Source: Methanoculleus sp. MH98A (GTDB taxonomy: Archaea > Halobacteriota > Methanomicrobia > Methanomicrobiales > Methanoculleaceae). From it: a stretch of 64,000 nucleotides of DNA. The notes under the pieces are model-generated. The model made no database searches, was not told where the DNA came from, and saw only the letters and a program-made list of their open reading frames with translations. Where the stretch lies: the NCBI RefSeq assembly GCF_000691865.1, contig NZ_JMIO01000033.1, positions 1 through 64,000 on the forward strand, given 5' to 3'. The position numbers and the translations under genes are program-made. The first letter of the stretch is position 1. Each line of letters starts with the position of its first letter. Positions 1 through 64,000 of this stretch are shown in pieces.

Positions 1-135
1 GTGGCATACGCCACCGCAAGCCTTTCATTCCGGTATGGTCTCGATCCCGATAACTTCGGAATCCCTGTCATCACAAGCCTGATCGACCTGATTGGTGCAG
101 CCGCGCTCGTGACGGCGATAGGCCTGCTGTTGTAG
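1..135 (+). CDS. MgtE/SLC41-like divalent cation transporter, C-terminal end (partial)
   Basis: The first 44 codons visible are the end of a reading frame that enters from the left edge and stops with TAG at 133-135. The peptide contains DPDNFGIPVITSLIDLIGA followed by a hydrophobic stretch ending in GLLL. That Asp-Pro-Asp-Asn segment followed by a membrane helix is the usual end of the integral membrane domain of MgtE/SLC41 Mg2+ or Co2+ transporters. The next gene, 31 bases downstream, has PhoU and RCK_C domains, a common regulatory neighbour of such transporters in archaea. Family assignment rests on a short tail only. Confidence 0.6.
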   Translation: MAYATASLSFRYGLDPDNFGIPVITSLIDLIGAAALVTAIGLLL

Positions 136-166
136 TGAAAGAATGGAGAACGACGGTTAACAAACC

Positions 167-1369
167 ATGATGGAACATGAATATCAGCCGATCAGCTTCA
201 AAGATGTCCTCATAGAGATGAAAGACGTCTCCGAGCTGATGGTCGACCTTTCTTATTCAGCGATCCTCTTCGATAGCAAAGAGATAGCGCTCGAGGTGAT
301 CAACCTCGAGGAGAGGATGAACAATCTGGTCTACCAGGCCAGAATCCAGAGCGTCCTCGGCGCGAGAAGGATCGAAGAGGCCGAGGCGATGAGCGGCATG
401 CTCCAGGTGGCCGAGGCTGCGGAGAGGATTGCGAACTCGGCCTCGGATATAGCAAAACTCATCTTAAAAGACATCCGGTTCCCCGCAAAACTCAAGCGCG
501 TCTTCCCGGAGGCCGAGGAAATCGTCACCCGGGTTATCGTCAGCCAGGGAAGCGAGGTTGCCGGCCGCACGCTCGGCGACCTCAAGGTCCAGAGCACGAC
601 AGGTATGCAGGTGATCGCCATCCGGCGCGGAAAGGGCTGGATCTACGACCCCGACAGAACCACCCGGGTGGCGAGCGAGGACATCCTGATCGCGCGGGGA
701 CCGGAGGCCGGAGAAGAGCCCCTCTCCATGATGGCGGGGTCCGGGGAGCGTCCCCGGGTCGAGGCCTCGTCCGCGGGCGAGGTCGACGACCTCGACCGGG
801 CGGTTCAGCTGATCATCGAGATGAAGAACCTCTCGGAGCTCTCCGTCGGGCTGGCATACACCTCCCTCCTCTTCAACAACATGGAGGTGGCGCACGAGGT
901 GGTCGCTCTCGACAGCACGCTTGATGATATGCGCTGCGACCTGGACCTCTGGGTCCTTGAAGCGGCACGGAAGATCGAGGACGTGCGCTACCTTCGCGGC
1001 CTGTTGTATATGTCTTCGTTCGCGCAGGCGATCAGCGATTCGGCTCACTCGATCGTCGACGTCCTGCTACGCGACATCGAGATCCCGCCGATCTTCAAGA
1101 AGATCGTCCGGGAGTCGGACGAGATCATCACGCGGATGACCGTGACGCCGTCGTCGCCGCTTGTAGGCAGAACACTCAAGGAGATGTCGCTCGCGACGGT
1201 TACGGGGATGATCGTGCTCGCCATCAAGCACGGCGACCGATGGGTCTACCGCCCGGGAAAGAGCGTCAGGCTGGAGAGCGGGGATACCATCATAGCAAAG
1301 GGCAGGCGGGATGGTGAGTGCCGGCTCTACGAACTTGCCGGACACACCGCCGAGGTGTCCGAAGAATAA
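167..1369 (+). CDS. PhoU / TrkA-C (RCK_C) duplicated-domain regulatory protein
   Basis: Soluble 400-residue protein built from two copies of the same module. A PhoU-like helical bundle (about residues 10-105) is followed by an RCK_C/TrkA-C domain (about 112-190), and the pair repeats at about 207-305 and 312-390. The duplication shows in paired motifs: VSELMVDLSYSAILFDSKE against LSELSVGLAYTSLLFNNME, and GRTLGDLKVQSTTGM against GRTLKEMSLATVTGM. RCK_C domains bind small ligands in K+ and other cation transport systems. It lies 31 bases after an MgtE-like gene, so it is probably the cytoplasmic regulatory partner of that transporter. Translation starts at one of two adjacent ATGs; a GGAG element lies about 20 bases upstream. 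Confidence 0.8.
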   Translation: MMEHEYQPISFKDVLIEMKDVSELMVDLSYSAILFDSKEIALEVINLEERMNNLVYQARIQSVLGARRIEEAEAMSGMLQVAEAAERIANSASDIAKLILKDIRFPAKLKRVFPEAEEIVTRVIVSQGSEVAGRTLGDLKVQSTTGMQVIAIRRGKGWIYDPDRTTRVASEDILIARGPEAGEEPLSMMAGSGERPRVEASSAGEVDDLDRAVQLIIEMKNLSELSVGLAYTSLLFNNMEVAHEVVALDSTLDDMRCDLDLWVLEAARKIEDVRYLRGLLYMSSFAQAISDSAHSIVDVLLRDIEIPPIFKKIVRESDEIITRMTVTPSSPLVGRTLKEMSLATVTGMIVLAIKHGDRWVYRPGKSVRLESGDTIIAKGRRDGECRLYELAGHTAEVSEE

Positions 1370-1383
1370 ATCGGAGTATTACT

Positions 1384-3219
1384 ATGGGAGATACGGAAGA
1401 TACAATTGTTTACCGCCTCGGTGCGAACTGCAGTCTCGACGAGGTGGAGGAAGGAAAGACGTACCTCGGACGGGTGCAGGGATTTGCCCCGTTCGGCGTT
1501 TTTGTCCAGTTAAACGACCGGGTCAAAGGGCTCGTTCATAAGAGCAACGTGAAGGTGCAGCATAGCGAGCGCGACCCGATCATCGTTCACGTCCTCCAGA
1601 TCCGGAGCAACGGCAACATCGATCTCGAGGAGGTCACGCCGACCGTCTACCAGACGGAGAACGTGACCCGGACGACGACGACCGTGCAGATTGCCGATAT
1701 CGGGAAGAAGATCGGCAGGACCGTGCTGATCGAGGGCGAGATTGCCCAGATCAAGCAGACGTCGGGGCCGACGATCTTTACCCTCGTGGACGCATCAGGC
1801 ACCGCGAACGCCGCAGCGTTCGTCGAGGCGGGCGTCCGCGCGTATCCCGAGGCGGAACTCGGGGATATCGTCGCCCTCACGGGCGAAGTGATGCAGCGCA
1901 ACAACCAGCTCCAGATCGAGGTCTCGTCCATGACGGTCATGGAGCCGGAGGATGCGGCACGGGTCAGGGAGCGGATCGACGCGGCGCTTGACGAGCGTGC
2001 GGAGCCGCCCGACCTCCCGTTCCTGGTGGAGAGCGAGGTTCTCGAGGCCCTCCGGCCGCAGATGCGCAAAGTGGCAAAGGAGATCAGAAAGGCGGTCCTG
2101 ACCGCACGGCCGATCATCCTCCGGCACCATGCGGATGCGGACGGCATATGCGCCGCCGTCGCCGTCGAGCAGGCGGTGACCGCGCTGATCCGGGAGAGCG
2201 GCGGGGACTTCGACGCGGAGTTCTTCCTCTTTAAGCGGTCCCCATCTAAGGCTCCGTTCTACGAGATTGAGGATATCACGCGGGATCTCGACTTCGCCCT
2301 CAAGGACAACGTCCGCTACGGGCAGAAGATGCCGATGATCCTCCTGATGGACAACGGGTCGACCGAGGAGGATATGCCGTCGCTGAAGGTGACCAGGATC
2401 TTCGGTCTCCCGGTGATGGTCGTCGACCACCACCACCCCGACGAGATCGTGGACGATTACCTGATCGGGCACGTCAACCCCTACCACGTGGGCGGCGACT
2501 ACGGGATCACGGCCGGAATGCTGGGCACAGAGGTCGCCCGCATGGTCAACCCGGCGGTCGAGAACCAGATCCGGCACCTGCCGGCAATCGCGGGGCTCGG
2601 CGACCGGAGCGAAGCGCCGGAGCGTGCCCGCTACCTCGCGGTGGCCGCGCCCGAGTACTCGGAGGACGACTGCCGCGACATCGCGCTCGCGCTCGACTAC
2701 GAGCAGTTCTGGCTCCGGTTCAGCGACGGAAGAGAGATTGTCAAGGACATCCTGAACCTCTCCGGCGAGCCCGAACGCCACGAACGGTTCGTTCACCTGC
2801 TGGTCGAAGAGGCGAACCGGGCGATCGAGGAGCAGGTTGAGACCAACATGCCCCACGTCGAGAGCCGGATGCTCCCGAATGGTGCTCACCTCTTCATGCT
2901 CGACGTGGAACTCTTCGCTCACCGGTTCACGTTCCCGCCGCCGGGTAAGACCTCGGGAGAGGTGCACGACCGTCTGGTCCGGCAGCACCCGGGAGAACCG
3001 GTCGTCACGATTGGGTTCGGGCCGGACTTTGCCGTCCTGCGCTCCCGGGGCGTCATGATGAATATCCCGCAGATGGTGCGCGAACTCCGTAGCGAGATCG
3101 TCGGCGGCGGCGTGAACGGCGGCGGCCACCTCGTCGTCGGGAGCATCAAGTTCGTGGAAGGGATGCGCGACGTGGTCATCGACAACCTGATCAAGAAGAT
3201 TGGTGAAGCGCCAATCTGA
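1384..3219 (+). CDS. RecJ-like DHH-family phosphoesterase with S1 and OB domains
   Basis: 611-residue archaeal RecJ-like protein (COG1107 type), a predicted single-strand-specific exonuclease of DNA repair, replication or RNA processing. Domains in order: S1 RNA-binding fold (about 10-75), OB fold (about 115-180), DHH catalytic domain with RHHADADGICAA (about 245), LLMDNGST (about 320) and VVDHHHPDE (about 345), then DHHA1 with the glycine-rich GGGVNGGGHLVVGS near residue 575. All metal-binding Asp/His motifs are present, so it should be active. The DnaJ-type zinc finger of some relatives is absent. The ATG at 1384, 14 bases after the previous stop and with CGGAG just upstream, is preferred over an in-frame ATG at 1318 that would overlap the previous gene by 52 bases. 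Confidence 0.88.
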   Translation: MGDTEDTIVYRLGANCSLDEVEEGKTYLGRVQGFAPFGVFVQLNDRVKGLVHKSNVKVQHSERDPIIVHVLQIRSNGNIDLEEVTPTVYQTENVTRTTTTVQIADIGKKIGRTVLIEGEIAQIKQTSGPTIFTLVDASGTANAAAFVEAGVRAYPEAELGDIVALTGEVMQRNNQLQIEVSSMTVMEPEDAARVRERIDAALDERAEPPDLPFLVESEVLEALRPQMRKVAKEIRKAVLTARPIILRHHADADGICAAVAVEQAVTALIRESGGDFDAEFFLFKRSPSKAPFYEIEDITRDLDFALKDNVRYGQKMPMILLMDNGSTEEDMPSLKVTRIFGLPVMVVDHHHPDEIVDDYLIGHVNPYHVGGDYGITAGMLGTEVARMVNPAVENQIRHLPAIAGLGDRSEAPERARYLAVAAPEYSEDDCRDIALALDYEQFWLRFSDGREIVKDILNLSGEPERHERFVHLLVEEANRAIEEQVETNMPHVESRMLPNGAHLFMLDVELFAHRFTFPPPGKTSGEVHDRLVRQHPGEPVVTIGFGPDFAVLRSRGVMMNIPQMVRELRSEIVGGGVNGGGHLVVGSIKFVEGMRDVVIDNLIKKIGEAPI

Positions 3220-3411
3220 TCGCTACTTCTTTCTCGACGTGTTGCGGCCGGGCTGCTCGATCTCATCCGGAGTCCCGTCCGGGATCGGCTGCGTGCGGGC
3301 CCTTCGGGCGCCGGTGCTGCACTGTCGCTTCGTTCTCTTCTCAGGTAATCGCCGCTATGTTGTGAGTCACACCGGGCAGTTAACCGCCGATGCGATTTTG
3401 ATAGTGACCGA

Positions 3412-3423
3412 AATATAAAAATA
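3412..3423 (+). promoter_or_regulatory. TATA-box promoter of the Thr/Glu-rich surface protein gene
   Basis: AATATAAAAATA stands out in GC-rich surroundings and ends 25 bases before the ATG at 3448. A GGGAG ribosome-binding element lies between them. This is the expected archaeal TATA placement. Confidence 0.6.
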
Positions 3424-3447
3424 GGTTAATTTCCTACGGGAGTCCTC

Positions 3448-4023
3448 ATGGCAGGAAACCGATGGACATGGAGAACGCTCCTGGTCGTGCTGCTCATGAC
3501 GGCAACGGCCATTGCGTTCCCCGCAGCGGCCCAGAGCACGGCATCTGCGGAACCTCTGACCTGGACCCTCCCTCCGACACCCCCCGAAGAGATTCTTGAA
3601 GAAACTCCGGAAGAGACCCCGACGGAGACGCCTGAGGAGACCCTGGATGAGGAGACACCCCGGGAAACCCTGGAAGAAGAGACGACCCTGGTGGACGACG
3701 AGACCCCGATAGCGACCCTGGATAACGAGACGCCCCGGGAAACCCTGAACGATACAACCAACGAAACGACCAATGAGACGGTTTTCGAGACGACCAACGA
3801 GACCGGACCCGTCGTAATCGGGACGGATGAGGCAACACCGGCAGCGACGACGGAAGCAACACCTGAGAATACCTCCACGGCCGACCTGCCGACGTTCACG
3901 CCGCTACAGGCGGCACAGGTCAACGGGAGTGCGACACAGGCTGCCCCCCTCTCGCTCGCCGCCGTCGTCCTGGCCGTTGCAGTCGCCGGACTCCTCGTTG
4001 TGATCGGAAGGAACAGGAAGTGA
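3448..4023 (+). CDS. secreted or surface-anchored Thr/Glu/Pro-rich low-complexity protein
   Basis: 191 residues. An N-terminal hydrophobic signal segment (about 7-28, ending AFPAAAQS) is followed by about 110 residues of imperfect acidic repeats of the type EETPxETL and NETTNET, then a C-terminal transmembrane helix (about 165-185) and a basic tail GRNRK. This is the layout of an archaeal cell-surface stalk anchored by its C-terminus; the Thr-rich repeats are plausible O-glycosylation sites. The DNA is repetitive too: CCCCGGGAAACCCTG occurs twice, suggesting growth by slippage or recombination. No enzymatic domain is visible. GGGAG lies just before the ATG. Confidence 0.7.
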   Translation: MAGNRWTWRTLLVVLLMTATAIAFPAAAQSTASAEPLTWTLPPTPPEEILEETPEETPTETPEETLDEETPRETLEEETTLVDDETPIATLDNETPRETLNDTTNETTNETVFETTNETGPVVIGTDEATPAATTEATPENTSTADLPTFTPLQAAQVNGSATQAAPLSLAAVVLAVAVAGLLVVIGRNRK

Positions 4024-4294
4024 TGGCGGAAGCGGGGAGAACGGCAGCCGGAGCATGAGGCCAACCTATAGGGGGCATCGGGTGCGACCCGTCCCCCTCG
4101 CCCCGTACCTGCGCTCGCGGCGGCAGCCTGCACCGTCCGGGTTGGAGATCATGCTCCTCGCCCGACCGATCGACACGACGATGCCCACTAATATACAATG
4201 ATTTGTATACTCTTCTTAAGATTCTACGATCGCAAATGGGTAGGTATAAATATTGATCTGGACAAAAAGCACTTGCTCACGAGGGAATCAGTCG

Positions 4295-4546
4295 ATGTCG
4301 ACAAAAGATCGTATCAAAGAGAAATATAGCGACACCCAGCGGAAGATCCTGTACCATCTCAAAACCGGGCTGCGAGCCGGCAAGTCTTACTTTAAATCCA
4401 AGTACATCGCAACCGATCTTGGCCTTTCCGCAAAAGAGGTCGGCATCAACCTTGCCATCCTCTCCGAGATCTGCGATGAGCTGGATATCAGGCGCTGGAG
4501 TTATTCCAACAGTACGACGTGGCGCGTCACCTCCCGTGCATCATAA
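4295..4546 (+). CDS. small winged-helix-like conserved archaeal protein (DUF7123-like)
   Basis: 83-residue basic protein. The middle carries FKSKYIATDLGLSAKEVG and the end TTWRVTSR, a pattern I recognise from small euryarchaeal DUF7123-type proteins with a winged-helix fold; a DNA-binding or regulatory role is inference. An in-frame ATG exists at 4253, but the ATG at 4295 has GAGGG ten bases upstream and matches the family start (MSTKDRIKEKY). A TATA-like AATATACAATG lies at about 4191-4201. It is followed 29 bases later by another very small gene. Confidence 0.7.
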   Translation: MSTKDRIKEKYSDTQRKILYHLKTGLRAGKSYFKSKYIATDLGLSAKEVGINLAILSEICDELDIRRWSYSNSTTWRVTSRAS

Positions 4547-4575
4547 TTTTATCCTGGAACGCTCTATTTTACGGC

Positions 4576-4761
4576 ATGAAGATCATTGAGTTCGAAGCAC
4601 CCGTTGAGTTTGTGGCCAATATCAATGACCACAAGGATTGTCTCATGTCGCAGGACAAGAACTACGAAAACCCGGAGGTGCTCTGGTTCAACATCGATGT
4701 CCCCAAGGGGCACGGCGTGCAGGCCGGAGACCGGGTCAGGGTGACCGTCGAAAAGATCTGA
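4576..4761 (+). CDS. small hypothetical protein
   Basis: 61 residues with no family I can name. The sequence starts MKIIEFEAPVEFVANIND and ends GVQAGDRVRVTVEKI, a beta-rich pattern resembling small barrel folds. The ATG at 4576 is chosen over an in-frame ATG at 4519 because the latter overlaps the previous gene, and because an AT-rich stretch (AATTTTATCC, about 4546-4555) sits 20-30 bases upstream as a possible TATA box for a leaderless transcript. Codon use looks genuine and the reading frame ends cleanly 42 bases before the convergent gene. Confidence 0.55.
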   Translation: MKIIEFEAPVEFVANINDHKDCLMSQDKNYENPEVLWFNIDVPKGHGVQAGDRVRVTVEKI

Positions 4762-4803
4762 GACACCATAACTACAACCGCATCGCCGGACATGCTCCGG
4801 GTT

Positions 4804-5451
4804 TCATCCGAGAGGGGTAAAGAAGTATTCAGGGAGCGTCTCCAGGGTGATGCGGTACGAATCCACTTCATCCACGCTGACGATGAGGTAAAAGTCCTTT
4901 CCTCCCCTCTCGACGTTTTTGACGATGCTTCCGGGGTAGTGCAGGTCGGCTCCCTCTACGATGGTCCCGCTCTCGAGTTCCACGAGTGCCATCCTGAAAT
5001 GCGCCGCCTCGGGCCTTATCGTCGAGGAGACACTGCAGTTAATCCTCCATACCGCGTAGGGCACGTGGAAGACCTCGGTGATGCCGCCTCGCTCCTCCTC
5101 GATGTAAGCGAACGCAATGACCTTCTGATTACCCTTCCATGGCGGGTCGGAGCCTCCGTAGAGCGTGAGGTTGCCGGGGAGGTGGCAGCAGGGGTAGTCC
5201 CAGACCCTGGTTGCGTAGGAGAGCCTCTGGGGTTCGAGCGGCGCGGCCGGGGTCTCTGTGGGGAGAACGGTAACGGGAGGCGTCGGGGTGGGGATCTCGG
5301 GGATCTCCGACCCGGCCTCCGCTACCGGCGGCCGAAAGACCAGTGCCAGCACGGAGACGATGATCAGGGCGGCAAGAATGCTGAAGACGTCGCCTTTATC
5401 CACAGTTTTAAAAGGATGTACAGGGTAAAAGTTCTTCGGGTTTGGCTTCAC
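4804..5451 (-). CDS. membrane-anchored extracytoplasmic protein of unknown function
   Basis: 215 residues. After a short basic N-terminus there is one transmembrane segment (about 22-40, VFSILAALIIVSVLALVF), then a Pro/Thr/Glu-rich linker (about 48-75, IPTPTPPVTVLPTETPAAP) and a globular domain of about 135 residues predicted outside the cell. The domain contains the Cys pair in YPCCHLPGN and a third Cys in WRINCSVSS. I do not recognise the domain. Convergent with the small plus-strand gene upstream in coordinates and transcribed alone; its 5' side faces the next plus-strand gene across 133 bases. Confidence 0.65.
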   Translation of the reverse strand: MKPNPKNFYPVHPFKTVDKGDVFSILAALIIVSVLALVFRPPVAEAGSEIPEIPTPTPPVTVLPTETPAAPLEPQRLSYATRVWDYPCCHLPGNLTLYGGSDPPWKGNQKVIAFAYIEEERGGITEVFHVPYAVWRINCSVSSTIRPEAAHFRMALVELESGTIVEGADLHYPGSIVKNVERGGKDFYLIVSVDEVDSYRITLETLPEYFFTPLG

Positions 5452-5584
5452 GCTCCCGCCCGGAGATCGGCGGGTGACGCCTTTTGAGGGTTGAATTTAT
5501 CCGGTTTTTTAGTAACCCTTCTCATGATTGAGGTTCGAAAACGGAACCGTTAATATGAAGCCGTGACTACGCTCCAGTGAGAGC

Positions 5585-5842
5585 ATGGAAATCACTGAGG
5601 TGCGCACGTGGGTGATATTTTATCTGATTTCGTTCGTGGTGCTCCTTGCGGCGACCTTCATCACAACCCAGAGCGGTAGCCAGCTCTGGATCAGCCTGAT
5701 GCTCATCATTGTCGTCGTCGGCGTAAACTTCTACCTGCTCTTCTCCGAGTTGAAGCGTCACAAGGCCAGGAAAGTCTTCATGCACCGGATGTCGCAGTTC
5801 GAGGAGACCGAGACGGACGTGGAATCCGGCTACCTCTGGTGA
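5585..5842 (+). CDS. small two-helix membrane protein, unknown
   Basis: 85 residues with two predicted membrane helices (about 9-28 and 33-52) and a charged cytoplasmic tail rich in Lys/Arg then Glu/Asp. No family recognised. A GTGAGAG element lies 6 bases upstream of the ATG. The stop is 3 bases from the end of the convergent cheR gene, so the two transcription units meet tail to tail. Confidence 0.6.
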   Translation: MEITEVRTWVIFYLISFVVLLAATFITTQSGSQLWISLMLIIVVVGVNFYLLFSELKRHKARKVFMHRMSQFEETETDVESGYLW

Positions 5843-5845
5843 CGT

Positions 5846-6643
5846 TCAGGCGGCGGCCCTGCGCAGTATCTTCTGCATGCTGTTGTACGGCACAAAGAGG
5901 TGCTCCACCTCTCTTGCCAGGTACTCGGTCTTGCCCATGATATAGTAGCCGTCGACGGCAAGCGCAGAGTAAAAAAGATGGGTAAGGTCGTTCTTCTGCT
6001 TCTCGGTAAAGTAGATGGTGACGTTGCGGCAGGTGACGGCGTCGAGGTACCGGGCGATGGGGACGCCCGACATCAGGTCGTGCTCCCGGAATTTAACCAG
6101 GCTTTTGATATGAGGGCGAATCTCGAACGTGCCGTCATCGTGGCTGATGAAGTGCTTGCGGAGTCTCTTCTCGTCGACGTTCTCAAGCGCCTTTCTGTCG
6201 TAAACTCCGGCGATGGCTTTCTGCAGCACCACGGTATCGATATCGGTCGCGTATATCGTTACGGTGACGTTTTTATGGAGAGTCATCAATTCGTGCGCGA
6301 GGATGGCGAGTGAGTAGGGTTCTTCACCCGTGGCGCAGCCGGCGCACCAGATCCGGATTGATTCTCTGCGGCGGGCGAGATCAGGCAGTATCTCCCGGCG
6401 TATCACTTCGAAGACCTCCGGGTCGCGGAAAAATTTTGTGACGTTGATGGTGAGGGCGTTCCTGAGCAGATCGAGTTCCTGCGGATTCGCGAGGAGGTAC
6501 CTGTGATACGCCTCAAAATCTGTGGTGTTTGTCAGGCGCATCCGGGAGAGGATACGCCGCTTGATGTAATCTTCCTTGTAGTTCGAGCACTTGATCCGAA
6601 CCAGTCTCTCGATGCTTCTCTGGAGCGATGCGAATTCATCCAT
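5846..6643 (-). CDS. cheR: CheR chemotaxis protein methyltransferase
   Basis: 265 residues, normal CheR length. CheR transfers a methyl group from S-adenosylmethionine to glutamates of chemoreceptors. An all-helical N-terminal domain (about 1-75) is followed by the SAM-binding Rossmann domain with NVTKFFRDPEVF, the glycine motif WCAGCATGEEPYSLAI (about 97-112) and ATDIDTVVLQKA. It is the last gene of the minus-strand operon parA-like / receptor / cheW / cheR, 42 bases after cheW. No C-terminal pentapeptide tether was looked for beyond noting that CheR ends shortly after the catalytic domain. Confidence 0.93.
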   Translation of the reverse strand: MDEFASLQRSIERLVRIKCSNYKEDYIKRRILSRMRLTNTTDFEAYHRYLLANPQELDLLRNALTINVTKFFRDPEVFEVIRREILPDLARRRESIRIWCAGCATGEEPYSLAILAHELMTLHKNVTVTIYATDIDTVVLQKAIAGVYDRKALENVDEKRLRKHFISHDDGTFEIRPHIKSLVKFREHDLMSGVPIARYLDAVTCRNVTIYFTEKQKNDLTHLFYSALAVDGYYIMGKTEYLAREVEHLFVPYNSMQKILRRAAA

Positions 6644-6685
6644 GGAACAGTTTACTCATGCCGGGTGCTGGTTTACGGAAGCGAT

Positions 6686-7165
6686 CTAGTGGTTTCCGAG
6701 ATCGCTGCCGAGATCGCCGATTACTTTCTGGACGTCGAGCCAGATGATGAGGGTCTTTGCCTTCTCGTCCTCTTCGTCTCCTATTTTGATGATTGCCTTG
6801 ACATAACTGCTGATAGACGATGTGATACCGTCACTGATGCGTTCGATCTGGTCGTTCCGGACCGATACGACGCTGTGAACGTCGTCGACGATGATCCCTA
6901 CGTTCGACCCGTTCGTCACGTCCGGCATCAGCACGACGATCTTTCGGTTCTCGGACTCCTCCGATCCGGGGAGCCCGAGCAGATCGCGGAGGTCGATGAT
7001 GTTCGTGATCTCGCCTCGCAGGTTGATGATGCCTGTAAGGTATTCGGGGGCACGGGGAAGGGGAGTGATCGGCATCATCTCCACGATCTCTCGTGCTATC
7101 TGGATGTCCAATGCGTAGTGCTCCTCCCCGAGCTGGAACTCCACCACGTCTACGGATGCTGCCAT
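6686..7165 (-). CDS. cheW: CheW chemotaxis coupling protein
   Basis: 159 residues. CheW couples receptors to the CheA kinase. Typical CheW elements are visible: VEFQLGEEHYALDI near the start, the region MPITPLPRAPEYLTGIINLRGEI split across about 33-55, and GIIVDDVHSVVSV about 92-104. It begins 10 bases after the receptor stop, in the same operon. No cheA, cheB or cheY is in the window, so the kinase partner must be encoded elsewhere. Confidence 0.93.
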   Translation of the reverse strand: MAASVDVVEFQLGEEHYALDIQIAREIVEMMPITPLPRAPEYLTGIINLRGEITNIIDLRDLLGLPGSEESENRKIVVLMPDVTNGSNVGIIVDDVHSVVSVRNDQIERISDGITSSISSYVKAIIKIGDEEDEKAKTLIIWLDVQKVIGDLGSDLGNH

Positions 7166-7175
7166 CGTTTCCTCC

Positions 7176-10100
7176 CTAGTTCAGCTTGAACTGCATCATT
7201 ACCTTCTTGAGCTGTTCGGCCATGCTTGCCAGTTCGTGGGATGCGCTTCCGACCTCCTCGGTCGATGCGCTGACCTCTTCGGCGAGTGCCGCCATATCCT
7301 CGGTGCGGTCCAGGCTCTCCTTGGTCATGTGGGTGGACTCGTCCATCTTCTGCATGACGTTGTTGGTGGAGCCCGCCTGGTCTTCGGTGGCCTTGGTGAT
7401 CTCGCTGATGCCGCGGGTGACCACCTCCACGCTGTCGACGATCCGGTTTAAGCCCACGATGACTTTGTCGACACTCTCAAGGCCGGCCTGGATCTCCTGG
7501 TGGGATGCCTGCATCGAGTCGGTGGTCTTTTCAGTGCTTGCCTGGATCGTCCGGATCAGGTCCTCGATATCCTGGCTCGCCCGCTTGGATTCTCCGGCAA
7601 GGTTTCTGATCTCGCCGGCGACCACGGCGAACCCGCGGCCGTGCTCCCCGGCACGGGCGGCCTCGATCGCGGCGTTCAGCGCGAGGAGGTTGGTCTGGTT
7701 CGCGATGTCGGCGATCAACTTGACGATGTTGTTGATCTCCCGCATCTGGTTGTTGAGGGTGCTGATCTCCCCCACGGTCTGCTTGGAGATCTCCTCGACG
7801 AGCTGCATCTTCTTCGTCGCGACTTCACCGAGCGTTGCCGCCTCGTTTCCTTCCTTGGAAGCCTTCGAGGCCTGCTCCATGACCGACTGCGACGTGCTTG
7901 CAATCTCCTCGATGGATGCCGAGAGGTCGTTGATATCCATCCCGATCTCTTCGATCTTCTCAAGCTGGCGGCGTGCGTCCTCGGACGACTGCTGCGTCGA
8001 GACGGCGACCTGCTCCGTCGCCCGGATGATCTCGTCGGTGCTCTTGCTGACCTCCTTCGTCGTCATGTCCACCTGCTGAGCGGCTTTCGCCACGTCGGCG
8101 AGAAGCGCGCGGATAGCGGTCAACGAGGCGTTGTAGTCGGTCTTGACTTCCCCGAGAGGATCGTCGGTTTCCGATTCCACGAACGCCGTCAGGTCGCCCT
8201 TTGCCATGGCGGCAAGCGCGTTCCCGAGTTCCCCGGCGCTCTCTCCAAGCCTCTCGCTCTCCCGCTTCGCGGTCTCCATCAGGTCGCGGATCTGGTCCTC
8301 CCTCTCCCGCTGCTCGGTCCAGTCGTTCCAGACGTAGAAGGCCAGCTCGATCTCGCCGTTCCGGTCGAGGATGGGGATGGCGTTTAAGGTGAGGTACTTC
8401 CTGACGCCGTCGGGCCACTTGACCATGACGTCCGTCCGGGCGAGTTTCTTCGTCTCGTAGCAGGCGTAGAAGTGGTCGCCCTCAAGGATGGTGATATCGT
8501 AGTCGTAGAGCTTCTTCGCGAGGGTCTCTTCGCGGGTGCCGCGCCACATCCGGGCGTACTCGTCGTTGATGTCGATCCGGCTCTTGTCCGCGCGGAGCGT
8601 CGCGATTGCGAGCGGGTTCTGCTGGATCATTGCGTCGACCCGGTGCTCGGTATCCTTGACCTCCTCCTCCTTCGCCTTGAGGTCGGTCCAGTCGTTCCAG
8701 ACGTAGAAGGCCATCTCGATCTCGCCGTTTGCATCGAGGATGGGGATGGCATTCAGGGTGAGGTATTTCCTGACACCGTCGGGCCACTTGACCATGACGT
8801 CCGTCCGGGCGGGTTTCTTCGTCTCGTAGCAGGCGTAGAAGTGCTCGCCGTCGATGACCGTGATGTCGTAGTCGTAGAGTTTCTTTGCAAGCGTCTCTTC
8901 GCGGGTGCCGCGCCACATCCGGGCGTACTCGTCGTTGATGTCGATCCGGCTCTTGTCCGCGCGGAGCGTCGCGATTGCGAGCGGGTTCTGCTGGATCATC
9001 GTGTCGACGCTGTGCTTGAGTTTCTCGGCTTCTTCTTTCTCTACCTGCAGGTCGGTCCAGTCGTTCCAGACGTAGAAGGCCATCTCAATCTCGCCGTTTG
9101 CATCGAGGATGGGGATGGCGTTGAGGGTGAGGTACTTCCTGACGCCGTCGGGCCACTTGACCATGACGTCCGTCTGTGCCCGCTTCTTCGTCTCGTAGCA
9201 GGCGTAGAAGTGGTCGCCGCCGATGACGGTGATGTCGTAGTCGTAAAGCTTCTTCGCGAGGGTCTCTTCGCGGGTGCCGCGCCACATCCGGGCATACTCG
9301 TCGTTGATGTCGATCCTGCTCTTGTCCGGGCGGAGGAGCGCGATGGCAAGCGGGTTCTGCTGGATCATCGTGTCGATGCGATGCTGCATCCTCCGGATCT
9401 CGTCTTCCTCTTTGCGCTTTTCGGTGACGTCGTTATAGACGTTCAGGATCCCTGTCAGCTCGTTCTTCTCGTTCAGGAGCGGGATTCCGTGCTGTTCCAG
9501 GATGTAGGTGCCGGAGGGGAACTCGACCGTCACTTCGCCGGAAACTCGCATCTTCTCGGTGAGCACTTTCTTGATCCCGTCTCCTTTCTGATTGAGGACC
9601 TTGAAGTCTCGCAGGGTCATCGAGGTGATGCGCGACTGATCGATGCCGGTCAGTTCGAGGTATGCTTCGTTGGCCGTGACGATCTTCAGCTCGGTATCGA
9701 CGACCAGGATGGGCATCGGGTTTTTCTGGATGATCGTCTCGGATCGACGCTGCAGTTCGGCGATTTTCTCCAGCTGGATCTGGATCTTTTCCTCTTCCTC
9801 CCGCTGCCTGGTGAGATCGTTATAGACGATGAGGATGCTCTCGACCGCATTCTCGTTGTCGAGCAGCGGGATGCCGTACTGCTCGAGGATATGGGTGCCC
9901 GAAGGCAGTTCGACGACGACCTCGGCATATACACGCTCCTTCCCCCGGATCGCCTGCCGGAGGCCCGAACCCTTCTGTGATGTGATCTTAAAGTCTCTCA
10001 GGCTCCTGCCGAGCACCTGATCCATCGGGATCCCGCTCATCTCGGCGTAGGCCGTATTTGCCATGGTCACCTTGAAGTCCGGGTTGACGACCAGGATGGG

Positions 10101-10412
10101 CATCGGGTTCTCCTGAATGATCGTATCGGATCCCTTCAGAAGCATCCTGGCCTCGTCCAGCCGGTGCTTGAGGCGCTGCTTCTCCTCCTGCTTCTTCTCG
10201 AGCAGCGCGTTGATCGAGGTGGCCAGCGGCCGGTAACTCTCCGGAACGCCGGCAAGGTCGATCTGCACGGAGTTGTCGCCGTCGATTCCTGCATGGAGTG
10301 CGGCCTCGATCGCTTCGGGGAGTACCGCTGCTCTCTGCTCCTGTGCCTGTCCTGTCATACCCGGCACGACCGGCCCGGTAAATAGTGCTTTCCTTCCAGG
10401 TTTCTCGTTCAT
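7176..10412 (-). CDS. cytoplasmic methyl-accepting chemotaxis protein with five PAS domains
   Basis: 1078 residues with no transmembrane segment and no signal peptide, so a soluble receptor. After an N-terminal helical region (1-90) come two related PAS domains (about 95-210 and 215-335), then three almost identical PAS units (about 345-460, 468-583, 591-706), a HAMP-like linker (about 715-770) and the long MCP signalling coiled coil (about 775-1070) with the conserved tip [20 protein letters not shown] near residue 935. PAS domains can hold haem, flavin or metabolites; the ligand here is unknown. It begins 3 bases after the ParA-like gene and is followed by cheW, so all four genes form one transcription unit. 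Confidence 0.92.
8322..9368 (-). repeat. three tandem near-identical PAS-coding units, period 369 bp
   Basis: The same DNA landmark (GTCGTTCCAGACGTAGAAG on the plus strand) starts at 8322, 8691 and 9060, and the opposite landmark GCTGGATCAT ends at 8630, 8999 and 9368. The spacing is exactly 369 bp (123 codons) both times. Each unit encodes a PAS domain with [19 protein letters not shown] and [17 protein letters not shown]. The units differ at a modest number of positions, for instance ALLRPDKS against ATLRADKS. This points to recent in-frame tandem duplication or ongoing gene conversion. Confidence 0.93.
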
Positions 10413-10415
10413 CTA

Positions 10416-11297
10416 TTACACCTCTTCATTATGCTTCCTGTCCTGCCCGGTGAGTGCAGTTGCTATCGCCCGGTATTTCCTGCCCGCGTCGCTCTCGGGT
10501 GCATAATGAGAGATTGGGAGGCCTTTTTGCTGTGTCTCGTAGATCACAGGAGAGTACGGGACCAGGAACACCTGTTTGAACGCTTTTTTTACCTCGGACT
10601 CAAACGCCTTCAGCCGCTCTCTTTCTTTCTCCTCTTCTGCGGATGAAGCGGGTGAGAAGATCCGCTTCAGGAAAAGTGCAAGCCCACCTGTTCCGGCCGC
10701 CGGGTTGCCCGACCCTTTCCAGCGGGTCAGGATGGCGAAGTCTGCAGCGACGTCTTCCCCGAGCATCTCCCTGATATCCCCAAAGACCGTAGAAAGGGCT
10801 TCCATGCCTTTCAGGGCGAACGTGCCGGAATCAAGGGTGACAACGGTGTGATCCGCTGCGACGAGCCCGTTGATGACAAACTGGCCCATGCTCGGAGGCG
10901 TGTCGATCAGGATGAAGTCGTAGGTGTCCCTCACCTGTGCGAGCGCACCCTTGAGCAGCCCTGCCCGGTTCTCGATACTGTAGAGATAGGGTTCAACCCC
11001 TACAAGATCCAGAGTTGCCGGAGCGAGGTGGATCCCCGAGGCCGTGGAGACGATCACATCGGTTATCCCGGCGTTGGGAAACCCTTCAAAGACGCTCATG
11101 AAGACGTCATACATGCTCAGTTCAAGGGTTGCGGGGTTGACCCCGAGCCCCGTGGTGGCATTGGCCTGCGGGTCGCAGTCTACGATCAGAACGCTCTTTC
11201 CATCTTTCTGGAGGTACCCAGCAACGTTGAGACATGATGTCGTCTTTCCTGTGCCACCTTTGTGGTGGGCGAACGCTATAACCGTGATATCCAGCAC
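10416..11297 (-). CDS. ParA/Soj-like ATPase, probable chemoreceptor-cluster positioning protein
   Basis: 293-residue ParA/MinD-superfamily ATPase. The deviant Walker A AHHKGGTGKTT (about 9-19), switch regions with DCDPQANAT and ILIDTPPSMG are intact. Archaeal ParA proteins usually segregate DNA with a ParB, but no parB or centromere-like repeats are adjacent. Instead it is first in an operon with a cytoplasmic receptor, cheW and cheR. By analogy with PpfA of Rhodobacter sphaeroides and ParC of Vibrio, which position chemoreceptor arrays, a cluster-partitioning role is inferred. The start is GTG at 11295-11297 with GAGGT eight bases upstream. TTTAATAATACTT at 11321-11333 is a likely TATA box. 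Confidence 0.85.
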   Translation of the reverse strand: MLDITVIAFAHHKGGTGKTTSCLNVAGYLQKDGKSVLIVDCDPQANATTGLGVNPATLELSMYDVFMSVFEGFPNAGITDVIVSTASGIHLAPATLDLVGVEPYLYSIENRAGLLKGALAQVRDTYDFILIDTPPSMGQFVINGLVAADHTVVTLDSGTFALKGMEALSTVFGDIREMLGEDVAADFAILTRWKGSGNPAAGTGGLALFLKRIFSPASSAEEEKERERLKAFESEVKKAFKQVFLVPYSPVIYETQQKGLPISHYAPESDAGRKYRAIATALTGQDRKHNEEV

Positions 11298-11320
11298 CCC
11301 TCAATACCTCTATTTGAAAT

Positions 11321-11333
11321 AAGTATTATTAAA
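11321..11333 (-). promoter_or_regulatory. TATA-box promoter of the chemosensory operon
   Basis: On the minus strand TTTAATAATACTT lies about 24-36 bases upstream of the GTG start of the ParA-like gene, the expected place for an archaeal TATA box. No other AT-rich box is seen between the four che-operon genes. Confidence 0.5.
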
Positions 11334-11515
11334 CCTACTTTTATGCTGCTATATGTATTCTGGTCGTCTGGCGTTTTTTCGAAATATTCTTTCGTCCAGG
11401 AAGGTGAATTGAAGGTTTTTTTGCCATTGTATCCATGGGGATCCGGAGGCGGAAATAGAGCGTCGCATAAGCCGATCGCTGCCGGAAGATTTGACGCATA
11501 ATGGAAAAACGAATT

Positions 11516-12196
11516 TTAACGAGGGAGATCGCCGTCGGTGGGGCATACAGCGGGTTTCCGGTCTCCGGGATCAATTGCGGCCCGGAGCCTCTGCACACGC
11601 TCTGAGATCGACGGCCGGTAGTCGGATTCGGAACGAAGAATTCCTGGGATCATGCCTTTACGGTGGGAGGACGACGCGCCGGCCAGTGGACAGGATAGGA
11701 GGTTCTGGAGGAGAACTCCGGGATCCCTGACCCGGTAGCAGCACCTCATTGCGTCGGCGGCGTACCGGTCGGCTACGAACTCTTCATCGCACATACGGTG
11801 GTAGTACGTCCGGTAGGCGAAGAAGGCGGTCAGGAGAAGGAGGGCGATGAAGACCGGCTTTGCAGCCGGAGACCCTCCCGCCTGCAGGGACGGGTGTCCG
11901 AGGAAGGCGAGGCAGAGGAGGATTGGGAGGGCCGGAAGGACTGAGAGAAAAGGTGAACCCTTCCTTACGTGTCCCTCTTCGTGGAGCAGCACAAACCGGA
12001 GCGTGTCGTCGCTTGCCCCCGAGAGGTTTCTCTCGTAGAATGAGTGCCGGTAGCGGATGCAGTTGAGCGCCGGGCATCCCCGCATGGAGACGGTGAGGGG
12101 GCATCTCACCAGCCTCCTCCTGCGGTCAATCAACCCCTTCTCCTGAAGTTCCCAAAATATCCGGTACAGGCGGGAATTGCGGTCGGCCTCACTCAT
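11516..12196 (-). CDS. M48-like membrane zinc metalloprotease
   Basis: 226 residues. The zinc-protease signature HEEGH is at residues 72-76, and DEEFVADRYA (about 137-146) supplies the third ligand Glu and the usual helper Asp of the M48 (HtpX/Ste24) family. Two hydrophobic segments (about 84-102 and 113-130) between the motifs suggest membrane insertion, as in HtpX. It is shorter than HtpX (about 290 residues), with an unusual Cys-containing N-terminus (RCPLTVSMRGCPALNC). A protein-quality-control role is inference. Transcribed alone; TTTAATATATACT at 12218-12230 lies about 22-34 bases before the ATG, suggesting a leaderless message. Confidence 0.75.
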   Translation of the reverse strand: MSEADRNSRLYRIFWELQEKGLIDRRRRLVRCPLTVSMRGCPALNCIRYRHSFYERNLSGASDDTLRFVLLHEEGHVRKGSPFLSVLPALPILLCLAFLGHPSLQAGGSPAAKPVFIALLLLTAFFAYRTYYHRMCDEEFVADRYAADAMRCCYRVRDPGVLLQNLLSCPLAGASSSHRKGMIPGILRSESDYRPSISERVQRLRAAIDPGDRKPAVCPTDGDLPR

Positions 12197-12217
12197 TATA
12201 GTATGATTATAATAATG

Positions 12218-12230
12218 AGTATATATTAAA
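12218..12230 (-). promoter_or_regulatory. TATA-box promoter of the M48-like protease gene
   Basis: Minus-strand TTTAATATATACT sits 22-34 bases upstream of the ATG at 12196, with only AT-rich sequence and no Shine-Dalgarno between. This fits a leaderless transcript. Confidence 0.55.
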
Positions 12231-12450
12231 TGTTGCTCCTGGACGAATCGCCGTTATTCCGGTAATTTCCTGATTTTACCCTCGATACTCTGTGAATGTG
12301 AGTTCCTCCCGGCGACGTGCCGGCCGGTCACCTGCGGAGAACGAACCCGGACGTGCGCCTGCACGGTCTCCATGAGCCCGGGCGAATTCCGTACCGCGTC
12401 CCCCGGTATCGAGTCCGGAATCTGAAACATTTGCAATCTCCGTTTTTTTC

Positions 12451-12470
12451 ACAATATTTTAATAATAGCA
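12451..12470 (+). promoter_or_regulatory. TATA-box region upstream of the lipoprotein/ade unit
   Basis: ACAATATTTTAATAATAGC is a strongly AT-rich block in the 380-base gap 12197-12576. It would start a transcript near 12480-12490, carrying the lipoprotein and adenine deaminase genes. The remainder of the gap (12231-12450) shows no convincing gene. Confidence 0.45.
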
Positions 12471-12576
12471 ACCAAAATTCTGAATGAATAGAGTGGAGGT
12501 GAATCTGGAGAACGGGAGAGGCCATACGGCCGTGCTTGCGCCGGCACGGCGTACGGCTCCCCGGTTCTCCGAGCGA

Positions 12577-12936
12577 ATGCCCAGAACATATACGATTCTT
12601 CTGATACTGGCCCTTGCCGCCCTCGCCGGGGCTGCCGGCTGCCTCTCCACGTCGTTTGGGGAGGTGACCTACAGCGGCGACGCCCTGCAGGTCCATGTGG
12701 AGAACCCCGGCGAGCCCGTCGAGAACGCTGTGCTCCAGGTTACGATCATGGAGGTGAGTGCGCTCGAACAGCACGAGGCCTTCTCCGAAGCGCGGTATAT
12801 CGACCTTGTTACGGGGGAGAACGAATACACGATCCGGGCAGACCTGCAGCCCGGCTCATACAAGGCCTTTCTGACCATATTCGTCGGCAGCGAGCGGAGA
12901 GCATCGGTCATCCGCGACCTGGAGGTAACAGCCTGA
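12577..12936 (+). CDS. small exported lipoprotein, unknown function
   Basis: 119 residues from the ATG at 12577: a signal peptide (MPRTYTILLILALAALA) ending in a lipobox-like AGAAGC, with the Cys at about residue 21, then a beta-rich domain of about 95 residues with QVHVENPGEPVENAVLQVTI and RADLQPGSYKAFLTIFVG, an Ig- or FxLYD-like pattern. An in-frame ATG at 12484 close to the TATA region would add 31 residues before the signal peptide, which is unlikely for an exported protein, but the true start is not certain. The stop codon overlaps the apparent CTG start of the adenine deaminase gene, so the two are translationally coupled. Confidence 0.65.
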   Translation: MPRTYTILLILALAALAGAAGCLSTSFGEVTYSGDALQVHVENPGEPVENAVLQVTIMEVSALEQHEAFSEARYIDLVTGENEYTIRADLQPGSYKAFLTIFVGSERRASVIRDLEVTA

Positions 12937-14591
12937 CCCCGGCGGGACTTGCGGCGGCGCGGGGGCTCGAACCCGCGGATGCCGTCTTCTCCGGAGCGGA
13001 AGTCTTCAATCCGTTCGCGTGCTCCTGGGAGCGCGTTGACTTCGCGGTGAAAGACGGCCGCATCATCGGTTTCGGGGAGTACCGGGGGACGCGGGAGTAC
13101 GACCTCTCGGGCGCTTACGTGGTGCCCGGGCTGATCGACGCTCACGTCCACATCGAGAGTTCGCTCCTCGCGCCGGCGGAGTACGCCCGGCTCGTTCTCG
13201 CGCACGGCACGACGACGGTGATCGCCGATCCCCACGAGATAGCAAACGTCTGCGGGGCGCCGGGGATCGAATACATGCTTGCCCAAGGAGCGCGGACGCC
13301 GCTCGATATCCTGGTCATGCTCCCCTCCTGCGTCCCGGCAACGCCCCTTGATATGGGCGGCGCCGTGCTCACGGCCGCAGACCTCGCCCGGTTCCGGGGG
13401 CGGGAAGGGGTCGTCGGGCTTGCCGAGGTGATGAACGTCCCCGGCGTCCTCTTCGGCGACGAGGACCTCCGGGCGAAGATGGATCTCTTCGAGGTCATCG
13501 ACGGCCACGCGCCGTTCCTCTCGGGTAAAGACCTGAACGCCTACATCTACGCGGGCGTCCAGAGCGATCACGAGTGCACGGCGCTTTCTGAAGCGCGGGA
13601 GAAACTCCTCCGGGGCATGTACATCATGATCCGGGAGGGTTCGACGGAGCACAACCTCTGCGATCTCCTCCCGCTCGTCGACGCCTGCACGGCGCCGCGG
13701 TGCTGTTTTGCCACCGACGACCGGCACGCCGACATGCTCGCCGGGGAGGGGCATATCGATGACTGCATCAGGAAAGCGGTCTCAGGCGGCCTCGAGGTCG
13801 AGCAGGCGCTCCGTATGGCCACGCTCTCCGCCGCCGGGCGGTTCGGGCTCCATGACCGGGGCGCCCTTGCCCCGGGAAGGCTTGCCGACTTCTGCGTCGT
13901 CGACGACCCCGACCGCTTCGCGGTCATCCGGACGTTCAAGCGCGGTGTTGAGGTCATTGACGCCGGCTACCTGCCCCCTGCCTTCCCGGAGTCTCCCATG
14001 CACGCCCGCGTGCCGGAGCCCGGCGATATCCGGATAACCGGACGGGGGGAGGCGCGGGTGATCGGGATCGTGCCCGGCCAGATCACGACCCGGAACCTGC
14101 GCTGCTCCGTAGAGGCCGCCGGGCTCCCGGACCTCGACCGCGACATCCTCAAAGCGGTCGTCACCGACCGCTACCGGGGAAGCGGTTCCGGCGTCGGGCT
14201 TGTGCATGGGTTCGGTCTGAAGGAGGGGGCGATCGCCGGTTCGGTCTCCCACGACTCCCACAACATCGTCGCGGTCGGGGCCAGCGACGCCGATGTCGTC
14301 CGTGCCGTTGCCGAAGTGGTCCGGCTCGGCGGGGGCCTCGCGGTCGTCTCCGGGAGTAACGTAACCGCGCTCCCCCTCGAGTGCGCCGGGCTGATGTCGG
14401 CCCTTCCCTACGACGAGGTCGTGCGGCGGCTTGCGGCCCTCGAGGAGCATGCCCGGCGGCTCGGCGCGATCGCGAATCCCTTCATGTACCTCTCGTTCCT
14501 CGCGCTGACGGTCATCCCCGAGGTCCGGGTCACGGAGCGCGGGGTCTTCGACGTCGGGGCGTTTACGGACGTGCCGCTGTTTGAGGGGTAA
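12933..14591 (+). CDS. ade: adenine deaminase (apparent CTG start)
   Basis: Adenine deaminase converts adenine to hypoxanthine and ammonia in purine salvage. From CTG at 12933 the protein has 552 residues, the usual length. Amidohydrolase metal motifs are intact: LIDAHVHIESS (about 67-77), IADPHEIANV (about 96-105), CCFATDDRHADM (about 256-267), plus the family-specific SHDSHNIVAVG. The first ATG/GTG/TTG in frame is GTG 13047, but 38 codons before it already encode the conserved N-terminal sheet (DAVFSGAEVFNPF, VDFAVKDGRIIGFG). The only candidate start upstream is CTG 12933, preceded at six bases by a perfect GGAGGT (12921-12926) and overlapping the previous stop as CTGA. Confidence 0.9.
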   Translation: MTPAGLAAARGLEPADAVFSGAEVFNPFACSWERVDFAVKDGRIIGFGEYRGTREYDLSGAYVVPGLIDAHVHIESSLLAPAEYARLVLAHGTTTVIADPHEIANVCGAPGIEYMLAQGARTPLDILVMLPSCVPATPLDMGGAVLTAADLARFRGREGVVGLAEVMNVPGVLFGDEDLRAKMDLFEVIDGHAPFLSGKDLNAYIYAGVQSDHECTALSEAREKLLRGMYIMIREGSTEHNLCDLLPLVDACTAPRCCFATDDRHADMLAGEGHIDDCIRKAVSGGLEVEQALRMATLSAAGRFGLHDRGALAPGRLADFCVVDDPDRFAVIRTFKRGVEVIDAGYLPPAFPESPMHARVPEPGDIRITGRGEARVIGIVPGQITTRNLRCSVEAAGLPDLDRDILKAVVTDRYRGSGSGVGLVHGFGLKEGAIAGSVSHDSHNIVAVGASDADVVRAVAEVVRLGGGLAVVSGSNVTALPLECAGLMSALPYDEVVRRLAALEEHARRLGAIANPFMYLSFLALTVIPEVRVTERGVFDVGAFTDVPLFEG

Positions 14592-14623
14592 GGGAGGGAA
14601 GTAGAGCATCTGGTGGTGCTCTT

Positions 14624-15694
14624 TTACCTGCCTCTCTTACCCTCCCCGGGATCCCGTCCAGAGCGTGCTGCCTCTGCCGCGGGGGGCTGAGCGTCGTCCG
14701 CATGGAGACTCGTCAGCGCGGGACAGGCCTCGGTCTGCGCTTCTACCACCGCCGGGCAGGTTCCTGTGCGCCAGTTCCTGATGGCGGAGGTGGCGATGGC
14801 CACCCCCAGGATCAAGATGATGACGGCCAGCGAGACCTCCACCGGGACGTGGTAGAGATCGGCGGCCAGCATCTTGATGCCGATAAAGCTGAGGATACCG
14901 GCCAGGCCGTACTTCAGGTAGCAGAAAGCGGCCATGAAGTGCGCCAGCGCAAAGTACATCGATCTCAGGCCGAGGATGGCAAACGCGTTGGAACTGAAGA
15001 CGATGAACGAGTTGGTGGTGATACCGAGGATGGCGGGGATGGAATCCACCGCAAATACGATGTCGGTGGTCTCCACCACCAGCAGGGCCACGAGCATTGG
15101 GGTGGCCCAGATCACCATCCTGCCGTCCGCATCAGGCTTCCTGACGAAGAAACTGTCGCCTTCGTAGTCCCCGGTAACCGGCATGATCCTCCGGAATCCA
15201 CGGACCAGAATGTTCTTGTCCGGTTCGACCGGTCTCTCTTCCTTTCCGGTCACCATCCTGATACCGGTGAAGATCAGGAAGGCGCCGAAGATATAGAGGA
15301 CCCAGGAGAATGTCTCCACCAGCGCCACGCCTGCCATGATGAACGCCAGACGGAAGACCAGAGCCCCGATAATGCCGTAGAACAGCACCTTGTGCTGATC
15401 CTTTCGAGGTACACAGAATGCTGCGAAGACGATGACGAAGACGAAGAGGTTGTCGACGGAGAGCATCAGTTCCATGATGTAGCCGGTAGTGAACTCCAAC
15501 CCGGACTGGCCCATCCAGAGATATATCCCGATATTGAAGAGCACCGCGGCGGTGACGAAGACGGCGACCTGCAGGAGCGCCTCGCGCGGCTTTATGACAT
15601 GTGCTCTGCGGTTGAAGACGCCGAGGTCGAGTGCCAGGAGCGCCACTATGCTGACGATGAATATGATCCACGCTGTCTCTGTTACTGCTGTCAT
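14624..15694 (-). CDS. TerC-family integral membrane protein
   Basis: 356 residues with about seven to nine transmembrane helices. TerC signatures are clear: LALDLGVFNRRAHVI after the first helix, the acidic membrane motif IMELMLSVDNLFVFVIVF and its symmetrical partner VETTDIVFAVDSIPAILGIT. TerC/Alx proteins export or sense metal ions, notably Mn2+, and are linked to tellurite resistance and metal loading of exported proteins. The C-terminal 45 residues are a hydrophilic Ala/Cys-containing tail without recognised domain. Convergent with ade (gap of 32 bases). The 259-base gap on its 5' side holds no convincing gene. Confidence 0.88.
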   Translation of the reverse strand: MTAVTETAWIIFIVSIVALLALDLGVFNRRAHVIKPREALLQVAVFVTAAVLFNIGIYLWMGQSGLEFTTGYIMELMLSVDNLFVFVIVFAAFCVPRKDQHKVLFYGIIGALVFRLAFIMAGVALVETFSWVLYIFGAFLIFTGIRMVTGKEERPVEPDKNILVRGFRRIMPVTGDYEGDSFFVRKPDADGRMVIWATPMLVALLVVETTDIVFAVDSIPAILGITTNSFIVFSSNAFAILGLRSMYFALAHFMAAFCYLKYGLAGILSFIGIKMLAADLYHVPVEVSLAVIILILGVAIATSAIRNWRTGTCPAVVEAQTEACPALTSLHADDAQPPAAEAARSGRDPGEGKRGR

Positions 15695-15953
15695 AAGTTC
15701 ACCCTGTTCAGGATGTCTCGTTCTGGATGTTCCTGGATCACTTTACCCTGATCGGGCCACATCCCGGCCTTTCGTCGGTCTGTCCGTGCCCTGTCTTCCC
15801 GGATCATCTCCGCTCCAGTGATTAATTCCTTCTGCCGGTGGCCTGTTCCCCGTGTGGAGATAAGCGACTCTTCGAACCCTAAGACTGCAGACATCGATAT
15901 CCTCCACGCGACGTTCTGCGCTGTGCTGAGGGTACATGCCATCCATACGGTTC

Positions 15954-16700
15954 TCACCAAAACCCCACCGCACCCGGCGCCAGCACCGCGATCAGGAGCA
16001 GGACCACCGGCTGGTGCAGGAAGTAGATGACGAGCGAGTGCCGGCCCAGGAACTCGAGCGGCCGGGCAAACGCCGGTTCCGCAACCGGGATTGAGATGTT
16101 CCGTTTTCCGTCCGGGTAGAAGAGACGGCCGCAGGCCATCCCGACCAGGACGAGGCCGAACCAGGGGAGGAGCGGGACGTAATCGAGGCTTGAAAAAGAT
16201 TCCGGCCGGATACCGAGCCAGAGGAGCGGCCACGGGCCGGAGACGAGGCTTGCCGCGTAGCCGGCGATGAGGCAGGCGATGCTCGCGATGAGGAGTTTCT
16301 CCGTATCGAGCCGGACGAAGAGCGGCGCGAGCAGGATCGCAAGCCCGATGAAGTGCAGGATGCCGAAGACGATGTAGACGTTCGGTAGAAAGAGCCGGGT
16401 GACGGCGGTGATGATGAGGCCGTAGCCGAAGATAGTGAGGCCGCGCCGGACGTATTTGAGCGCGAGGCCGCGTCCATCGGGCCGTCGTGCTGCCCTGGCA
16501 TAACTGATGGTGAAGGAGAGCCCGACGAGGAAGATGAACGTCGATGCGGTCAGGTAGGCGAGCGTCCGGAGAAACCCGCCGGAGACGTCGAGCGGCAGGA
16601 CGCCGAAGAAGTCGAGGTCGAAGGCCGAGTGGAAGACGATCATCGTCACGACGGCGACGCCCCGGGCGAGGTCGATCTCCCAGTAACGCTCTCCCGGCAT
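15954..16700 (-). CDS. DUF1624 family acyltransferase-like membrane protein
   Basis: 248 residues, about seven transmembrane helices. It begins with the DUF1624 signature RYWEIDLARGVAVVTMIVFH followed by FDLDFFG; later LHFIGLAILL and FLGRHSLVIYFLHQPVV match the heparan-alpha-glucosaminide N-acetyltransferase (HGSNAT)-like family. The conserved His in the first helix (FHSAFDLD) is present. An acyl transfer to a membrane or surface glycan is likely, but the substrate is unknown. It follows a tiny Cys-rich gene by 9 bases and is presumably co-transcribed with it. Confidence 0.8.
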   Translation of the reverse strand: MPGERYWEIDLARGVAVVTMIVFHSAFDLDFFGVLPLDVSGGFLRTLAYLTASTFIFLVGLSFTISYARAARRPDGRGLALKYVRRGLTIFGYGLIITAVTRLFLPNVYIVFGILHFIGLAILLAPLFVRLDTEKLLIASIACLIAGYAASLVSGPWPLLWLGIRPESFSSLDYVPLLPWFGLVLVGMACGRLFYPDGKRNISIPVAEPAFARPLEFLGRHSLVIYFLHQPVVLLLIAVLAPGAVGFW

Positions 16701-16709
16701 GATTCTCCG

Positions 16710-16868
16710 TCAGAAGAGCCTTCGCCGGACGGGGGCGCCGCAGGCGGGGCATGTCTTCGTATCGGTTATCTCCCGGCTCTGCTCCTCGGTGGGCTCGTTG
16801 TAGAGCCGGGAGAAGCCGCACTCCCTGCTGCACTCGATCACGACGAACGGACTACAGATCCTGCCCAT
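16710..16868 (-). CDS. small zinc-ribbon-like protein (52 aa)
   Basis: Short frame encoding 52 residues, MGRICSPFVVIECSREC at the start and TCPACGAPVRRRLF at the end. Two Cys pairs (ECSREC and CPAC) about 30 residues apart form a plausible zinc ribbon or rubredoxin-like knuckle. GGTGAGAGGAG directly precedes the ATG on the minus strand. The gene ends 9 bases before the DUF1624 start, in the same direction. No function can be given. Confidence 0.6.
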   Translation of the reverse strand: MGRICSPFVVIECSRECGFSRLYNEPTEEQSREITDTKTCPACGAPVRRRLF

Positions 16869-17000
16869 CTCCTCTCACCCCGCCTTGATGCTGTAAGCGT
16901 ATCATGAATTGCCTACAATTTCATGGTGGATTCATCCGATAAGAGTTTACCCCGGGGCCGGGGGAGGCACCATTATTCCACTGCCCGTTCTACTTCTTTC

Positions 17001-17858
17001 ATGAGCGACCGTGACGAGCATATCGTAGAGGCCGCCGGCAGGTGCCGGGTCGTGATCCGGAACGGGCGGGTGGTCGAGGTCGGGACGCCGCAGATACAGG
17101 ACTGCCCGCTGGCACGGCGGTTCGCCTGTCCTGTTCCGGAGATGACGCCGGAGGCGATCAAACGAAACATCGAGGGGCGTATCAGGTCGTTCGGGATGTG
17201 CACGCCGGAGCGCGAGGTCCTTGCCGGGCCGGACTTCGTCATCTTCGGGGCGTCGGAACTCCTGAGCAGCGCCGTCCGCCGGGGGGACCTCGACGCCGCG
17301 GTGATCGCTTCCGACGGGGCGGGAACGCTCGTTGCGACGAACCCCTCTCTCATCCAGGGGATCGGCGGCCGGATGTCGGGGCTCGTGAAGACGAGCCCGA
17401 TCCGCGAGGTTATCGCGCGGATCGAGGAGAACGGAGGCGTCGTCCTCGATCCGGCAACCGCCGCGATCGACCAGACCGCCGGCGTCGCCCTGGCGGCAGA
17501 ACTCGGCCATCGCCGGATAGCCGTGACCACCGCCGTTGCCGCCGAGGCGGCGGCCATCCGGGAGCGGTTCCCCGGTGCCGTGATCGTCGCCGTCCACATG
17601 ACCGGGATCTCGCGGGAGGACGCCGCCCTGATGGCCCGCTCGGCCGATCTCCTCACCGCCTGTGCCTCGCGGCACATCCGGGAGGCGGCGGCGAAGACCG
17701 CGCTCCTGCAGGCGGGGACGTCGATTCCGGTCTTTGCGATGACGGCCGCGGGGAAAGCAATCATCCTTGGTAAAGTCGCGGAGACCGACCAGCAGATCAT
17801 CGTCCACGGAGCGCGTCTCCCGGTGCCGGGCTCGCAGTCGCCCTCGCCGCTCTGTTGA
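17001..17858 (+). CDS. methanogenesis marker protein 8 (DUF2099)
   Basis: 285 residues. The sequence matches the DUF2099 / methanogenesis marker 8 family as I know it: RVVIRNGRVVEVGTP near the start, CPLARRFACPVPEMTPEAIK, then GADLL-type motifs such as GIGGRMSGLVKTSPIREVI and DQTAGVALAAELGHRR. Marker proteins of this type occur only in methane-metabolising archaea; the biochemical role is not established, though links to methyl-coenzyme M reductase maturation have been proposed for several markers. An in-frame ATG at 16923 is rejected because the added 26 residues are low-complexity and outside the conserved core. Ends one base before the convergent HAD gene's stop. Confidence 0.75.
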   Translation: MSDRDEHIVEAAGRCRVVIRNGRVVEVGTPQIQDCPLARRFACPVPEMTPEAIKRNIEGRIRSFGMCTPEREVLAGPDFVIFGASELLSSAVRRGDLDAAVIASDGAGTLVATNPSLIQGIGGRMSGLVKTSPIREVIARIEENGGVVLDPATAAIDQTAGVALAAELGHRRIAVTTAVAAEAAAIRERFPGAVIVAVHMTGISREDAALMARSADLLTACASRHIREAAAKTALLQAGTSIPVFAMTAAGKAIILGKVAETDQQIIVHGARLPVPGSQSPSPLC

Positions 17859-18554
17859 TCACCGGCGCGGTATGCCCACGTGGCCCGTAAGTTCGGCGAA
17901 CTCGGCCAGAACGATATCGGCCTCTACATCTGCCGGGCTGCCGTCGCGCCAGTCGCCGTAGGCGGCGAACGCGGTCACCATCCCGAGATGCCTCCCGGGA
18001 GCGATATCGCGAATCAGGCTGTCGCCCACCATCATCGCCCGCGCCGGAGCCGCATCGAGCCGCCGGAGGGCGTAGAGGAGGGAGTCGGGCTCCGGTTTCC
18101 GCCTGCCCGAGACCTCCGGGGTCACCACGGTCTCGAAGTAATCGATGAGCCCGGTCTTATCGAGCCGCCGGCGTGCCTGGGATGCCTCCGCGTCGGTCAC
18201 GACCGCGAGAGAGATCCCGGCGTCCCGGAGGCACCGGAGCGTCTCCTCGACGCCCGGGTACGCCTCGACCAGGCCGAGTTTCACGTCCTCGTAGGTGCGG
18301 CAGCAGACCTCGAACGCTCCGGGCTCATACATCCCGAGATCGCTCATGTAGTCGCGTATGTTCTCGTGATCCTCGAACCCGTGAATTCCCCGGAGGAACT
18401 GCGAGAAGAGTGCTTCGGGGTCGCCGGTTCCGAGATAGTCGACCACGCACCGGCACGCCTCCCGCTTTGCTCGCACAAAGTCAAAGAGGGTGTTGTCCAT
18501 GTCGCAGAGGACCGCCTCTACCGCGTTATGCCGAGTGCCGTCAGGTTTCTGCAT
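17859..18554 (-). CDS. HAD-superfamily hydrolase
   Basis: 231 residues with all four HAD motifs: I, LCDMDNTLFDF (about 16-26); II, AVVTDAE; III, the Lys in RRKPEPDSL; IV, MMVGDSLIRDIAPG. The helical cap inserted between motifs I and II is of the phosphoglycolate-phosphatase/YjjG type. The substrate cannot be told from sequence. It is the third gene of a minus-strand operon after a CARF-like and a PIN gene; its ATG lies 37 bases inside the PIN gene. No later start precedes motif I, so the overlap is real. In this context it may process a nucleotide or phosphate product, but this is conjecture. Confidence 0.85.
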   Translation of the reverse strand: MQKPDGTRHNAVEAVLCDMDNTLFDFVRAKREACRCVVDYLGTGDPEALFSQFLRGIHGFEDHENIRDYMSDLGMYEPGAFEVCCRTYEDVKLGLVEAYPGVEETLRCLRDAGISLAVVTDAEASQARRRLDKTGLIDYFETVVTPEVSGRRKPEPDSLLYALRRLDAAPARAMMVGDSLIRDIAPGRHLGMVTAFAAYGDWRDGSPADVEADIVLAEFAELTGHVGIPRR

Positions 18555-19525
18555 ATCTTGAGTTCCCTCATGAATGCACGGTACGCCTCGTCGTCCCGGA
18601 AACGGACCTTCAGTTCGTCGAGGTCGTTGCCCTTCCCGCCGTACTCCCCGAAGATCGTGATGCCGTTGCAGTCCACGAACCCGAAGACGGCGGCGATGTT
18701 GAAGAGCAGCCGCCGGAACGCCTGCGCCGTGCAGGCTGTTGCCTCCAGTCTATATGGGCGGTCGAAGTAGAAGTACTCGAGCCCCTCGGCCATGCAGAGG
18801 TCGGCCATATAGATGTCGGCGGTCAGGAGAACCGGGAGGGCATACCGCTCATCCTCGAATTTCCGGAGCGCCCGGACGATATTGCGGTCGTTCTCCTCGG
18901 AGAGATGCGTATGCGGGCCCGGCGCCGCGATCTCCGTTGCCCGGTCGCGGATGGTGCGGTACTCCTTCAGCGCGAGGTACGCCGCTTTCCTCGACCGTTT
19001 CATCCGTTTGTTCTCGAGCTCCACGATATATTCCCGGCAGTCGGGCGCCAGTTCCGTCATCTCCCCGATCGCCTTTGCCGGGTACTTGCGGTTGATGGCA
19101 TACGCGATCTCGTCCCGGACGGTATCGACGATCAGGTAGGAGGCGTGATCGATCCCGGGGTTGTTCGATGCAAACCCGTGGTAGAAGAGGTTCGTATCCA
19201 GGCCGAAGAAGACGGCTTTCTTGAGCTGCCTATACGATGCGAGCATCGATTCAAAGGCGGCCTGGTTCACGTAGCGGGCGATCCCGCTTGCGAACATGCA
19301 CTCCTGGAGATCGGCGTAGGAGGGAAGTTCCGCGGAGACCGGCTCGTATTCGGCGAGCCAGTCCCGGAAGGTCTCGCGGGAGGCGGGCAGTTCGAGCGAA
19401 AACCCGGTTCCTTCGGGACGTGCGATCAGGATATCGCCCTCGTAGAGCGGGTACGTGACGCGGATCTCGTCGAGGCTGTTGATGAGAATCTGCAGATGAT
19501 CTTCTTTGATGACCGCATCGTTCAT
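18518..19525 (-). CDS. PIN-domain ribonuclease with N-terminal extension
   Basis: 335 residues. A PIN nuclease domain lies at about 105-260 with four well-placed acidic residues: D110 in FFGLDTNLFYHGF, E139 in VDTVRDEIAYAI, D213 in ENDRNIVRAL and D237 in LLTADIYMADLC. These would bind the Mg2+/Mn2+ used to cut RNA. Residues 1-100 and 265-335 are additional and not recognised. Its start overlaps the stop of the CARF-like gene by four bases (ATGA), so the two are translationally coupled; a CARF sensor controlling a PIN RNase is the natural reading. No antitoxin gene of VapB type is adjacent. Confidence 0.75.
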   Translation of the reverse strand: MNDAVIKEDHLQILINSLDEIRVTYPLYEGDILIARPEGTGFSLELPASRETFRDWLAEYEPVSAELPSYADLQECMFASGIARYVNQAAFESMLASYRQLKKAVFFGLDTNLFYHGFASNNPGIDHASYLIVDTVRDEIAYAINRKYPAKAIGEMTELAPDCREYIVELENKRMKRSRKAAYLALKEYRTIRDRATEIAAPGPHTHLSEENDRNIVRALRKFEDERYALPVLLTADIYMADLCMAEGLEYFYFDRPYRLEATACTAQAFRRLLFNIAAVFGFVDCNGITIFGEYGGKGNDLDELKVRFRDDEAYRAFMRELKICRNLTALGITR

Positions 19526-20049
19526 TCCCTCGCCCCCGCATCCTCCATGATATCCCGGATCTGCTGGATCTGGCGCGGGATCATCATGTAGGGTTTTGCA
19601 ACGTCGTCGGTGTTCTTCATGGCGAGATAATAGATGTGCCGGATATCGAGCCCCGCGACCGAGACCGCGATCAGCGCCCCGGCGACCGTGACCTTCCTGC
19701 CCGAGGTGATGTCGATCGCCACGTCAAATCCCTGCCGGATGAGGTCTCCGGCAAGCGACCGGATCGTCTGCCCGGCCCGTACGAAGTCCGCTTCGGGCAG
19801 GATCTCTGTTTCGATCGCAGGGGCGAACCCGTATCCTTCCGAGACGGTTCCTATCGCTTCGGCCGCGATCGATGCTTCCTGCGCGTAGGGTTCTTCGGTG
19901 ACGATAACGACCCGTTCGGGGCGCAACCCCTTCTCGTGCAGGACTGCGTGGTAAGCGTTGACGAGCGCCCATGTCGAGCGTCCGAGAAGTGCTATGTAGG
20001 CGTCGCCGGAGGCGGGTGTCACGGGGTCGATCACTGCTTCAAGACTCAC
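19522..20049 (-). CDS. stand-alone CARF-like (Rossmann) sensor protein
   Basis: 175 residues with the two hallmark positions of CRISPR-associated Rossmann fold domains. The first strand and loop are YIALLGRSTWALVNAYHAV (18-36), followed by RVVIVTEE (46-53); the late strand carries DITSGRKVTVAG (113-124), matching the D-x-T-x-G-x-K ligand loop. No effector domain is fused; the C-terminus has short helices. CARF domains bind cyclic oligoadenylates or related nucleotides. The next gene, overlapping by four bases, encodes a PIN nuclease. The annotated start is GTG 20049. A TATATAG box at 20058-20064 would instead fit a leaderless start at GTG 20034, five codons downstream. Confidence 0.65.
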   Translation of the reverse strand: MSLEAVIDPVTPASGDAYIALLGRSTWALVNAYHAVLHEKGLRPERVVIVTEEPYAQEASIAAEAIGTVSEGYGFAPAIETEILPEADFVRAGQTIRSLAGDLIRQGFDVAIDITSGRKVTVAGALIAVSVAGLDIRHIYYLAMKNTDDVAKPYMMIPRQIQQIRDIMEDAGARE

Positions 20050-20262
20050 CCCGATGCTATATAGGCTTTGTCGGAGCCGCTCTCCCGGGATCGGGGTCTG
20101 CAGCCGGTATTCCGGGCCATGTGCTTCATAATTTTTGGATTATTGGCCCTGTACCCGCTTCCCCGGGAACTGCGCCGGGGTTCTTGCCTGATCATGACGG
20201 CATTTCACTTCCCGGGCTCCCTGAATACGCCTTTAACGCCGAATAAATCGGAAAATACCTCG

Positions 20263-20281
20263 AAATATTTGGTAAATATTT
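20263..20281 (+). promoter_or_regulatory. double AAATATTT palindrome, TATA/operator upstream of the DUF6573-HTH gene
   Basis: Two copies of the 8-bp palindrome AAATATTT (20263-20270 and 20274-20281) are separated by GGT, so their centres are 11 bp apart, about one helical turn. They lie 62-80 bases before the ATG at 20343 in an AT-rich promoter zone. The arrangement suits both a TATA box and a dimer-of-dimers operator, perhaps for the gene's own HTH product. Confidence 0.45.
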
Positions 20282-20342
20282 TAAGATCGATATCCCTATA
20301 GTGGTATAGAAGAGCGCGAAATTACCCGGAGAGATATGACCC

Positions 20343-20948
20343 ATGGAGATACAAAAAGTGCGATTGCGGACACCGGAAGACATCTGGGGGTTGGCCGACC
20401 CGGAGCAGCAGAGGAAGACACGCCAGGACGCCATCGATGATGGGGATCTGATAGAGATCACCCGGATGGGGAGGGATCTGGGCATCACGTTCCCCCTCGC
20501 GGTCTCGGCACGGGCCGCACAGAGCATGGTTCCGTTCCCGAACATCCCGCAGGAGACCGTTACGGAGAACCTCTGGGACACCCTTCATGCGTTCAGGGAC
20601 AAAGCCTGCACGACGACCGAGGGGGAGTTCGAGTTTCAGGTCAGCCTCTACCAGAACGGCCTTGTTCCCACACTGACCTTCAAGGCCGCGGTTTCGCCCG
20701 GGGACGACGGCGAACCGGTCATCACCATCATGCTGCCGGACGAGGACTGGGAGACGATCGGGTGCGGTCACCGCCACAGCACAGGCGACGCGATGCTCAC
20801 CGTCGAAGACGTAGCCTCGACCCTGAACTTCACCCCCGGCCGTATCCGTGAGTTCATCCGGGAGGAGCGGATTCCGGCGGTCAAGTGCGGAGGCACCTGG
20901 CGGATCAAGCGCTCGGAACTCAACCGGATCATGAACGAAGGGTTCTGA
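20343..20948 (+). CDS. DUF6573-like domain fused to an excisionase-type HTH
   Basis: 201 residues. The first 135 or so match the pattern of DUF6573 proteins known mainly from plasmids and phages: DAIDDGDLIEITRMGRDLG, ITFPLAVSARAA, NLWDTLHAFRDKAC, EFEFQVSLYQNG. The last 50 (about 151-201) form a MerR/excisionase-type winged helix: MLTVEDVASTLNFTPGRIRE, REERIPAVKCGGTWRIKRSE. Such HTHs bind attachment or promoter DNA. No integrase is nearby, so this may be a domesticated element gene or a remnant. Transcribed alone from an AT-rich promoter with paired palindromes. Confidence 0.7.
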   Translation: MEIQKVRLRTPEDIWGLADPEQQRKTRQDAIDDGDLIEITRMGRDLGITFPLAVSARAAQSMVPFPNIPQETVTENLWDTLHAFRDKACTTTEGEFEFQVSLYQNGLVPTLTFKAAVSPGDDGEPVITIMLPDEDWETIGCGHRHSTGDAMLTVEDVASTLNFTPGRIREFIREERIPAVKCGGTWRIKRSELNRIMNEGF

Positions 20949-21300
20949 TCGGCTGTTTGGGGTTTTATTCGGGCGTCGATGGGTTCATTCGGCAGCAAGG
21001 CCGCACACCTGTGGGGGTCCCCGTTATGCCGCAGGTAGCGGTTGGTTGGTCACGGCGCTGCAATGATACAGGGGCCTCAGCCGCCGGGCGGTTATCCGTG
21101 GCAGGCTTACGGTCCTTGCTGCACCGCATCCGTGACCCCCGGCCCGGTGCGCCTCACCGGTGCGGTGCGGGCGCTGCCCGGGAACCCCGGGGCCCGGGAA
21201 GCTAATATTCGTTCCTGAAACAGGTGATATATAAAGATTTTTTTTATTTTCCCGGCAAGAGAAACAAACATATTTAATTTTTAGACGTATAGTTTTCATT
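20949..21300 (+). other. intergenic region with two TATA boxes
   Basis: No convincing gene in these 352 bases. GATATATAAAG at 21226-21236 and TATTTAA at 21271-21277 are TATA-like. The second lies 24 bases before the ATG at 21301, so a leaderless start for the HEAT-repeat gene is plausible. A run of T (21238-21250) lies between the two boxes. Confidence 0.5.
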
Positions 21301-24132
21301 ATGTGCATCGAGGCCCGACGAGCATTCCCGGACAGCCAATCCGCCGATCCGGCAGCCGGAATCCGCGATGTAATGATGGTGTTGCCGGTATCTGCGGGCG
21401 GGTGCGTGCCCGGACCCGGTGACGACCGTTCGCCGTCTCAGACGTTACGTTACCTGATCTGCGCAATCTTCGGGATCATATGCCTTCTCCTCCTGCCCGG
21501 TGCGGGAGTGCCGGGTATGCCGGCGGTTGAGTCCGTATGCCCCATCGTGGCTCTGCCCGGGCTCTTCGGACCGAACGGCTCTTCGCTTATCAGGCACTGG
21601 ATAAAGAGAGACGCCGAAGAGAGCGATGAAGAGGACGACCCAAAACCCCGGGTTGCCGGTGTGTCCGTCGAGGCACCCCCGGACGGGCATGTCCCGGCCG
21701 ACAATAGGACGAGCGTCCTTGTGAGGCTTGAGAATGTCCCCGATGCCCTCCAGCGGTTCGATGTTCTCGTTTCGCCGGACGGGACGGCTGCCGCCCCTTC
21801 CCCGGCGGAGCCTCCCGTGGACTTCGCCTCCCCGGACGAGATCGATGCTCCCGTCTCGGCGGAGGGAGCAGAGGCTGAAGGAGTCTTCCCTGACTTTTCT
21901 CTCCCGGATGAACCGCCGTCGCTTGCTTCCGATGACCTGCCTGCCCCGTATCCCGGCTCCCTCAGCGACGAGGAACTCATGCAGATTCTCGAGTTCGACG
22001 ACGATGCCTCCTCGCCCGGGATCGCCGAACTCGATCTGCCGGAAGAAGAGCCGGTGCCCGTGACCGCCGGGGGCGATGAACGCCCGGTGGAGTCGCTCAT
22101 CAACGACCTCGGCAGTGACGATGCCGAGGTTCGCGGGCGTGCCGTCGGGGCCATCGCAGAGCGCGGGGCAGACGCCGTAGAGCCTCTGGTCCGGGCCCTT
22201 GCTCTTGCGGACGATCGGCGGCGATGGTGCGTCGCCGAAGCCCTCGCCCTGATCGGTGAGGATTCGATCCCTGCGCTGATTGCTGCGCTCGGGGACAGTA
22301 CGGCGCAGATCGGGGCGGCAGCCACGCTCGTGCGCATCGGGAGTCCCGCCGTGCCGCCTCTCGTTGCAGCGCTTGCCGGCGATGACGGCGAGGTGCAGTT
22401 CGGTGCTCGCTACGCGCTCCGGGAGATCGGCGACGAGGCAATTCCCTCCCTTGTTGAGGCCCTCGATGCGTCCGAGCGGAGCATCCGAAGGTCGGCGGCT
22501 TCCGTCCTCCGGGAACTCGGGTGGAAGGCCCCCGACGACGCCGGGGCGATACGCTACCTCGTCGCCGACGAAGCGTGGCTCGATGTCGCGGATTACGGTG
22601 AAACTGCGGTCGAACCCCTCATCCGCATCCTGAAGTCCCCCGATAAGGAGGTGTGGTGGAACGCCGCCCGGACTCTCGGGGAGATCGGCGGAGCCGCGGT
22701 CGATCCCCTGGTCGGGTTTCTGCATGAAGCGGACGATGAGATCCGCCCGCTGGCGGCCATGGCGCTCACGGAGATCGGTTCTCCTGCGGTCGAACCGCTC
22801 ATCGGGATGCTCTCCGTCCCCTCCCTCCGCGGAACGGCGGCGGCGGCCCTGGTGAAGATCGGCGAACCGGCGGCGGAGGCGTGTATCCGCGCCCTGGACT
22901 CCACGGACGGGGAGGCGGAGGAAACGCTTCGGAACGTTCTCGGTGCGCTCGGCGAGCCGGCGGTGCCGGCCCTGATCCAGTCGCTGACGTCCGGGCAGTC
23001 CCGTATCCGGTCCCGGGTAGCCGAAATTCTCGGCAGAATGAACTGGGAACCCTGGAGCGACACCGAGCGGGCCTGGTACCTGATTGCCCGGGAGGAGTGG
23101 ATGGAACTTGCCCTGATGGGCCGGCCGGCCGTCGAGCCGCTGATCCGGACGCTCAACGGCGACGACGACCGTGTACGCTGCGAGGCTGCGGCGACGCTCG
23201 GCGAGATCGGCGATCCGGCGGCGCTAGGCCCGCTCGTGGATGCCCTCGCCGACGAGGCCGTCGCTCCGGTGGCGGCGGATGCCCTCGTTGCCATCGGAGA
23301 ACCGGCCGTGGCGCCCGTTCTCGAGGTGCTCGAAGATGGGGCCGGGGCCGCCCGGGAGAACGCCGTCGAGGTTCTGGGCAGGCTCGGGACGCCCGAAGCG
23401 GTCCCGGCCATCGTCGAACTCGTCAGGACCGGCGAGGATCGCCTTCACCGGAAGGCCGTCGACGCCCTGATCGGCATCGGTGCGCCCGCGGTAGACGCTC
23501 TCATCCCCCTTCTCGGTGAGGAGGGCGACGGGCAGGCGGGGGCGACGGCCGCTCTCACCGGGATCGGCGATCCGGCACTCGAACCGCTTACCGGCGCACT
23601 CGGCGGCGAGAACTCGTCGATCCGGATGGGAGCCGCAAGAGTCCTCGAGAACCTCGAGTGGGCTCCCGAAGGGGGGACGGAGCAGGAGATCGTCTACCTG
23701 ATCGCGCTGCAGCGATGGCCGGAGGTCGTGAGTCTCGGTGCTCCCGCCGTCGATCTCCTGACGGCGCGGCTCGGCGACCCCGACGAGGCGGTGCAGGCCG
23801 GAGTGATGGAGGCGCTGGCCGGCATCGGCGCTCCTGCGGTCCCCTCCCTGATCCGTCTGCTCGGCAGAAAGGAGCTCCGCGAACCGGCGGAAGAGACGCT
23901 TGTCGCGATCGGGGAACCGGCGGTGGAACCGCTGATCGAGGCCCTGGACAAGACCCGGCTCCGCAAGACGGCCGCCGGCGTGCTGGTCAGGATCGGGAGA
24001 CCTGCAGCCGGCGCGCTCGTCCCGGTTCTCGGGCATCCCGAGATCGGGCAGACGGCAGCCGGGATATTCGAGGCGATGGGGGAGGCGTCCTTCGATGCGC
24101 TGGTCGAGGCGCTCGGGAACGACGATGCCTGA
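21301..24132 (+). CDS. giant HEAT-repeat (PBS-lyase type) protein, N-terminal part before frameshift
   Basis: 943 residues ending at TGA 24130-24132. One transmembrane segment (about 49-70, LRYLICAIFGIICLLLLPG), a Pro/Asp/Glu-rich linker to about 255, then consecutive HEAT-like repeats of about 31 residues (AVEPLIRILKSPDKEVWWNA, then AARTLGEIG). Every five to seven repeats a different element appears: W-x-P, then YLIAxxxW, then G-x-x-AVEPLI. HEAT solenoids are protein-binding scaffolds. The frame stops mid-repeat after EALGNDDA, while the next frame continues the repeat pattern without a gap (LIRQRAGDVLAGLG), so a single-base deletion at about 24126-24131 has split a gene of about 1400 codons. 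Confidence 0.8.
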   Translation: MCIEARRAFPDSQSADPAAGIRDVMMVLPVSAGGCVPGPGDDRSPSQTLRYLICAIFGIICLLLLPGAGVPGMPAVESVCPIVALPGLFGPNGSSLIRHWIKRDAEESDEEDDPKPRVAGVSVEAPPDGHVPADNRTSVLVRLENVPDALQRFDVLVSPDGTAAAPSPAEPPVDFASPDEIDAPVSAEGAEAEGVFPDFSLPDEPPSLASDDLPAPYPGSLSDEELMQILEFDDDASSPGIAELDLPEEEPVPVTAGGDERPVESLINDLGSDDAEVRGRAVGAIAERGADAVEPLVRALALADDRRRWCVAEALALIGEDSIPALIAALGDSTAQIGAAATLVRIGSPAVPPLVAALAGDDGEVQFGARYALREIGDEAIPSLVEALDASERSIRRSAASVLRELGWKAPDDAGAIRYLVADEAWLDVADYGETAVEPLIRILKSPDKEVWWNAARTLGEIGGAAVDPLVGFLHEADDEIRPLAAMALTEIGSPAVEPLIGMLSVPSLRGTAAAALVKIGEPAAEACIRALDSTDGEAEETLRNVLGALGEPAVPALIQSLTSGQSRIRSRVAEILGRMNWEPWSDTERAWYLIAREEWMELALMGRPAVEPLIRTLNGDDDRVRCEAAATLGEIGDPAALGPLVDALADEAVAPVAADALVAIGEPAVAPVLEVLEDGAGAARENAVEVLGRLGTPEAVPAIVELVRTGEDRLHRKAVDALIGIGAPAVDALIPLLGEEGDGQAGATAALTGIGDPALEPLTGALGGENSSIRMGAARVLENLEWAPEGGTEQEIVYLIALQRWPEVVSLGAPAVDLLTARLGDPDEAVQAGVMEALAGIGAPAVPSLIRLLGRKELREPAEETLVAIGEPAVEPLIEALDKTRLRKTAAGVLVRIGRPAAGALVPVLGHPEIGQTAAGIFEAMGEASFDALVEALGNDDA

Positions 24133-24152
24133 TCCGGCAGCGGGCGGGAGAT

Positions 24153-25538
24153 GTGCTCGCCGGTCTCGGGGAAGCGGCTGCGGCACCGCTCATCGGGGCG
24201 CTGGGGCATCCCGACGATACCCTCAGGCTCGGGGCGATCGATGCCCTCACCCGATTCGGGGACCCGGTCGTCGATCTGCTTACGCAGGCTCTCAACGATG
24301 AACGCTACCTGGTCCGGCTGGGCGCGGCTGAGGTCCTCGGCAGAGCCGGATGGGAGCCGCGGACCGAAAGCGAGACCGTCTGGTACCTGATCGCGAAGGA
24401 ACAGTGGGCTTCCGTCGCCGGGATCGGGCCCGGTGCGGTCGAGCCGCTGATCCGGACGCTCAACGACCCCGACAGCGCCGTCCAGGTGGGTGCGGCACGC
24501 GCGCTCGGGATGATCGGGGGGCCTGCGGTCGCGAGGCTGATCTACGAGCTCCGCACGGAGCAGGACGGCACGCAGAGAAAGGCGGTCGAAGCGCTCAAGA
24601 TGATCGGCGAACCGGCGGTCATCCCGCTCATCGACGCACTCCAGGACCGCGACTGGCAGATCCGCCTGGGTGCGGCGCGGGCTCTCGTTGGTATCGGCGA
24701 TCCGGCCGTCGAACCGCTGGTCCGGGCGCTCCGCGCCGCTCCCCCGGCAATCAGGATGGGATCGGCCGCGACGCTCGGCAAGATCGGGAACCCGGCAGCC
24801 ATCGAACCGCTGACCGATGCGCTCCTGCAGGACGACTGGCGCCTGGGGCGCGTCGTGGTGCGGGCGCTCGGCATGATGGGCGAGCCGGCGGTCAGGCCGC
24901 TCCTGCGCGTCCTCAGGGACGGGAACGACGCGTCCCGGAAGAGCGCGGTGGCGGCGCTCGTCCTGATCGGCGAGCCTGCGTGCCGCCTGCTCCCCGGTGT
25001 GCTCACCGACGAGCATTTCCGCGTCCGTGCCGGGGCCGCGGACGCTCTCGACCGCCTGGAATGGTCGCCCGCGACGGGAGAAGAGGCGGTCGTCTACCTG
25101 ATCGCAAAGGAGCGATGGGGCGATCTCGCCCGGGCAGGACCGGCCGCGGTCGAACCGCTGCTTGCGGTGCTCGACGACCGCGACGACAGCATCCGGCGGC
25201 GGGCGGCGAAGGTCCTCGGGGAGATCGGCGACCCGCGTGCGGTTCCGGCGCTCATGAACCTCCTCCACGACGACTACTACAGCGTCCGGCGGGAGGCCGC
25301 GGCGGCAATCGTCGCCATAGGAGCCCCGGCGATGGAGCCGGTCGTAGCCGCACTCGGCGACCCGGACGGCGATGTCCGGAAACGTGCGGCGGACGTGCTC
25401 GCCGAGATCGGGGATGCACGGGCGATTGCGTCCCTCGAGGGCATCTTCGACGACGAGGACTGGTATGCCCGGAAAGCCGCCGAGAACGCGGTGGAGAGGA
25501 TCCGGGCACGGACTGGAAATGAGACCGGCGACCTGTAG
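24153..25538 (+). CDS. HEAT-repeat protein, C-terminal part after frameshift
   Basis: 461 residues counted from GTG 24153, which has GGGAG just upstream and is the first start codon in this frame after the upstream stop. The frame itself is open from before the break. It carries about 14 further 31-residue HEAT repeats and two more YLIA inserts (WYLIAKEQW, VYLIAKERW). It ends in a last repeat (ASLEGIFDDEDWYARKAAEN) and TAG. Two readings are possible: a separately translated solenoid, or the dead tail of the frameshifted gene 21301-25538. Sequence alone favours one ancestral gene. Confidence 0.65.
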   Translation: MLAGLGEAAAAPLIGALGHPDDTLRLGAIDALTRFGDPVVDLLTQALNDERYLVRLGAAEVLGRAGWEPRTESETVWYLIAKEQWASVAGIGPGAVEPLIRTLNDPDSAVQVGAARALGMIGGPAVARLIYELRTEQDGTQRKAVEALKMIGEPAVIPLIDALQDRDWQIRLGAARALVGIGDPAVEPLVRALRAAPPAIRMGSAATLGKIGNPAAIEPLTDALLQDDWRLGRVVVRALGMMGEPAVRPLLRVLRDGNDASRKSAVAALVLIGEPACRLLPGVLTDEHFRVRAGAADALDRLEWSPATGEEAVVYLIAKERWGDLARAGPAAVEPLLAVLDDRDDSIRRRAAKVLGEIGDPRAVPALMNLLHDDYYSVRREAAAAIVAIGAPAMEPVVAALGDPDGDVRKRAADVLAEIGDARAIASLEGIFDDEDWYARKAAENAVERIRARTGNETGDL

Positions 25539-25674
25539 GTCGGCCCGGACTCTTTTCCTGTCGTTTACGGGTTTTTAGCGGGTTGGTTGCGAAAGATGCC
25601 GCTTCCTCATATCCGGTGTCGCGCTATTTCGCAACCATTATCTCTCCGGTTATGTGATCCTCCTATGATCCACC

Positions 25675-27066
25675 GTGAAACCCAACAGAGCCTTAATTGT
25701 CGCGATAACTCTGTCTATCACAATTTTTGCTGTCATTTCTGCAGGCTGCAGCGCGACCGGCGAGCAATCGCCGGAATCATCTACCCCCACTGCGGTTGCG
25801 GCACCTGCCGCCGAATGCCCGGCGCTCGTGTTTACGGACCGGGAGTTTGCTTTCGAGTTCCAGCGGACACTCGGCGCCTCGTATTCGGGCGAGGCCGATA
25901 TCGGTGAGTGCCTGGCCACTGCGTCCCGGATCAAAGAAGGGGACTTCGAGAGCTGGTACTGCGAATGGAAAAAGACCGCGGACAACTTCAGGGCAGCGGG
26001 TGACGAGAGTCTCGCCGCCGGGCACAGGGTCACCGCAATGGAGGCGTACTACCGGGCCGCGACGTATTACCGCACGGCCGAGTTCTTCCTGCACGGCAAC
26101 GGCACCGATCCCCGCATCGTGGAGACCTGAGGGAAGAGTCGGGAAACGTTTCGCGATGCGCTCGCACTCGACGTCGTCCCGTACGAGATCGTCGCCGTTC
26201 CGTACGAGAATACCACGCTGCCGGGTTACTTCTATGCGGTCGACGACTCCGGCAAACCCCGGCCGCTGCTCATCGTCCAGACCGGTTTTGACGGCTGCCA
26301 GGAGGAACTCCATCCGTACGCGATGGAAGGGATCAAACGCGGGTACAACGTCCTGACGTTCGAGGGGCCGGGCCAGGGCGAAGTGATACGGGTCCGGCAT
26401 ATCCCGTTCCGCCACGACTGGGAGAACGTGATCGGGCCCGTCGTGGACTACGCGGTGAGCCGGCCCGACGTCGACGAGGACCGGATTGCGCTCTGGGGGA
26501 TCTCGCTCGGGGGCTACCTCGCCCCCCGCGGTGCCGCATACGAGCCCCGGATCACGGCGCTGATCGCGGACGGCGGCACCTACGATGTCGGACTGAATCT
26601 CCTCGCGAACCTGGAGGCCGGCGGGGGAGCGAACCTGACGGAAGTCGAGCTGCGGGAGTGGTTGCAGACGGATCCGGTCGAGTTCAACGATGCCATCCGC
26701 GATGCCATGGCCCATGATACCGGCACCCGATGGCTAAACGAGAACGGGATGTTCGTCTTCAACGCCGGTTCGCCGGCACGGTTCTGGGCGAAATGGATGG
26801 ACTTTTCACTCGTCGGGGTTGCCGAAGAGATACGCTGCCCCACGCTGGTTTGTGCCGGTGCGGTCGACCACTTCGACCCCGACGGGGCGCAGGCAACGGC
26901 ACTCTACGACCACCTCACCTGCGAGCGGGAACTGATGGTCTTCTCCGACGACTATGGTGCCGGGTCGCACTGCCAGCTTCGGGCGTTCGCGCAATCGTTT
27001 GGTGCCAAGTTCGACTGGCTTGACGATAAGATGGGGATGACGGATTTCCGTCCCGGAGAAGAATAG
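25675..27066 (+). pseudogene. alpha/beta-hydrolase lipoprotein gene interrupted by an in-frame TGA
   Basis: One reading frame of 464 codons broken only by TGA at 26128-26130. The first part (151 residues) has a signal peptide with lipobox SAGC and a helical cap (YYRAATYYRTAEFFLHG). The second part continues in the same frame with an alpha/beta-hydrolase of the FrsA / dipeptidyl-peptidase-like group: nucleophile elbow WGISLGGYLAPR, LIADGGTYD, late Asp in CAGAVDHFDPDG and His in GAGSHCQLRAF. The context RIVET-stop-GKSRETF suggests TGG (Trp) became TGA. A restart at ATG 26323 would lack the first hydrolase strands. It is probably a recent pseudogene, or a base-call error. Confidence 0.75.
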
Positions 27067-27079
27067 GGGTATCGGCCCT

Positions 27080-27087
27080 CTTTTTTT
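27080..27087 (+). terminator. T-tract terminator after the hydrolase gene
   Basis: CTTTTTTT begins 14 bases after the stop codon of the hydrolase frame. Archaeal termination commonly needs only such a run of T in the coding strand. It lies between this gene and the convergent Cys-cluster gene. Confidence 0.5.
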
Positions 27088-27096
27088 GAGTCTTAC

Positions 27097-27627
27097 TTAC
27101 CGGCGAACACGGTATCCGGCTGCCGTAAGACAACGGATGACGGCGTCATCCCATTCCGTGCCGGAGAGCCCGTTCAATGTCGGCTGCACCTCCTCCCAGA
27201 GCCGGCCGAGTTCGTCGGTGTCCGGGAGGAACGTTGTTTGGTACATCACGCGCCCGGCTCTTCTGCCCTGTGGATCGAGGATGAGAAGACGCCAGCAGCA
27301 GTAATCGCGGCAGATCTCGGGACGTGTCAGGTGGACGGTGCACCATGCCTTTCCCTTCTTCCCGTCGAATGCGACGTTCCCATGGGACGGAGCAGGAGAA
27401 TCCCGGGGGGTTTCGAACCTCAGGAAGGGGCATGCGTCCGGCAGTTCCGCGATGCTGCTCGCATCCTCGAAGAGGGCGATCTTGTCCGGGTCGACCCGCA
27501 CCTCCTTCACGTCCCCGCTGTAGGCGTTATACACGACAAAGGTGTAGTTGCCGCGCTCTTCGATGACCGTGTGGACGTTTCCCATGTTGCTGCAGCAGCT
27601 GCCGCACTGGCAGCACCTACATGCCAT
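27097..27627 (-). CDS. YkgJ-type cysteine-cluster protein
   Basis: 176 residues. The N-terminus has the Cys cluster CRCCQCGSCCSN and further Cys in ACPFL, WCTVHL and EICRDYCCW, the pattern of the YkgJ / CxxCxxCC family thought to bind zinc or iron. Function unknown. The ATG at 27627 has GGGGAG nine bases upstream and is preferred over the in-frame GTG at 27648. Convergent with the hydrolase pseudogene, separated by a T-tract. Confidence 0.75.
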   Translation of the reverse strand: MACRCCQCGSCCSNMGNVHTVIEERGNYTFVVYNAYSGDVKEVRVDPDKIALFEDASSIAELPDACPFLRFETPRDSPAPSHGNVAFDGKKGKAWCTVHLTRPEICRDYCCWRLLILDPQGRRAGRVMYQTTFLPDTDELGRLWEEVQPTLNGLSGTEWDDAVIRCLTAAGYRVRR

Positions 27628-28140
27628 GGCGGGCGTCTCCCCGAACACCGGGCGGTTGGTGTACGAACATGCTCGTTATTCGATATTACGCATCGCAACG
27701 ATGAAATACCTGCCGGAAACCCGCCCGGCCCACGTCTGCAGCCGGACCGTTCCGGATCTGGGGGAGCAACCCGGGCGCTGGCAGGTTGCCTGGTTCTTGG
27801 AAAGAAGAAAAATTCTTCCTGGAAGGACCCATAGCCTGGCGTCCTTGACTATCTGGACTGCCCTGGCACTGAACCCCTCCTCGATCCGGTTCGAAGGAGT
27901 CGAAACTGGCCCCTGGCTCACGGTTTGTGAGTATTGAGCAATATACAATCAGATTCTCGAACCGAAGACTGCGCTGCACCAGGAAAGATGCAGCAAACGG
28001 GAGCCGTTTCTGCGAAACAGGGGTTAGATCTTATTAATTCGTGAAAATCGAACCCTGCATGACCGGCAGGTCTTTCCGTTACAGTTATTATAGCCTGAGT
28101 AAATTCACTTGCATACTTTAAACCGGAGTTTCTTTTTCTA
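27628..28140. other. intergenic region, no gene seen
   Basis: 513 bases between divergent genes. Short open frames exist on both strands but lack family motifs or start signals. The part nearest the kinase is AT-rich, and CATACTTTAAACC (about 28112-28124) about 20 bases before the ATG at 28141 is the best TATA candidate. Confidence 0.5.
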
Positions 28141-30141
28141 ATGTCCCTATCCCCAGGTACCACGGAGAAGCGAACCAGTCTCACCAACCGCGACGAGAAG
28201 CAGGGCAACGCCGCCGAAGTCGAACGGCTCATCCGCGAGCGGACTGCAGAGCTCCGGGAAGAGAATGACGCGCTTCGGCGTGAAAACGCAGAACTCCGCC
28301 AGATCGAGATGATCTACGCCTCGGCGCCGGTTGGTCTGTGTCTGCTCGGCACGGATACCCGGTACCTGCATGTCAATCAACGGTTCGCGGAGATGGACGG
28401 GTTCTCCGTCGAGGAGCACATCGGCAAGAGAGTCCGCGAGCTGGTGCCGGACCTTGCGGATGCGGCTGAAGAGCTCGCCCGGGCGGTTGTCGCGACGGGG
28501 AAACCCGCGCTTGATATTGAGATACGGGGGGAAACACCGGCACAACCCGGGGAGCAGAGGCACTGGAACGAGTCCTGGCGGCCGGTAACCGATAATCAGG
28601 GACGCGTCATCGCGATCAGCATCGCCGCCGAGGACATCACCGAGCGGAAGCGGGCCGAGGAAGCCCTCCGGGAAAGTGAGGAACGGTTCACAGCGTTCAT
28701 GGACAACAGCCCCGCAGTTGCATTCATGAAGGACGAACAGGGGCGCTACATATACTTGAACAAATTCGACGAGAGTCATTTTAATCGTCGACAGGGAGAC
28801 TTGCGCGGTAAGACGGACTTTGAGTTATGGCCTTTGTATGTCGCCGAACAACTCTGGAAGAACGATCAAACCGTCCTCAAGGCAGGCAGTGCTATTGAAG
28901 TCGTGGAAGAGATGCCCAACCCGAAAGGAGGCATTACCTATTGGTGGACTTGCAAGTTTCCCTTCAAGGACGCGTCCGCGAAGAGGTATGTTGGAGGTAT
29001 CGGAATCGATATCACCGACTGGAAACAGGCTGAAGCGGCCTTGCAGGAGAGCGAGGAGAAGTACCGGAACCTCGTGGAACTTGCGCCGGAACCGATCGTG
29101 GTGCACCGCCGGGGTGACGTTGTCTACGCCAATCCTTCCTGTGTCGCTTTTTTCGGGGCAGAAAAGCGGGAGGATCTCGTCGGCAAACCGGTCCTCCAGT
29201 TTGTCCACCCGGACGACCACGAAGTATTCAGGAAACGTAACCGCGAGATGACGGAGAAGGGTACGACCGTGCCCCTGCGCTCAGAGAGGTTTGTGAACCT
29301 CGACGGTCAGGTAGTCGATGTTGAGGTTGTTGCTACCCCCATCATGTATGAAAACCTGCCTTCGGTGATGGTCCTCTTCCGGGACATCACCGAGCGGAAG
29401 CGGGCCGAGGAAGCGTTTCAGCGATACGCCAAGAATCTGGGCCTGCTCCACCGCGATCTGGAGATCTCGAACCGGGAGGCGAACCTCTACCTGGACATCC
29501 TTACCCACGACATCGGCAATACCGAGAACGTCTCGAACCTTTATGCCGACCTGCTCATCGAGTCCCTTGACGGAGAGGCAGCCGGATACGCGAAAAAACT
29601 GCAGCGCAGCGTCCAGAAGAGCATAGAGATCCTGGGCACCGTCTCTACCATCCGCCGGATCCATCGGACAAAGACCGAGCTCAAACCAACGGACCTTGAT
29701 GCCGCAGTCCGGGGGGTGATGAGCGATTATCCCACCAGTATCTTCCTCTATAACGGGGCAAACTACCAGGTTCAGGCGGACGACCTTCTCCCTGTGGTCT
29801 TCGACAACCTTATCGGCAATGCAATCAAGTTCGGCGGTGCTGACGTCGAGATCGCCATCCGGATTGAAGAAGATGATGGGTTCGTCCGGGTGTCAGTCGA
29901 GGATACCGGCCCCGGTATCCCGGACGATGATAAAAATGAGATCTTCCACTGCTACGAAATGAAGAAACGGGGCGTCGGCAAGGGACTTGGACTCTATCTG
30001 GTGAAGATCCTGGTCGAGCGATACGGCGGGACGATCTGGGCCGAGGACCGGGTGCCGGGCCGCCCGGATGAAGGCGCGGCGTTCAAGTTCACACTGAAAC
30101 CCGTTGAGCAGGCTAGCGCCAACGGTTGGTGCCGGCACTGA
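28141..30141 (+). CDS. soluble PAS-domain sensor histidine kinase
   Basis: 666 residues without membrane helices. A coiled coil (about 25-60) is followed by three PAS/PAC units (about 60-175, 180-300, 305-420), two of which end in the same PAC sequence DITERKRAEEA. A dimerisation/phosphoacceptor region holds the His in LDILTHDIGN (about 457), and a HATPase domain (about 545-660) has DNLIGNAIKFGG, EDTGPGIPDDD and GLGLYLVKILVE. It should autophosphorylate, but no response regulator is adjacent, so it is an orphan kinase as is common in Methanomicrobia. The second PAS (28680-29040) uses noticeably more AT-rich codons than its surroundings. Confidence 0.9.
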   Translation: MSLSPGTTEKRTSLTNRDEKQGNAAEVERLIRERTAELREENDALRRENAELRQIEMIYASAPVGLCLLGTDTRYLHVNQRFAEMDGFSVEEHIGKRVRELVPDLADAAEELARAVVATGKPALDIEIRGETPAQPGEQRHWNESWRPVTDNQGRVIAISIAAEDITERKRAEEALRESEERFTAFMDNSPAVAFMKDEQGRYIYLNKFDESHFNRRQGDLRGKTDFELWPLYVAEQLWKNDQTVLKAGSAIEVVEEMPNPKGGITYWWTCKFPFKDASAKRYVGGIGIDITDWKQAEAALQESEEKYRNLVELAPEPIVVHRRGDVVYANPSCVAFFGAEKREDLVGKPVLQFVHPDDHEVFRKRNREMTEKGTTVPLRSERFVNLDGQVVDVEVVATPIMYENLPSVMVLFRDITERKRAEEAFQRYAKNLGLLHRDLEISNREANLYLDILTHDIGNTENVSNLYADLLIESLDGEAAGYAKKLQRSVQKSIEILGTVSTIRRIHRTKTELKPTDLDAAVRGVMSDYPTSIFLYNGANYQVQADDLLPVVFDNLIGNAIKFGGADVEIAIRIEEDDGFVRVSVEDTGPGIPDDDKNEIFHCYEMKKRGVGKGLGLYLVKILVERYGGTIWAEDRVPGRPDEGAAFKFTLKPVEQASANGWCRH

Positions 30142-30172
30142 CATCCGCACCCCAAGAAACATCAGAGCGATT

Positions 30173-30523
30173 CTAACCTGATCTTCGGCTCCCACATTTT
30201 TGCCTGTTATCTAGGATCCGGAATCCGCATGCGGAGTCATAGGTGTCTTGAAAAAGTGCAACCGATGACCTACGATTGACAGACCGATTAAACGATTCCA
30301 GATGGTCTCGCGCCACCGTCTCCTCCACCCGCCGAAGGAGGGCCGGATCGGGATTGGTGCGGCTTTGCAGGACGTCCGCTTGAGACGTGGTCCCGAGCAC
30401 GGTCGCCGGCGCCTTCGCCGTGATCTCCTCAGACCCGGTGCGGTTCTCGAGCATCGAGAGGATCCGCTTCCGGGAGGACCCGTCCGTCTTGTGCGCCGGG
30501 GGATCTCGATCCGGCAGGAACGG
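30173..30523 (-). other. possible gene relic next to tRNA-Leu
   Basis: In the 431-base gap 30142-30572 the minus strand has an open stretch of about 116 codons bounded upstream by TAG (30524-30526). The middle looks protein-like (SSRKRILSMLENRTGSEEI, RRVEETVARDHLESF), while the end does not. There is no good start signal; the first ATG is internal at 30454. I cannot name a family. It may be a decayed gene or chance. Confidence 0.3.
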
Positions 30524-30572
30524 CTAGAATAATCGGAGAACTTGAAAACGGAGAGAATATGGCCCAACTAAA

Positions 30573-30657
30573 TGCGAGGGGTGAGATTCGAACTCACGAA
30601 CTCCTACGAGACCAGGCCCTCAACCTGGCGCCTTTGACCTGGCTTGGCAACCCTCGC
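30573..30657 (-). tRNA. tRNA-Leu (anticodon GAG)
   Basis: An 85-base cloverleaf on the minus strand. Acceptor GCGAGGG pairs with CCCTCGC, discriminator A at 30573. The anticodon stem CCAGG/CCTGG encloses TTGAGGG, giving anticodon GAG (Leu, CUC/CUU). There is a long class II variable arm, and a T arm GTGAG-TTCGAAT-CTCAC. CCA is not encoded. No intron. A TGTATAG box about 15-20 bases upstream of the 5' end could be its TATA element. Confidence 0.95.
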
Positions 30658-30836
30658 CTGTTCTTCTCTATACAATGCGCTGCAACCAGAAATATCTTGC
30701 TCTGCCGGAACCCGGGCTTTCGCGGGCGCGGGACGGGGAGCCGTTTCCCGGGCGGATCCCTCCTGCTATACCTGTACCCCAGCGCATCGGAACCGCCTTC
30801 GATGTGTATTTATGCGCCCGGATCCAACGATCCCGC

Positions 30837-31340
30837 ATGTGGGCTGACATCTCACGGGAGTTTGCCGATTCTCCGTCCCAGGGCAGGGTAGTCCGGTTTC
30901 TGCTGGAGAACGGGTTCGGCATCAACGAAGAGGGGCGCATCGTCTGCAACGGGATCGAGATCCCCGCGACGCACATCGGCAGGGCGATCGAGACCGACCG
31001 GAGAGTCGTCGACGCCACCGCCCGCCGCATCCTCGAGAATCCCGAACTCCGGGAGGTCTTTCTCCGGATGCGGGCCGCGCCCGACCTCACCCGGGTCGCC
31101 GAGGCCCTCGGCCTCTCGGTCATCACGCTCTACCCCAAGGACGCGCACCAGAAAGGGATCGTCGGCGCGGCGGTGGAAGTCCTCGTCGAGCACAACCTCT
31201 CTATCCGCCAGATCTTCGTCACCGACCCCTACCTCGCGGAGGAGCCCAGACTCGTGATGATCGTCGACGAACCGCGGATCCCGGCATCGGTCTACGAAGA
31301 TATGCGGGCTCTTCCGCAGGTAAAACGGCTGGTCATCTGA
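30837..31340 (+). CDS. ACT-domain regulator of amino acid metabolism (COG1707-like)
   Basis: 167 residues. The N-terminal half (about 1-90) resembles a winged helix, with FADSPSQGRVVRFLLENGFGI and ATHIGRAIETDRRVVDATAR; the C-terminal half is ACT-like, with LTRVAEALGLSVITLYP and GAAVEVLVEHNLSIRQIFV. This is the COG1707 type found in methanogens, presumed to regulate an amino acid pathway in response to ligand. The ATG at 30837 is preferred to one at 30675 because the extra 54 residues are non-conserved, and GTGTATTTATGC at about 30803-30814 places a TATA box about 25 bases upstream. Its last 8 bases overlap the convergent HD gene. Confidence 0.75.
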   Translation: MWADISREFADSPSQGRVVRFLLENGFGINEEGRIVCNGIEIPATHIGRAIETDRRVVDATARRILENPELREVFLRMRAAPDLTRVAEALGLSVITLYPKDAHQKGIVGAAVEVLVEHNLSIRQIFVTDPYLAEEPRLVMIVDEPRIPASVYEDMRALPQVKRLVI

Positions 31341-31821
31341 AAAGTTCCATCTCCTGCGCGAGCCTGCGGATCCGCTCCCTCTGCCTCCGCGGAAGGGCGA
31401 TTGCGTGCTGCAGCCGTTCTTCGAGCGCGATGACGCGGGTTCCCTTCACCAGGTTGTCCGCGTGAGCGACGATCTTCTCTTCGAGCGTGCGGGGCATGCA
31501 GTCGCGCGGGACGAGACCCAGCAGCGAAGACTCGTCGGCCGTCAGCCCGGCCCCGATGTGCCGTTCGACGATGGCGGCGACTTCCTCATCAAGACCGAAC
31601 GACCGGCATATCTCGCCGCCCGCCCCGGCGTGGCGGAGGTCGTGTGTCACTCCCCGGCCGATGTCGTGGAGGAGGGCGCCGGTCTCGACCAGGTCGCGGT
31701 TTACAAGGGGATCGGACGCGTAAGCGAGCGCAAGGTCGCGCACCGCCCGGCAGTGTGCGATGACCCCCTCGGAACATCCCGCCCGCCTGAGAAGACTGAT
31801 GCAGTCCTCTTCACGCACTCC
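31333..31821 (-). CDS. HD-domain phosphohydrolase (TIGR00295-like)
   Basis: 162 residues. HD signature elements: [30 protein letters not shown] (the HD pair) and [10 protein letters not shown], followed by [12 protein letters not shown]. Archaeal TIGR00295-type HD proteins are predicted metal-dependent phosphohydrolases acting on nucleotides or RNA ends; substrate unknown. The start is taken as GTG 31821, 11 bases inside the end of tfe, with AAGGAG about 10 bases upstream, because in-frame ATGs further up would lie deep within tfe. It is translationally coupled to tfe. Confidence 0.8.
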
Positions 31822-32332
31822 CGAGGCTCTCCTTGATCCTGTCGATTCTCTTCCTGAGAGCGACGGCGAGGAGTTCGTTGTCGAAGTGTTCGAGCATCTC
31901 CTCGCAGTTCGGACACTCAAAGTTCCAGTTCGCCGCGTCCGTGAAGGTGTAGATGACGCTGCAGTTCCTGCACATGTAGAAGTCGTTCTTCTCCTCGTAG
32001 GCGAGCCGGGCGTCGAGGTGCTCGAGCGCGTCCCGGACCTGCTCTTCGAGCACGTCGTGGATACGGTCGAGGCGGAGGTGCCAGAGGTAGGTGAGCCAGC
32101 CGGTCTCGGTGTTCTTCAGCCGCCGGTACTCGGCGAGGCGCCGCTCGTAGAGCGTGTAGAGGGTGTGGCGGACGGTGTTGAGGTTGACCCCGGTCATCTC
32201 GGCAAGTTCCTCGTCACTGTGCTCTCCTCCTTCGGGGAACCGCCTGAGAAGTTCGATTCCCTCCTCCCCGATCATGCGCAGGATATAGGCGTTGATTGCC
32301 GGATCATCCAACAGTTCAGTGACGGATACCAT
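31811..32332 (-). CDS. tfe: transcription initiation factor TFE alpha subunit
   Basis: 173 residues, normal for archaeal TFE. A winged-helix domain (about 1-85; [36 protein letters not shown]) is followed by a zinc ribbon with [11 protein letters not shown] and [13 protein letters not shown] stimulates promoter melting by archaeal RNA polymerase at weak promoters. The ATG at 32332 has AGGAGAG eight bases upstream; a TTG two codons earlier is too close to it. First gene of the tfe-HD operon. Confidence 0.95.
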
Positions 32333-32368
32333 GGTCAAATCTCTCCTGTAATTGGATAAACGTATAAG

Positions 32369-32380
32369 AGTATATATACC
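32369..32380 (-). promoter_or_regulatory. TATA-box promoter of tfe
   Basis: Minus-strand GGTATATATACT lies 37-48 bases upstream of the tfe ATG, leaving room for a short leader with the AGGAGAG ribosome-binding site. It is one of the strongest TATA matches in the window. Confidence 0.65.
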
Positions 32381-32446
32381 GCATCGATGTCTACCATACT
32401 CTGTTCTTAATCTTTAATTCACTTTTCCCGTCCTGGGGGGGCGGAC

Positions 32447-33523
32447 TCATTGGCCGATCAGTCTTCGGGCGGCCGCGGTGTTCCTCTCGAGGTCGGCGTA
32501 CGCCTCCTCTTCCGTCTCGCCGCAGCCGTAGACGCTCACGACGGCGTGCCCCTCCTCGAACCCGGTTCCGGGCCAGGGGATATCGGCGACGCGTGGCGCA
32601 AGGCCCGAGAGGTCGGCATCGAGGCGCATATCCCGCTCGGCAAAGAGGATCCGCCTGACCGCGACCTGCCGCGGCGCGGGCACCGCCGCCGGTATCACCC
32701 CGCGGCAGGCGTTCATGTGCATGGCAAAGACGCTCTTTTTGGTCGCCATCTCGACGGTATCCAGGGTGGCCTGGAACCGGGGATTGATCTCGATCGCCCA
32801 AGGTTTCTCCCCTGTCACAAAATCGATCCCGATTGAGCCCACGCACCCGCTTGCGGCGGCAATCCGCTCCGCCGCCGCGATCATCTCCCCGGCAAGGGGA
32901 TGGGAGAACGGGGTGACCGATCCGGCAAACCCGTGCGCGGATTCCCCCCCGCCACGGAGGATCTGCCGGTTGACCGCGATCGCCCGCGCCCGCCGGCCGT
33001 CCGCGACGCAGGAGACGCTTGAGGGGATCCCGTCGACGAGGGCCTGCGCGATATAGGGCACGTCCGGCCAGGCATCCTCCCACCGGCGGAGTTCTTCCTC
33101 CGCTCTCACGACCGCGTTCCTCCATCCCCCCGCGCCGCGCCGCGGCTTGATCATCGCCGGGTAACAGTCGTCCCGGGCGAGGGGGGGAACCGGCACGTCC
33201 AGCCCCTCGAAGAACCGCTGGATCTCCAGTTTGTCGAGGAACCGCTCCACCTTCGCGGGCGGCGTGCCGCAGAGCGGGATCGTCGTCCCGACGGCCTCCG
33301 CGCCCGAGGCGACGACCAGCGCGTCGACCGGATGGCGGGCGGCGAGTTCAGTGATCTTCTCCGGGAGTTCGTCGAGTTCGTCGAACGAGATACAGTCCTC
33401 CGTGTACCAGCCGAGATCCTGGTCGCAGAAGTGGTCGACGGCGTAGACCGTGTAACCGGCCCGGCGGGCCGACTGCGCCACATGCCGCGTGGCGAACCCC
33501 GCAACCAGAACCCGGCCCTTCAC
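32447..33523 (-). CDS. ATP-grasp carboligase-like protein (COG2232 type)
   Basis: 358 residues. A Rossmann-like pre-domain ([20 protein letters not shown]) precedes an ATP-grasp fold with [50 protein letters not shown] and a C-terminal [11 protein letters not shown]-like lid region. ATP-grasp enzymes join a carboxylate to an amine or thiol via an acyl phosphate; this archaeal subgroup (COG2232) is uncharacterised to my knowledge. GTG 33523 overlaps the trm56 stop (GTGA), so it is coupled to trm56; longer upstream extensions would run through that gene. Confidence 0.8.
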
Positions 33524-34044
33524 CGCTCCACCGTCTTCTTTCCGATCTTCGTCGGTTCGATCCGGATCTTTGCGTCCGGGTACTCCCGGTTGAGCTCCTT
33601 CCCCTCGAAGAGGTGGTCGAGGAAGAGAGCGAGGCTCGATATCTCGGAGTGGGGCTGGGTGGTCACCGAGACGTTGTAGTCGGCGAGCCCGTAGATGTCG
33701 CCCGGCACCTTCTCCGCCCCCACCACGACGAGCACCCGCTCCTCTGTGCGGATCTCGTCGATGACGTCGGTCATCCGGAGCCCGTACATCGTGAGGTGGG
33801 CGACCTTGCCGCCGGCGGCCTTCCAGTCCTGGATGCACCGGCGCCACTTCACGTCGTTCTCGATGAAGAAGTCTCCTCCCCACCGGTCTGCCACGTCCGT
33901 TATGCTCGAAGCGACACCGGGGTCGTCTGCGGCGAGGTACATCCCCCGGGCACCGAGCGCCCGCGCCGCGAGCCCGACGTGGGTCGTCACCCGCTGGTCG
34001 CGTTCGGGCCGGTGGCCTATCCGGAGCACGGCTACTTCGGGCAT
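33520..34044 (-). CDS. trm56: tRNA (cytidine(56)-2'-O)-methyltransferase Trm56
   Basis: 174 residues of the archaea-specific aTrm56 SPOUT methyltransferase, which 2'-O-methylates C56 in the T-loop of tRNA. Recognised by [20 protein letters not shown] at the start, HLTMYGLRM and the SAM knot region [21 protein letters not shown] longer in-frame start at 34131 would overlap the preceding gene; ATG 34044 has GAGGAG upstream and begins at the conserved N-terminus. Middle gene of the wHTH / trm56 / ATP-grasp operon, 5 bases after the wHTH stop. Confidence 0.93.
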
Positions 34045-34049
34045 GCCGC

Positions 34050-34331
34050 TCACTCCTCTCTCCTCGTCGCCCGGATGACGCCGTTTTCGATGACGAACGG
34101 CAGGTCTTCTCTGGTATGGCGGCACTGGCACTCGATCAGCGACTCCTGGATGGAGAGAAGGCGCACCGTCTTCCCCGACCGTCTGATGAGAAGATGATGT
34201 TCAAGACGCTCGAGCGATGCCGTCACCGCACCGGGTTCGAATCCGGTGGCTGCTACCAGGTCTTCGACCGTAATGCCTTCGGTTTCGGGAATCCGGTGAT
34301 ATACGGCCCAGTCCAGATCTTCCTCACGCAC
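34050..34331 (-). CDS. small winged-helix DNA-binding protein
   Basis: 93 residues with a MarR-like winged helix: [51 protein letters not shown]. It starts with GTG (34329-34331). It is the first gene of the trm56 operon and may be an autoregulator, but conserved linkage to trm56 in Methanomicrobiales would also suit a role in RNA metabolism. ACTATATCGG on the minus strand at about 34356-34365 is a possible TATA box. Confidence 0.75.
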
Positions 34332-34450
34332 ACCTATTCTTTTTTCCGGGGAGACCGATATAGTTATTCATGCACCGTTCCGGCTCCGTTAGCCGCTATC
34401 GGCGCGGTTTTTTTGCCGGTGCGCGATGAAGGTGCAGGTGGGAACCGGGT

Positions 34451-34843
34451 ATGACCGACTATGTGGAACTGGCGGAACTTGCCGACAGCCTCTTTGAGGC
34501 AAGCGACGACGACGACGAGCTTCTCGCGAAGATACTGGATACGCTTGACGAAGAGACCCGGAGAGCGCTTCTCTCCTCCGACCTCCTCAACGCGTACCAG
34601 GTCTTTTACTACTACTTCCGGGAGACGCCGGACGAGTTGACGATGGAGCGGTTGCAGCTCCACGCGGCGTCCGACCTCGCACGAGGGCTCGTCATCGACG
34701 AGGTCGACCTCTACGAGGTGATCTTTTCGATGGAAGACGGGGAGCCGGTCGTCATCCTCACCGACGGGGAGAATACGCTCGCACGGTTCAGCGGCCCGGA
34801 GGCATACGCGAAGATTGCCCTCTACATGGAGGAATGCCTCTAG
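34451..34843 (+). CDS. acidic protein of unknown function
   Basis: 130 residues, strongly acidic (SDDDDELLAKILDTLDEET). Helical N-terminal half and a short beta-rich C-terminal half (GEPVVILTDGENTLARF). No family recognised. Divergent from the trm56 operon. Its TAG stop (34841-34843) overlaps the left AGCCC target duplication of the palindromic element that begins at 34847, so the insertion just missed the coding sequence. Confidence 0.65.
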   Translation: MTDYVELAELADSLFEASDDDDELLAKILDTLDEETRRALLSSDLLNAYQVFYYYFRETPDELTMERLQLHAASDLARGLVIDEVDLYEVIFSMEDGEPVVILTDGENTLARFSGPEAYAKIALYMEECL

Positions 34844-35070
34844 CCCCAGTACTTCGCTAATTTCGGCATCTGCAATTGACTCATGCAGCCTCGCATAGCG
34901 ACCTAACCCGGGATCGGCAGCACCCGGGCACCGGACTTCGCGCTCTTCGCGCGAGGCCATATTACTGTCTTCGCCCATTAACTCACGCGAAGCCGCGAAG
35001 AACGCGAAGGGAGGTCGATGGGTTGACCTCTTGAAGATGACCTCAACCGTTTTAGCGAAGTACTGAGCCC
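34842..35070. mobile_element. MITE-like palindromic element with 14-bp TIRs and 5-bp target duplication
   Basis: The element spans 34847-35065 (219 bp). The left terminus CAGTACTTCGCTAA (34847-34860) is the exact reverse complement of the right terminus TTAGCGAAGTACTG (35052-35065). Directly outside, AGCCC is repeated at 34842-34846 and 35066-35070, a clean 5-bp target duplication. Inside are nested inverted repeats: CTTCGCGCTCTTCGCGCGAG (34936-34955) against CTCACGCGAAGCCGCGAAG (34982-35000), and GAGGTC/GACCTC (35011-35030). No transposase frame fits, so it would be mobilised in trans. Removing it with one AGCCC restores two convergent genes whose stop codons interlock at CTAG. Confidence 0.85.
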
Positions 35071-35780
35071 GGCAACTTGCCGGCTGTGATCAGCCGCTCG
35101 TCCACTTTTGCCCGCACGATCGGCGGAAGATCCCCCCACCGGACGACCGCGTCGCCGATGACGGCGAGCACGCCCGAAACACCGGTTCCCGTGAGGGCGT
35201 CGAGAACCGAGGTGTCGTCCCCCGTGATACGGTTGCAGATCGCCGTCGCCCATGCGTCCGCGGCGGCGACGTCGGGGGCAAAGACCGTCACGGCGTCGGC
35301 GGTGCCGAAACTGATCGACGGGCCTACCGTCGCCGACGAGGTGCAGATGCCGAGGGTCTCATTCTGCGGCGGGAGCAGGAACGCGAACCGTCCGCTCAGG
35401 GGTGATGCTCCCGCATAGATGCCGATCTTCACCTCGCGGTCGCTCACGAGAGCGATATCCCCGCCGTTGTCGACGAGGCCGAACGCCGCGCCGGCCCCGA
35501 CCATCGCCTCCACCCCGGCCCGGGCTATGGCGCCCGCCACCGCCGCCATCGGCCCGACCCCGGCCTCCGCGGCTGCTCGGGCCATGCTCGCCGGGACGTT
35601 TGCAGGGTTCTTCGGGGTATACGGCTCGAGCGTTGCCGAAAAATAGGGATCTTGGGCAATCTGCCGCTCGACTTCCTGCCGGGCGGCCAGCATGCCGGAT
35701 TTCGCCGCCTCGATATGCCCACGATCGTCCGCGAGGATCGTCGTGATCGTCTGCCGGAACTCAAAGTGCTCCCGGATCAT
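35052..35780 (-). CDS. UPF0280 / COG2122 protein, sulfide-assimilation accessory
   Basis: 242 residues of the ApbE-related UPF0280 family: HFEFRQTITTILAD, AAKSGMLAARQEVERQI, GVGPMAAVAGAIARAGVEAM, FGLVDNGGDIAL. The Methanosarcina acetivorans homologue MA1715 (COG2122) has been reported to promote efficient sulfide assimilation. Here it is the third gene of an operon with the DUF39-CBS and NIL-ferredoxin genes; its ATG overlaps the ferredoxin stop (ATGA). The last four residues (SVLR) and the TAA stop come from the palindromic element inserted at its 3' end; the ancestral protein would have ended KLPG followed by TAG. Confidence 0.85.
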   Translation of the reverse strand: MIREHFEFRQTITTILADDRGHIEAAKSGMLAARQEVERQIAQDPYFSATLEPYTPKNPANVPASMARAAAEAGVGPMAAVAGAIARAGVEAMVGAGAAFGLVDNGGDIALVSDREVKIGIYAGASPLSGRFAFLLPPQNETLGICTSSATVGPSISFGTADAVTVFAPDVAAADAWATAICNRITGDDTSVLDALTGTGVSGVLAVIGDAVVRWGDLPPIVRAKVDERLITAGKLPGSVLR

Positions 35781-36175
35781 CCCTGTTGCGAGAGGGCGCC
35801 GTGCGGGCACGCCCGGATGCACTTGCCGCAGAGTACGCAGCGTTCGGAATTCACCCGGAGCCGCCAGTCTTCGTCGAATGAGAAGACCTCCTGGGGACAG
35901 ACGCTGATGCATGCCCCGCAGTCGACGCACTCCTCCTCGTCGCGGACGACGGCGTTCTCCATCACGCGGACGGTGACCGCCATCTCCTCAAGGCGCCGCC
36001 GGACCAGGTCGGCGTCCTTATCCGGGACGTCGATCAGCATCTCGCCGGCCATCGAGTCGATGTTGGCCTTCTCGACGTTGATGAGGACGCCGGTTTCCTT
36101 CACCACCCGGGCGATCACCGGTTCTCTTCCCGGATCGGTTTTCCCTTTCCGGGAGAACGCCAGCAGGAGTTTCAT
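35777..36175 (-). CDS. NIL-domain / two 4Fe-4S ferredoxin of homocysteine synthesis (MA1822-like)
   Basis: 132 residues. An N-terminal NIL domain (about 1-75; RVVKETGVLINVEKANIDSM) is followed by two 4Fe-4S clusters with CVDCGACISVCP and CVLCGKCIRACP. In Methanosarcina the orthologue (MA1822) works with the DUF39-CBS protein in making homocysteine from aspartate semialdehyde and sulfide; the ferredoxin is the presumed electron carrier. Start and stop overlap both neighbours by four bases, so the three genes are tightly coupled. Confidence 0.9.
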   Translation of the reverse strand: MKLLLAFSRKGKTDPGREPVIARVVKETGVLINVEKANIDSMAGEMLIDVPDKDADLVRRRLEEMAVTVRVMENAVVRDEEECVDCGACISVCPQEVFSFDEDWRLRVNSERCVLCGKCIRACPHGALSQQG

Positions 36176-37680
36176 CGCCGCCGCCTCCCGCCGAAGAGTT
36201 TCCCGAGGTCGATCGCCGAGAGGATCCCGACCACCCGGTTCGTCGCGTCAACCACGGGAAGGGCGCTGATGTTGTTTTGCTCCAGTTTCCTGGCGGCGAT
36301 ATCCACCGGCTCGTCGGGCGTCGTCTTGATCACCTTCCGGGTCATGATGTCCTTCACCTGCTGCAGTTTCCCGTCCGTCACCACCGCCTTCGAGACGTCG
36401 TAGGTGGTGATGATCCCGACCAGTGCGCCGCTGCCGTCGAGGACCGGCAGGTGGTTCGTCTCGTCTTTGAGGAGCCGCTTTGCCGCCACCCGGATCTCCT
36501 CGTCTTCCGTGATGCTGATCACCTGCCGGTTCATGATGTCGCGGACGCGGGGAGTGACGGCGGTCTCCCGCATCGGCCTCGCACGCTTTGCCGGGTCGAT
36601 CCGGCGGGTGGGGAGCGCAAGTTCCATCTTCCCCCTCTCGATCCAGTCCTTGAGTTCCGTCGCGACCGCCCGGGCCCGGCGGTAGCTGGAGAGCGACGAC
36701 GTCCGGACGGTCTCGCCGCCGATCTCGACCGATCCGCTCTTGAGGTCGGCGTAACTGACCTTCGCAAGCGACGGCCGGTCACGCCGCGGCGTGCCGAAAT
36801 CGATGATGTCGGTCAGGATATCCTCGTCCCGCACCGCGGTGCTCCGGACGATCCCGGTATCGAGGACCGGTATCGGGATGCCGACGCCGACGTACATCGT
36901 CACGCCGTAGCCGTTCATCACCGCGGCGCGCAGGAACTCCTGGCGCATTTGCTTCATGTCCCCGGACACCATCAGGTTCCCGAATCCGCCCCCGGCGGAG
37001 TGCTGGGTGCCTTCTCCGACGATCATGCCCTCTCCCCCGGCAAGGAAGATCGGGACGCCGCTCCCGATGACCCGGAAGCCGGGGTCGTTAGCGAGCGGCG
37101 AGAGGGTTCCTGCGCCGGAGTAGGAGACGTTGCCGCACCGCGGGAGGAGCGTCCCCATGTAGGTGCTGAGCGTCCGGTCGGTGGCGTTCGAGGCTGCGTT
37201 GTAGCGCTGGAAGGCGTTTCTCGGGTTGACCATGACCGCCTGGTTCATGTCCTCGAGCAGCAGCTCTGTGGTGATGCTCCGGCGCGGGTAGCAGTCGGTC
37301 CCGCGGGAGGTCGCCCGCAGTTCGACGGTGCCCCCCGCGACGAGTTCCTCGAGGACGTGGGCGCCGCCGTAGAGGCTGTCTTTGGATTCTGCCTCCTGGG
37401 TTGCGCCCAGGTAGGCGTCGACCGCCGCGATTCCTGCGTATGCTTCCACGTCGTTGAGCCAGACGCGCTCCATCCGGATGGGGGGGTCGGCGTGCCCGAA
37501 GTTGAAGAAGGCACCGGTAGAGCACATTGCCCCGAACGTCCCGGTCGTGACGACGTCGACCTCCGCCAGTGCCCCTTCCTCGCCCAGTTCGTCGACGATA
37601 CCCGGCATCTCTTCGGCGGTAACCACTCGTGCGGTACCGTCGCGTATCCGGGCATTGATGAGGTCGAGGGACTTTTCCAT
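36172..37680 (-). CDS. homocysteine biosynthesis protein, DUF39 plus CBS domains (MA1821-like)
   Basis: 502 residues. DUF39 catalytic region (about 1-375) with TTGTFGAMCSTGAFFNFGH, SRGTDCYPRRSITTELL and GGEGMIVGEGTQHSAGGG; the Cys in MCSTG and in TDCYP are candidate sulfur-carrying residues. Two CBS domains follow (about 385-500), possible adenosyl-ligand sensors. This is the methanogen enzyme that assimilates sulfide into homocysteine, the route to methionine and, with it, cysteine/CoM sulfur. First gene of the operon. A TATA box CTATAAATAT (37701-37710) places the transcript start at or near the ATG. Confidence 0.92.
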   Translation of the reverse strand: MEKSLDLINARIRDGTARVVTAEEMPGIVDELGEEGALAEVDVVTTGTFGAMCSTGAFFNFGHADPPIRMERVWLNDVEAYAGIAAVDAYLGATQEAESKDSLYGGAHVLEELVAGGTVELRATSRGTDCYPRRSITTELLLEDMNQAVMVNPRNAFQRYNAASNATDRTLSTYMGTLLPRCGNVSYSGAGTLSPLANDPGFRVIGSGVPIFLAGGEGMIVGEGTQHSAGGGFGNLMVSGDMKQMRQEFLRAAVMNGYGVTMYVGVGIPIPVLDTGIVRSTAVRDEDILTDIIDFGTPRRDRPSLAKVSYADLKSGSVEIGGETVRTSSLSSYRRARAVATELKDWIERGKMELALPTRRIDPAKRARPMRETAVTPRVRDIMNRQVISITEDEEIRVAAKRLLKDETNHLPVLDGSGALVGIITTYDVSKAVVTDGKLQQVKDIMTRKVIKTTPDEPVDIAARKLEQNNISALPVVDATNRVVGILSAIDLGKLFGGRRRR

Positions 37681-37700
37681 GAACGTATATTCATTTTGGA

Positions 37701-37735
37701 ATATTTATAGGTGTTGATTATTACTTTAGGTAATA
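37701..37735 (-). promoter_or_regulatory. TATA box and upstream palindrome of the homocysteine operon
   Basis: Minus-strand CTATAAATAT (37701-37710) lies 20-30 bases before the ATG at 37680. Directly upstream, TATTAC-TTTAG-GTAATA (37719-37735) is a 17-bp inverted repeat with perfect 6-bp arms, at about -40 to -55. Its placement just behind the TATA/BRE region suits a transcription factor, possibly linked to sulfur status. Confidence 0.5.
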
Positions 37736-37794
37736 TTTTGTCGGGATAATGAACCCTGCCGGCAACGATCCGTCGGGGAGATTCGCGACTCTCG

Positions 37795-37812
37795 AAAAAA
37801 AGTGGGTTTTTT
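37795..37812 (-). terminator. T-tract terminator of the PEGA gene
   Basis: On the minus strand the PEGA stop is followed within 20 bases by ACTTTTTTTCGAG (T7 at 37795-37801 as A on the plus strand), preceded by an A6 run. This is consistent with archaeal T-run termination. Confidence 0.45.
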
Positions 37813-37817
37813 GTGTT

Positions 37818-39113
37818 TCAGTCCCGCCTGCGCAGCGCAACGAGGAGCCCGAGGACGCCGAGCGCGCCTATCGCGGCAAAGGGCGCCACGCCCGCGTGGG
37901 GAGCCTGGGTCGGCACGGGCGAGAGCGAGGCCGAGGCCGAGGCGGTGCTTCCGGCACCGACCTGGACGCTGGTCGACCAGTCGCCGTAGCCGCCGAGCGC
38001 CACCCTGACCGCATGGGTGCCGGTGGCAACGCCGTCGACGGTCAGCGGGGTGATACCCTTATAGGCGTTGTCGATGTAGACCTCGGCCCCCGACGGGGAG
38101 GAGGTGACCGAGATCGAGCCCGTCGAGGTCGGCTGGCCGGGCTGGAGCGTCGCGGTGACATGGCTCGTGGTCGCTCCGCTGACGACGACTCCCGTCGTGT
38201 AGTCCTGGTAGCCGGAGAGAGCAACCCTCACCGTGTGAGAGCCGACCGGGACGTTCGAGACCGTGTACACTCCTGCCGTGGGGGTCTTACCCTGGTACTT
38301 GTCGTCGAGGAAGACGTCCGCGCCTGCCGGGTAGGAGACCACGTCGATGGCGCCGGTGGTCTCGGAGGGAACGGACGTCAGGTAGGCGTTGACGTAGCTG
38401 GTCACGCCGGGGCTCACGGTCACGCTCGACTTCCAGTCGTAGTAGCCGGAGAGATCAAGCTCGATGTTGTGTTTCTTTGCCGAGACGCTCGTGAGCGTCA
38501 GGGGCGTCCGGCCCTTGTAGGTTCCGTCCATGTAGACGTAGGCACCGGACGGGCTGGAGGCGACCTTGATCGCGCCGTACTGCTCGATCGGTGTCAGGGT
38601 GAACTGGATGTTCGACTGCTGCCCCGCTTTAACCGTGACGGTGCTGTGGTCGGACTGGTAGCCTGACCGTTCGGCGTCAAGGGAGTAGGTGCCGGGGACG
38701 AGGTTCTTGATCGTGAGCGGTGCAGTGCCCTGGTAGTTCCCGTTCAGATAGATTGCCACACCCGAGGGACTCGACGTGACGTGGATCGAACCGGCGGTCT
38801 CGACCGGCTGCAGCGTCGCGTAGACGTCTACGGTCTGGCCCGCTGCGGGGCCCGAGGGCAGGCTGCCGGAGTAGGACTGATAGCCGCTCTTCTCGACACG
38901 GTAGGAGTTGTAGGGCGCCCCGGTGGTGTAGACCGGGACGTCGAGCGCCCCGCCGTAGGTGGTACCCTGGTACTGGCCGTCGAAGTAGACGTCGGCACCG
39001 TCGACGTTGCAGTGAACGCGATACCATCCTTCATCTCCTCCCAGTGCAGATACGGCGGTGATGCCGGTGCAGAGAACGAGGAGCGTCATTCCAATGATAA
39101 GAGGTTTGAGCAT
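37818..39113 (-). CDS. cell-surface protein with five PEGA repeats
   Basis: 431 residues. A signal peptide (MLKPLIIGMTLLVLCTGITA) is followed by five PEGA-type repeats of about 70 residues, from about 28, 108, 182, 254 and 330. Each has the pattern SSPSGAxVYxDGxYKGxTPL, then a Gly-Tyr pair such as LSGYxDW. The C-terminus has a Pro/Thr linker, a hydrophobic helix (APFAAIGALGVLGLLVAL) and basic RRRD, an archaeal PGF-CTERM-like anchor. PEGA domains are surface beta-sandwiches, probably S-layer associated. The first repeat is the most diverged. Transcribed alone, divergent from nif3-like gene across 222 bases. Confidence 0.88.
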   Translation of the reverse strand: MLKPLIIGMTLLVLCTGITAVSALGGDEGWYRVHCNVDGADVYFDGQYQGTTYGGALDVPVYTTGAPYNSYRVEKSGYQSYSGSLPSGPAAGQTVDVYATLQPVETAGSIHVTSSPSGVAIYLNGNYQGTAPLTIKNLVPGTYSLDAERSGYQSDHSTVTVKAGQQSNIQFTLTPIEQYGAIKVASSPSGAYVYMDGTYKGRTPLTLTSVSAKKHNIELDLSGYYDWKSSVTVSPGVTSYVNAYLTSVPSETTGAIDVVSYPAGADVFLDDKYQGKTPTAGVYTVSNVPVGSHTVRVALSGYQDYTTGVVVSGATTSHVTATLQPGQPTSTGSISVTSSPSGAEVYIDNAYKGITPLTVDGVATGTHAVRVALGGYGDWSTSVQVGAGSTASASASLSPVPTQAPHAGVAPFAAIGALGVLGLLVALRRRD

Positions 39114-39335
39114 GTTCTGTCTCCGAAAGACGATGATCGTGTCTCGGTTTTTTCAGAGATAATTATTTCTATTTGATCTATTCCATACCCTCCGTCTTTA
39201 TATGATAATGATTCATTTGCTCCCGAATTATGTATGAAACTCCCCGGGAAATGAAAATTTATTCGACGGTTTCCGGGGTGCGGGGCGGCGTCCTCGTTCA
39301 CCCTTTTATCCCGTGAGATCCATACGGAGTACTGT

Positions 39336-40046
39336 ATGGATATCGAGAGGTTCATCGCCGCACTGGAGCAGGTCGCTCCGCCCGAACTGGCCGAGGAGTA
39401 CGATGCAGGGAGGATCGGCCTCGTCGTCGAGGGAAGAGAAGAGATCGGAACCGTCTGCTGTGCGCTCGATGCCACGCAGAAGGTGGTGGATGCCGCCGCC
39501 CGTGCCGGCGCGGATATGCTGGTCGTCCACCATACCCCCCTCTGGAGCCCGGTCACGACGGTCCGGGGGCCGACGTCGCGCCTGCTCCGGACGCTCCTTG
39601 CCGCCGACATGAACCTCTACGTCATGCACACGAACTTCGACCATGCCGAGGGCGGCGTCAACGACGTCCTCGCGGCCCGGCTCGGTTTCACCGGAGTGGA
39701 GCGGATGGCCGCCGGCCTCGTCGGCGACTGCTCCCTCGACGCGGAAGAGATCGCCCGCCGGCTCCCGGGCGGAGGGATCCGGGTCTACGGCGAGGTCGGG
39801 ACGATCCGGCGCCTCGCCGTCGTGGGGGGAAGCGGGTTCGATCCCGACCTGATCCGTGAGGCCGCCGGTCTCGGGGCGGAAGCGTTCCTCTCGGCGGAAC
39901 TCAAGCACAGCGTGGCCCGTGCGTCGTCCATTCCCTGCCTTGAGGCCACTCACTACGCGCTCGAGGCCCCGGCCATGGAGGCTCTCGCGTCCCGCATGGG
40001 GTGGCATTATATCCCAGATCCGCCACACGTAGTGGTAGTTCCATGA
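39336..40046 (+). CDS. Nif3-like dinuclear metal protein
   Basis: 236 residues of the Nif3 / YqfO / GTP cyclohydrolase I type 2-like family. Metal ligands are visible in MLVVHHTPLW, YVMHTNFDHAEGGVNDVLA and late in LSAELKHSVAR and EATHYALE. Biological role is unsettled; many members bind two metal ions and a DNA- or nucleotide-interacting role has been suggested. CCTTTTATCC at about 39302-39311 is a TATA candidate about 25 bases before the ATG. The next gene overlaps by four bases (ATGA). Confidence 0.88.
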   Translation: MDIERFIAALEQVAPPELAEEYDAGRIGLVVEGREEIGTVCCALDATQKVVDAAARAGADMLVVHHTPLWSPVTTVRGPTSRLLRTLLAADMNLYVMHTNFDHAEGGVNDVLAARLGFTGVERMAAGLVGDCSLDAEEIARRLPGGGIRVYGEVGTIRRLAVVGGSGFDPDLIREAAGLGAEAFLSAELKHSVARASSIPCLEATHYALEAPAMEALASRMGWHYIPDPPHVVVVP

Positions 40047-40360
40047 GGGGTATCTGGCAGAAGATGGAGCGCGACCGGGTGCTGACGCCGGAGTTCCGCG
40101 CCTGCATCGAGCGCGTCTACGGCGAGCGAGGGAAAAAAGCGCTCGAAGCCGTCGATGCAGGGCAGGTGAAGCGGTATCTCGACTTCTTCGTCGTGGTGGG
40201 CCGGAGCAGCGAGTATATCGTCGAAGGAGACTTCTGCACCTGCAGCGACTTTCTCTTCCGGGGGCGCGAATGCTGGCACATCCTTGCGGTGCGCATCGCC
40301 GAGCGGACAGGGTTATATGAATCCTACGATCTCTGGTATCAGGACACCTGGAAAACTTAA
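40043..40360 (+). CDS. SWIM zinc-finger protein
   Basis: 105 residues. The SWIM motif C-x-C ... C-x-H is seen in EGDFCTCSDFLFRGRECWHI (about 71-90). SWIM domains bind DNA or protein; stand-alone archaeal forms (COG5431-like) are uncharacterised. The ATG at 40043 overlaps the Nif3-like stop, so the two are co-translated. An in-frame ATG at 40001 lies inside the previous gene and is rejected. Confidence 0.8.
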   Translation: MRGIWQKMERDRVLTPEFRACIERVYGERGKKALEAVDAGQVKRYLDFFVVVGRSSEYIVEGDFCTCSDFLFRGRECWHILAVRIAERTGLYESYDLWYQDTWKT

Positions 40361-40421
40361 ACAATCCGCACAAACAACTATATCGGTCACAATCATACCA
40401 GATTATGCTGCGTGATTTTCA

Positions 40422-43169
40422 ATGCTCGAGGAAGAATATACGCTCGATTATTTCAGGTCAGAGGGGTTTGAGCGGAAGGTCTGCAAGAGTTGCGGAGCGG
40501 CCTTCTGGACCCGGGACCCCGAACAGGAGTTCTGCGGCGACGCCCCGTGCGTGACGTATAACTTCATCGGCAACCCGGTCTTCAAGCCTCATAACGTTAG
40601 CGAGATGCGGGAGGCATTCCTCTCGTTCTTCGAGCGGCACGGTCATACACGCCTCGAACGATATCCCGTAGCCGCCCGGTGGAGAGACGACATCTACCTC
40701 ACCATCGCGTCCATCGCCGATTTTCAGCCGTTCGTCACGAGCGGGGTCGTTCCCCCGCCGGCGAACCCGCTGACCATCTCCCAGCCCTGCATCCGGTTAA
40801 ACGACCTCGACTCCGTCGGAAGGTCGGGGCGCCACCTGACGCTCTTTGAGATGATGGCGCACCACGCCTTCAACACCCCGGAGGAGCAGATCTACTGGAA
40901 GGACGAGACGGTCGCCCTCTGTGACGAGTTCATCAAGTCTATCGGGGGCGATCCCGCCCGGGTCAGCTACAAGGAGCACCCGTGGTACGGCGGCGGGAAC
41001 GCCGGAGCGTCCGTCGAGGTGCTCATCGGCGGTCTCGAGGTCGCGACGCTGGTCTTTATGAACCTGGGGCGGCAGAAGACCGATCAGCCGCCCGTCGACG
41101 TGAACGGGGTGCCTTACTACCCGATGCGGCTGAATATCGTGGACACCGGCTACGGCCTTGAGCGGTTCGTCTGGGCCTCGAAGGGTTCGCCGACGATCTA
41201 CGATGCGGTCTTCCCGGAGATGGTGAGCCGCCTGATGCGGTCGGCCCGTCTCGAGGACCTCCTCGACAACCCGGAGTTCACGAAGATCATGGGGCTCAGC
41301 GCCCGGTTCGCCGGAGTTATGGACATCTCCGGGACGAACCTCTACAACCTCAGGAAAAAGGTCGCCGAGGCGATCGACGTACCCGTCGAACGGCTCGAGC
41401 GGATCGTCGTTCCGATCGAGAAGGTCTACTCGATCGCCGACCACACCCGCTGCCTCGCCTACATGCTCGGGGACTGCATCGTCCCCTCGAACGTTCGCGA
41501 GGGCTACCTCGCCCGGCTCGTGCTTCGCCGGACGTTGCGGATGATGAACGACCTCTCGACGGACGACGCCCTCGCGGACCTGATCGAAGCACAGATGGAG
41601 GTCGTGGGGGTCGAGAACTTCGAGCAGGACGTGGACGCGGTCCGGGAGATCGTGGAGAACGAGGAGGCGCGGTACGCAAGCACGCTCGAGCGCGGGGCCC
41701 GGATCGTCCAGAAGATCGCCCGGAACTACAAGGCAAAGAGTTCCCGGGTTCCCCTCGAGGAGGTCGTCACCCTCTACGACTCGCACGGCATCCCGCCCGA
41801 GATGATACAGGACGTCGCCGCCGCCGAGGGTGCCGTCGTGGAGATCCCCGACAACTTCTACTCGCTGATCGCCGAGACGCACTCGGAGGCGCAGAAGGAG
41901 GCGCGGGGAGAAGACCCGCTCGACGCCTACCGCGAGCGTGCGGTCTCTCTCCCCCCGACGAAGAAGCTCTACTACGAACTCCCGAACGAGGTCGAGTTCG
42001 AGGCGATGGTGCTGGATTACTTCGACGGGATGGCGGTGCTGGACCAGACGCTCTTCTACCCCGAGGGCGGCGGCCAGCCGTCCGATACCGGCACACTGGT
42101 GACGTCCGAGAGCATGGTGCGGGTGGAGGAGGTCGTGAAACTCGGCGAGGTGATCCTCCACCGGGTCACGGGCGGCTGCCTGAAGCGCGGCGAGCGGGTG
42201 AAGGGCATGGTGGATGAGGAGCGCCGGTGGTCGCTGATGCGCCACCACACGGCGACCCACGTTCTCCTGCACGCCTCCCAGCAGGTGCTCGGCGTCCACG
42301 TGCACCAGGCGGGCGCCCAGAAGGGAAGCGAGGCTTCCCGCCTGGACATCCGGCACTACAAGCACATCACGCCCGAAGAACTCAGGAGGATCGAGCTTGT
42401 GGCGAACCGCCTGGTCATGGCCGATACGCCGGTCTACGTTCACGTCGAGGAGCGGACGAAGGCCGAGCAGAAGTACGGGTTCTGCCTCTACCAGGGCGGC
42501 GTCCCGCCGGGCCGGGAGATCAGGACGGTGCAGGTCGGCGCCGACGTGCAGGCGTGTGCGGGAACGCACGTCCGGACGACCGGCGAGATCGGGCCGATCC
42601 GGATCCTCGGCGTCGAGCATATCCAGGACGGCGTCGAGCGGCTGGTCTTTGCGGCCGGTATCGCCGCCGTGCATGCCGTGCAGCACCTGGCCGACCTCCT
42701 CCAGGAGTCCGCCGACGTGGTGAGCGTCCAGCCCGAGAACCTGCCGGCGACGGTAACGCGCTTTTTCTCGGAATGGAAAGAACAGAAGAAGGAGATTGAA
42801 CGTCTCCAGAAGAAAGTGGTGGACCTCGAGATGCAGAATCTCGACGGCGAGGTTGTGGACGGGGTCCGGGTCGTCGTCAGAACGCTCGATGCGACCCATA
42901 AGGAACTCGTCGCACTCGCCACGACCGTCGCCGACGAGGGCGGCGTGGCGCTCTTTGCATCGGGTGACGGCACCGTGAAGGTGGTGGCGACGTCGGGCGC
43001 CTCGACGGTGAACGCCGTCGATATCGTGCGGGAGGTCTGCGGTATCCTCGGCGGAAAGGGCGGCGGCAAGCCGAACCTTGCGCAGGGCGCGGGCCCGGAC
43101 GCCTCCCGTCTCGATGAAGCGCTCGATTACGGGCGCAACAGAATTATCGAAGCACTCCATGGCGAATGA
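40422..43169 (+). CDS. alaS: alanyl-tRNA synthetase, archaeal type
   Basis: 915 residues, correct for archaeal AlaRS. It charges tRNA-Ala. The archaeal N-terminal extension with a zinc-binding KSCGAAFWTRD-EQEFCGD-CVTY region is present, then the class II catalytic core (RLNDLDSVGRSGRHLTLFEM), the editing-domain motifs HHTATHVLLHA (about 607) and CAGTHVR (about 711), and a C-terminal DHHA1 domain with GKGGGKPNLAQGAG (about 877). CTATATCGG at about 40378-40386 is a likely TATA element. The following regulator gene starts inside its 3' end. Confidence 0.96.
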   Translation: MLEEEYTLDYFRSEGFERKVCKSCGAAFWTRDPEQEFCGDAPCVTYNFIGNPVFKPHNVSEMREAFLSFFERHGHTRLERYPVAARWRDDIYLTIASIADFQPFVTSGVVPPPANPLTISQPCIRLNDLDSVGRSGRHLTLFEMMAHHAFNTPEEQIYWKDETVALCDEFIKSIGGDPARVSYKEHPWYGGGNAGASVEVLIGGLEVATLVFMNLGRQKTDQPPVDVNGVPYYPMRLNIVDTGYGLERFVWASKGSPTIYDAVFPEMVSRLMRSARLEDLLDNPEFTKIMGLSARFAGVMDISGTNLYNLRKKVAEAIDVPVERLERIVVPIEKVYSIADHTRCLAYMLGDCIVPSNVREGYLARLVLRRTLRMMNDLSTDDALADLIEAQMEVVGVENFEQDVDAVREIVENEEARYASTLERGARIVQKIARNYKAKSSRVPLEEVVTLYDSHGIPPEMIQDVAAAEGAVVEIPDNFYSLIAETHSEAQKEARGEDPLDAYRERAVSLPPTKKLYYELPNEVEFEAMVLDYFDGMAVLDQTLFYPEGGGQPSDTGTLVTSESMVRVEEVVKLGEVILHRVTGGCLKRGERVKGMVDEERRWSLMRHHTATHVLLHASQQVLGVHVHQAGAQKGSEASRLDIRHYKHITPEELRRIELVANRLVMADTPVYVHVEERTKAEQKYGFCLYQGGVPPGREIRTVQVGADVQACAGTHVRTTGEIGPIRILGVEHIQDGVERLVFAAGIAAVHAVQHLADLLQESADVVSVQPENLPATVTRFFSEWKEQKKEIERLQKKVVDLEMQNLDGEVVDGVRVVVRTLDATHKELVALATTVADEGGVALFASGDGTVKVVATSGASTVNAVDIVREVCGILGGKGGGKPNLAQGAGPDASRLDEALDYGRNRIIEALHGE

Positions 43170-43806
43170 TGTTGTAGTTATCCAGCCGGGCGATGAAAAG
43201 GCACAGAAGATCGCCCGGGCGATGGCGAGCCAGACGGCAAACGCGATCATCCAGGCCTTCGGCGGCGGGCCGCTGACGTCGTCGGAGGTCGCCCGGCGGA
43301 TGAAGATCCCCATCACCACCGCTTCTTACCACATCGAGAACCTTCTCGACGCCGGGCTTCTCGAGGTTATGGAGACCCGCTGGAGCGAGAAGGGACGCGA
43401 GGTGAAGGTCTACGGCCTTGCGAACCAGGTTCTCATCATCGCGTCGCCGGCAAGCGATCTCCGGTCGGTGCTGCAGAAGTACGCGACGCTCTTTGGAATC
43501 ATCGTCCTCGCGAGCCTCGGGCTCTGGTCGATCCTCCCTGCGGTGCTGTCGTTCGGCGGCTATACTCCCGTCTCACGGGTGATGTCCGAGAACGGGGATA
43601 AATACGCCGGCGGCACCGGGGAGGACGTCTCGACGCTCCAGTCTCCCGTCCCTGCCGTGGATGCCGCCGGGGCGCTGCCGGTCCACGATATGGTGATGGG
43701 CTTCTTCTTCGGTGCCTGCGCGGTGCTGTTCGCGCTGCTGGTCTACGAGGTCTACTACTGGTGGCGTGCATCCCCGCGCGATCGGGTGGAAAAAGAGCAG
43801 AAATGA
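43159..43806 (+). CDS. membrane-anchored ArsR-like winged-helix regulator
   Basis: 215 residues. A winged helix (about 20-95) with GPLTSSEVARRMKIPITTAS, YHIENLLDAGLLEV and a wing KGREVKVYGLANQVLI is followed by two transmembrane helices (about 112-132 and 175-198). The roughly 45-residue loop between them lies outside if the HTH is inside. Membrane-bound one-component regulators of this form are common in Methanomicrobia; the signal is unknown. ATG 43159 lies 11 bases inside alaS, so it is translationally coupled to the synthetase. Confidence 0.82.
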   Translation: MANDVVVIQPGDEKAQKIARAMASQTANAIIQAFGGGPLTSSEVARRMKIPITTASYHIENLLDAGLLEVMETRWSEKGREVKVYGLANQVLIIASPASDLRSVLQKYATLFGIIVLASLGLWSILPAVLSFGGYTPVSRVMSENGDKYAGGTGEDVSTLQSPVPAVDAAGALPVHDMVMGFFFGACAVLFALLVYEVYYWWRASPRDRVEKEQK

Positions 43807-43844
43807 TATAAAAATAAGGTCCGGCGAGGGGGTTTGGAGGGTCT

Positions 43845-43973
43845 TTATCGCCGCCCCCTTGCAACTCCGGCCTCCGGCTGTTTTCCGGTTCCTGCTTCGA
43901 CTTTTGCTCCGCACTTGGGACAACGCGTCTTCTTCGGGTTGATCTCCGCTCCGCAACTGTAGCATTTCGGCAT
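43845..43973 (-). CDS. small double-CxxC zinc-ribbon protein (42 aa)
   Basis: A frame of 42 residues, MPKCYSCGAEINPKKTRCPK in the first half. Two knuckles CYSCG and CPKCG 15 residues apart form a minimal zinc ribbon, followed by a Gly/Ala/Arg-rich tail ending GRR. Similar tiny zinc ribbons are frequent in euryarchaea. It is convergent with the membrane regulator (gap 38 bases). No Shine-Dalgarno is evident. Confidence 0.65.
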   Translation of the reverse strand: MPKCYSCGAEINPKKTRCPKCGAKVEAGTGKQPEAGVARGRR

Positions 43974-44359
43974 GGTGTATCACCACACTGTGCCTGATTG
44001 GATTCTGATATCATAAGGCTATCTCATGGCGATTTCGGCCATAGTCGGGGCTGCAGGTTGAAAACGTCCCGAAGCGCGGCCGAAATGCGGTTAGAGGCGA
44101 TCTCATGATGCTCATGTGCCCGTACGGGTGCCGGGCCGATCTCCGGTTGTTTCCGTCTCCACCGGGGAGAAGGTCTTCTTTTTGAAAGCGGGCGAAGATC
44201 CGGTTGCCCCGGTCTTCCGTACGGTCGGCGTATCATACTCCCCGGTTTTCCGGATCATTCCACTTAATATCCAAAAAGATCGGTTTTATGAGATTTTTTG
44301 TGTCCGGCATATATTTGAATATGGATAATAATATATCGCCTGCTCGTCAACCATGATCC
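43974..44359. other. intergenic region with a 9-bp inverted repeat
   Basis: No convincing gene in 386 bases. ATTTCGGCC (44032-44040) and GGCCGAAAT (44078-44086) form a perfect 9-bp inverted repeat with a 37-base loop. The last 100 bases are AT-rich (TTAATATCC, ATATATTTGAATATGG, AATAATATATCG) and contain the promoter for the UPF0316 gene, and possibly one for the zinc-ribbon gene. Confidence 0.45.
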
Positions 44360-44959
44360 ATGCTCGGCGTCGTCCCGGGTATCGACCCGGAGTTCCTCTC
44401 TCTGGTTGTCGTCCCGGTCTTCATCTTTCTCGCACGCATCTGCGACGTCACCATCGGGACGATGCGGATCATCTTTGTCTCGCGCGGGATGAAGGTGGCC
44501 GCCCCAATCCTCGGGTTCGCCGAGATCTTTATCTGGATCGTCGCTATCGGCCAGATCTTTCAGAACCTCACGAACCCGCTCAACTACTTTGCCTATGCGG
44601 CCGGGTTCGCCGCCGGGAACTACATCGGGATGCTCGTCGAGGAGCGGCTGGCGATGGGGCTTGCGCTCATCCGGATCATCACCCAGCGCGACGCGACCAA
44701 CCTCATCGACTACCTCCGCGCCGCAGGCTACGGGGTGACCGTCCTCGACGCCCACGGGAAACAGGGGCCGGGCAAGGTCATCTTCTCGGTGGTCAAGCGC
44801 AAAAACATGGGCGACGTCGAGGATGCCATCCACGAGTTCAACCCCAAGGCGTTCTACTCGATAGAGGACGTCCGGCGGGCGGCGGAGGGGACGTTCCCGG
44901 TCGCTGTGCCGGGCCCGACCCCGTTTTCCTTCGGAAGGGTCATCCGGAGGGGGAAGTGA
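44360..44959 (+). CDS. UPF0316 / DUF2179 membrane protein
   Basis: 199 residues. Three transmembrane helices (about 10-30, 45-65, 75-92) with the family motif [21 protein letters not shown], then a cytoplasmic DUF2179 domain (about 105-180; [20 protein letters not shown]). DUF2179 is a GlnB-like fold seen at the end of YitT-type proteins; function unknown. ATG 44360 is used; a nearby upstream ATG (44353) is in another frame. Its last 20 bases overlap the convergent sugar dehydrogenase gene. Confidence 0.85.
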
Positions 44960-46094
44960 CCCCTCCGTAGGTTATCCGGTAGACGGCGTTCGCCCGGTCG
45001 TCCGAGACCAGGATTGAGCCGTCGTTCGCGATCTCGACGTCCACCGGCCGCCCCCAGGCGTCGCCTCCCTGGAGCCACCCCTCCGCGAAGACCTCATAGG
45101 AGAGGGGGGTGCTGTTCTCGAGTTCGACCATCGTCACCCGGTAGCCGATAGGTTCCAGCCGGTTCCAGGAGCCGTGCTCGGCGATGAAGATCCTGTTCCG
45201 GTATCCTTCCGGGAACTGCCCGCCGTCATAGAACCGCATCCCGAGCGCGGCGACGTGCGGGCCGAGTTCCTGCTCGGGCGGCGTGAATTCACTGCACGGC
45301 TGCTCCTCCCCGAACTCCGGGTCGGGGATCGCCGCGCCGTGACAGTAGGGGAACCCGAAATGCATCCCCGCTTCCGGCGCCCGGTTGAGTTCGTCCGGCG
45401 GGATGTCGTCGCCGAGCCAGTCGCGGCCGTTGTCGGTGAACCATAACTCGCCGGTCCCGGGGTGCCAGTCGAACCCCACGGTGTTCCGGATGCCCCGGGC
45501 ATAGATCTCAAGATCGGTTCCGTCCGGGCTCATCCGGAAGATGGTGCCGAACCGCTCGTCTTCGGGGTCGCAGACGTTGCAGGGGGCGCCCACGGGGATG
45601 TAGAGGTTCCCGTCGGGGCCGAACGCGATGAACTTCCACCCGTGCGACGCGTCGTCCGGGAAGGCGTCGCTCACCACCGCCGGCTCGGGCGGGTTCTCGA
45701 GGTTCGCCTCGATCCCGTCGTAGCGGAGGATGCGGCTGATCTCGGCGACGTAAAGGGAGCCGTTACGGAACGCGACGCCGTTCGGGGAGTCGAGACCGCT
45801 TGCGATCGTGATCACCTCATCGCCCCTCCCGTCGCCGTCGCGGTCGGGTACGGCGTAGACGTTTCCCGGGCCGCGGCTCCCGACGAAGAGCGTCCCGTTC
45901 GGCGAGAGGGTCATCGACCGCGCCCCGGTAACGTTTCCGGCGTAGACGTCGATCGCAAACCCCGGCGGAAGGGTGATCGTATCGAGCGGCAGGGTGCCCG
46001 TGGTGCCGCCCGGCGGCATCACGACGGCCACGGCGATGCCGAGAAGGGCAATCACCGCAACGGCGGCAAGGATGAGAACGGTCCGGCGTGACAT
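44940..46094 (-). CDS. membrane-anchored PQQ-type sorbosone/glucose dehydrogenase-like beta-propeller
   Basis: 384 residues. An N-terminal signal anchor (about 5-26) is followed by a six-bladed propeller of the L-sorbosone / soluble aldose dehydrogenase family: [73 protein letters not shown] and AEHGSWNR. The key His (HGW) and Arg (RGIRN) are kept. PQQ supply in a methanogen is doubtful, so the actual cofactor and substrate are open. Cys in [10 protein letters not shown]-like and YCHGA segments may form a disulfide outside the cell. Confidence 0.8.
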
Positions 46095-46140
46095 ACGTCA
46101 TCTCCGGACTCCTGATGGCGGGAGGGTATATAGGGGTTAC

Positions 46141-46857
46141 TCACGCAAACCGCCGGATGCCGGCGAGCGGCGGGAGGACGACCGCCTCGCCGTCGACCTC
46201 CACCACCGGCTGCAGGCTTCCCGCATCCACGCGGCGGAGGATGGGGGAGAGGAAGTCCCGGCTCCTTGCGTAGTTGATCATGACCCCCGGGGAGAGCGGG
46301 TTATAGGCCGGCAACACGATGATGTCTTTGCCCCTCACCATGCCCTCCCCGTAGAGGAAGCAGGGGAACCGGGCCATATCGATCTCGATCACCGGGTGAT
46401 CGTGGCCGATGACGAGCGTCCCGTGGTCGTCGACCGCCTGATCGCCATGAACCACCGTGTAGCCGCCGCGGTCGTAGCGCTCGACCGTCCCTCCTTTGAT
46501 TGCCGGCAGCATGACGTCGTGCGATCCCCGGACGAGGACGACCTCGCATTTGGCCTTGAGCGTCGCGAGGATCGTCTCAAACGACTCCTTTACGTCCCGG
46601 CTCACCCGGTCGAAGGCGTGGAAGATGTCCCCGTCGAGGACGAAGACCTCCGGCTTGAACCGGCCGAGGATCGCCTCGAACCGCTCAAGCAGCGTCTCCT
46701 CCTCGTGGAGCGGGAAGTGGAGCCCCTGCCGGTAGAGCGCCTCCGCAAGCCCGATATGGACGTCGGAGACGACGCAGAGGGATTGTTCCCTGACGTAGAG
46801 CGCGCCCTTGTAAAAGCCGAACCGGGAGAGGAGGTCGGCCTCCGTGACCGCGTTCAT
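46141..46857 (-). CDS. metallophosphoesterase paired with Lhr helicase (COG1407-like)
   Basis: 238 residues with calcineurin-like phosphoesterase motifs: SDVHIGLAEALYRQG, LDGDIFHAFD, RGSHD (GNHD variant), VIGHDHPVIE. All metal ligands are in place. The start overlaps the end of the lhr gene by four bases (ATGA). This helicase-phosphoesterase pairing is conserved in archaea and bacteria and suggests a joint nucleic-acid repair role, probably nuclease or phosphatase at DNA ends. Confidence 0.88.
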   Translation of the reverse strand: MNAVTEADLLSRFGFYKGALYVREQSLCVVSDVHIGLAEALYRQGLHFPLHEEETLLERFEAILGRFKPEVFVLDGDIFHAFDRVSRDVKESFETILATLKAKCEVVLVRGSHDVMLPAIKGGTVERYDRGGYTVVHGDQAVDDHGTLVIGHDHPVIEIDMARFPCFLYGEGMVRGKDIIVLPAYNPLSPGVMINYARSRDFLSPILRRVDAGSLQPVVEVDGEAVVLPPLAGIRRFA

Positions 46858-49472
46858 GCCGCCGCCTCACCCCCGATGCTGCTCATCACCCGGCGCTGGA
46901 ACTCGCGGAGCATCGAGAGTTTGTCCTGCGCGTAGACCGCGTCGGAGACGCCGAGCGTCGCAATCCCGAACGCGAGCGGGCTCGGGGACGCGGCGCGGGT
47001 CAGGACGACCTCGATCTCACCGGCACCGATCCCGTCGACGATCCGCCGGATGTTCTCCGCCTCGAACCGGTCATCGATCACCTCCCGGTAGGTCTCCCGC
47101 ATCACGGCGAAGCCGTCGAGCCGTTTGGCAAACGAGATCAGCATATCGGCGCTCACCTGCTGGCGCCGGGCGCTCCTTCGCCGCCCCATGTAGTTACGGA
47201 GGATCATGAACGACCGGGCTGCGTTGATCCGGAAGACCCTCTTCAAGAGCTGGGTGTCCCCGACGGCCTCCTCGAGGATCTCGTTGCACTCGTCGGCCCG
47301 GATGCCCCGGAGGATGCGTGCGGGGTCGGCCCGCTTCTCGAGCGGGATCGAGACTAAAAATCCGGTATCGCTGATCCCGACCGAGACGTTCGTCGTCACG
47401 TCCCGGGCGATCGTGAAGGCGACGATCCGGGAGAACCCGTCGTTGAACCGCAGCCCGTAGTTGGTCATGAAGTAGTAGAGCCGGCGATGGTTCTCCCGGT
47501 CGACCTGCTCCTCGACGACGATCCGGCCCGGCGTCGGGACGGCTTCGTCGCCCATGTAGAGCACCTGCTGCTCGAAGATCGCGCAGATGCTCCGGGCGCT
47601 GTTCTCGTCGATGGGGTAGTCGGCGAGGAGGGTCTCGACGATCTCTTCCGTTACCGCCCTCTCCATCGCGCGAAGCATCATCTCCTTGAACCGGAGGACG
47701 TGCAGGCCGAGATCGAACGAGAGCGGGAGTTTTTCGGAGAACCAGCTCGGGATCGTCGGCCGGTCGGTCGTCGGGTCGACGTAGAGTTTCCCGCCCCGGC
47801 GGTAGGCGAACCGGTAGCGCCGCCCGCCGAGGACGAAGACGTCGCCTTTGTTCATCCGCTCGAGGTACTTCTCGTCCAGGTTGCCGGCAAAGACCCCGTC
47901 CCGGGTGAGGACGTCGCAGGAGAACTCGTCCGGGATCGTCCCGGAGTTGAGGAAGTAGATCATCCGGGCGTTCCGCCCCCGTTTTCGCACCGTCCCTTCC
48001 TCCTCGTCGTGCCAGATCTTCGCGTAGATCCGGCGCTCCTCGAGCCCCGCGTACTCCCCGGCGAGGTAGCGGACGACGCTCATCAGGTCCTCCTCCCCAA
48101 GGTCGCGGTAACAGTACGACCGGCGGACCACCTCGAGCATTCCATCGATCCGCGTCTCCCCATCGAGCGCCATTCCGAAGACGTGCTGCGTGAGAACGTC
48201 GAGACAGTTCTCCGGGATATGAATTCTGTCCACGAACCCGTTCTGCCCCTCCCGGAGCATCACCGCGCACTCCACGAGTTCGTCGCGGTCGAGGACGACG
48301 ATCCGCCCCTTCACCACCTCGCCGAGGCGGTGCCCGGCCCGCCCGACCCGCTGGAGGAGCGCCGCGACGGATTTCGGGGAGCCCACCTGGAGGACGAGGT
48401 CGACGTGCGGCATGTCGACCCCGAGTTCGAGCGACGTCGAGGTCGTCACCACCTTCACCCTCCCGGACTTGAGCCGCTCCTCGACGGAGAGCCTTCCGTC
48501 CGTTCCCATCGAGCCGTGGTGGCAGCCGGTGTTCTCCTCCGTATACCATTCGGGGTAGCGGACGCGGAGGTTGTGGAGGATCCGCTCGGCGCCGTTTCTG
48601 GTGTTCGTGAAGACGAGCGTGTTGCTGTGCTCCTGGACGAGCCGGTGGATCGTCGAATAGAGGTGCCGCGCGAGGTCTTCGGGGGTGGTGTCGATGAGGT
48701 CGGGAACCGGGCAGAGGAGCTGTAGGTCGAACTCCCGCGCGAACCGGGTATCGACGATCTCCACCTCGCGCCCGGCGCCGACCAGGAACCGGCCGACCTC
48801 GGCGAGGGGCTCGATCGTCGCCGAGCACCCGATCCGGGTAAAGCCGCCGCCCGCTTCCTTCACCAGTTCCTCGAGCCGCTCGAGGCTCACCGAGAGATGG
48901 ACGCCGCGTTTCGAACCCGCGAGAGAGTGAATCTCGTCGACGACAACCCACCGGACCGTCCGGAGGCTCTCGCGGAACTTCGGGGAGTTCAAGAGGATTC
49001 CGAGGGTCTCGGGGGTGATGTTGAGGATGTGGGGGGGTTTCCTCGCCATCTTCGCCTTATCCGCCCGCGAGACGTCCCCGTGCCGGATGGCGTGGCGGAG
49101 CGGGGTGTGGTCGATCCCGTGCTCGCGGGCGATCCCGGCGATTCCGTCGAGCGGCAGGCTGAGGTTCTTGTGGATGTCGTTTGCAAGCGACTTGAGCGGC
49201 GAGACATAAAGGCAGTAGACGCTGTCTTCGAGCGCCCCCGCCCGTGCCCGGACGAAGAGGTCGTCGATGATTGCAAGAAACGCCGAGAGGGTCTTTCCCG
49301 ACCCGGTCGGCGAACAGATGAGGACGTTCTTTCTCTCGTGGATGAGCGGGACCGCCATCCGTTGCGGCGGGGTGAACCGCCCGTCCAGCCTTCGTATGCA
49401 CCATTCCCGTACGTTCTCGTCGAGGAGACCGAGGATCTCCTCGTTCGAATGCCTTTCCGGCCGCTTCTCCAT
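46854..49472 (-). CDS. lhr: Lhr-type superfamily 2 ATP-dependent helicase
   Basis: 872 residues, the length of the Lhr core. Motifs: Q-like FTPPQRMAVPLI, Walker A CSPTGSGKTLSAF (about 53-65), DEIHSLAGSKRG (about 178), GCSATIEP, HHGSMG, TSTSLELGVDMPHVD and QRVGRAGHRLG, then the winged helix and Lhr-core domain (SWFSEKLPLSFDLGLHVLRF). Lhr enzymes unwind DNA or RNA-DNA hybrids 3'-5' in repair and transcription-coupled processes. Forms an operon with the downstream phosphoesterase. Confidence 0.93.
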   Translation of the reverse strand: MEKRPERHSNEEILGLLDENVREWCIRRLDGRFTPPQRMAVPLIHERKNVLICSPTGSGKTLSAFLAIIDDLFVRARAGALEDSVYCLYVSPLKSLANDIHKNLSLPLDGIAGIAREHGIDHTPLRHAIRHGDVSRADKAKMARKPPHILNITPETLGILLNSPKFRESLRTVRWVVVDEIHSLAGSKRGVHLSVSLERLEELVKEAGGGFTRIGCSATIEPLAEVGRFLVGAGREVEIVDTRFAREFDLQLLCPVPDLIDTTPEDLARHLYSTIHRLVQEHSNTLVFTNTRNGAERILHNLRVRYPEWYTEENTGCHHGSMGTDGRLSVEERLKSGRVKVVTTSTSLELGVDMPHVDLVLQVGSPKSVAALLQRVGRAGHRLGEVVKGRIVVLDRDELVECAVMLREGQNGFVDRIHIPENCLDVLTQHVFGMALDGETRIDGMLEVVRRSYCYRDLGEEDLMSVVRYLAGEYAGLEERRIYAKIWHDEEEGTVRKRGRNARMIYFLNSGTIPDEFSCDVLTRDGVFAGNLDEKYLERMNKGDVFVLGGRRYRFAYRRGGKLYVDPTTDRPTIPSWFSEKLPLSFDLGLHVLRFKEMMLRAMERAVTEEIVETLLADYPIDENSARSICAIFEQQVLYMGDEAVPTPGRIVVEEQVDRENHRRLYYFMTNYGLRFNDGFSRIVAFTIARDVTTNVSVGISDTGFLVSIPLEKRADPARILRGIRADECNEILEEAVGDTQLLKRVFRINAARSFMILRNYMGRRRSARRQQVSADMLISFAKRLDGFAVMRETYREVIDDRFEAENIRRIVDGIGAGEIEVVLTRAASPSPLAFGIATLGVSDAVYAQDKLSMLREFQRRVMSSIGGEAAA

Positions 49473-50024
49473 CCTGTTACCTCTTGTCGTCCCCGGGGTC
49501 CCGCCGTGCGCCCTCCCGCATAGCGATGCGGGGAACGGCAGGCCCGCGTAATCCCTGATCCGCTCCTTGTCCGGGAGAATTTACCCACATCGGCTCTATG
49601 GGGCGTCGAAGTGGGGATATGGTGCTGCAGAAATGAGTTCTGGCAGCCGTAATGCTCCTGTTGCGGCCGGAGCGATGCGCCGAATTTTGTATGTATTTTG
49701 CGATCATCCAAAATAGCCTTTTGCGTCTTTGGGGTTGATCGGCCGGGGTGGGTGGGTGATATTTTGCGGGTTTGTTGTGCCTTTATGGCGATTCATGCAT
49801 GATTCCTACGGTATTGGATCCCCGGCGGATCCCGCCCGACAGCCGACCGCGGTTCGCGCCCTCCTTTTCGCTGGAGGGTGTATGTTGCCGCCCTTTTCGG
49901 CAATGCCCGCCCTCCTTCTCCCCCCGGTTCCGGTAAACCCGGGGGAAGAGGGCGGGCACCCCCGTCCCGGAGTTTCTGGGATATTCTAATGTATGATCTG
50001 GTAAAACCTAACAGCGGAACTACG
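49473..50024. other. intergenic region between divergent genes with a strong hairpin
   Basis: 552 bases. No supported gene: a plus-strand open frame at 49729-49989 has Pro/Gly-rich content without motifs or promoter. The main structure is an almost perfect hairpin at 49904-49958. AT-rich spots at 49680-49720 could serve the helicase gene. The last 36 bases before 50025 could instead be coding if hxlB begins at ATG 49989. Confidence 0.45.
49904..49958 (+). repeat. long GC-rich hairpin upstream of hxlB
   Basis: The left arm TGCCCGCCCTC (49904-49914) is the exact reverse complement of GAGGGCGGGCA (49948-49958). The inner part continues as CTTCTCCCCCCGG against CCCGGGGGAAG with single-base bulges, leaving a loop of about 10 bases. 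It could be a leader hairpin, a terminator for an upstream transcript or a protein site. Confidence 0.5.
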
Positions 50025-50624
50025 ATGACAAATCACCCGGTTAAGAACATGATGCGGTTGATGGCGACCAAGATCAGGACAATCGCGGACGTGATGTCCG
50101 ACGACGAGATCGATGCGCTCCTCGCCGAGATCCTGAACGCGAACCGTATCTACACCATGGGCGCCGGGCGCTCCGGGCTCGTAGCGAAATCGTTTGCCAT
50201 GCGCCTGATGCACCTCGGGCTTTCCGCATTCGTCGTCGGAGAGACCGTGACCCCGGCCATGAAGCCGGGAGACGTCATTATCGTCTTCTCCGGGTCCGGC
50301 GCGACCAAGACGGTTGCGGATATCTCCGAGACCGCAAAAGAGATCGGCGGGAGGATCTGCCTCATCACCTCGAAGAAAGACTCGAGGATCGGCCGCATCG
50401 CCGACTGTATCGTCATCATCGAGAGCCAGCGGGATAAGGTGGCCGACGAGTCTGCGGAGTTCGAGATCCGGCAGATGATGGGCGAGCACAAATCGTTCGC
50501 ACCGCTCGGCACCATCTTCGAGACGACCGCGATGGTCTTTGCGGACGCGATCATATCCCGGCTGATGGAGATCACCCAGTGCCGGCCCGAAGACCTCCAG
50601 TGCCGCCACGCAAACATTGAGTGA
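50025..50624 (+). CDS. hxlB: 6-phospho-3-hexuloisomerase
   Basis: 199 residues from ATG 50025. SIS-domain isomerase interconverting hexulose-6-phosphate and fructose-6-phosphate; in archaea it makes ribulose-5-phosphate when paired with hexulose-phosphate synthase. Motifs: YTMGAGRSGLVAKSFAMRLM, FVVGETVTPAMKPGD, VFSGSGATKTV, PLGTIFETTAMVFADAI. The N-terminal spacing to GAGRSG matches known PHI proteins better from 50025 than from ATG 49989, but the longer start is possible. hps is not adjacent. The aminotransferase gene follows after 7 bases. Confidence 0.9.
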   Translation: MTNHPVKNMMRLMATKIRTIADVMSDDEIDALLAEILNANRIYTMGAGRSGLVAKSFAMRLMHLGLSAFVVGETVTPAMKPGDVIIVFSGSGATKTVADISETAKEIGGRICLITSKKDSRIGRIADCIVIIESQRDKVADESAEFEIRQMMGEHKSFAPLGTIFETTAMVFADAIISRLMEITQCRPEDLQCRHANIE

Positions 50625-50631
50625 GATAATC

Positions 50632-51738
50632 ATGAACGAACACAGGTATGCCGACCGGGTCAAAGGGGTGGAGATGTCGGGTATCCGCAAGCTCTTCGAA
50701 GCCGGAGGGCCGGACGCGATCAACCTCGGCATCGGGCAGCCGGACTTCGATACCCCCGACCACATCAAGATGGCCGCGATCGCCGCTATCAGGGAGGGAA
50801 GAACGGGGTACACCCCGAACACCGGGATACCGGAGCTCCGGGAAGCTATCTGCGAGAAGCTCGCACGCGAAAACAGCCTCGCCTGCCGGCCGGAGCAGGT
50901 CATGGTCACGGCGGGGGGGAGCGAGGCGCTCCACCTCGTGATGGAGGCGCTCGTCAACCCGGGCGACCGCGTCCTCTTCACCGACCCGGGTTTCGTCTCC
51001 TACGCCGCCCTTGCGACATTGGCCGGCGGAAAACCCGAGGGCATCGGGCTCGATGGGACCCTGCACATCGACGTCGAGCAGGCAAAAGAGCAGATGGACG
51101 GGGCACGGGTCTTCGTCCTGAACTCTCCCACAAACCCGACGGGCGCGGTCGAGAGCGAGGAGTCGATCCGCGCCCTCGTGGAGTACGCAAACGATCGGGG
51201 CGTCACTGTCGTATCCGACGAGGTCTACGAGCACTTTATCTACGAGAAAGAGCACGTCAGCGCGGCCCGGTTCGGCGACGACGTCATCACCGTCAACGCC
51301 GCGAGCAAGACCTACGCCATGACCGGGTGGCGGGTCGGCTACCTTGCGGCACCCGGGGACTATATCCCGGAGTTCCTCAAGGTACACCAGTACGCCCAGG
51401 CGTGCGCGACCTCGATATCGCAGTATGCCGCGCTCGCCGCATACACCGGCGACCAGGAGCCGGTCGCCCGGATGCGGAGCGAGTACCGCGCCCGGCGCGA
51501 CCTCCTCTACGACGGGCTGACCGGTCTCGGGTTCGATTTCCCCCGGCCGGAAGGTGCGTTCTACATGTTCGTCCCGATGGGGCGAAACCTTATCGAGAAG
51601 GCCGTCGATGCGGGCGTCATCATCGTGCCGGGTTCGGCGTTCGGCACGAGGGCACCCGAATATGCACGCTTCAGCTACGCGACCTCCCGGGAGAACCTCT
51701 CCCGTGCGGTCGGGCGGCTCGGGGAACTGATGGGGTGA
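50632..51738 (+). CDS. class I/II pyridoxal-phosphate aminotransferase
   Basis: 368 residues of the aspartate-aminotransferase-like fold. Visible: NLGIGQPDFDTPDHI, GYTPNTGIPELREAI, the PLP-binding NSPTNPTGAV and VVSDEVYEHFIYE, the Schiff-base Lys in AASKTYAMTGWRVGYL, and the substrate Arg in ARFSYATS. Amino donor not determinable; archaeal relatives act on aspartate, aromatic or alanine-type substrates. ATG 50632 is preceded by GTGAGAT. Third-from-last in the hxlB / aminotransferase / M42 operon, with gaps of only 7 bases on each side. Confidence 0.88.
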   Translation: MNEHRYADRVKGVEMSGIRKLFEAGGPDAINLGIGQPDFDTPDHIKMAAIAAIREGRTGYTPNTGIPELREAICEKLARENSLACRPEQVMVTAGGSEALHLVMEALVNPGDRVLFTDPGFVSYAALATLAGGKPEGIGLDGTLHIDVEQAKEQMDGARVFVLNSPTNPTGAVESEESIRALVEYANDRGVTVVSDEVYEHFIYEKEHVSAARFGDDVITVNAASKTYAMTGWRVGYLAAPGDYIPEFLKVHQYAQACATSISQYAALAAYTGDQEPVARMRSEYRARRDLLYDGLTGLGFDFPRPEGAFYMFVPMGRNLIEKAVDAGVIIVPGSAFGTRAPEYARFSYATSRENLSRAVGRLGELMG

Positions 51739-51745
51739 GAGAAGA

Positions 51746-52783
51746 ATGGTGAAAGAGTTACTCAGGAAGTTATCCGACGCCCACGGCGTCTCGAGCAGCG
51801 AAGGAAACATCAGGGATATCGTCAGGGCCGAACTTGCAGGGGTGGTCGACGAGTTCCGCGAGGACACGATGGGGAACCTTGTCGCCGTGAAGCGCGGCGG
51901 CGATTTCTCCATCATGATTGCCGCCCACATGGACGAGATCGGGCTGATGGTGCAGTACATCGACGAGAAGGGGTTCATCCGGGTCGTCCCCATCGGGGGC
52001 TGGTACGGGCCGGTGCTCTACTGCCAGCGGGTGGTGCTGCACGGGAAGAACGGCCCGGTCCCGGGCGTCCTCGGCGCAAAGCCCCCCCACGTCATGAAAG
52101 AGGAGGAGCGCAAGAAAGAGATCAAGATCGAGAATCTGTTCGTCGACGTGGGCGCGACGAGCGAGGAGGAGGTGAAGAACCTCGGGATCGAGATCGGCAC
52201 CCCGATCACCACCGACCGCGAGTTCACGGACCTTGCCGGCACCCGCGTCACGGGAAAGGCGCTCGATAACCGGGTCGGCGTCGCGATGCTCATCCGGGCC
52301 ATGCAGCAGGCGGACTCCCCGCACACGATCTACGGCGTCTTCACCGTCCAGGAGGAGCTGGGGCTGAAGGGAGCAAAGGTGAGCGCCTACTCCTTAAACC
52401 CCGACTGCGCGATCGCGACCGACGTCACCATCCCCGGCGACCACCCGGGGATCGAGAAGAAGGACGCGAGCGTCGAGATGGGCAAGGGCCCGGTCCTGGT
52501 TCTCGTCAGCGCGAGCGGGCGCGGGTTGATGGCCGATCCGAGGATGACCGCGTGGCTCCGCGAGACCGCGGAGAAGAACGACATCCCCTGCCAGCTCGAG
52601 GTCGGCACCGGCGGCAACACCGACGCGACGATCATCCACCTGGAGCGGGGCGGTATCCCGAGCATCCCGCTCTCGATCGCCGCCCGCTACATCCACTCCC
52701 CGGTCGAGGTGGTCGATGCCGCCGACGTCGAGGCGGGGGTCCGGCTCCTCGTCGAGGCGCTGAAGAGCAAACCTGCGCTCTGA
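51746..52783 (+). CDS. M42-family (TET-type) metalloaminopeptidase
   Basis: 345 residues. Dinuclear-metal aminopeptidase that forms tetrahedral dodecamers and trims peptides from the proteasome. Ligand motifs all present: IAAHMDEIGLMV, GKALDNRVGVAM, FTVQEELGLKGAK (catalytic Glu), ATDVTIPGD and GGNTDATIIH, RYIHSPVEVV. Starts 7 bases after the aminotransferase stop. A T7 run 9 bases past its stop ends the operon. Confidence 0.92.
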   Translation: MVKELLRKLSDAHGVSSSEGNIRDIVRAELAGVVDEFREDTMGNLVAVKRGGDFSIMIAAHMDEIGLMVQYIDEKGFIRVVPIGGWYGPVLYCQRVVLHGKNGPVPGVLGAKPPHVMKEEERKKEIKIENLFVDVGATSEEEVKNLGIEIGTPITTDREFTDLAGTRVTGKALDNRVGVAMLIRAMQQADSPHTIYGVFTVQEELGLKGAKVSAYSLNPDCAIATDVTIPGDHPGIEKKDASVEMGKGPVLVLVSASGRGLMADPRMTAWLRETAEKNDIPCQLEVGTGGNTDATIIHLERGGIPSIPLSIAARYIHSPVEVVDAADVEAGVRLLVEALKSKPAL

Positions 52784-52792
52784 AGAACCCTC

Positions 52793-52799
52793 TTTTTTT
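52793..52799 (+). terminator. T-tract terminator of the hxlB operon
   Basis: TTTTTTT starts 9 bases after the M42 peptidase stop codon, on the coding strand. It is the only T-run of this length nearby and precedes a separate promoter (GCTATACCG) for the next gene. Confidence 0.5.
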
Positions 52800-52849
52800 G
52801 ACCATTCCCCTGCAGAAAATGCTATACCGTCCCCCGTGCAGTGCGGGGT

Positions 52850-53386
52850 ATGAGCGACGGATTCCTGCAGGAGATCCTTTTTGGCGACCCTGCTTTCCTG
52901 GTACGCGTCCTGATCGTCGGCGTATGCGCGTACGTGGCCCTTGTGATCATCGTTCGCCTCTCGGGGAAGCGGACGCTCTCGTCGATGAACGCCTTCGACT
53001 TCATCGTGAACGTGGCCGTCGGCTCGATCCTTGCCTCGACGATCGTCTCAAGAGACGTCTCGCTTGCGGAGGGGTTGCTCGCCCTTGGTATCCTGATCGT
53101 GCTGCAATACGTCGTCTCCTGGTCGTCCGTCAGGTCGGATGGGGTGCAGAAAGTCGTAAAGTCGGAGCCCCGCCTCCTCTTCCACGCGGGAGAGTTCCTG
53201 CACGGCGCGATGCGGCGGGAGCGGATTGCCGAGAGCGAGATCCGGCAGGCGCTACGGTCGGAGGGCGTCGCATCCCTCGAGGGCGTGCACGCAATCGTCC
53301 TCGAGACGAACGGGAACCTCTCGGTGCTGACGAAGGGCGGGGACGGTCCGGGAGTGCTCGTCGATGTGGCACGACCACGCCGGTGA
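52850..53386 (+). CDS. DUF421 (YetF-like) membrane protein
   Basis: 178 residues. Three transmembrane helices (about 18-36, 45-62, 65-88) and the DUF421 signature VRLSGKRTLSSMNAFDFI, VNVAVGSILASTIVS, then a soluble domain with EPRLLFHAGEFLHGAMRRER and IVLETNGNLSVLTK. Function unknown; homologues are linked to stress and spore membranes in bacteria. ATG 52850 is chosen, with GCTATACC (52821-52828) about 22 bases upstream as a TATA box; a GTG three codons earlier is an alternative. Confidence 0.82.
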   Translation: MSDGFLQEILFGDPAFLVRVLIVGVCAYVALVIIVRLSGKRTLSSMNAFDFIVNVAVGSILASTIVSRDVSLAEGLLALGILIVLQYVVSWSSVRSDGVQKVVKSEPRLLFHAGEFLHGAMRRERIAESEIRQALRSEGVASLEGVHAIVLETNGNLSVLTKGGDGPGVLVDVARPRR

Positions 53387-53638
53387 GTCCGAAGGATTGG
53401 TGTGCCCGGGAGGCGGGGTCGTGACCGGGGTGCTTTTCGGTTTCATGGGTGCAGCATTTTTGGTGTTCTCAGGCCTTAACCGCCTTGGCCTGTGAACTGC
53501 TGCATCATGATGATGCACCTTCCGGTTGATCCCTCTCCCAGGCAAAACCCCCCGTAGCTCTCGAAGGTTATAGTTCTTGTCCGGCCATGAGCATAACAAT
53601 TGTTCGGCGCCGATACACCCGCCGGCGCCCTGATCGCC
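53387..53638. other. intergenic region, nothing recognised
   Basis: 252 bases after the DUF421 gene and before the end of the minus-strand ferredoxin gene. No gene, repeat or clear promoter is seen. Short frames lack motifs. Confidence 0.4.
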
Positions 53639-53866
53639 TCATTCTTCGACGATGATGACCGCGACCGGGCACGAATCGGCGGCCTCCAGTGCGCAGTCGG
53701 CGAGGTCGTCGGGCACCTCGCCCTCCGCGGGGTTGCCGCCGACCCGGTACTTCTCCGTGATCGAGCTCAGGCCGTCGTTTGGATCCTCTTCAAAGACGTC
53801 CGGGCAGAGTGTCCAGCACGACTCGCAGCTGGTGCATCCCGGCCTGTCGATGGTAACTTTCACCAC
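53639..53866 (-). CDS. single-cluster 4Fe-4S ferredoxin
   Basis: 75 residues. Three Cys in [12 protein letters not shown] and a fourth in DSCPVAVI bind one 4Fe-4S cluster; the rest is acidic. The start is taken as GTG 53866 ([11 protein letters not shown]) because GAGGAGGT sits 7 bases upstream and the family starts just before VKVTIDR. A longer in-frame ATG at 53908 would place that Shine-Dalgarno inside the gene. Likely a small electron carrier; partner unknown. Divergent from the SMR gene, sharing a 127-base promoter region. Confidence 0.85.
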
Positions 53867-53993
53867 TCTCCATACCTCCTCTGGAGCTCCGGGAGGGTAC
53901 TCTTCCATGTTAAACGTGACGGAGGCGGACGGTCTGTATGGTTTTCCGGCCGGACAAAGTATAACGCTTCCCGGGCCAGATGAGAGAAGAATC

Positions 53994-54323
53994 ATGCAGA
54001 ATACCGCCTGGATTACCCTGTTCTTTGCCGGGCTCCTGGAGACCGGCTGGGCGCTCGGCCTCAAGTATACCGAAGGGTTCACGAAGGTCTGGCCGTCGGT
54101 GGCGACCCTCGCCGTGATGGCCGGGAGCATCTACCTCCTCTCGCGGTCGCTCTCCGGCCTTCCGCTCGGGACAGCGTATGCCGTCTGGACGGGCATCGGG
54201 GCGGTCGGAACGGTCATTGCCGGTATCGTGATCTTCGGCGAATCAAGGAGCGTCGTCCGCCTCCTCTGCATCCTCCTGATTGTATCGGGGATCGTGGGGC
54301 TGCGGTTCTGTTCGGATGCGTGA
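53994..54323 (+). CDS. small multidrug resistance transporter, SugE/Gdx type
   Basis: 109 residues, four transmembrane helices. Residues [20 protein letters not shown] carry the essential membrane Glu and the Trp/Lys pattern of the SugE/Gdx (guanidinium exporter) branch rather than Emr[20 protein letters not shown] and IFGES follow. It exchanges protons for a small cation, probably guanidinium. AAAGTATAACG (53956-53966) is a TATA candidate about 28 bases before the ATG. It ends 30 bases before the convergent HD gene. Confidence 0.85.
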
Positions 54324-54353
54324 GGGAGCCGGTGCCGGGGTGTATCCCCTCTA

Positions 54354-54950
54354 TTACACATCCTGGGGGATTTGGGCGCTCATCTCGCCGTCCAGTGCAT
54401 CGAGAAACGCGACGAGGAACGCGTGCCTCTCTTCGGCGATGCTCCGGGCGGTCGTTGTGTACATGCGGTCTCTCAGGTTCAGCAGTTTGTCATGGAAGTG
54501 GCCGGTTGCGTCCGCGATGCCCCCTCCGTGCTCTCCGGCCCGGATAAACGTCCTCGCGATCCCGATCGCGCCCATCGCGTCGAGGTTGTCCGCGTCGGAG
54601 AGCACCCGGGCCTCCGGGGTTTCGGGAGCGATACCCGAGGAGTACCGGTGCGCACGGATGGCGTGGACGATGCCCGGGATGCAATCCTCGGGGTAGCGGA
54701 CGGAGCGGAGGTAGGACTCCGCCATCCGCGCTCCCTCTTCTTCGTGGGGGACGCCCGTCTCCTCCTCGAGGGGCCGGGCGATGTCGTGGAAGAGAGCGGC
54801 CGGGATGAGGATCGCCATATCCGCACCCTCGCGGGCGCCGATCGTCTTGCAGAGGCGCACGACCCTCTCCGTATGGTCGAACCCGTGCGCCCCCGATTCA
54901 CGGAGCGCCGCCCTGACGTAATCGAGCATCGCGGCCATCTCTTCGTTCAT
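54354..54950 (-). CDS. HD-superfamily phosphohydrolase
   Basis: 198 residues with HGFDHTERVVRLC, LIPAALFHDIARPLEE (HD pair), GIVHAIRAHRYS and VLSDADNLDAMGAIG, i.e. the His, HD and Asp ligands of the HD family, closest in pattern to the YedJ/YpgQ-like group that hydrolyses nucleoside phosphates. ATG 54950 is used; longer in-frame starts upstream give unconserved sequence. Transcribed alone. Confidence 0.82.
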   Translation of the reverse strand: MNEEMAAMLDYVRAALRESGAHGFDHTERVVRLCKTIGAREGADMAILIPAALFHDIARPLEEETGVPHEEEGARMAESYLRSVRYPEDCIPGIVHAIRAHRYSSGIAPETPEARVLSDADNLDAMGAIGIARTFIRAGEHGGGIADATGHFHDKLLNLRDRMYTTTARSIAEERHAFLVAFLDALDGEMSAQIPQDV

Positions 54951-55252
54951 GATACACGTCTGTTGTTCCGGGGTTGAATACGATTCCTTTTTGGTCGGCC
55001 GTTTCGGCGGTCGTGCCCTCATAGGGCAGGCCCTTCGAGTCCACGATATCAACCGCGTGGAGTTTATCTCCACGCAACCGCGGTCGCGAGTCCCGGCCGG
55101 GGGCATGGTGTCCCTGGCGGCATCCCCGTGCGCGAGTGCTACCCATATTGTTATAAATCATATTTAGTGGAATTTCCAGGCAAGAATCCAATTATTTATT
55201 AGAGTACAGGCGCAGGTTCTTCTTACCGCAGGGGGGCGGCCCCGGGGGAGCC
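54951..55252. other. intergenic region between divergent genes
   Basis: 302 bases with no supported gene. TTATAAATCATATTTA at about 55151-55166 and ATTATTTATTAGAG at about 55190-55203 are AT-rich; the second lies about 50 bases before the plus-strand ATG and is its likely TATA region, the first could serve either direction. Confidence 0.45.
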
Positions 55253-56209
55253 ATGTACGACGGTATCGTTCAGACAGTGACACTCGCTGCCGGCCTGCTC
55301 GGCGAGATGGTCCCGATGATGATCGCCGGGGTCTTCCTCGCCGAGGTGCTCGTCGCCCTGAATATCGCCGGTCGGATTGCTGCTCTCTCCCGTCCGCTCA
55401 CCTCGTTCGCCTGCCTGCGGGAGGAGTGCGGCACCAGTTTCCTCATGGCCTTCGTCTCTCCTCCTGCTGCGAGCGCCATGCTGGTGGATTTCCACGAAAA
55501 GGAGATCATCAGCCGCAAGGAGCTGATCATCGCGGCCGTCATGAACTCGTTTCCGACGGTCGTCATGCACTGGCGCTACCTCCTCCCGGTCTACATCCCG
55601 CTCCTCGGCATCCCCGGCCTCATTTACTTCGTCCTGCTGATGCTCGTCGGCCTGCTAAAGACCGCGTTCATCATGGTCATCGGCCGAACCATCCTCACTC
55701 CCCCCCAATGCACCCCGGTCATAATGGCGGAGGAGCCGGTCGTCACGCTCCGGGAGGCGCTACGGACGGCGTGGACGTCCTCAAAAAAGACCCTCGTGCG
55801 CCTGCTCTCGATCACCGTCCCCACCATCGTCCTCGTCGCGTTCCTCATCAACGCCGGCGTCTTTGACCGACTTGCCGGGTTGATGCAGGGTGTGGGTGCG
55901 GTATTCCCCGTGCCGCCGGAGGGGTTCGCCATCATCGCGGCGCAGTTCGGCAGTTTCGTCGCGGGCGCGAGCGTCGCCTCCACCCTGCTCGCCGCGGGGG
56001 ATATGACCTGGCAGCAGATCGTCCTCACGCTCCTCGTCGGCAATGTGCTTACGAGCGTGACGCGGAGCATCCGCTGGCTCGGCTCTTCTTACGTCGCCAT
56101 TTTCGGGATGCGGACGGGAACGGAGATCATGCTCGTCTCGACGGTGCTCCGGAACGGGATCATGGTTCTGCTGGTCGCGGCGCTGGCTTACGGGTTCGGG
56201 TGGGGGTGA
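55253..56209 (+). CDS. nucleoside-recognition (Gate) domain membrane protein
   Basis: 318 residues, about eight transmembrane helices. Two Gate-type halves: TSFLMAFVSPPAASAMLVDF with KELIIAAVMNSFPTVVMHW, and FAIIAAQFGSFVAGASVAST with GNVLTSVTRSIRWLGSSYVA. This fold is shared with nucleoside transporters and FeoB Gate domains. Transported solute unknown; archaeal members are stand-alone permeases. Strong start: the reading begins 8 bases after a GGGGGAGCC-type Shine-Dalgarno. Confidence 0.78.
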   Translation: MYDGIVQTVTLAAGLLGEMVPMMIAGVFLAEVLVALNIAGRIAALSRPLTSFACLREECGTSFLMAFVSPPAASAMLVDFHEKEIISRKELIIAAVMNSFPTVVMHWRYLLPVYIPLLGIPGLIYFVLLMLVGLLKTAFIMVIGRTILTPPQCTPVIMAEEPVVTLREALRTAWTSSKKTLVRLLSITVPTIVLVAFLINAGVFDRLAGLMQGVGAVFPVPPEGFAIIAAQFGSFVAGASVASTLLAAGDMTWQQIVLTLLVGNVLTSVTRSIRWLGSSYVAIFGMRTGTEIMLVSTVLRNGIMVLLVAALAYGFGWG

Positions 56210-56217
56210 GGTGCGGC

Positions 56218-56637
56218 TTACCCGCCCTGCACCTCTCGCACCGCCCGTATCTCCGGTATCTCCATCCCGCCGAGCAGTTCGACGATAGCCTGCACGTAGG
56301 GCTCCTGACGGGTGCAGCTCGGGGATGCGCGGGGATCGCTGCGCTGCCCTCGCCGCCCCATCTTCGCGTGGCCGGTGGCGACGTAGTGCAGGAAGTCCTC
56401 CTTCGGGAGACCCCACCGGCAGTTGACCTGCAGCCGGACGAAATCCGGGTTTTTCGGGTTCGGGAAGAGCACTGCACGCGTCGGTGGAAGCGGAACCGGA
56501 TCTCCGCCGTTTGACTCCGCAAGATCGAGGACCCGGCGCCACAGCCGGTCGCAGGCAGCCTCCGGGCATGTCCTGCAGCAGCGGTTCGACGGCGGCGTGC
56601 CGTCGCCAATGTAGCGGCGGCAGAAGTTCGTGTCCAT
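56218..56637 (-). CDS. Cys-rich protein of unknown function
   Basis: 139 residues. The N-terminal third is Cys-rich (FCRRYIGDG, RCCRTCPEAACDRLW), likely a metal site; the remainder contains LQVNCRWGLPKEDFLHYVATG and ends in a short helix. I do not recognise the family. Convergent with the Gate-domain permease, with an 8-base gap. The ATG at 56637 is the first possible start. Confidence 0.6.
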   Translation of the reverse strand: MDTNFCRRYIGDGTPPSNRCCRTCPEAACDRLWRRVLDLAESNGGDPVPLPPTRAVLFPNPKNPDFVRLQVNCRWGLPKEDFLHYVATGHAKMGRRGQRSDPRASPSCTRQEPYVQAIVELLGGMEIPEIRAVREVQGG

Positions 56638-56757
56638 GAGCGTTCATTACGTCTCTACGCTCCGCACTTAAACCAGGCGATCCCGACCCCTCCCAGACCC
56701 AAATAACAACACTCATGCTTCTTTCACCCCCAACCTCTCCTCAGGAGAGATCACCGG

Positions 56758-59700
56758 ATGTCCCCCGCCGTTCTGTATCGCCAGTTGCCCGGAGAAGGTC
56801 TCGACGCGTTCATCGCGGAGTTCCGGAAAGCCGCCGCCCGCGACCCGTTCGGCACCGTCTTCATCGTCCCGACCTCTCACCTTGCCCGGGAGATCGTCCG
56901 CCGCCTCGGGGAAGAAGGTATCCCCATCGTCGCCGATGCGGTCACGACCCTTCCCGGGTTCGCCCGGAAGGTCTTTCTCGACTATGCGACGTCGGAGACG
57001 CTGATCTCCGGGGCCGAGTCCCGGTTCATCCTCGCCCGCATCCTCGCCTCCGGCCGGTATCCGCTTCTTTGCACCGGGGGAGTCGACGACCTCGCGACCC
57101 TCTTTGAAGTCATCCTCATGCGGAAGGTCGATTACCCGGCCGCCCTCGGCGATCTCGCGACCGCCAAAAGCATCGAGATCGCCCGCCTCTTCGATGCCTA
57201 CCGCCGGTTCCTCGACGAGCACGACCTTGTCGACGAGAATACGCTCTTTGCCCGTACGGTTCGGCTGCTCGCCGATACGGGCTGGTTCCGGACGGTCTAC
57301 ATCTACGGTCTCTTCGGGCCGATGCCGCGGCCGGGCGGCAGCCATTATGCCCGCCCTCCCCGAACGGTCTTCGTTTATGGCCTCTTCGAGCCGATGCCGC
57401 TCGAACGCGACCTCCTTTTCTCTCTGCGTGAGTCTGCGGAAGAGTTTCACTACTCGATCCCTTACACCGGAAATCCGGCGGTCTTTTCCGACGACGGCGA
57501 ATGGCTGCTCCCGGATGCGGTCATCTCCGGGGATGCGCCGGACACCCGCCGCTCACGCCTCGCCGCCCTCTTCTCCCGGTCCGAGCCCGTTGACTGCTGC
57601 GGGTTCGTCCGTCTCGCAGAGCGGCGTGACCGGGAGGGCGAGGTCCGGGCGATCGCGCAGGAGATCCGCGATCTGGTCGCCGCCGGCGTGCGGCCGGACG
57701 AGATCGCGGTCGCGTTCCCCGACTTCGCATCGGCGCTGCCTTACGTGGAGGAGGTCTTCCCCGACTTCGGGGTTCCGTACACCGCGTCCGATGGCCGGGC
57801 GCTCTCCGCATCGCCGCTTGTCCGGGCGCTGCTCGACGTCGCTATGGTTCCCGCCCGCGGTTACCGGCGGGAGGACGTCGTCGCTCTCGCGACCTCCCCC
57901 TACCTGCCGTTCACCGGCGGCTGCGAGCTCGACATCTTCTCCCGGGAGGCCCGGATAACCGCCGGGAATTGGGACGAACGGCTCGCCGCGCTCGCCCGCG
58001 CCGCCGGTGAGGAGCGAGAACGGCCGGACACCCCGGAATCGGCAAAGTCCCGGCTCGCCGAAAAGGTCGCCGCCATCGAGTCGGCACAGGAGACCGTCCG
58101 GGAACTCTTCGCCGATCTCTCGGCGCTCGAAGGGACGAAGACGCTTGCCGGCCATATCGCCGCCTACCGATCGGTCCTCGAGCGGTGGCAGGCTCCGGCC
58201 ATGCCGGAGGACGGCGATCCCGATCTCCTCGAGGACGAAGCGCGGAATCTCGGGGGGTTCTCCGGCATCCTCGCGGCGCTCGAACGCCTCGCCCGGCTGC
58301 TGCCGGACGAGAAGATGCCCCTTGCGGAGTTCTCCTCCCTGCTCGCGCAGGTTGCCGCCGGCACCCGGACAGGCCGTCGACGGAGCAACGGCGGCGTCCG
58401 GGTGGTCGGCGTCCGGGAGGTCGCGCACCTCGCCGTACCCTACCTCTTCGTCGGCGGTCTCGTCGAGGGTACGATGCCGCGGCTGACCACCCGGCTCCCG
58501 TTCACCACCGACGCCGAGACCCGGCGCCTTGGAACCCGGTCGGGCGAGGATATCCTCCGGGAGGAGCGCTACTACTTCACCGCCGCCCTCCTCTCCGCCC
58601 GCTCCAGGGTCTACCTGAGTTACCCCGCGGCCGACGGGGCAACGCCGCTGGTGCGCTCCGGGTTCGTGGACGCCGTTCGCGAGGCGTTCTCCCCGGAGGC
58701 GTGGGGGAACGATGATTTCCCGGACTCCGGGCTCGCTGCAGCCCGGCGAGCCGGGGCCCTCCTCGCCCGGGGGGAGTTCCCCGTCGGGATGCCGTGCCCC
58801 ATCCCCGTCCGCGAGGCCGTCCGCCGGCTCAACATCGAGAACTACCACCGGAAAGCCGGCTACGACTCTCCCTACGACGGCATGCTCGATGACGATCCGG
58901 CGATCCTCGCGGCGCTCGCTGAACGGTTCGGCGAGGGGGCGGTCTTCTCCCCGACGGCGCTCGAGACCTACGCCGACTGCCCGTTCCGGTTCTACCTGGA
59001 GCGGGTTCTCGGTCTTGCGCCGCTGCCCGAGGCAGATCCCGACCTGACGGCACAGGAGCGGGGGAGCCTCGTCCACCGGATCGCCTACCGGTTCTACTCC
59101 GGCTGGACGTGCGACGGCAACGGCCCGGTCACCGGGGCGTGCTACGCGGACGCCCTCCGACGGATCCTCGACGCCGGCCGGGAGGAGGCGGACCGGTTTA
59201 CGTTCGAGACCCCGGCATGGGCCGCGGATAAAGAGCATCTTCTCGGGTCGCCTGCGGCGGGAAAGGGGGTGCTTGAGCGGTTCCTCCGGCACGAGGCCGA
59301 AGTCGCGGCCTCCCGCTTCGTCCCGCACGCCTTCGAGGTCTCGTTCGGCCTCCCGCTGGTGCCGGGGGAGGTCGACGCGGTATCGATACCCGACGCGGTC
59401 GCGATCCCGCTCGGCGAGGAGACCATTCGCCTGCGGGGCAGGGTCGACCGGGTCGACGTGCTGACCGATGGGCGGTTCATGATCACCGACTACAAGACCG
59501 GGTCGTCGCATCCCCGGCTCAGGGATATCGAGGCCGGGAGAGCGCTCCAGCTCCCCCTCTACCTCCTGGCGGTCGAGAGTCTGACCGGGATGGAGGGGGT
59601 CGCGGGCACCTACTACACCCTCCGGCGCGGAGAAGTCACGAACAAACCGGTCTTCTGGGACGCGGGGCTAAAGGACTGCTTCTCCTGCTTCCCCGGCTCG

Positions 59701-59907
59701 CAACGGAGCAGCGTCGAGGATGTCCGCGAGGTGGTGAAGACCACTCTCTTCTGGACGAAGCGCTACCTCGCCGGGATACGCGCCGGGCGCTTCCCGCCCC
59801 GGCCTGACGCCGGCCCCTGTCCGGGTTACTGCGGGTTCAAGACCGCCTGCCGGTTCGACGCCCTGCGGCTGCTCAACGCGGAGGTGATGCCCGATGGGAC
59901 TGACTGA
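56758..59907 (+). CDS. AddB-like helicase-nuclease subunit
   Basis: 1049 residues. The N-terminal third has an inactivated SF1 helicase fold with HLAREIVRRLGEEGIPI and TLPGFARKVFLDY; the core carries REGEVRAIAQEIRDL and VVGVREVAHLAVPYLFVGGL. The C-terminus is a PD-(D/E)XK nuclease with GSLVHRIAYRFY, FMITDYKTGSSHP (about 905-918) and QLPLYLLAVE. Cys in YADCPFRFYLE (about 742) and PGYCGFKTACRF (about 1022-1031) fit the AddB-type 4Fe-4S site. It should cut DNA during end resection together with the next gene, which overlaps by 14 bases. Confidence 0.85.
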   Translation: MSPAVLYRQLPGEGLDAFIAEFRKAAARDPFGTVFIVPTSHLAREIVRRLGEEGIPIVADAVTTLPGFARKVFLDYATSETLISGAESRFILARILASGRYPLLCTGGVDDLATLFEVILMRKVDYPAALGDLATAKSIEIARLFDAYRRFLDEHDLVDENTLFARTVRLLADTGWFRTVYIYGLFGPMPRPGGSHYARPPRTVFVYGLFEPMPLERDLLFSLRESAEEFHYSIPYTGNPAVFSDDGEWLLPDAVISGDAPDTRRSRLAALFSRSEPVDCCGFVRLAERRDREGEVRAIAQEIRDLVAAGVRPDEIAVAFPDFASALPYVEEVFPDFGVPYTASDGRALSASPLVRALLDVAMVPARGYRREDVVALATSPYLPFTGGCELDIFSREARITAGNWDERLAALARAAGEERERPDTPESAKSRLAEKVAAIESAQETVRELFADLSALEGTKTLAGHIAAYRSVLERWQAPAMPEDGDPDLLEDEARNLGGFSGILAALERLARLLPDEKMPLAEFSSLLAQVAAGTRTGRRRSNGGVRVVGVREVAHLAVPYLFVGGLVEGTMPRLTTRLPFTTDAETRRLGTRSGEDILREERYYFTAALLSARSRVYLSYPAADGATPLVRSGFVDAVREAFSPEAWGNDDFPDSGLAAARRAGALLARGEFPVGMPCPIPVREAVRRLNIENYHRKAGYDSPYDGMLDDDPAILAALAERFGEGAVFSPTALETYADCPFRFYLERVLGLAPLPEADPDLTAQERGSLVHRIAYRFYSGWTCDGNGPVTGACYADALRRILDAGREEADRFTFETPAWAADKEHLLGSPAAGKGVLERFLRHEAEVAASRFVPHAFEVSFGLPLVPGEVDAVSIPDAVAIPLGEETIRLRGRVDRVDVLTDGRFMITDYKTGSSHPRLRDIEAGRALQLPLYLLAVESLTGMEGVAGTYYTLRRGEVTNKPVFWDAGLKDCFSCFPGSQRSSVEDVREVVKTTLFWTKRYLAGIRAGRFPPRPDAGPCPGYCGFKTACRFDALRLLNAEVMPDGTD
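57292..57399 (+). repeat. local 72-bp duplication within the AddB-like gene
   Basis: Two 36-base segments, at 57292-57327 and 57364-57399, match at 30 of 36 positions and both encode TV(Y/F)(I/V)YGLF(G/E)PMP. They are separated by 36 bases that encode RPGGSHYARPPR and contain a short GGGCGG/CCGCCC inverted repeat. Related proteins would be expected to have the YGLF-PMP strand once. Confidence 0.6.
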
Positions 59908-62900
59908 ACGCCAGGCGCGGGCCGCGCTCGACCACTCGACGAGCAAGTGTGTCACCGCCGGTGCGGGGACGGGGAAGACGCACGTCCTGGTGCAGAAGTA
60001 CCTCGGCCTGCTCGAATCCGGTGTCGGCGTCGGCAACATCCTCGCGCTCACCTTCACCGAGAAGGCGGCCGGCGAGATGAAGATCCGGGTCCGCCAGGCG
60101 ATTGCGGAGAAGGAGGGCGAGCGGTGGGACGCGATCCGCGACGAGTTTCTGTGGGCGAAGATATCGACCTTCCACTCCTTCTGCGCCTCCGTTCTCCGGG
60201 AGTTCTCCATCGAGGCCGGCGTGGGGCCGTCTTTTTCCGTCCTCGACGAGCGGGAGGCGTTCCGGCTCCGTGAGGAGGCGATCGACGACCTCATCCACGG
60301 CGATCCGCCCGCGGAGTGCCGGGACGCGGTGATCGGCGCCCTCCGGGCGGTTGGGGCCCATGAACTGAAGAACTACCTCGAGGCGCTGTACTCGCGCCGC
60401 GGGACTGCGGAAGCGTTCTTTGCCGCCCTCGCGGAGAGCGAGGAGGGGGTGCTCGACGCCTGGCGGACGGCCCTGGAGCGGCACCGGGAGACGGCACTTG
60501 CGGCCTTCTTTGACCGTGCCGCCCCCTCTATCGAGACGCTTCGTGACCTTGCCGCCCGCTGCCCGGGCGAGCGCGACCCGGCCGGGGCCTACCTCCGGGC
60601 GGTCGAACCCTGCCTCGCCGGCGAGATCGCGGTCGCCGAACTTGCTGCGGTCCACGACAATTCGGGGTTCCGCAAGAACATGGGGCAGAAGAAGAACTGG
60701 GAGGGGGACGACCTCGACAACCTCCGGGCGGCCTACGGCGTCCTCAGGCAGTGCCTCACCGATCACGCGGGTGCCTGCTCGCTCACCCTTGATGCGGCCG
60801 ACCCCTTCACCCGGGCGACGCTCGACTTCCTCCGCGATCTCGGGGTGGTCTTTAAGGCCTTCCTTGACTCGGTCGAGGCGGAGAAGCGGCGGATGAACGC
60901 CCTCGACTTCGACGACCTGGTGAACCGCACCCACCGGCTCTTTCGCGACCGGGGGGACATCGTCGAGACGCATTTTAGGAGCCGGTTCCGGTTTATCCTG
61001 GTCGACGAGTTCCAGGATACCGATCCCGTCCAGATCGCCATTATCCGCACCCTCCTCGGCGATTCCGCGAATCTGTTCGTCGTCGGCGACCCGAAACAGT
61101 CCATCTACCTCTTCCGGGAGGCCGACGTCACACAGTTTTCGCATACCCGCGATCTGATCGAGGGGGACCTTGGGGGGGAGACGGTCGCACTCGACGTCAA
61201 CTTCCGGAGCACGCCCGAGGTCGTCGGGTTCACGAACGCCGTCTTTTCCGCCCTGATGGCGGAGGCCGGGCGGCCCTGGGAGTTCCTCTACGAATCGCTG
61301 CATGCGTTCCGCCGGGACGACGCCGGTTCGGTTGAACTCCTCCTCTGCCACAAGATCAGGGACCGGGCGGCCGGCCGCCGGGCCGAGGCGGAGATGGCGG
61401 CAAGAAAGATCCGCTCTCTCGTCGAGCGGGGAGAGAAGCGGATTTCCCGCGACGGGGAGGTCCGGTCGGCAGGCTACGGCGACGTCGCCGTCCTGCTCGA
61501 GCGGCGGACGAACCTCGCCTACTACGAGTGGGCGCTCGCCCGCTACGGCGTCCCCTACCACGTCCATGCCGGCCTCGGGTTCTACGACCGCCAGGAGGTC
61601 TACGACCTCTACAACATCCTCCGGTTCTTGGCGAACCACCTGGACGACGCGGCGCTCTACGGCGTGTTGCGCTCACCCTACTTCGGGTTCTCCGACGCCC
61701 GGCTCTTCCATATCGCCCGGTTGCCGGGGAATTCTCTCTGGGAGCGGCTGCAGGCCGCGGCGGAGCCTGCGGCGGCGACCCTCCGTGAGTGGCTCTCGCT
61801 CTCCCGCAGGCTCTCGCCCGCCCGCCTCCTCCGCCGGATCGTCGAGACCTCGGGGATCTTCGTCGTCTTCGGCGGGATGGCCGGGGGCGAGCAGGCCGCG
61901 GCGAACGTCGAGAAACTGATCGCCCTCGCGAGGGATGCCGAAGTCTCCACGCTCGCCGGTTTTGTCGCGGAACTCGGCCGCTCCATCGACGCCGGAGACC
62001 GGGAGGGGGATGCTCCTCTCGACCTCGCATCCGCAGACGCGGTCTCGATCATGACGGTGCACGCCGCGAAGGGGCTCGAGTTCCCGGTCGTCGTCGTCCC
62101 CGACCTTGCGGAGACGCCGCGGTCCGGCGGAGGCACCATCATGGTGGAGGAGGGGCTGCTGCTCGGGGTCTCGATACCGAACCCGGCAAACGATCACGAG
62201 CGCGAGGAGACGCCGGTCCTCCGGCTTCTCAAGGACGAATACCGGCAGAAGGAGGAGGCCGAGCGCAAACGGCTCTTCTATGTCGCGGTCACCCGGGCAG
62301 AGGATCACCTCATCCTCTGCGGGGAGGTGCCGGCCGCGATCCCGGAGAGCCTCGCGGACGCCAGGACCCGGATGGCCTGGCTCGCGCACTGTCTCGGGCT
62401 CTGCGACGAGGTCTACGCCCGGGGCGAAGCCGTCCTCGGGACGCTCCGCATCCCGATCACCCTCGACCCCGCGGCGATCCCGGTCGACGTGCAGAAGACC
62501 GCCCCGGTCTGCCTGCCGGTGCCCGACGACGTCCCCGCGGCGCCCGTCCCGGCGGGTATTCCTTCCAATGGGAAGAAGGAGCGGGTCTACTCGGCAAGCG
62601 AGCTTGAGGCGTACCTCCACGGCCCGGCGGAGTCCCGGTTGCCGGTGTTCGCCGCCGGGGAGGATGCGCTGACCCGCGGCCTCGTCGTCCACGAGGTCTT
62701 CCGCGGCCGCGATCCCGCCGCGGTGCTGCGGCGGTACGGGCTGGACCCTGCCGGGGCTGTGGAGTACCAGGAACTCTACGTCCGGTTCCTTGCATCGCCC
62801 CTGATGCGGGGGATCGTCCGCGACCACCGCGAGGTGCCGTTTTCGGCCCGGGTGAACGGGTTTGCGTTCAGGGGGGTCATCGACCGGCTGGTGCAGCGGC

Positions 62901-63136
62901 AAAACGGCACCTGGATGCTCATCGACTACAAGACCGGGACGCCGGGGGACGCCGGGGAGTATGCGATCCAGATGGCGGTCTATCATCGCGCCGCCGCCCA
63001 GATCCTCAGCGCTCCGGTCACGCCCTACCTCTATTTCGTCGATGCCGACCGCTGGGCGGAGATCGAGGTGGACGAGGATCTGGTCTTTGCCGAGATTTCC
63101 CGTGCGATCAGCGGGATCGAGGAAGAAGGTCTTTGA
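59894..63136 (+). CDS. AddA-like UvrD-family helicase-nuclease
   Basis: 1080 residues. SF1A helicase with all motifs: Walker A TAGAGTGKTHVL (about 19-30), ALTFTEKAAGEM, STFHSFCASVL, DEFQDTDPVQIA (about 370-381), VVGDPKQSIYLFREAD, VNFRSTPEVV, IMTVHAAKGLEFPVVVVPDL and FYVAVTRAEDHL, then a C-terminal PD-(D/E)XK nuclease with LVVHEVFRG and MLIDYKTGTPG (about 1006-1016), QMAVYH. This is the AddA/RecB pattern, a motor that resects double-strand breaks with the AddB-like partner. ATG 59894 lies 14 bases inside the AddB gene. Confidence 0.92.
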   Translation: MGLTERQARAALDHSTSKCVTAGAGTGKTHVLVQKYLGLLESGVGVGNILALTFTEKAAGEMKIRVRQAIAEKEGERWDAIRDEFLWAKISTFHSFCASVLREFSIEAGVGPSFSVLDEREAFRLREEAIDDLIHGDPPAECRDAVIGALRAVGAHELKNYLEALYSRRGTAEAFFAALAESEEGVLDAWRTALERHRETALAAFFDRAAPSIETLRDLAARCPGERDPAGAYLRAVEPCLAGEIAVAELAAVHDNSGFRKNMGQKKNWEGDDLDNLRAAYGVLRQCLTDHAGACSLTLDAADPFTRATLDFLRDLGVVFKAFLDSVEAEKRRMNALDFDDLVNRTHRLFRDRGDIVETHFRSRFRFILVDEFQDTDPVQIAIIRTLLGDSANLFVVGDPKQSIYLFREADVTQFSHTRDLIEGDLGGETVALDVNFRSTPEVVGFTNAVFSALMAEAGRPWEFLYESLHAFRRDDAGSVELLLCHKIRDRAAGRRAEAEMAARKIRSLVERGEKRISRDGEVRSAGYGDVAVLLERRTNLAYYEWALARYGVPYHVHAGLGFYDRQEVYDLYNILRFLANHLDDAALYGVLRSPYFGFSDARLFHIARLPGNSLWERLQAAAEPAAATLREWLSLSRRLSPARLLRRIVETSGIFVVFGGMAGGEQAAANVEKLIALARDAEVSTLAGFVAELGRSIDAGDREGDAPLDLASADAVSIMTVHAAKGLEFPVVVVPDLAETPRSGGGTIMVEEGLLLGVSIPNPANDHEREETPVLRLLKDEYRQKEEAERKRLFYVAVTRAEDHLILCGEVPAAIPESLADARTRMAWLAHCLGLCDEVYARGEAVLGTLRIPITLDPAAIPVDVQKTAPVCLPVPDDVPAAPVPAGIPSNGKKERVYSASELEAYLHGPAESRLPVFAAGEDALTRGLVVHEVFRGRDPAAVLRRYGLDPAGAVEYQELYVRFLASPLMRGIVRDHREVPFSARVNGFAFRGVIDRLVQRQNGTWMLIDYKTGTPGDAGEYAIQMAVYHRAAAQILSAPVTPYLYFVDADRWAEIEVDEDLVFAEISRAISGIEEEGL

Positions 63137-63450
63137 CGGCGGGAACCGGTTCTTCGGATCTCCGATGCGTCCCGGATCCTCGCGTTCAGGAGTCGCCCGG
63201 TTCACGGGTATGCAACCGTACCCGGCGAGGTTGTCCGGGCGTCGTCGAAGGATGCCTGTCCGTCCTCTCCGGCGAAGCGCGGTCTCTCCCGGGAGAACAT
63301 GGGTAAGACCGGGCGGAGAGACTTTTTCCGGGTTCTGCAGCAAGGATGTGGCGTAACCGTTACCCTGTCGCGCTTCGTCCGCGATACGCGACCGGTCGGT
63401 TCTCGCCGGTTATGTGAGGAGCGGCGCTTGCCGCACCGCGGCCTCGCCGC
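63137..63450. other. intergenic region, no gene seen
   Basis: 314 bases downstream of the AddA-like gene. No convincing reading frame, repeat or terminator T-run is evident. The stretch GACTTTTTCC at about 63320-63329 is weakly T-rich. Confidence 0.4.
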
Positions 63451-63612
63451 TCAGTCGTACAGCCCGATCGCCAGGTAGTCGTCGTCGGAGAGTTCGTCCC
63501 AGAGTTCGAGGACGACCGAGCCGTCGTCCAGGACGTCGCCGGGGATGACCCATTCGGAGTCGACTTCCCTGACTTCTTCAACCCCGTCCGGGGTTCTCAC
63601 GAGCACGTTCAT
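63451..63612 (-). CDS. small acidic protein (53 aa)
   Basis: A short frame encoding 53 residues, starting MNVLVRTPDGVEEVREVDSE and ending ELSDDDYLAIGLYD. The pattern is beta-rich with many Asp/Glu, and the codon choice follows the GC-rich neighbours. No Shine-Dalgarno is clear. It lies 89 bases after the end of the minus-strand 4Fe-4S gene and could be in its transcript. No family recognised. Confidence 0.55.
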   Translation of the reverse strand: MNVLVRTPDGVEEVREVDSEWVIPGDVLDDGSVVLELWDELSDDDYLAIGLYD

Positions 63613-63701
63613 GGTAATCTTCTAGAGCGTCCGGTTATGCCCTCTTTCCGGCGTAGATGCGGCCGGGAAGGCGGTTCCCGGAGCGTTTTCCTTCCGCTCG
63701 T

Positions 63702-64000
63702 CTACCCTCCGGCGGGGCAGGCGAGTTCGCAGGCCCGGCAGTGGTCGATCCGTTTCCTCCCGGAGTTCTTGTCGGCGTTCATCCGCGCCAGGCACCGCTC
63801 CCGGCTGAACCTGCCGGTGCAAAAGGCGTCCATCGGGCAGGCGCGGATGCAGTACTCCTCGCAGCCGGCGCAGGGGTCTTCTCCCTCCGGTGATGGTTCT
63901 TCGGGGCAGTCCAGGTCCGCCCATACCGCCCGGAACCGGATCCGCGGCCCGTAGCCGGGGACGAGGACGAGGTTGTTTCTTCCCATCCTCCCGATCCCTG
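63702..64000 (-). CDS. 4Fe-4S protein related to epoxyqueuosine reductase (partial, C-terminal)
   Basis: The right edge cuts this minus-strand gene; about 99 codons are visible and the frame stays open to the edge. The visible part has VPGYGPRIRFRAVWADLD followed by two ferredoxin-type motifs, CAGCEEYCIRACP and DHCRACELACP. QueG (COG1600) and related corrinoid-4Fe-4S proteins end in this way. The ATG at about 63984-63986 is probably internal, because IGRMGRNN reads through it. Confidence 0.65.
   Translation of the reverse strand, partial: GIGRMGRNNLVLVPGYGPRIRFRAVWADLDCPEEPSPEGEDPCAGCEEYCIRACPMDAFCTGRFSRERCLARMNADKNSGRKRIDHCRACELACPAGG

Follow-up and report, generated by a model that had tools for sequence, protein, structure and literature searches.

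What does a ParA-type ATPase do at the head of a chemotaxis operon? The question is raised by the 64,000-nucleotide stretch of Methanoculleus sp. MH98A DNA analysed here (the window), in which four minus-strand genes form a tight operon. The first, parA (10416..11297), begins with GTG and encodes 293 residues of a Soj/ParA-type deviant Walker A ATPase (Pfam AAA_31, 4.6e-46); it is the genome's only strong match to AAA_31. A gap of 3 bases separates it from the gene for a cytoplasmic chemoreceptor of 1078 residues (7176..10412), to which Pfam and a structural model assign five PAS domains and an MCP signalling domain. Next come cheW (6686..7165; PF01584, 2.3e-33) and cheR (5846..6643; PF01739, 2.1e-54), respectively the sole stand-alone single-domain CheW and the sole CheR found by a search of the genome. 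The gene set and order are those of the preliminary description, which had parA first, 3 bases from the receptor and without a parB.

Where are the other parts of the chemotaxis system? The source genome (2.54 Mb, 306 contigs, 96% complete) has its main che genes, cheF-cheY-cheB-cheA-cheD, on contig C26, with CheF recognized by Pfam; the earlier statement that CheA, CheB and CheY lie outside the window is borne out by all three. Since the C26 cluster has no receptor, CheW or CheR of its own, the window operon supplies those parts. The genome encodes several archaellins and two MCPs, namely the window receptor and a transmembrane MCP on contig C13. The latter belongs to a second, accessory chemosensory cluster (L042:10392-18940), together with a double CheW, a CheA–receiver hybrid and two histidine kinases.

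The receptor itself combines an MCP signalling domain (PF00015, residues 862-1028; 7329..7829, minus strand) with the absence of membrane segments, which marks it as a cytoplasmic chemoreceptor. Its highest 19-residue hydropathy is 1.09, compared with 2.7-3.2 for the transmembrane MCPs of these genomes. Both this and the five PAS domains had been noticed from the sequence before; by Pfam, the PAS domains occupy residues 102-718 approximately (8259..10109, minus strand) and start at residues 102, 231, 353, 476 and 599. PAS 3-5 (8259-9356) are mutually 79-86% identical. Within the genus, receptor lengths step by about 123 residues (709, 826, about 950, 1078), as if PAS copies were gained and lost by recombination.

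To which class does the ATPase belong? The deviant Walker A motif KGGTGKT (residues 13-19; 11241..11261, minus strand) carries the signature lysine, fits the Soj/ParA form KGGxGKT and is conserved in all aligned relatives. For the AlphaFold model (pLDDT 84) the best folds in the PDB are Bacillus subtilis Soj and Myxococcus xanthus ParA (8.6e-22 to 8.5e-21); McdA comes next and archaeal MinD is weaker, at 1.8e-14. The C-terminus, ALTGQDRKHNEEV, is polar and lacks the amphipathic membrane-targeting sequence of the MinD type. With the fold nearer Soj/ParA, a MinD-type ATPase is less likely.

Might it then be a chromosome or plasmid partition ATPase that lies beside chemotaxis genes by happenstance? 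Its Soj/ParA class would suit that role, as would the failure to find another strong ParA-type match in the genome. However, the remainder of a ParABS system was not found nearby: the scanned genes flanking parA contain no ParB domain, and positions 11000-11700 hold no family of direct, parS-like repeats. The distribution of the gene argues in the same direction. Searched for at an identity of 48% or more, ParA was present in 67 of 120 genomes of the order Methanomicrobiales, Methanoregula genomes among them, at 68 loci. The context was a chemotaxis operon at every one of the 68, a linkage for that reason far beyond chance. The neighbour of parA is an MCP or, in a few loci, a PAS protein ending in a CheW domain; cheW and/or cheR then follow where the contig allows. 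A main CheA accompanies ParA in 66 of the 67 genomes, so that ParA is absent from genomes without CheA, save for one that is 82% complete; both are missing from 29 genomes (Fisher p about 3e-12; genomes that are related are not independent samples). With linkage to receptor genes total across families and neither parB nor repeats found, we reject a plasmid or chromosomal partition role as highly improbable. One genome (G079) carries two parA–receptor operons (L076 and L077), each with its own box-bearing receptor, the box being the short N-terminal motif now described.

The preliminary description had suggested looking for a ParB-like segment at the receptor N-terminus. Such a segment occurs at residues 4-13 (10374..10403, minus strand), with GRKALF at 10380-10397, and we propose that it may dock on ParA and activate its ATPase. 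The consensus, [KR]PGR[KRMQ]ALF, appears in every operon of the order that could be read from end to end (67 of 67), each time on a single protein; locus L093, whose operon ends at a contig edge, stands outside this count. The carrier is usually the protein encoded directly after parA, and at five loci (L071, L074, L075, L079, L080) a later protein of the operon, which is a second MCP in four cases and a CheW-domain protein in one. Carriers in the order are thus PAS-MCPs, second MCPs or, in six relatives, proteins of PAS plus CheW. That the box sits on receptors and CheW-ended proteins only also tells against a partition ATPase.

How strict is the motif? Among 76 box sequences (the 67 of the order and nine loci of family f10, considered below), G, R, A, L and F are invariant and the box begins 4-15 residues past the nearest Met. 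An alignment of 24 receptors shows no variation at P5, G6, R7, A9, L10 and F11, after which the first column without variation is residue 148. Residues 1-29 have very low AlphaFold confidence, as expected of a disordered tail. A codon-level search of 120 genomes with the pattern returned background matches at roughly the rate of the reversed pattern. None of the off-operon matches inspected starts a chemotaxis protein; all are chance frames that have nothing to do with the N-termini of chemotaxis proteins. On these grounds we reject the view that the box occurs by chance.

What happens to the box when parA is missing? The orthologous operon was sought in genomes with CheA but without ParA. The box was absent from all ten readable parA-less operons, nine with an MCP and one with a CheW-ended protein (Fisher p about 1e-12 for the association of box and parA, uncorrected for kinship). 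These operons are scattered over several lineages, namely families f3 and f5 and genera g22 and g29. The last of these genera supplies a direct pair: L036 has both parA and box, L220 neither. The CheW-ended protein of L239:9202-11421 (genome G047), 739 residues long and encoded before cheR, resembles the box carriers and has neither box nor parA beside it.

The conserved N-terminus therefore tracks the presence of parA, being found in every readable case and lost with the gene. Could the box nonetheless serve the receptor's own structure or regulation and have nothing to do with ParA, for instance as an array contact or a degradation signal, with the linkage to parA a separate matter? The tie between box and ParA is one of co-occurrence, which leaves room for this. 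Yet the box moves among unrelated carriers while staying within the parA operon, on one protein each, and it is lost where the same operon lacks parA, the same-genus pair included. We regard an unrelated box as quite improbable. Very probably, to judge from these patterns of sequence, the box is the handle by which ParA holds and shares out the sensory array.

Is the association confined to one order? In family f10, of the same phylum, the ParAs are 50-53% identical, and a box-starting protein is encoded next wherever the contig allows. At L240 of this family the box is borne by a poly-HAMP MCP, followed by CheW, another MCP, CheY and CheB. The f10 McrA matches PDB entry 3sqg over its full length with 1289 bits, the next entry scoring 669. 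We take 3sqg to be the ANME-1 enzyme, and family f10 is therefore probably ANME-1. In family f32 ParA is followed, inside a complete che operon, by an MCP (L250:5769-6800) that starts MADLTPVRRAGRKVLF and has no recognized sensor domain; by its sequence it seems to consist of a ParA box and a signalling domain only. The ParAs of the order, f10 and f32 group as a single clade, separate from the remaining ParAs in the sample, archaeal and bacterial (SH-aLRT 100, in a quick tree that did not include PpfA), and the corresponding split in a larger tree has 89/92 support. The pairing of parA and receptor, whose conservation across Methanomicrobiales had been put forward as a check, is thus conserved in the order and beyond it. 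Neither of the findings named beforehand as telling against the proposal, a parB with centromere repeats linked to this parA in relatives or loss of linkage in most genomes, was encountered. Family f9 has a different archaeal ParA (L251:7902-9036), followed by a protein of 122 residues with a canonical ParB-like box, GKGIDALLP; the two may be a small archaeal partition pair.

How does the box compare with the peptide by which ParB addresses ParA? Bacterial ParBs encoded beside the chromosomal parA genes sampled carry N-terminal boxes such as GLGRGLDALI and ALGKGLGALLP. A pocket of the M. xanthus ParA dimer receives the ParB box, whose central arginine, Arg13, drives ATP hydrolysis and is needed for stimulation of the ATPase (PMC12462528). 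The archaeal box is likewise a short Gly-Arg/Lys and hydrophobic box near the N-terminus, in a disordered tail. On the other hand, GRKALF is two residues shorter than GRGLxALL, and its carrier is a receptor rather than a centromere-binding CTPase. On the side of the ATPase, the archaeal proteins keep Tyr81, an acid at 82 (as Asp), Asp110 and Gly151 of M. xanthus ParA, with Met in place of Leu150. Three positions that contact ParB in M. xanthus ParA differ, V116 being P, E117 Y and L152 Q, and these replacements are conserved in the family. The best reading of the comparison is that the box would be a ParB-like docking and activation peptide with a specificity of its own, placed on an array and not on a centromere.

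To what would the ATPase itself be anchored? A family-specific insert contains the segment LALFLKRIF (residues 206-214; 10656..10682, minus strand), a predicted helix beside a low-confidence loop; from the model, it is a possible DNA- or membrane-binding element. LKRLF-like segments recur at this internal position in many relatives, across families of the order, and the helix presumably resembles the membrane-targeting sequence of MinD. A variant of the proposal can be built on this resemblance: a MinD-like ParA would bind the membrane through the internal amphipathic helix and tether the soluble array to the membrane or to a pole near the archaellum, the box still serving as the docking peptide. 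Haloferax lends it some colour, since arrays and archaella are there positioned at the poles by MinD2 and MinD4 (PMC11588486). But the fold is nearer Soj/ParA and McdA than MinD, the ANME-1 ParAs are shorter in the insert stretch yet keep the box, and a shuffle test found the maximal hydrophobic moment of the insert significant in only 3 of 46 sequences. We consider membrane tethering unlikely.

We conclude, with a probability of about 0.8, that the products of the operon make up a soluble chemoreceptor array and set its position, and that the box would dock on nucleoid-bound ParA and activate its ATPase. The proposal draws on the operon, its conservation, the box, the portability of the carrier, the joint presence and absence of box and parA, the Soj/ParA fold and the lack of a parB. 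In this scheme a cytoplasmic array would be assembled from CheW, the receptor and the C26-encoded CheA; it would feed the archaellum through CheY and CheF, while CheR would adjust the receptor. The nucleoid would be occupied by ParA dimers in the ATP-bound state. The receptor's disordered N-terminus, with its KPGRKALF, would dock on such a dimer and trigger ATP hydrolysis in the manner of the ParB N-terminal peptide. The array would thereby be moved along the nucleoid, spread over it or split on it, so that each daughter cell would inherit one array.

Is the soluble array then a side system? Four genomes (G004 and G040, which are single-contig genomes, G010 and G019) encode exactly one MCP, the ParA-linked one; in genus g6 and family f32 the parA operon adjoins the main che cluster. 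With no further receptor in several genomes, archaellum chemotaxis in these species probably relies on the soluble array as its main one, not as an accessory.

The closest known arrangement is that of Rhodobacter sphaeroides, where PpfA segregates a cytoplasmic cluster through the N-terminus of TlpT (PMC3964821). There, too, a ParA homologue is encoded beside a soluble MCP in a che operon that has no parB, and the layout found here is the same, with parA and the gene for a membrane-free receptor side by side among che genes and parB not found. The R. sphaeroides cluster, however, is a second one besides a membrane array, whereas the archaeal soluble receptor is the sole receptor in some complete genomes. 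Hamer et al. (2010; PMC2829493) report that ppfA-like genes are common in che operons, in a data set that included archaeal genomes such as that of Methanoregula boonei; the parts of the main text consulted discuss no archaeal case, no box and no co-loss. Vibrio ParC and ParP do a related job (PMC7534058). ParC is a ParA-like ATPase, and the adaptor ParP uses a CheW-like domain to enter the array and its other end to bind the ATPase, much as six archaeal relatives bear the box on a PAS-CheW protein; most archaeal carriers, that of the window included, are instead MCPs.

Within the archaea, Haloferax MinD2 and MinD4 are ParA/MinD ATPases that affect the placement of chemosensory arrays (PMC11588486). 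They differ in being of the MinD class and in affecting archaella and cell shape, and the sections available describe no receptor docking peptide. Imaging has shown cytoplasmic arrays in Methanoregula formicica (Briegel 2015, cited in PMC7534058). The suggestion in the preliminary description that array positioning would be new in an archaeon must accordingly be narrowed, as positioning by ParA/MinD ATPases and cytoplasmic arrays were both on record; what is new here is the docking box, its portability between carriers and its co-loss with parA. The partial literature searched yielded no report of an archaeal box or of a parA–receptor operon family.

A wider proposal strikes us as rather probable. 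The methane-producing Methanomicrobiales and the methane-oxidizing ANME-1 would share a dedicated system for positioning arrays, in which a portable seven-residue ParA tag is kept through swaps of its carrier (MCPs and CheW-ended adaptors) and through a change of sensor from PAS to HAMP to nothing; since the sole chemoreceptor of several species is soluble, the nucleoid, rather than the membrane, would be the seat of the main array, the one by which the archaellum is steered. The cytoplasmic arrays of Methanoregula could be held in this way, and ParA docking codes would be rewired by shifting a short peptide between proteins. Archaea would then have a ParA-type system for positioning cargo whose docking peptide is defined and can be mutated, and this would make the placement and inheritance of their large protein machines directly testable.
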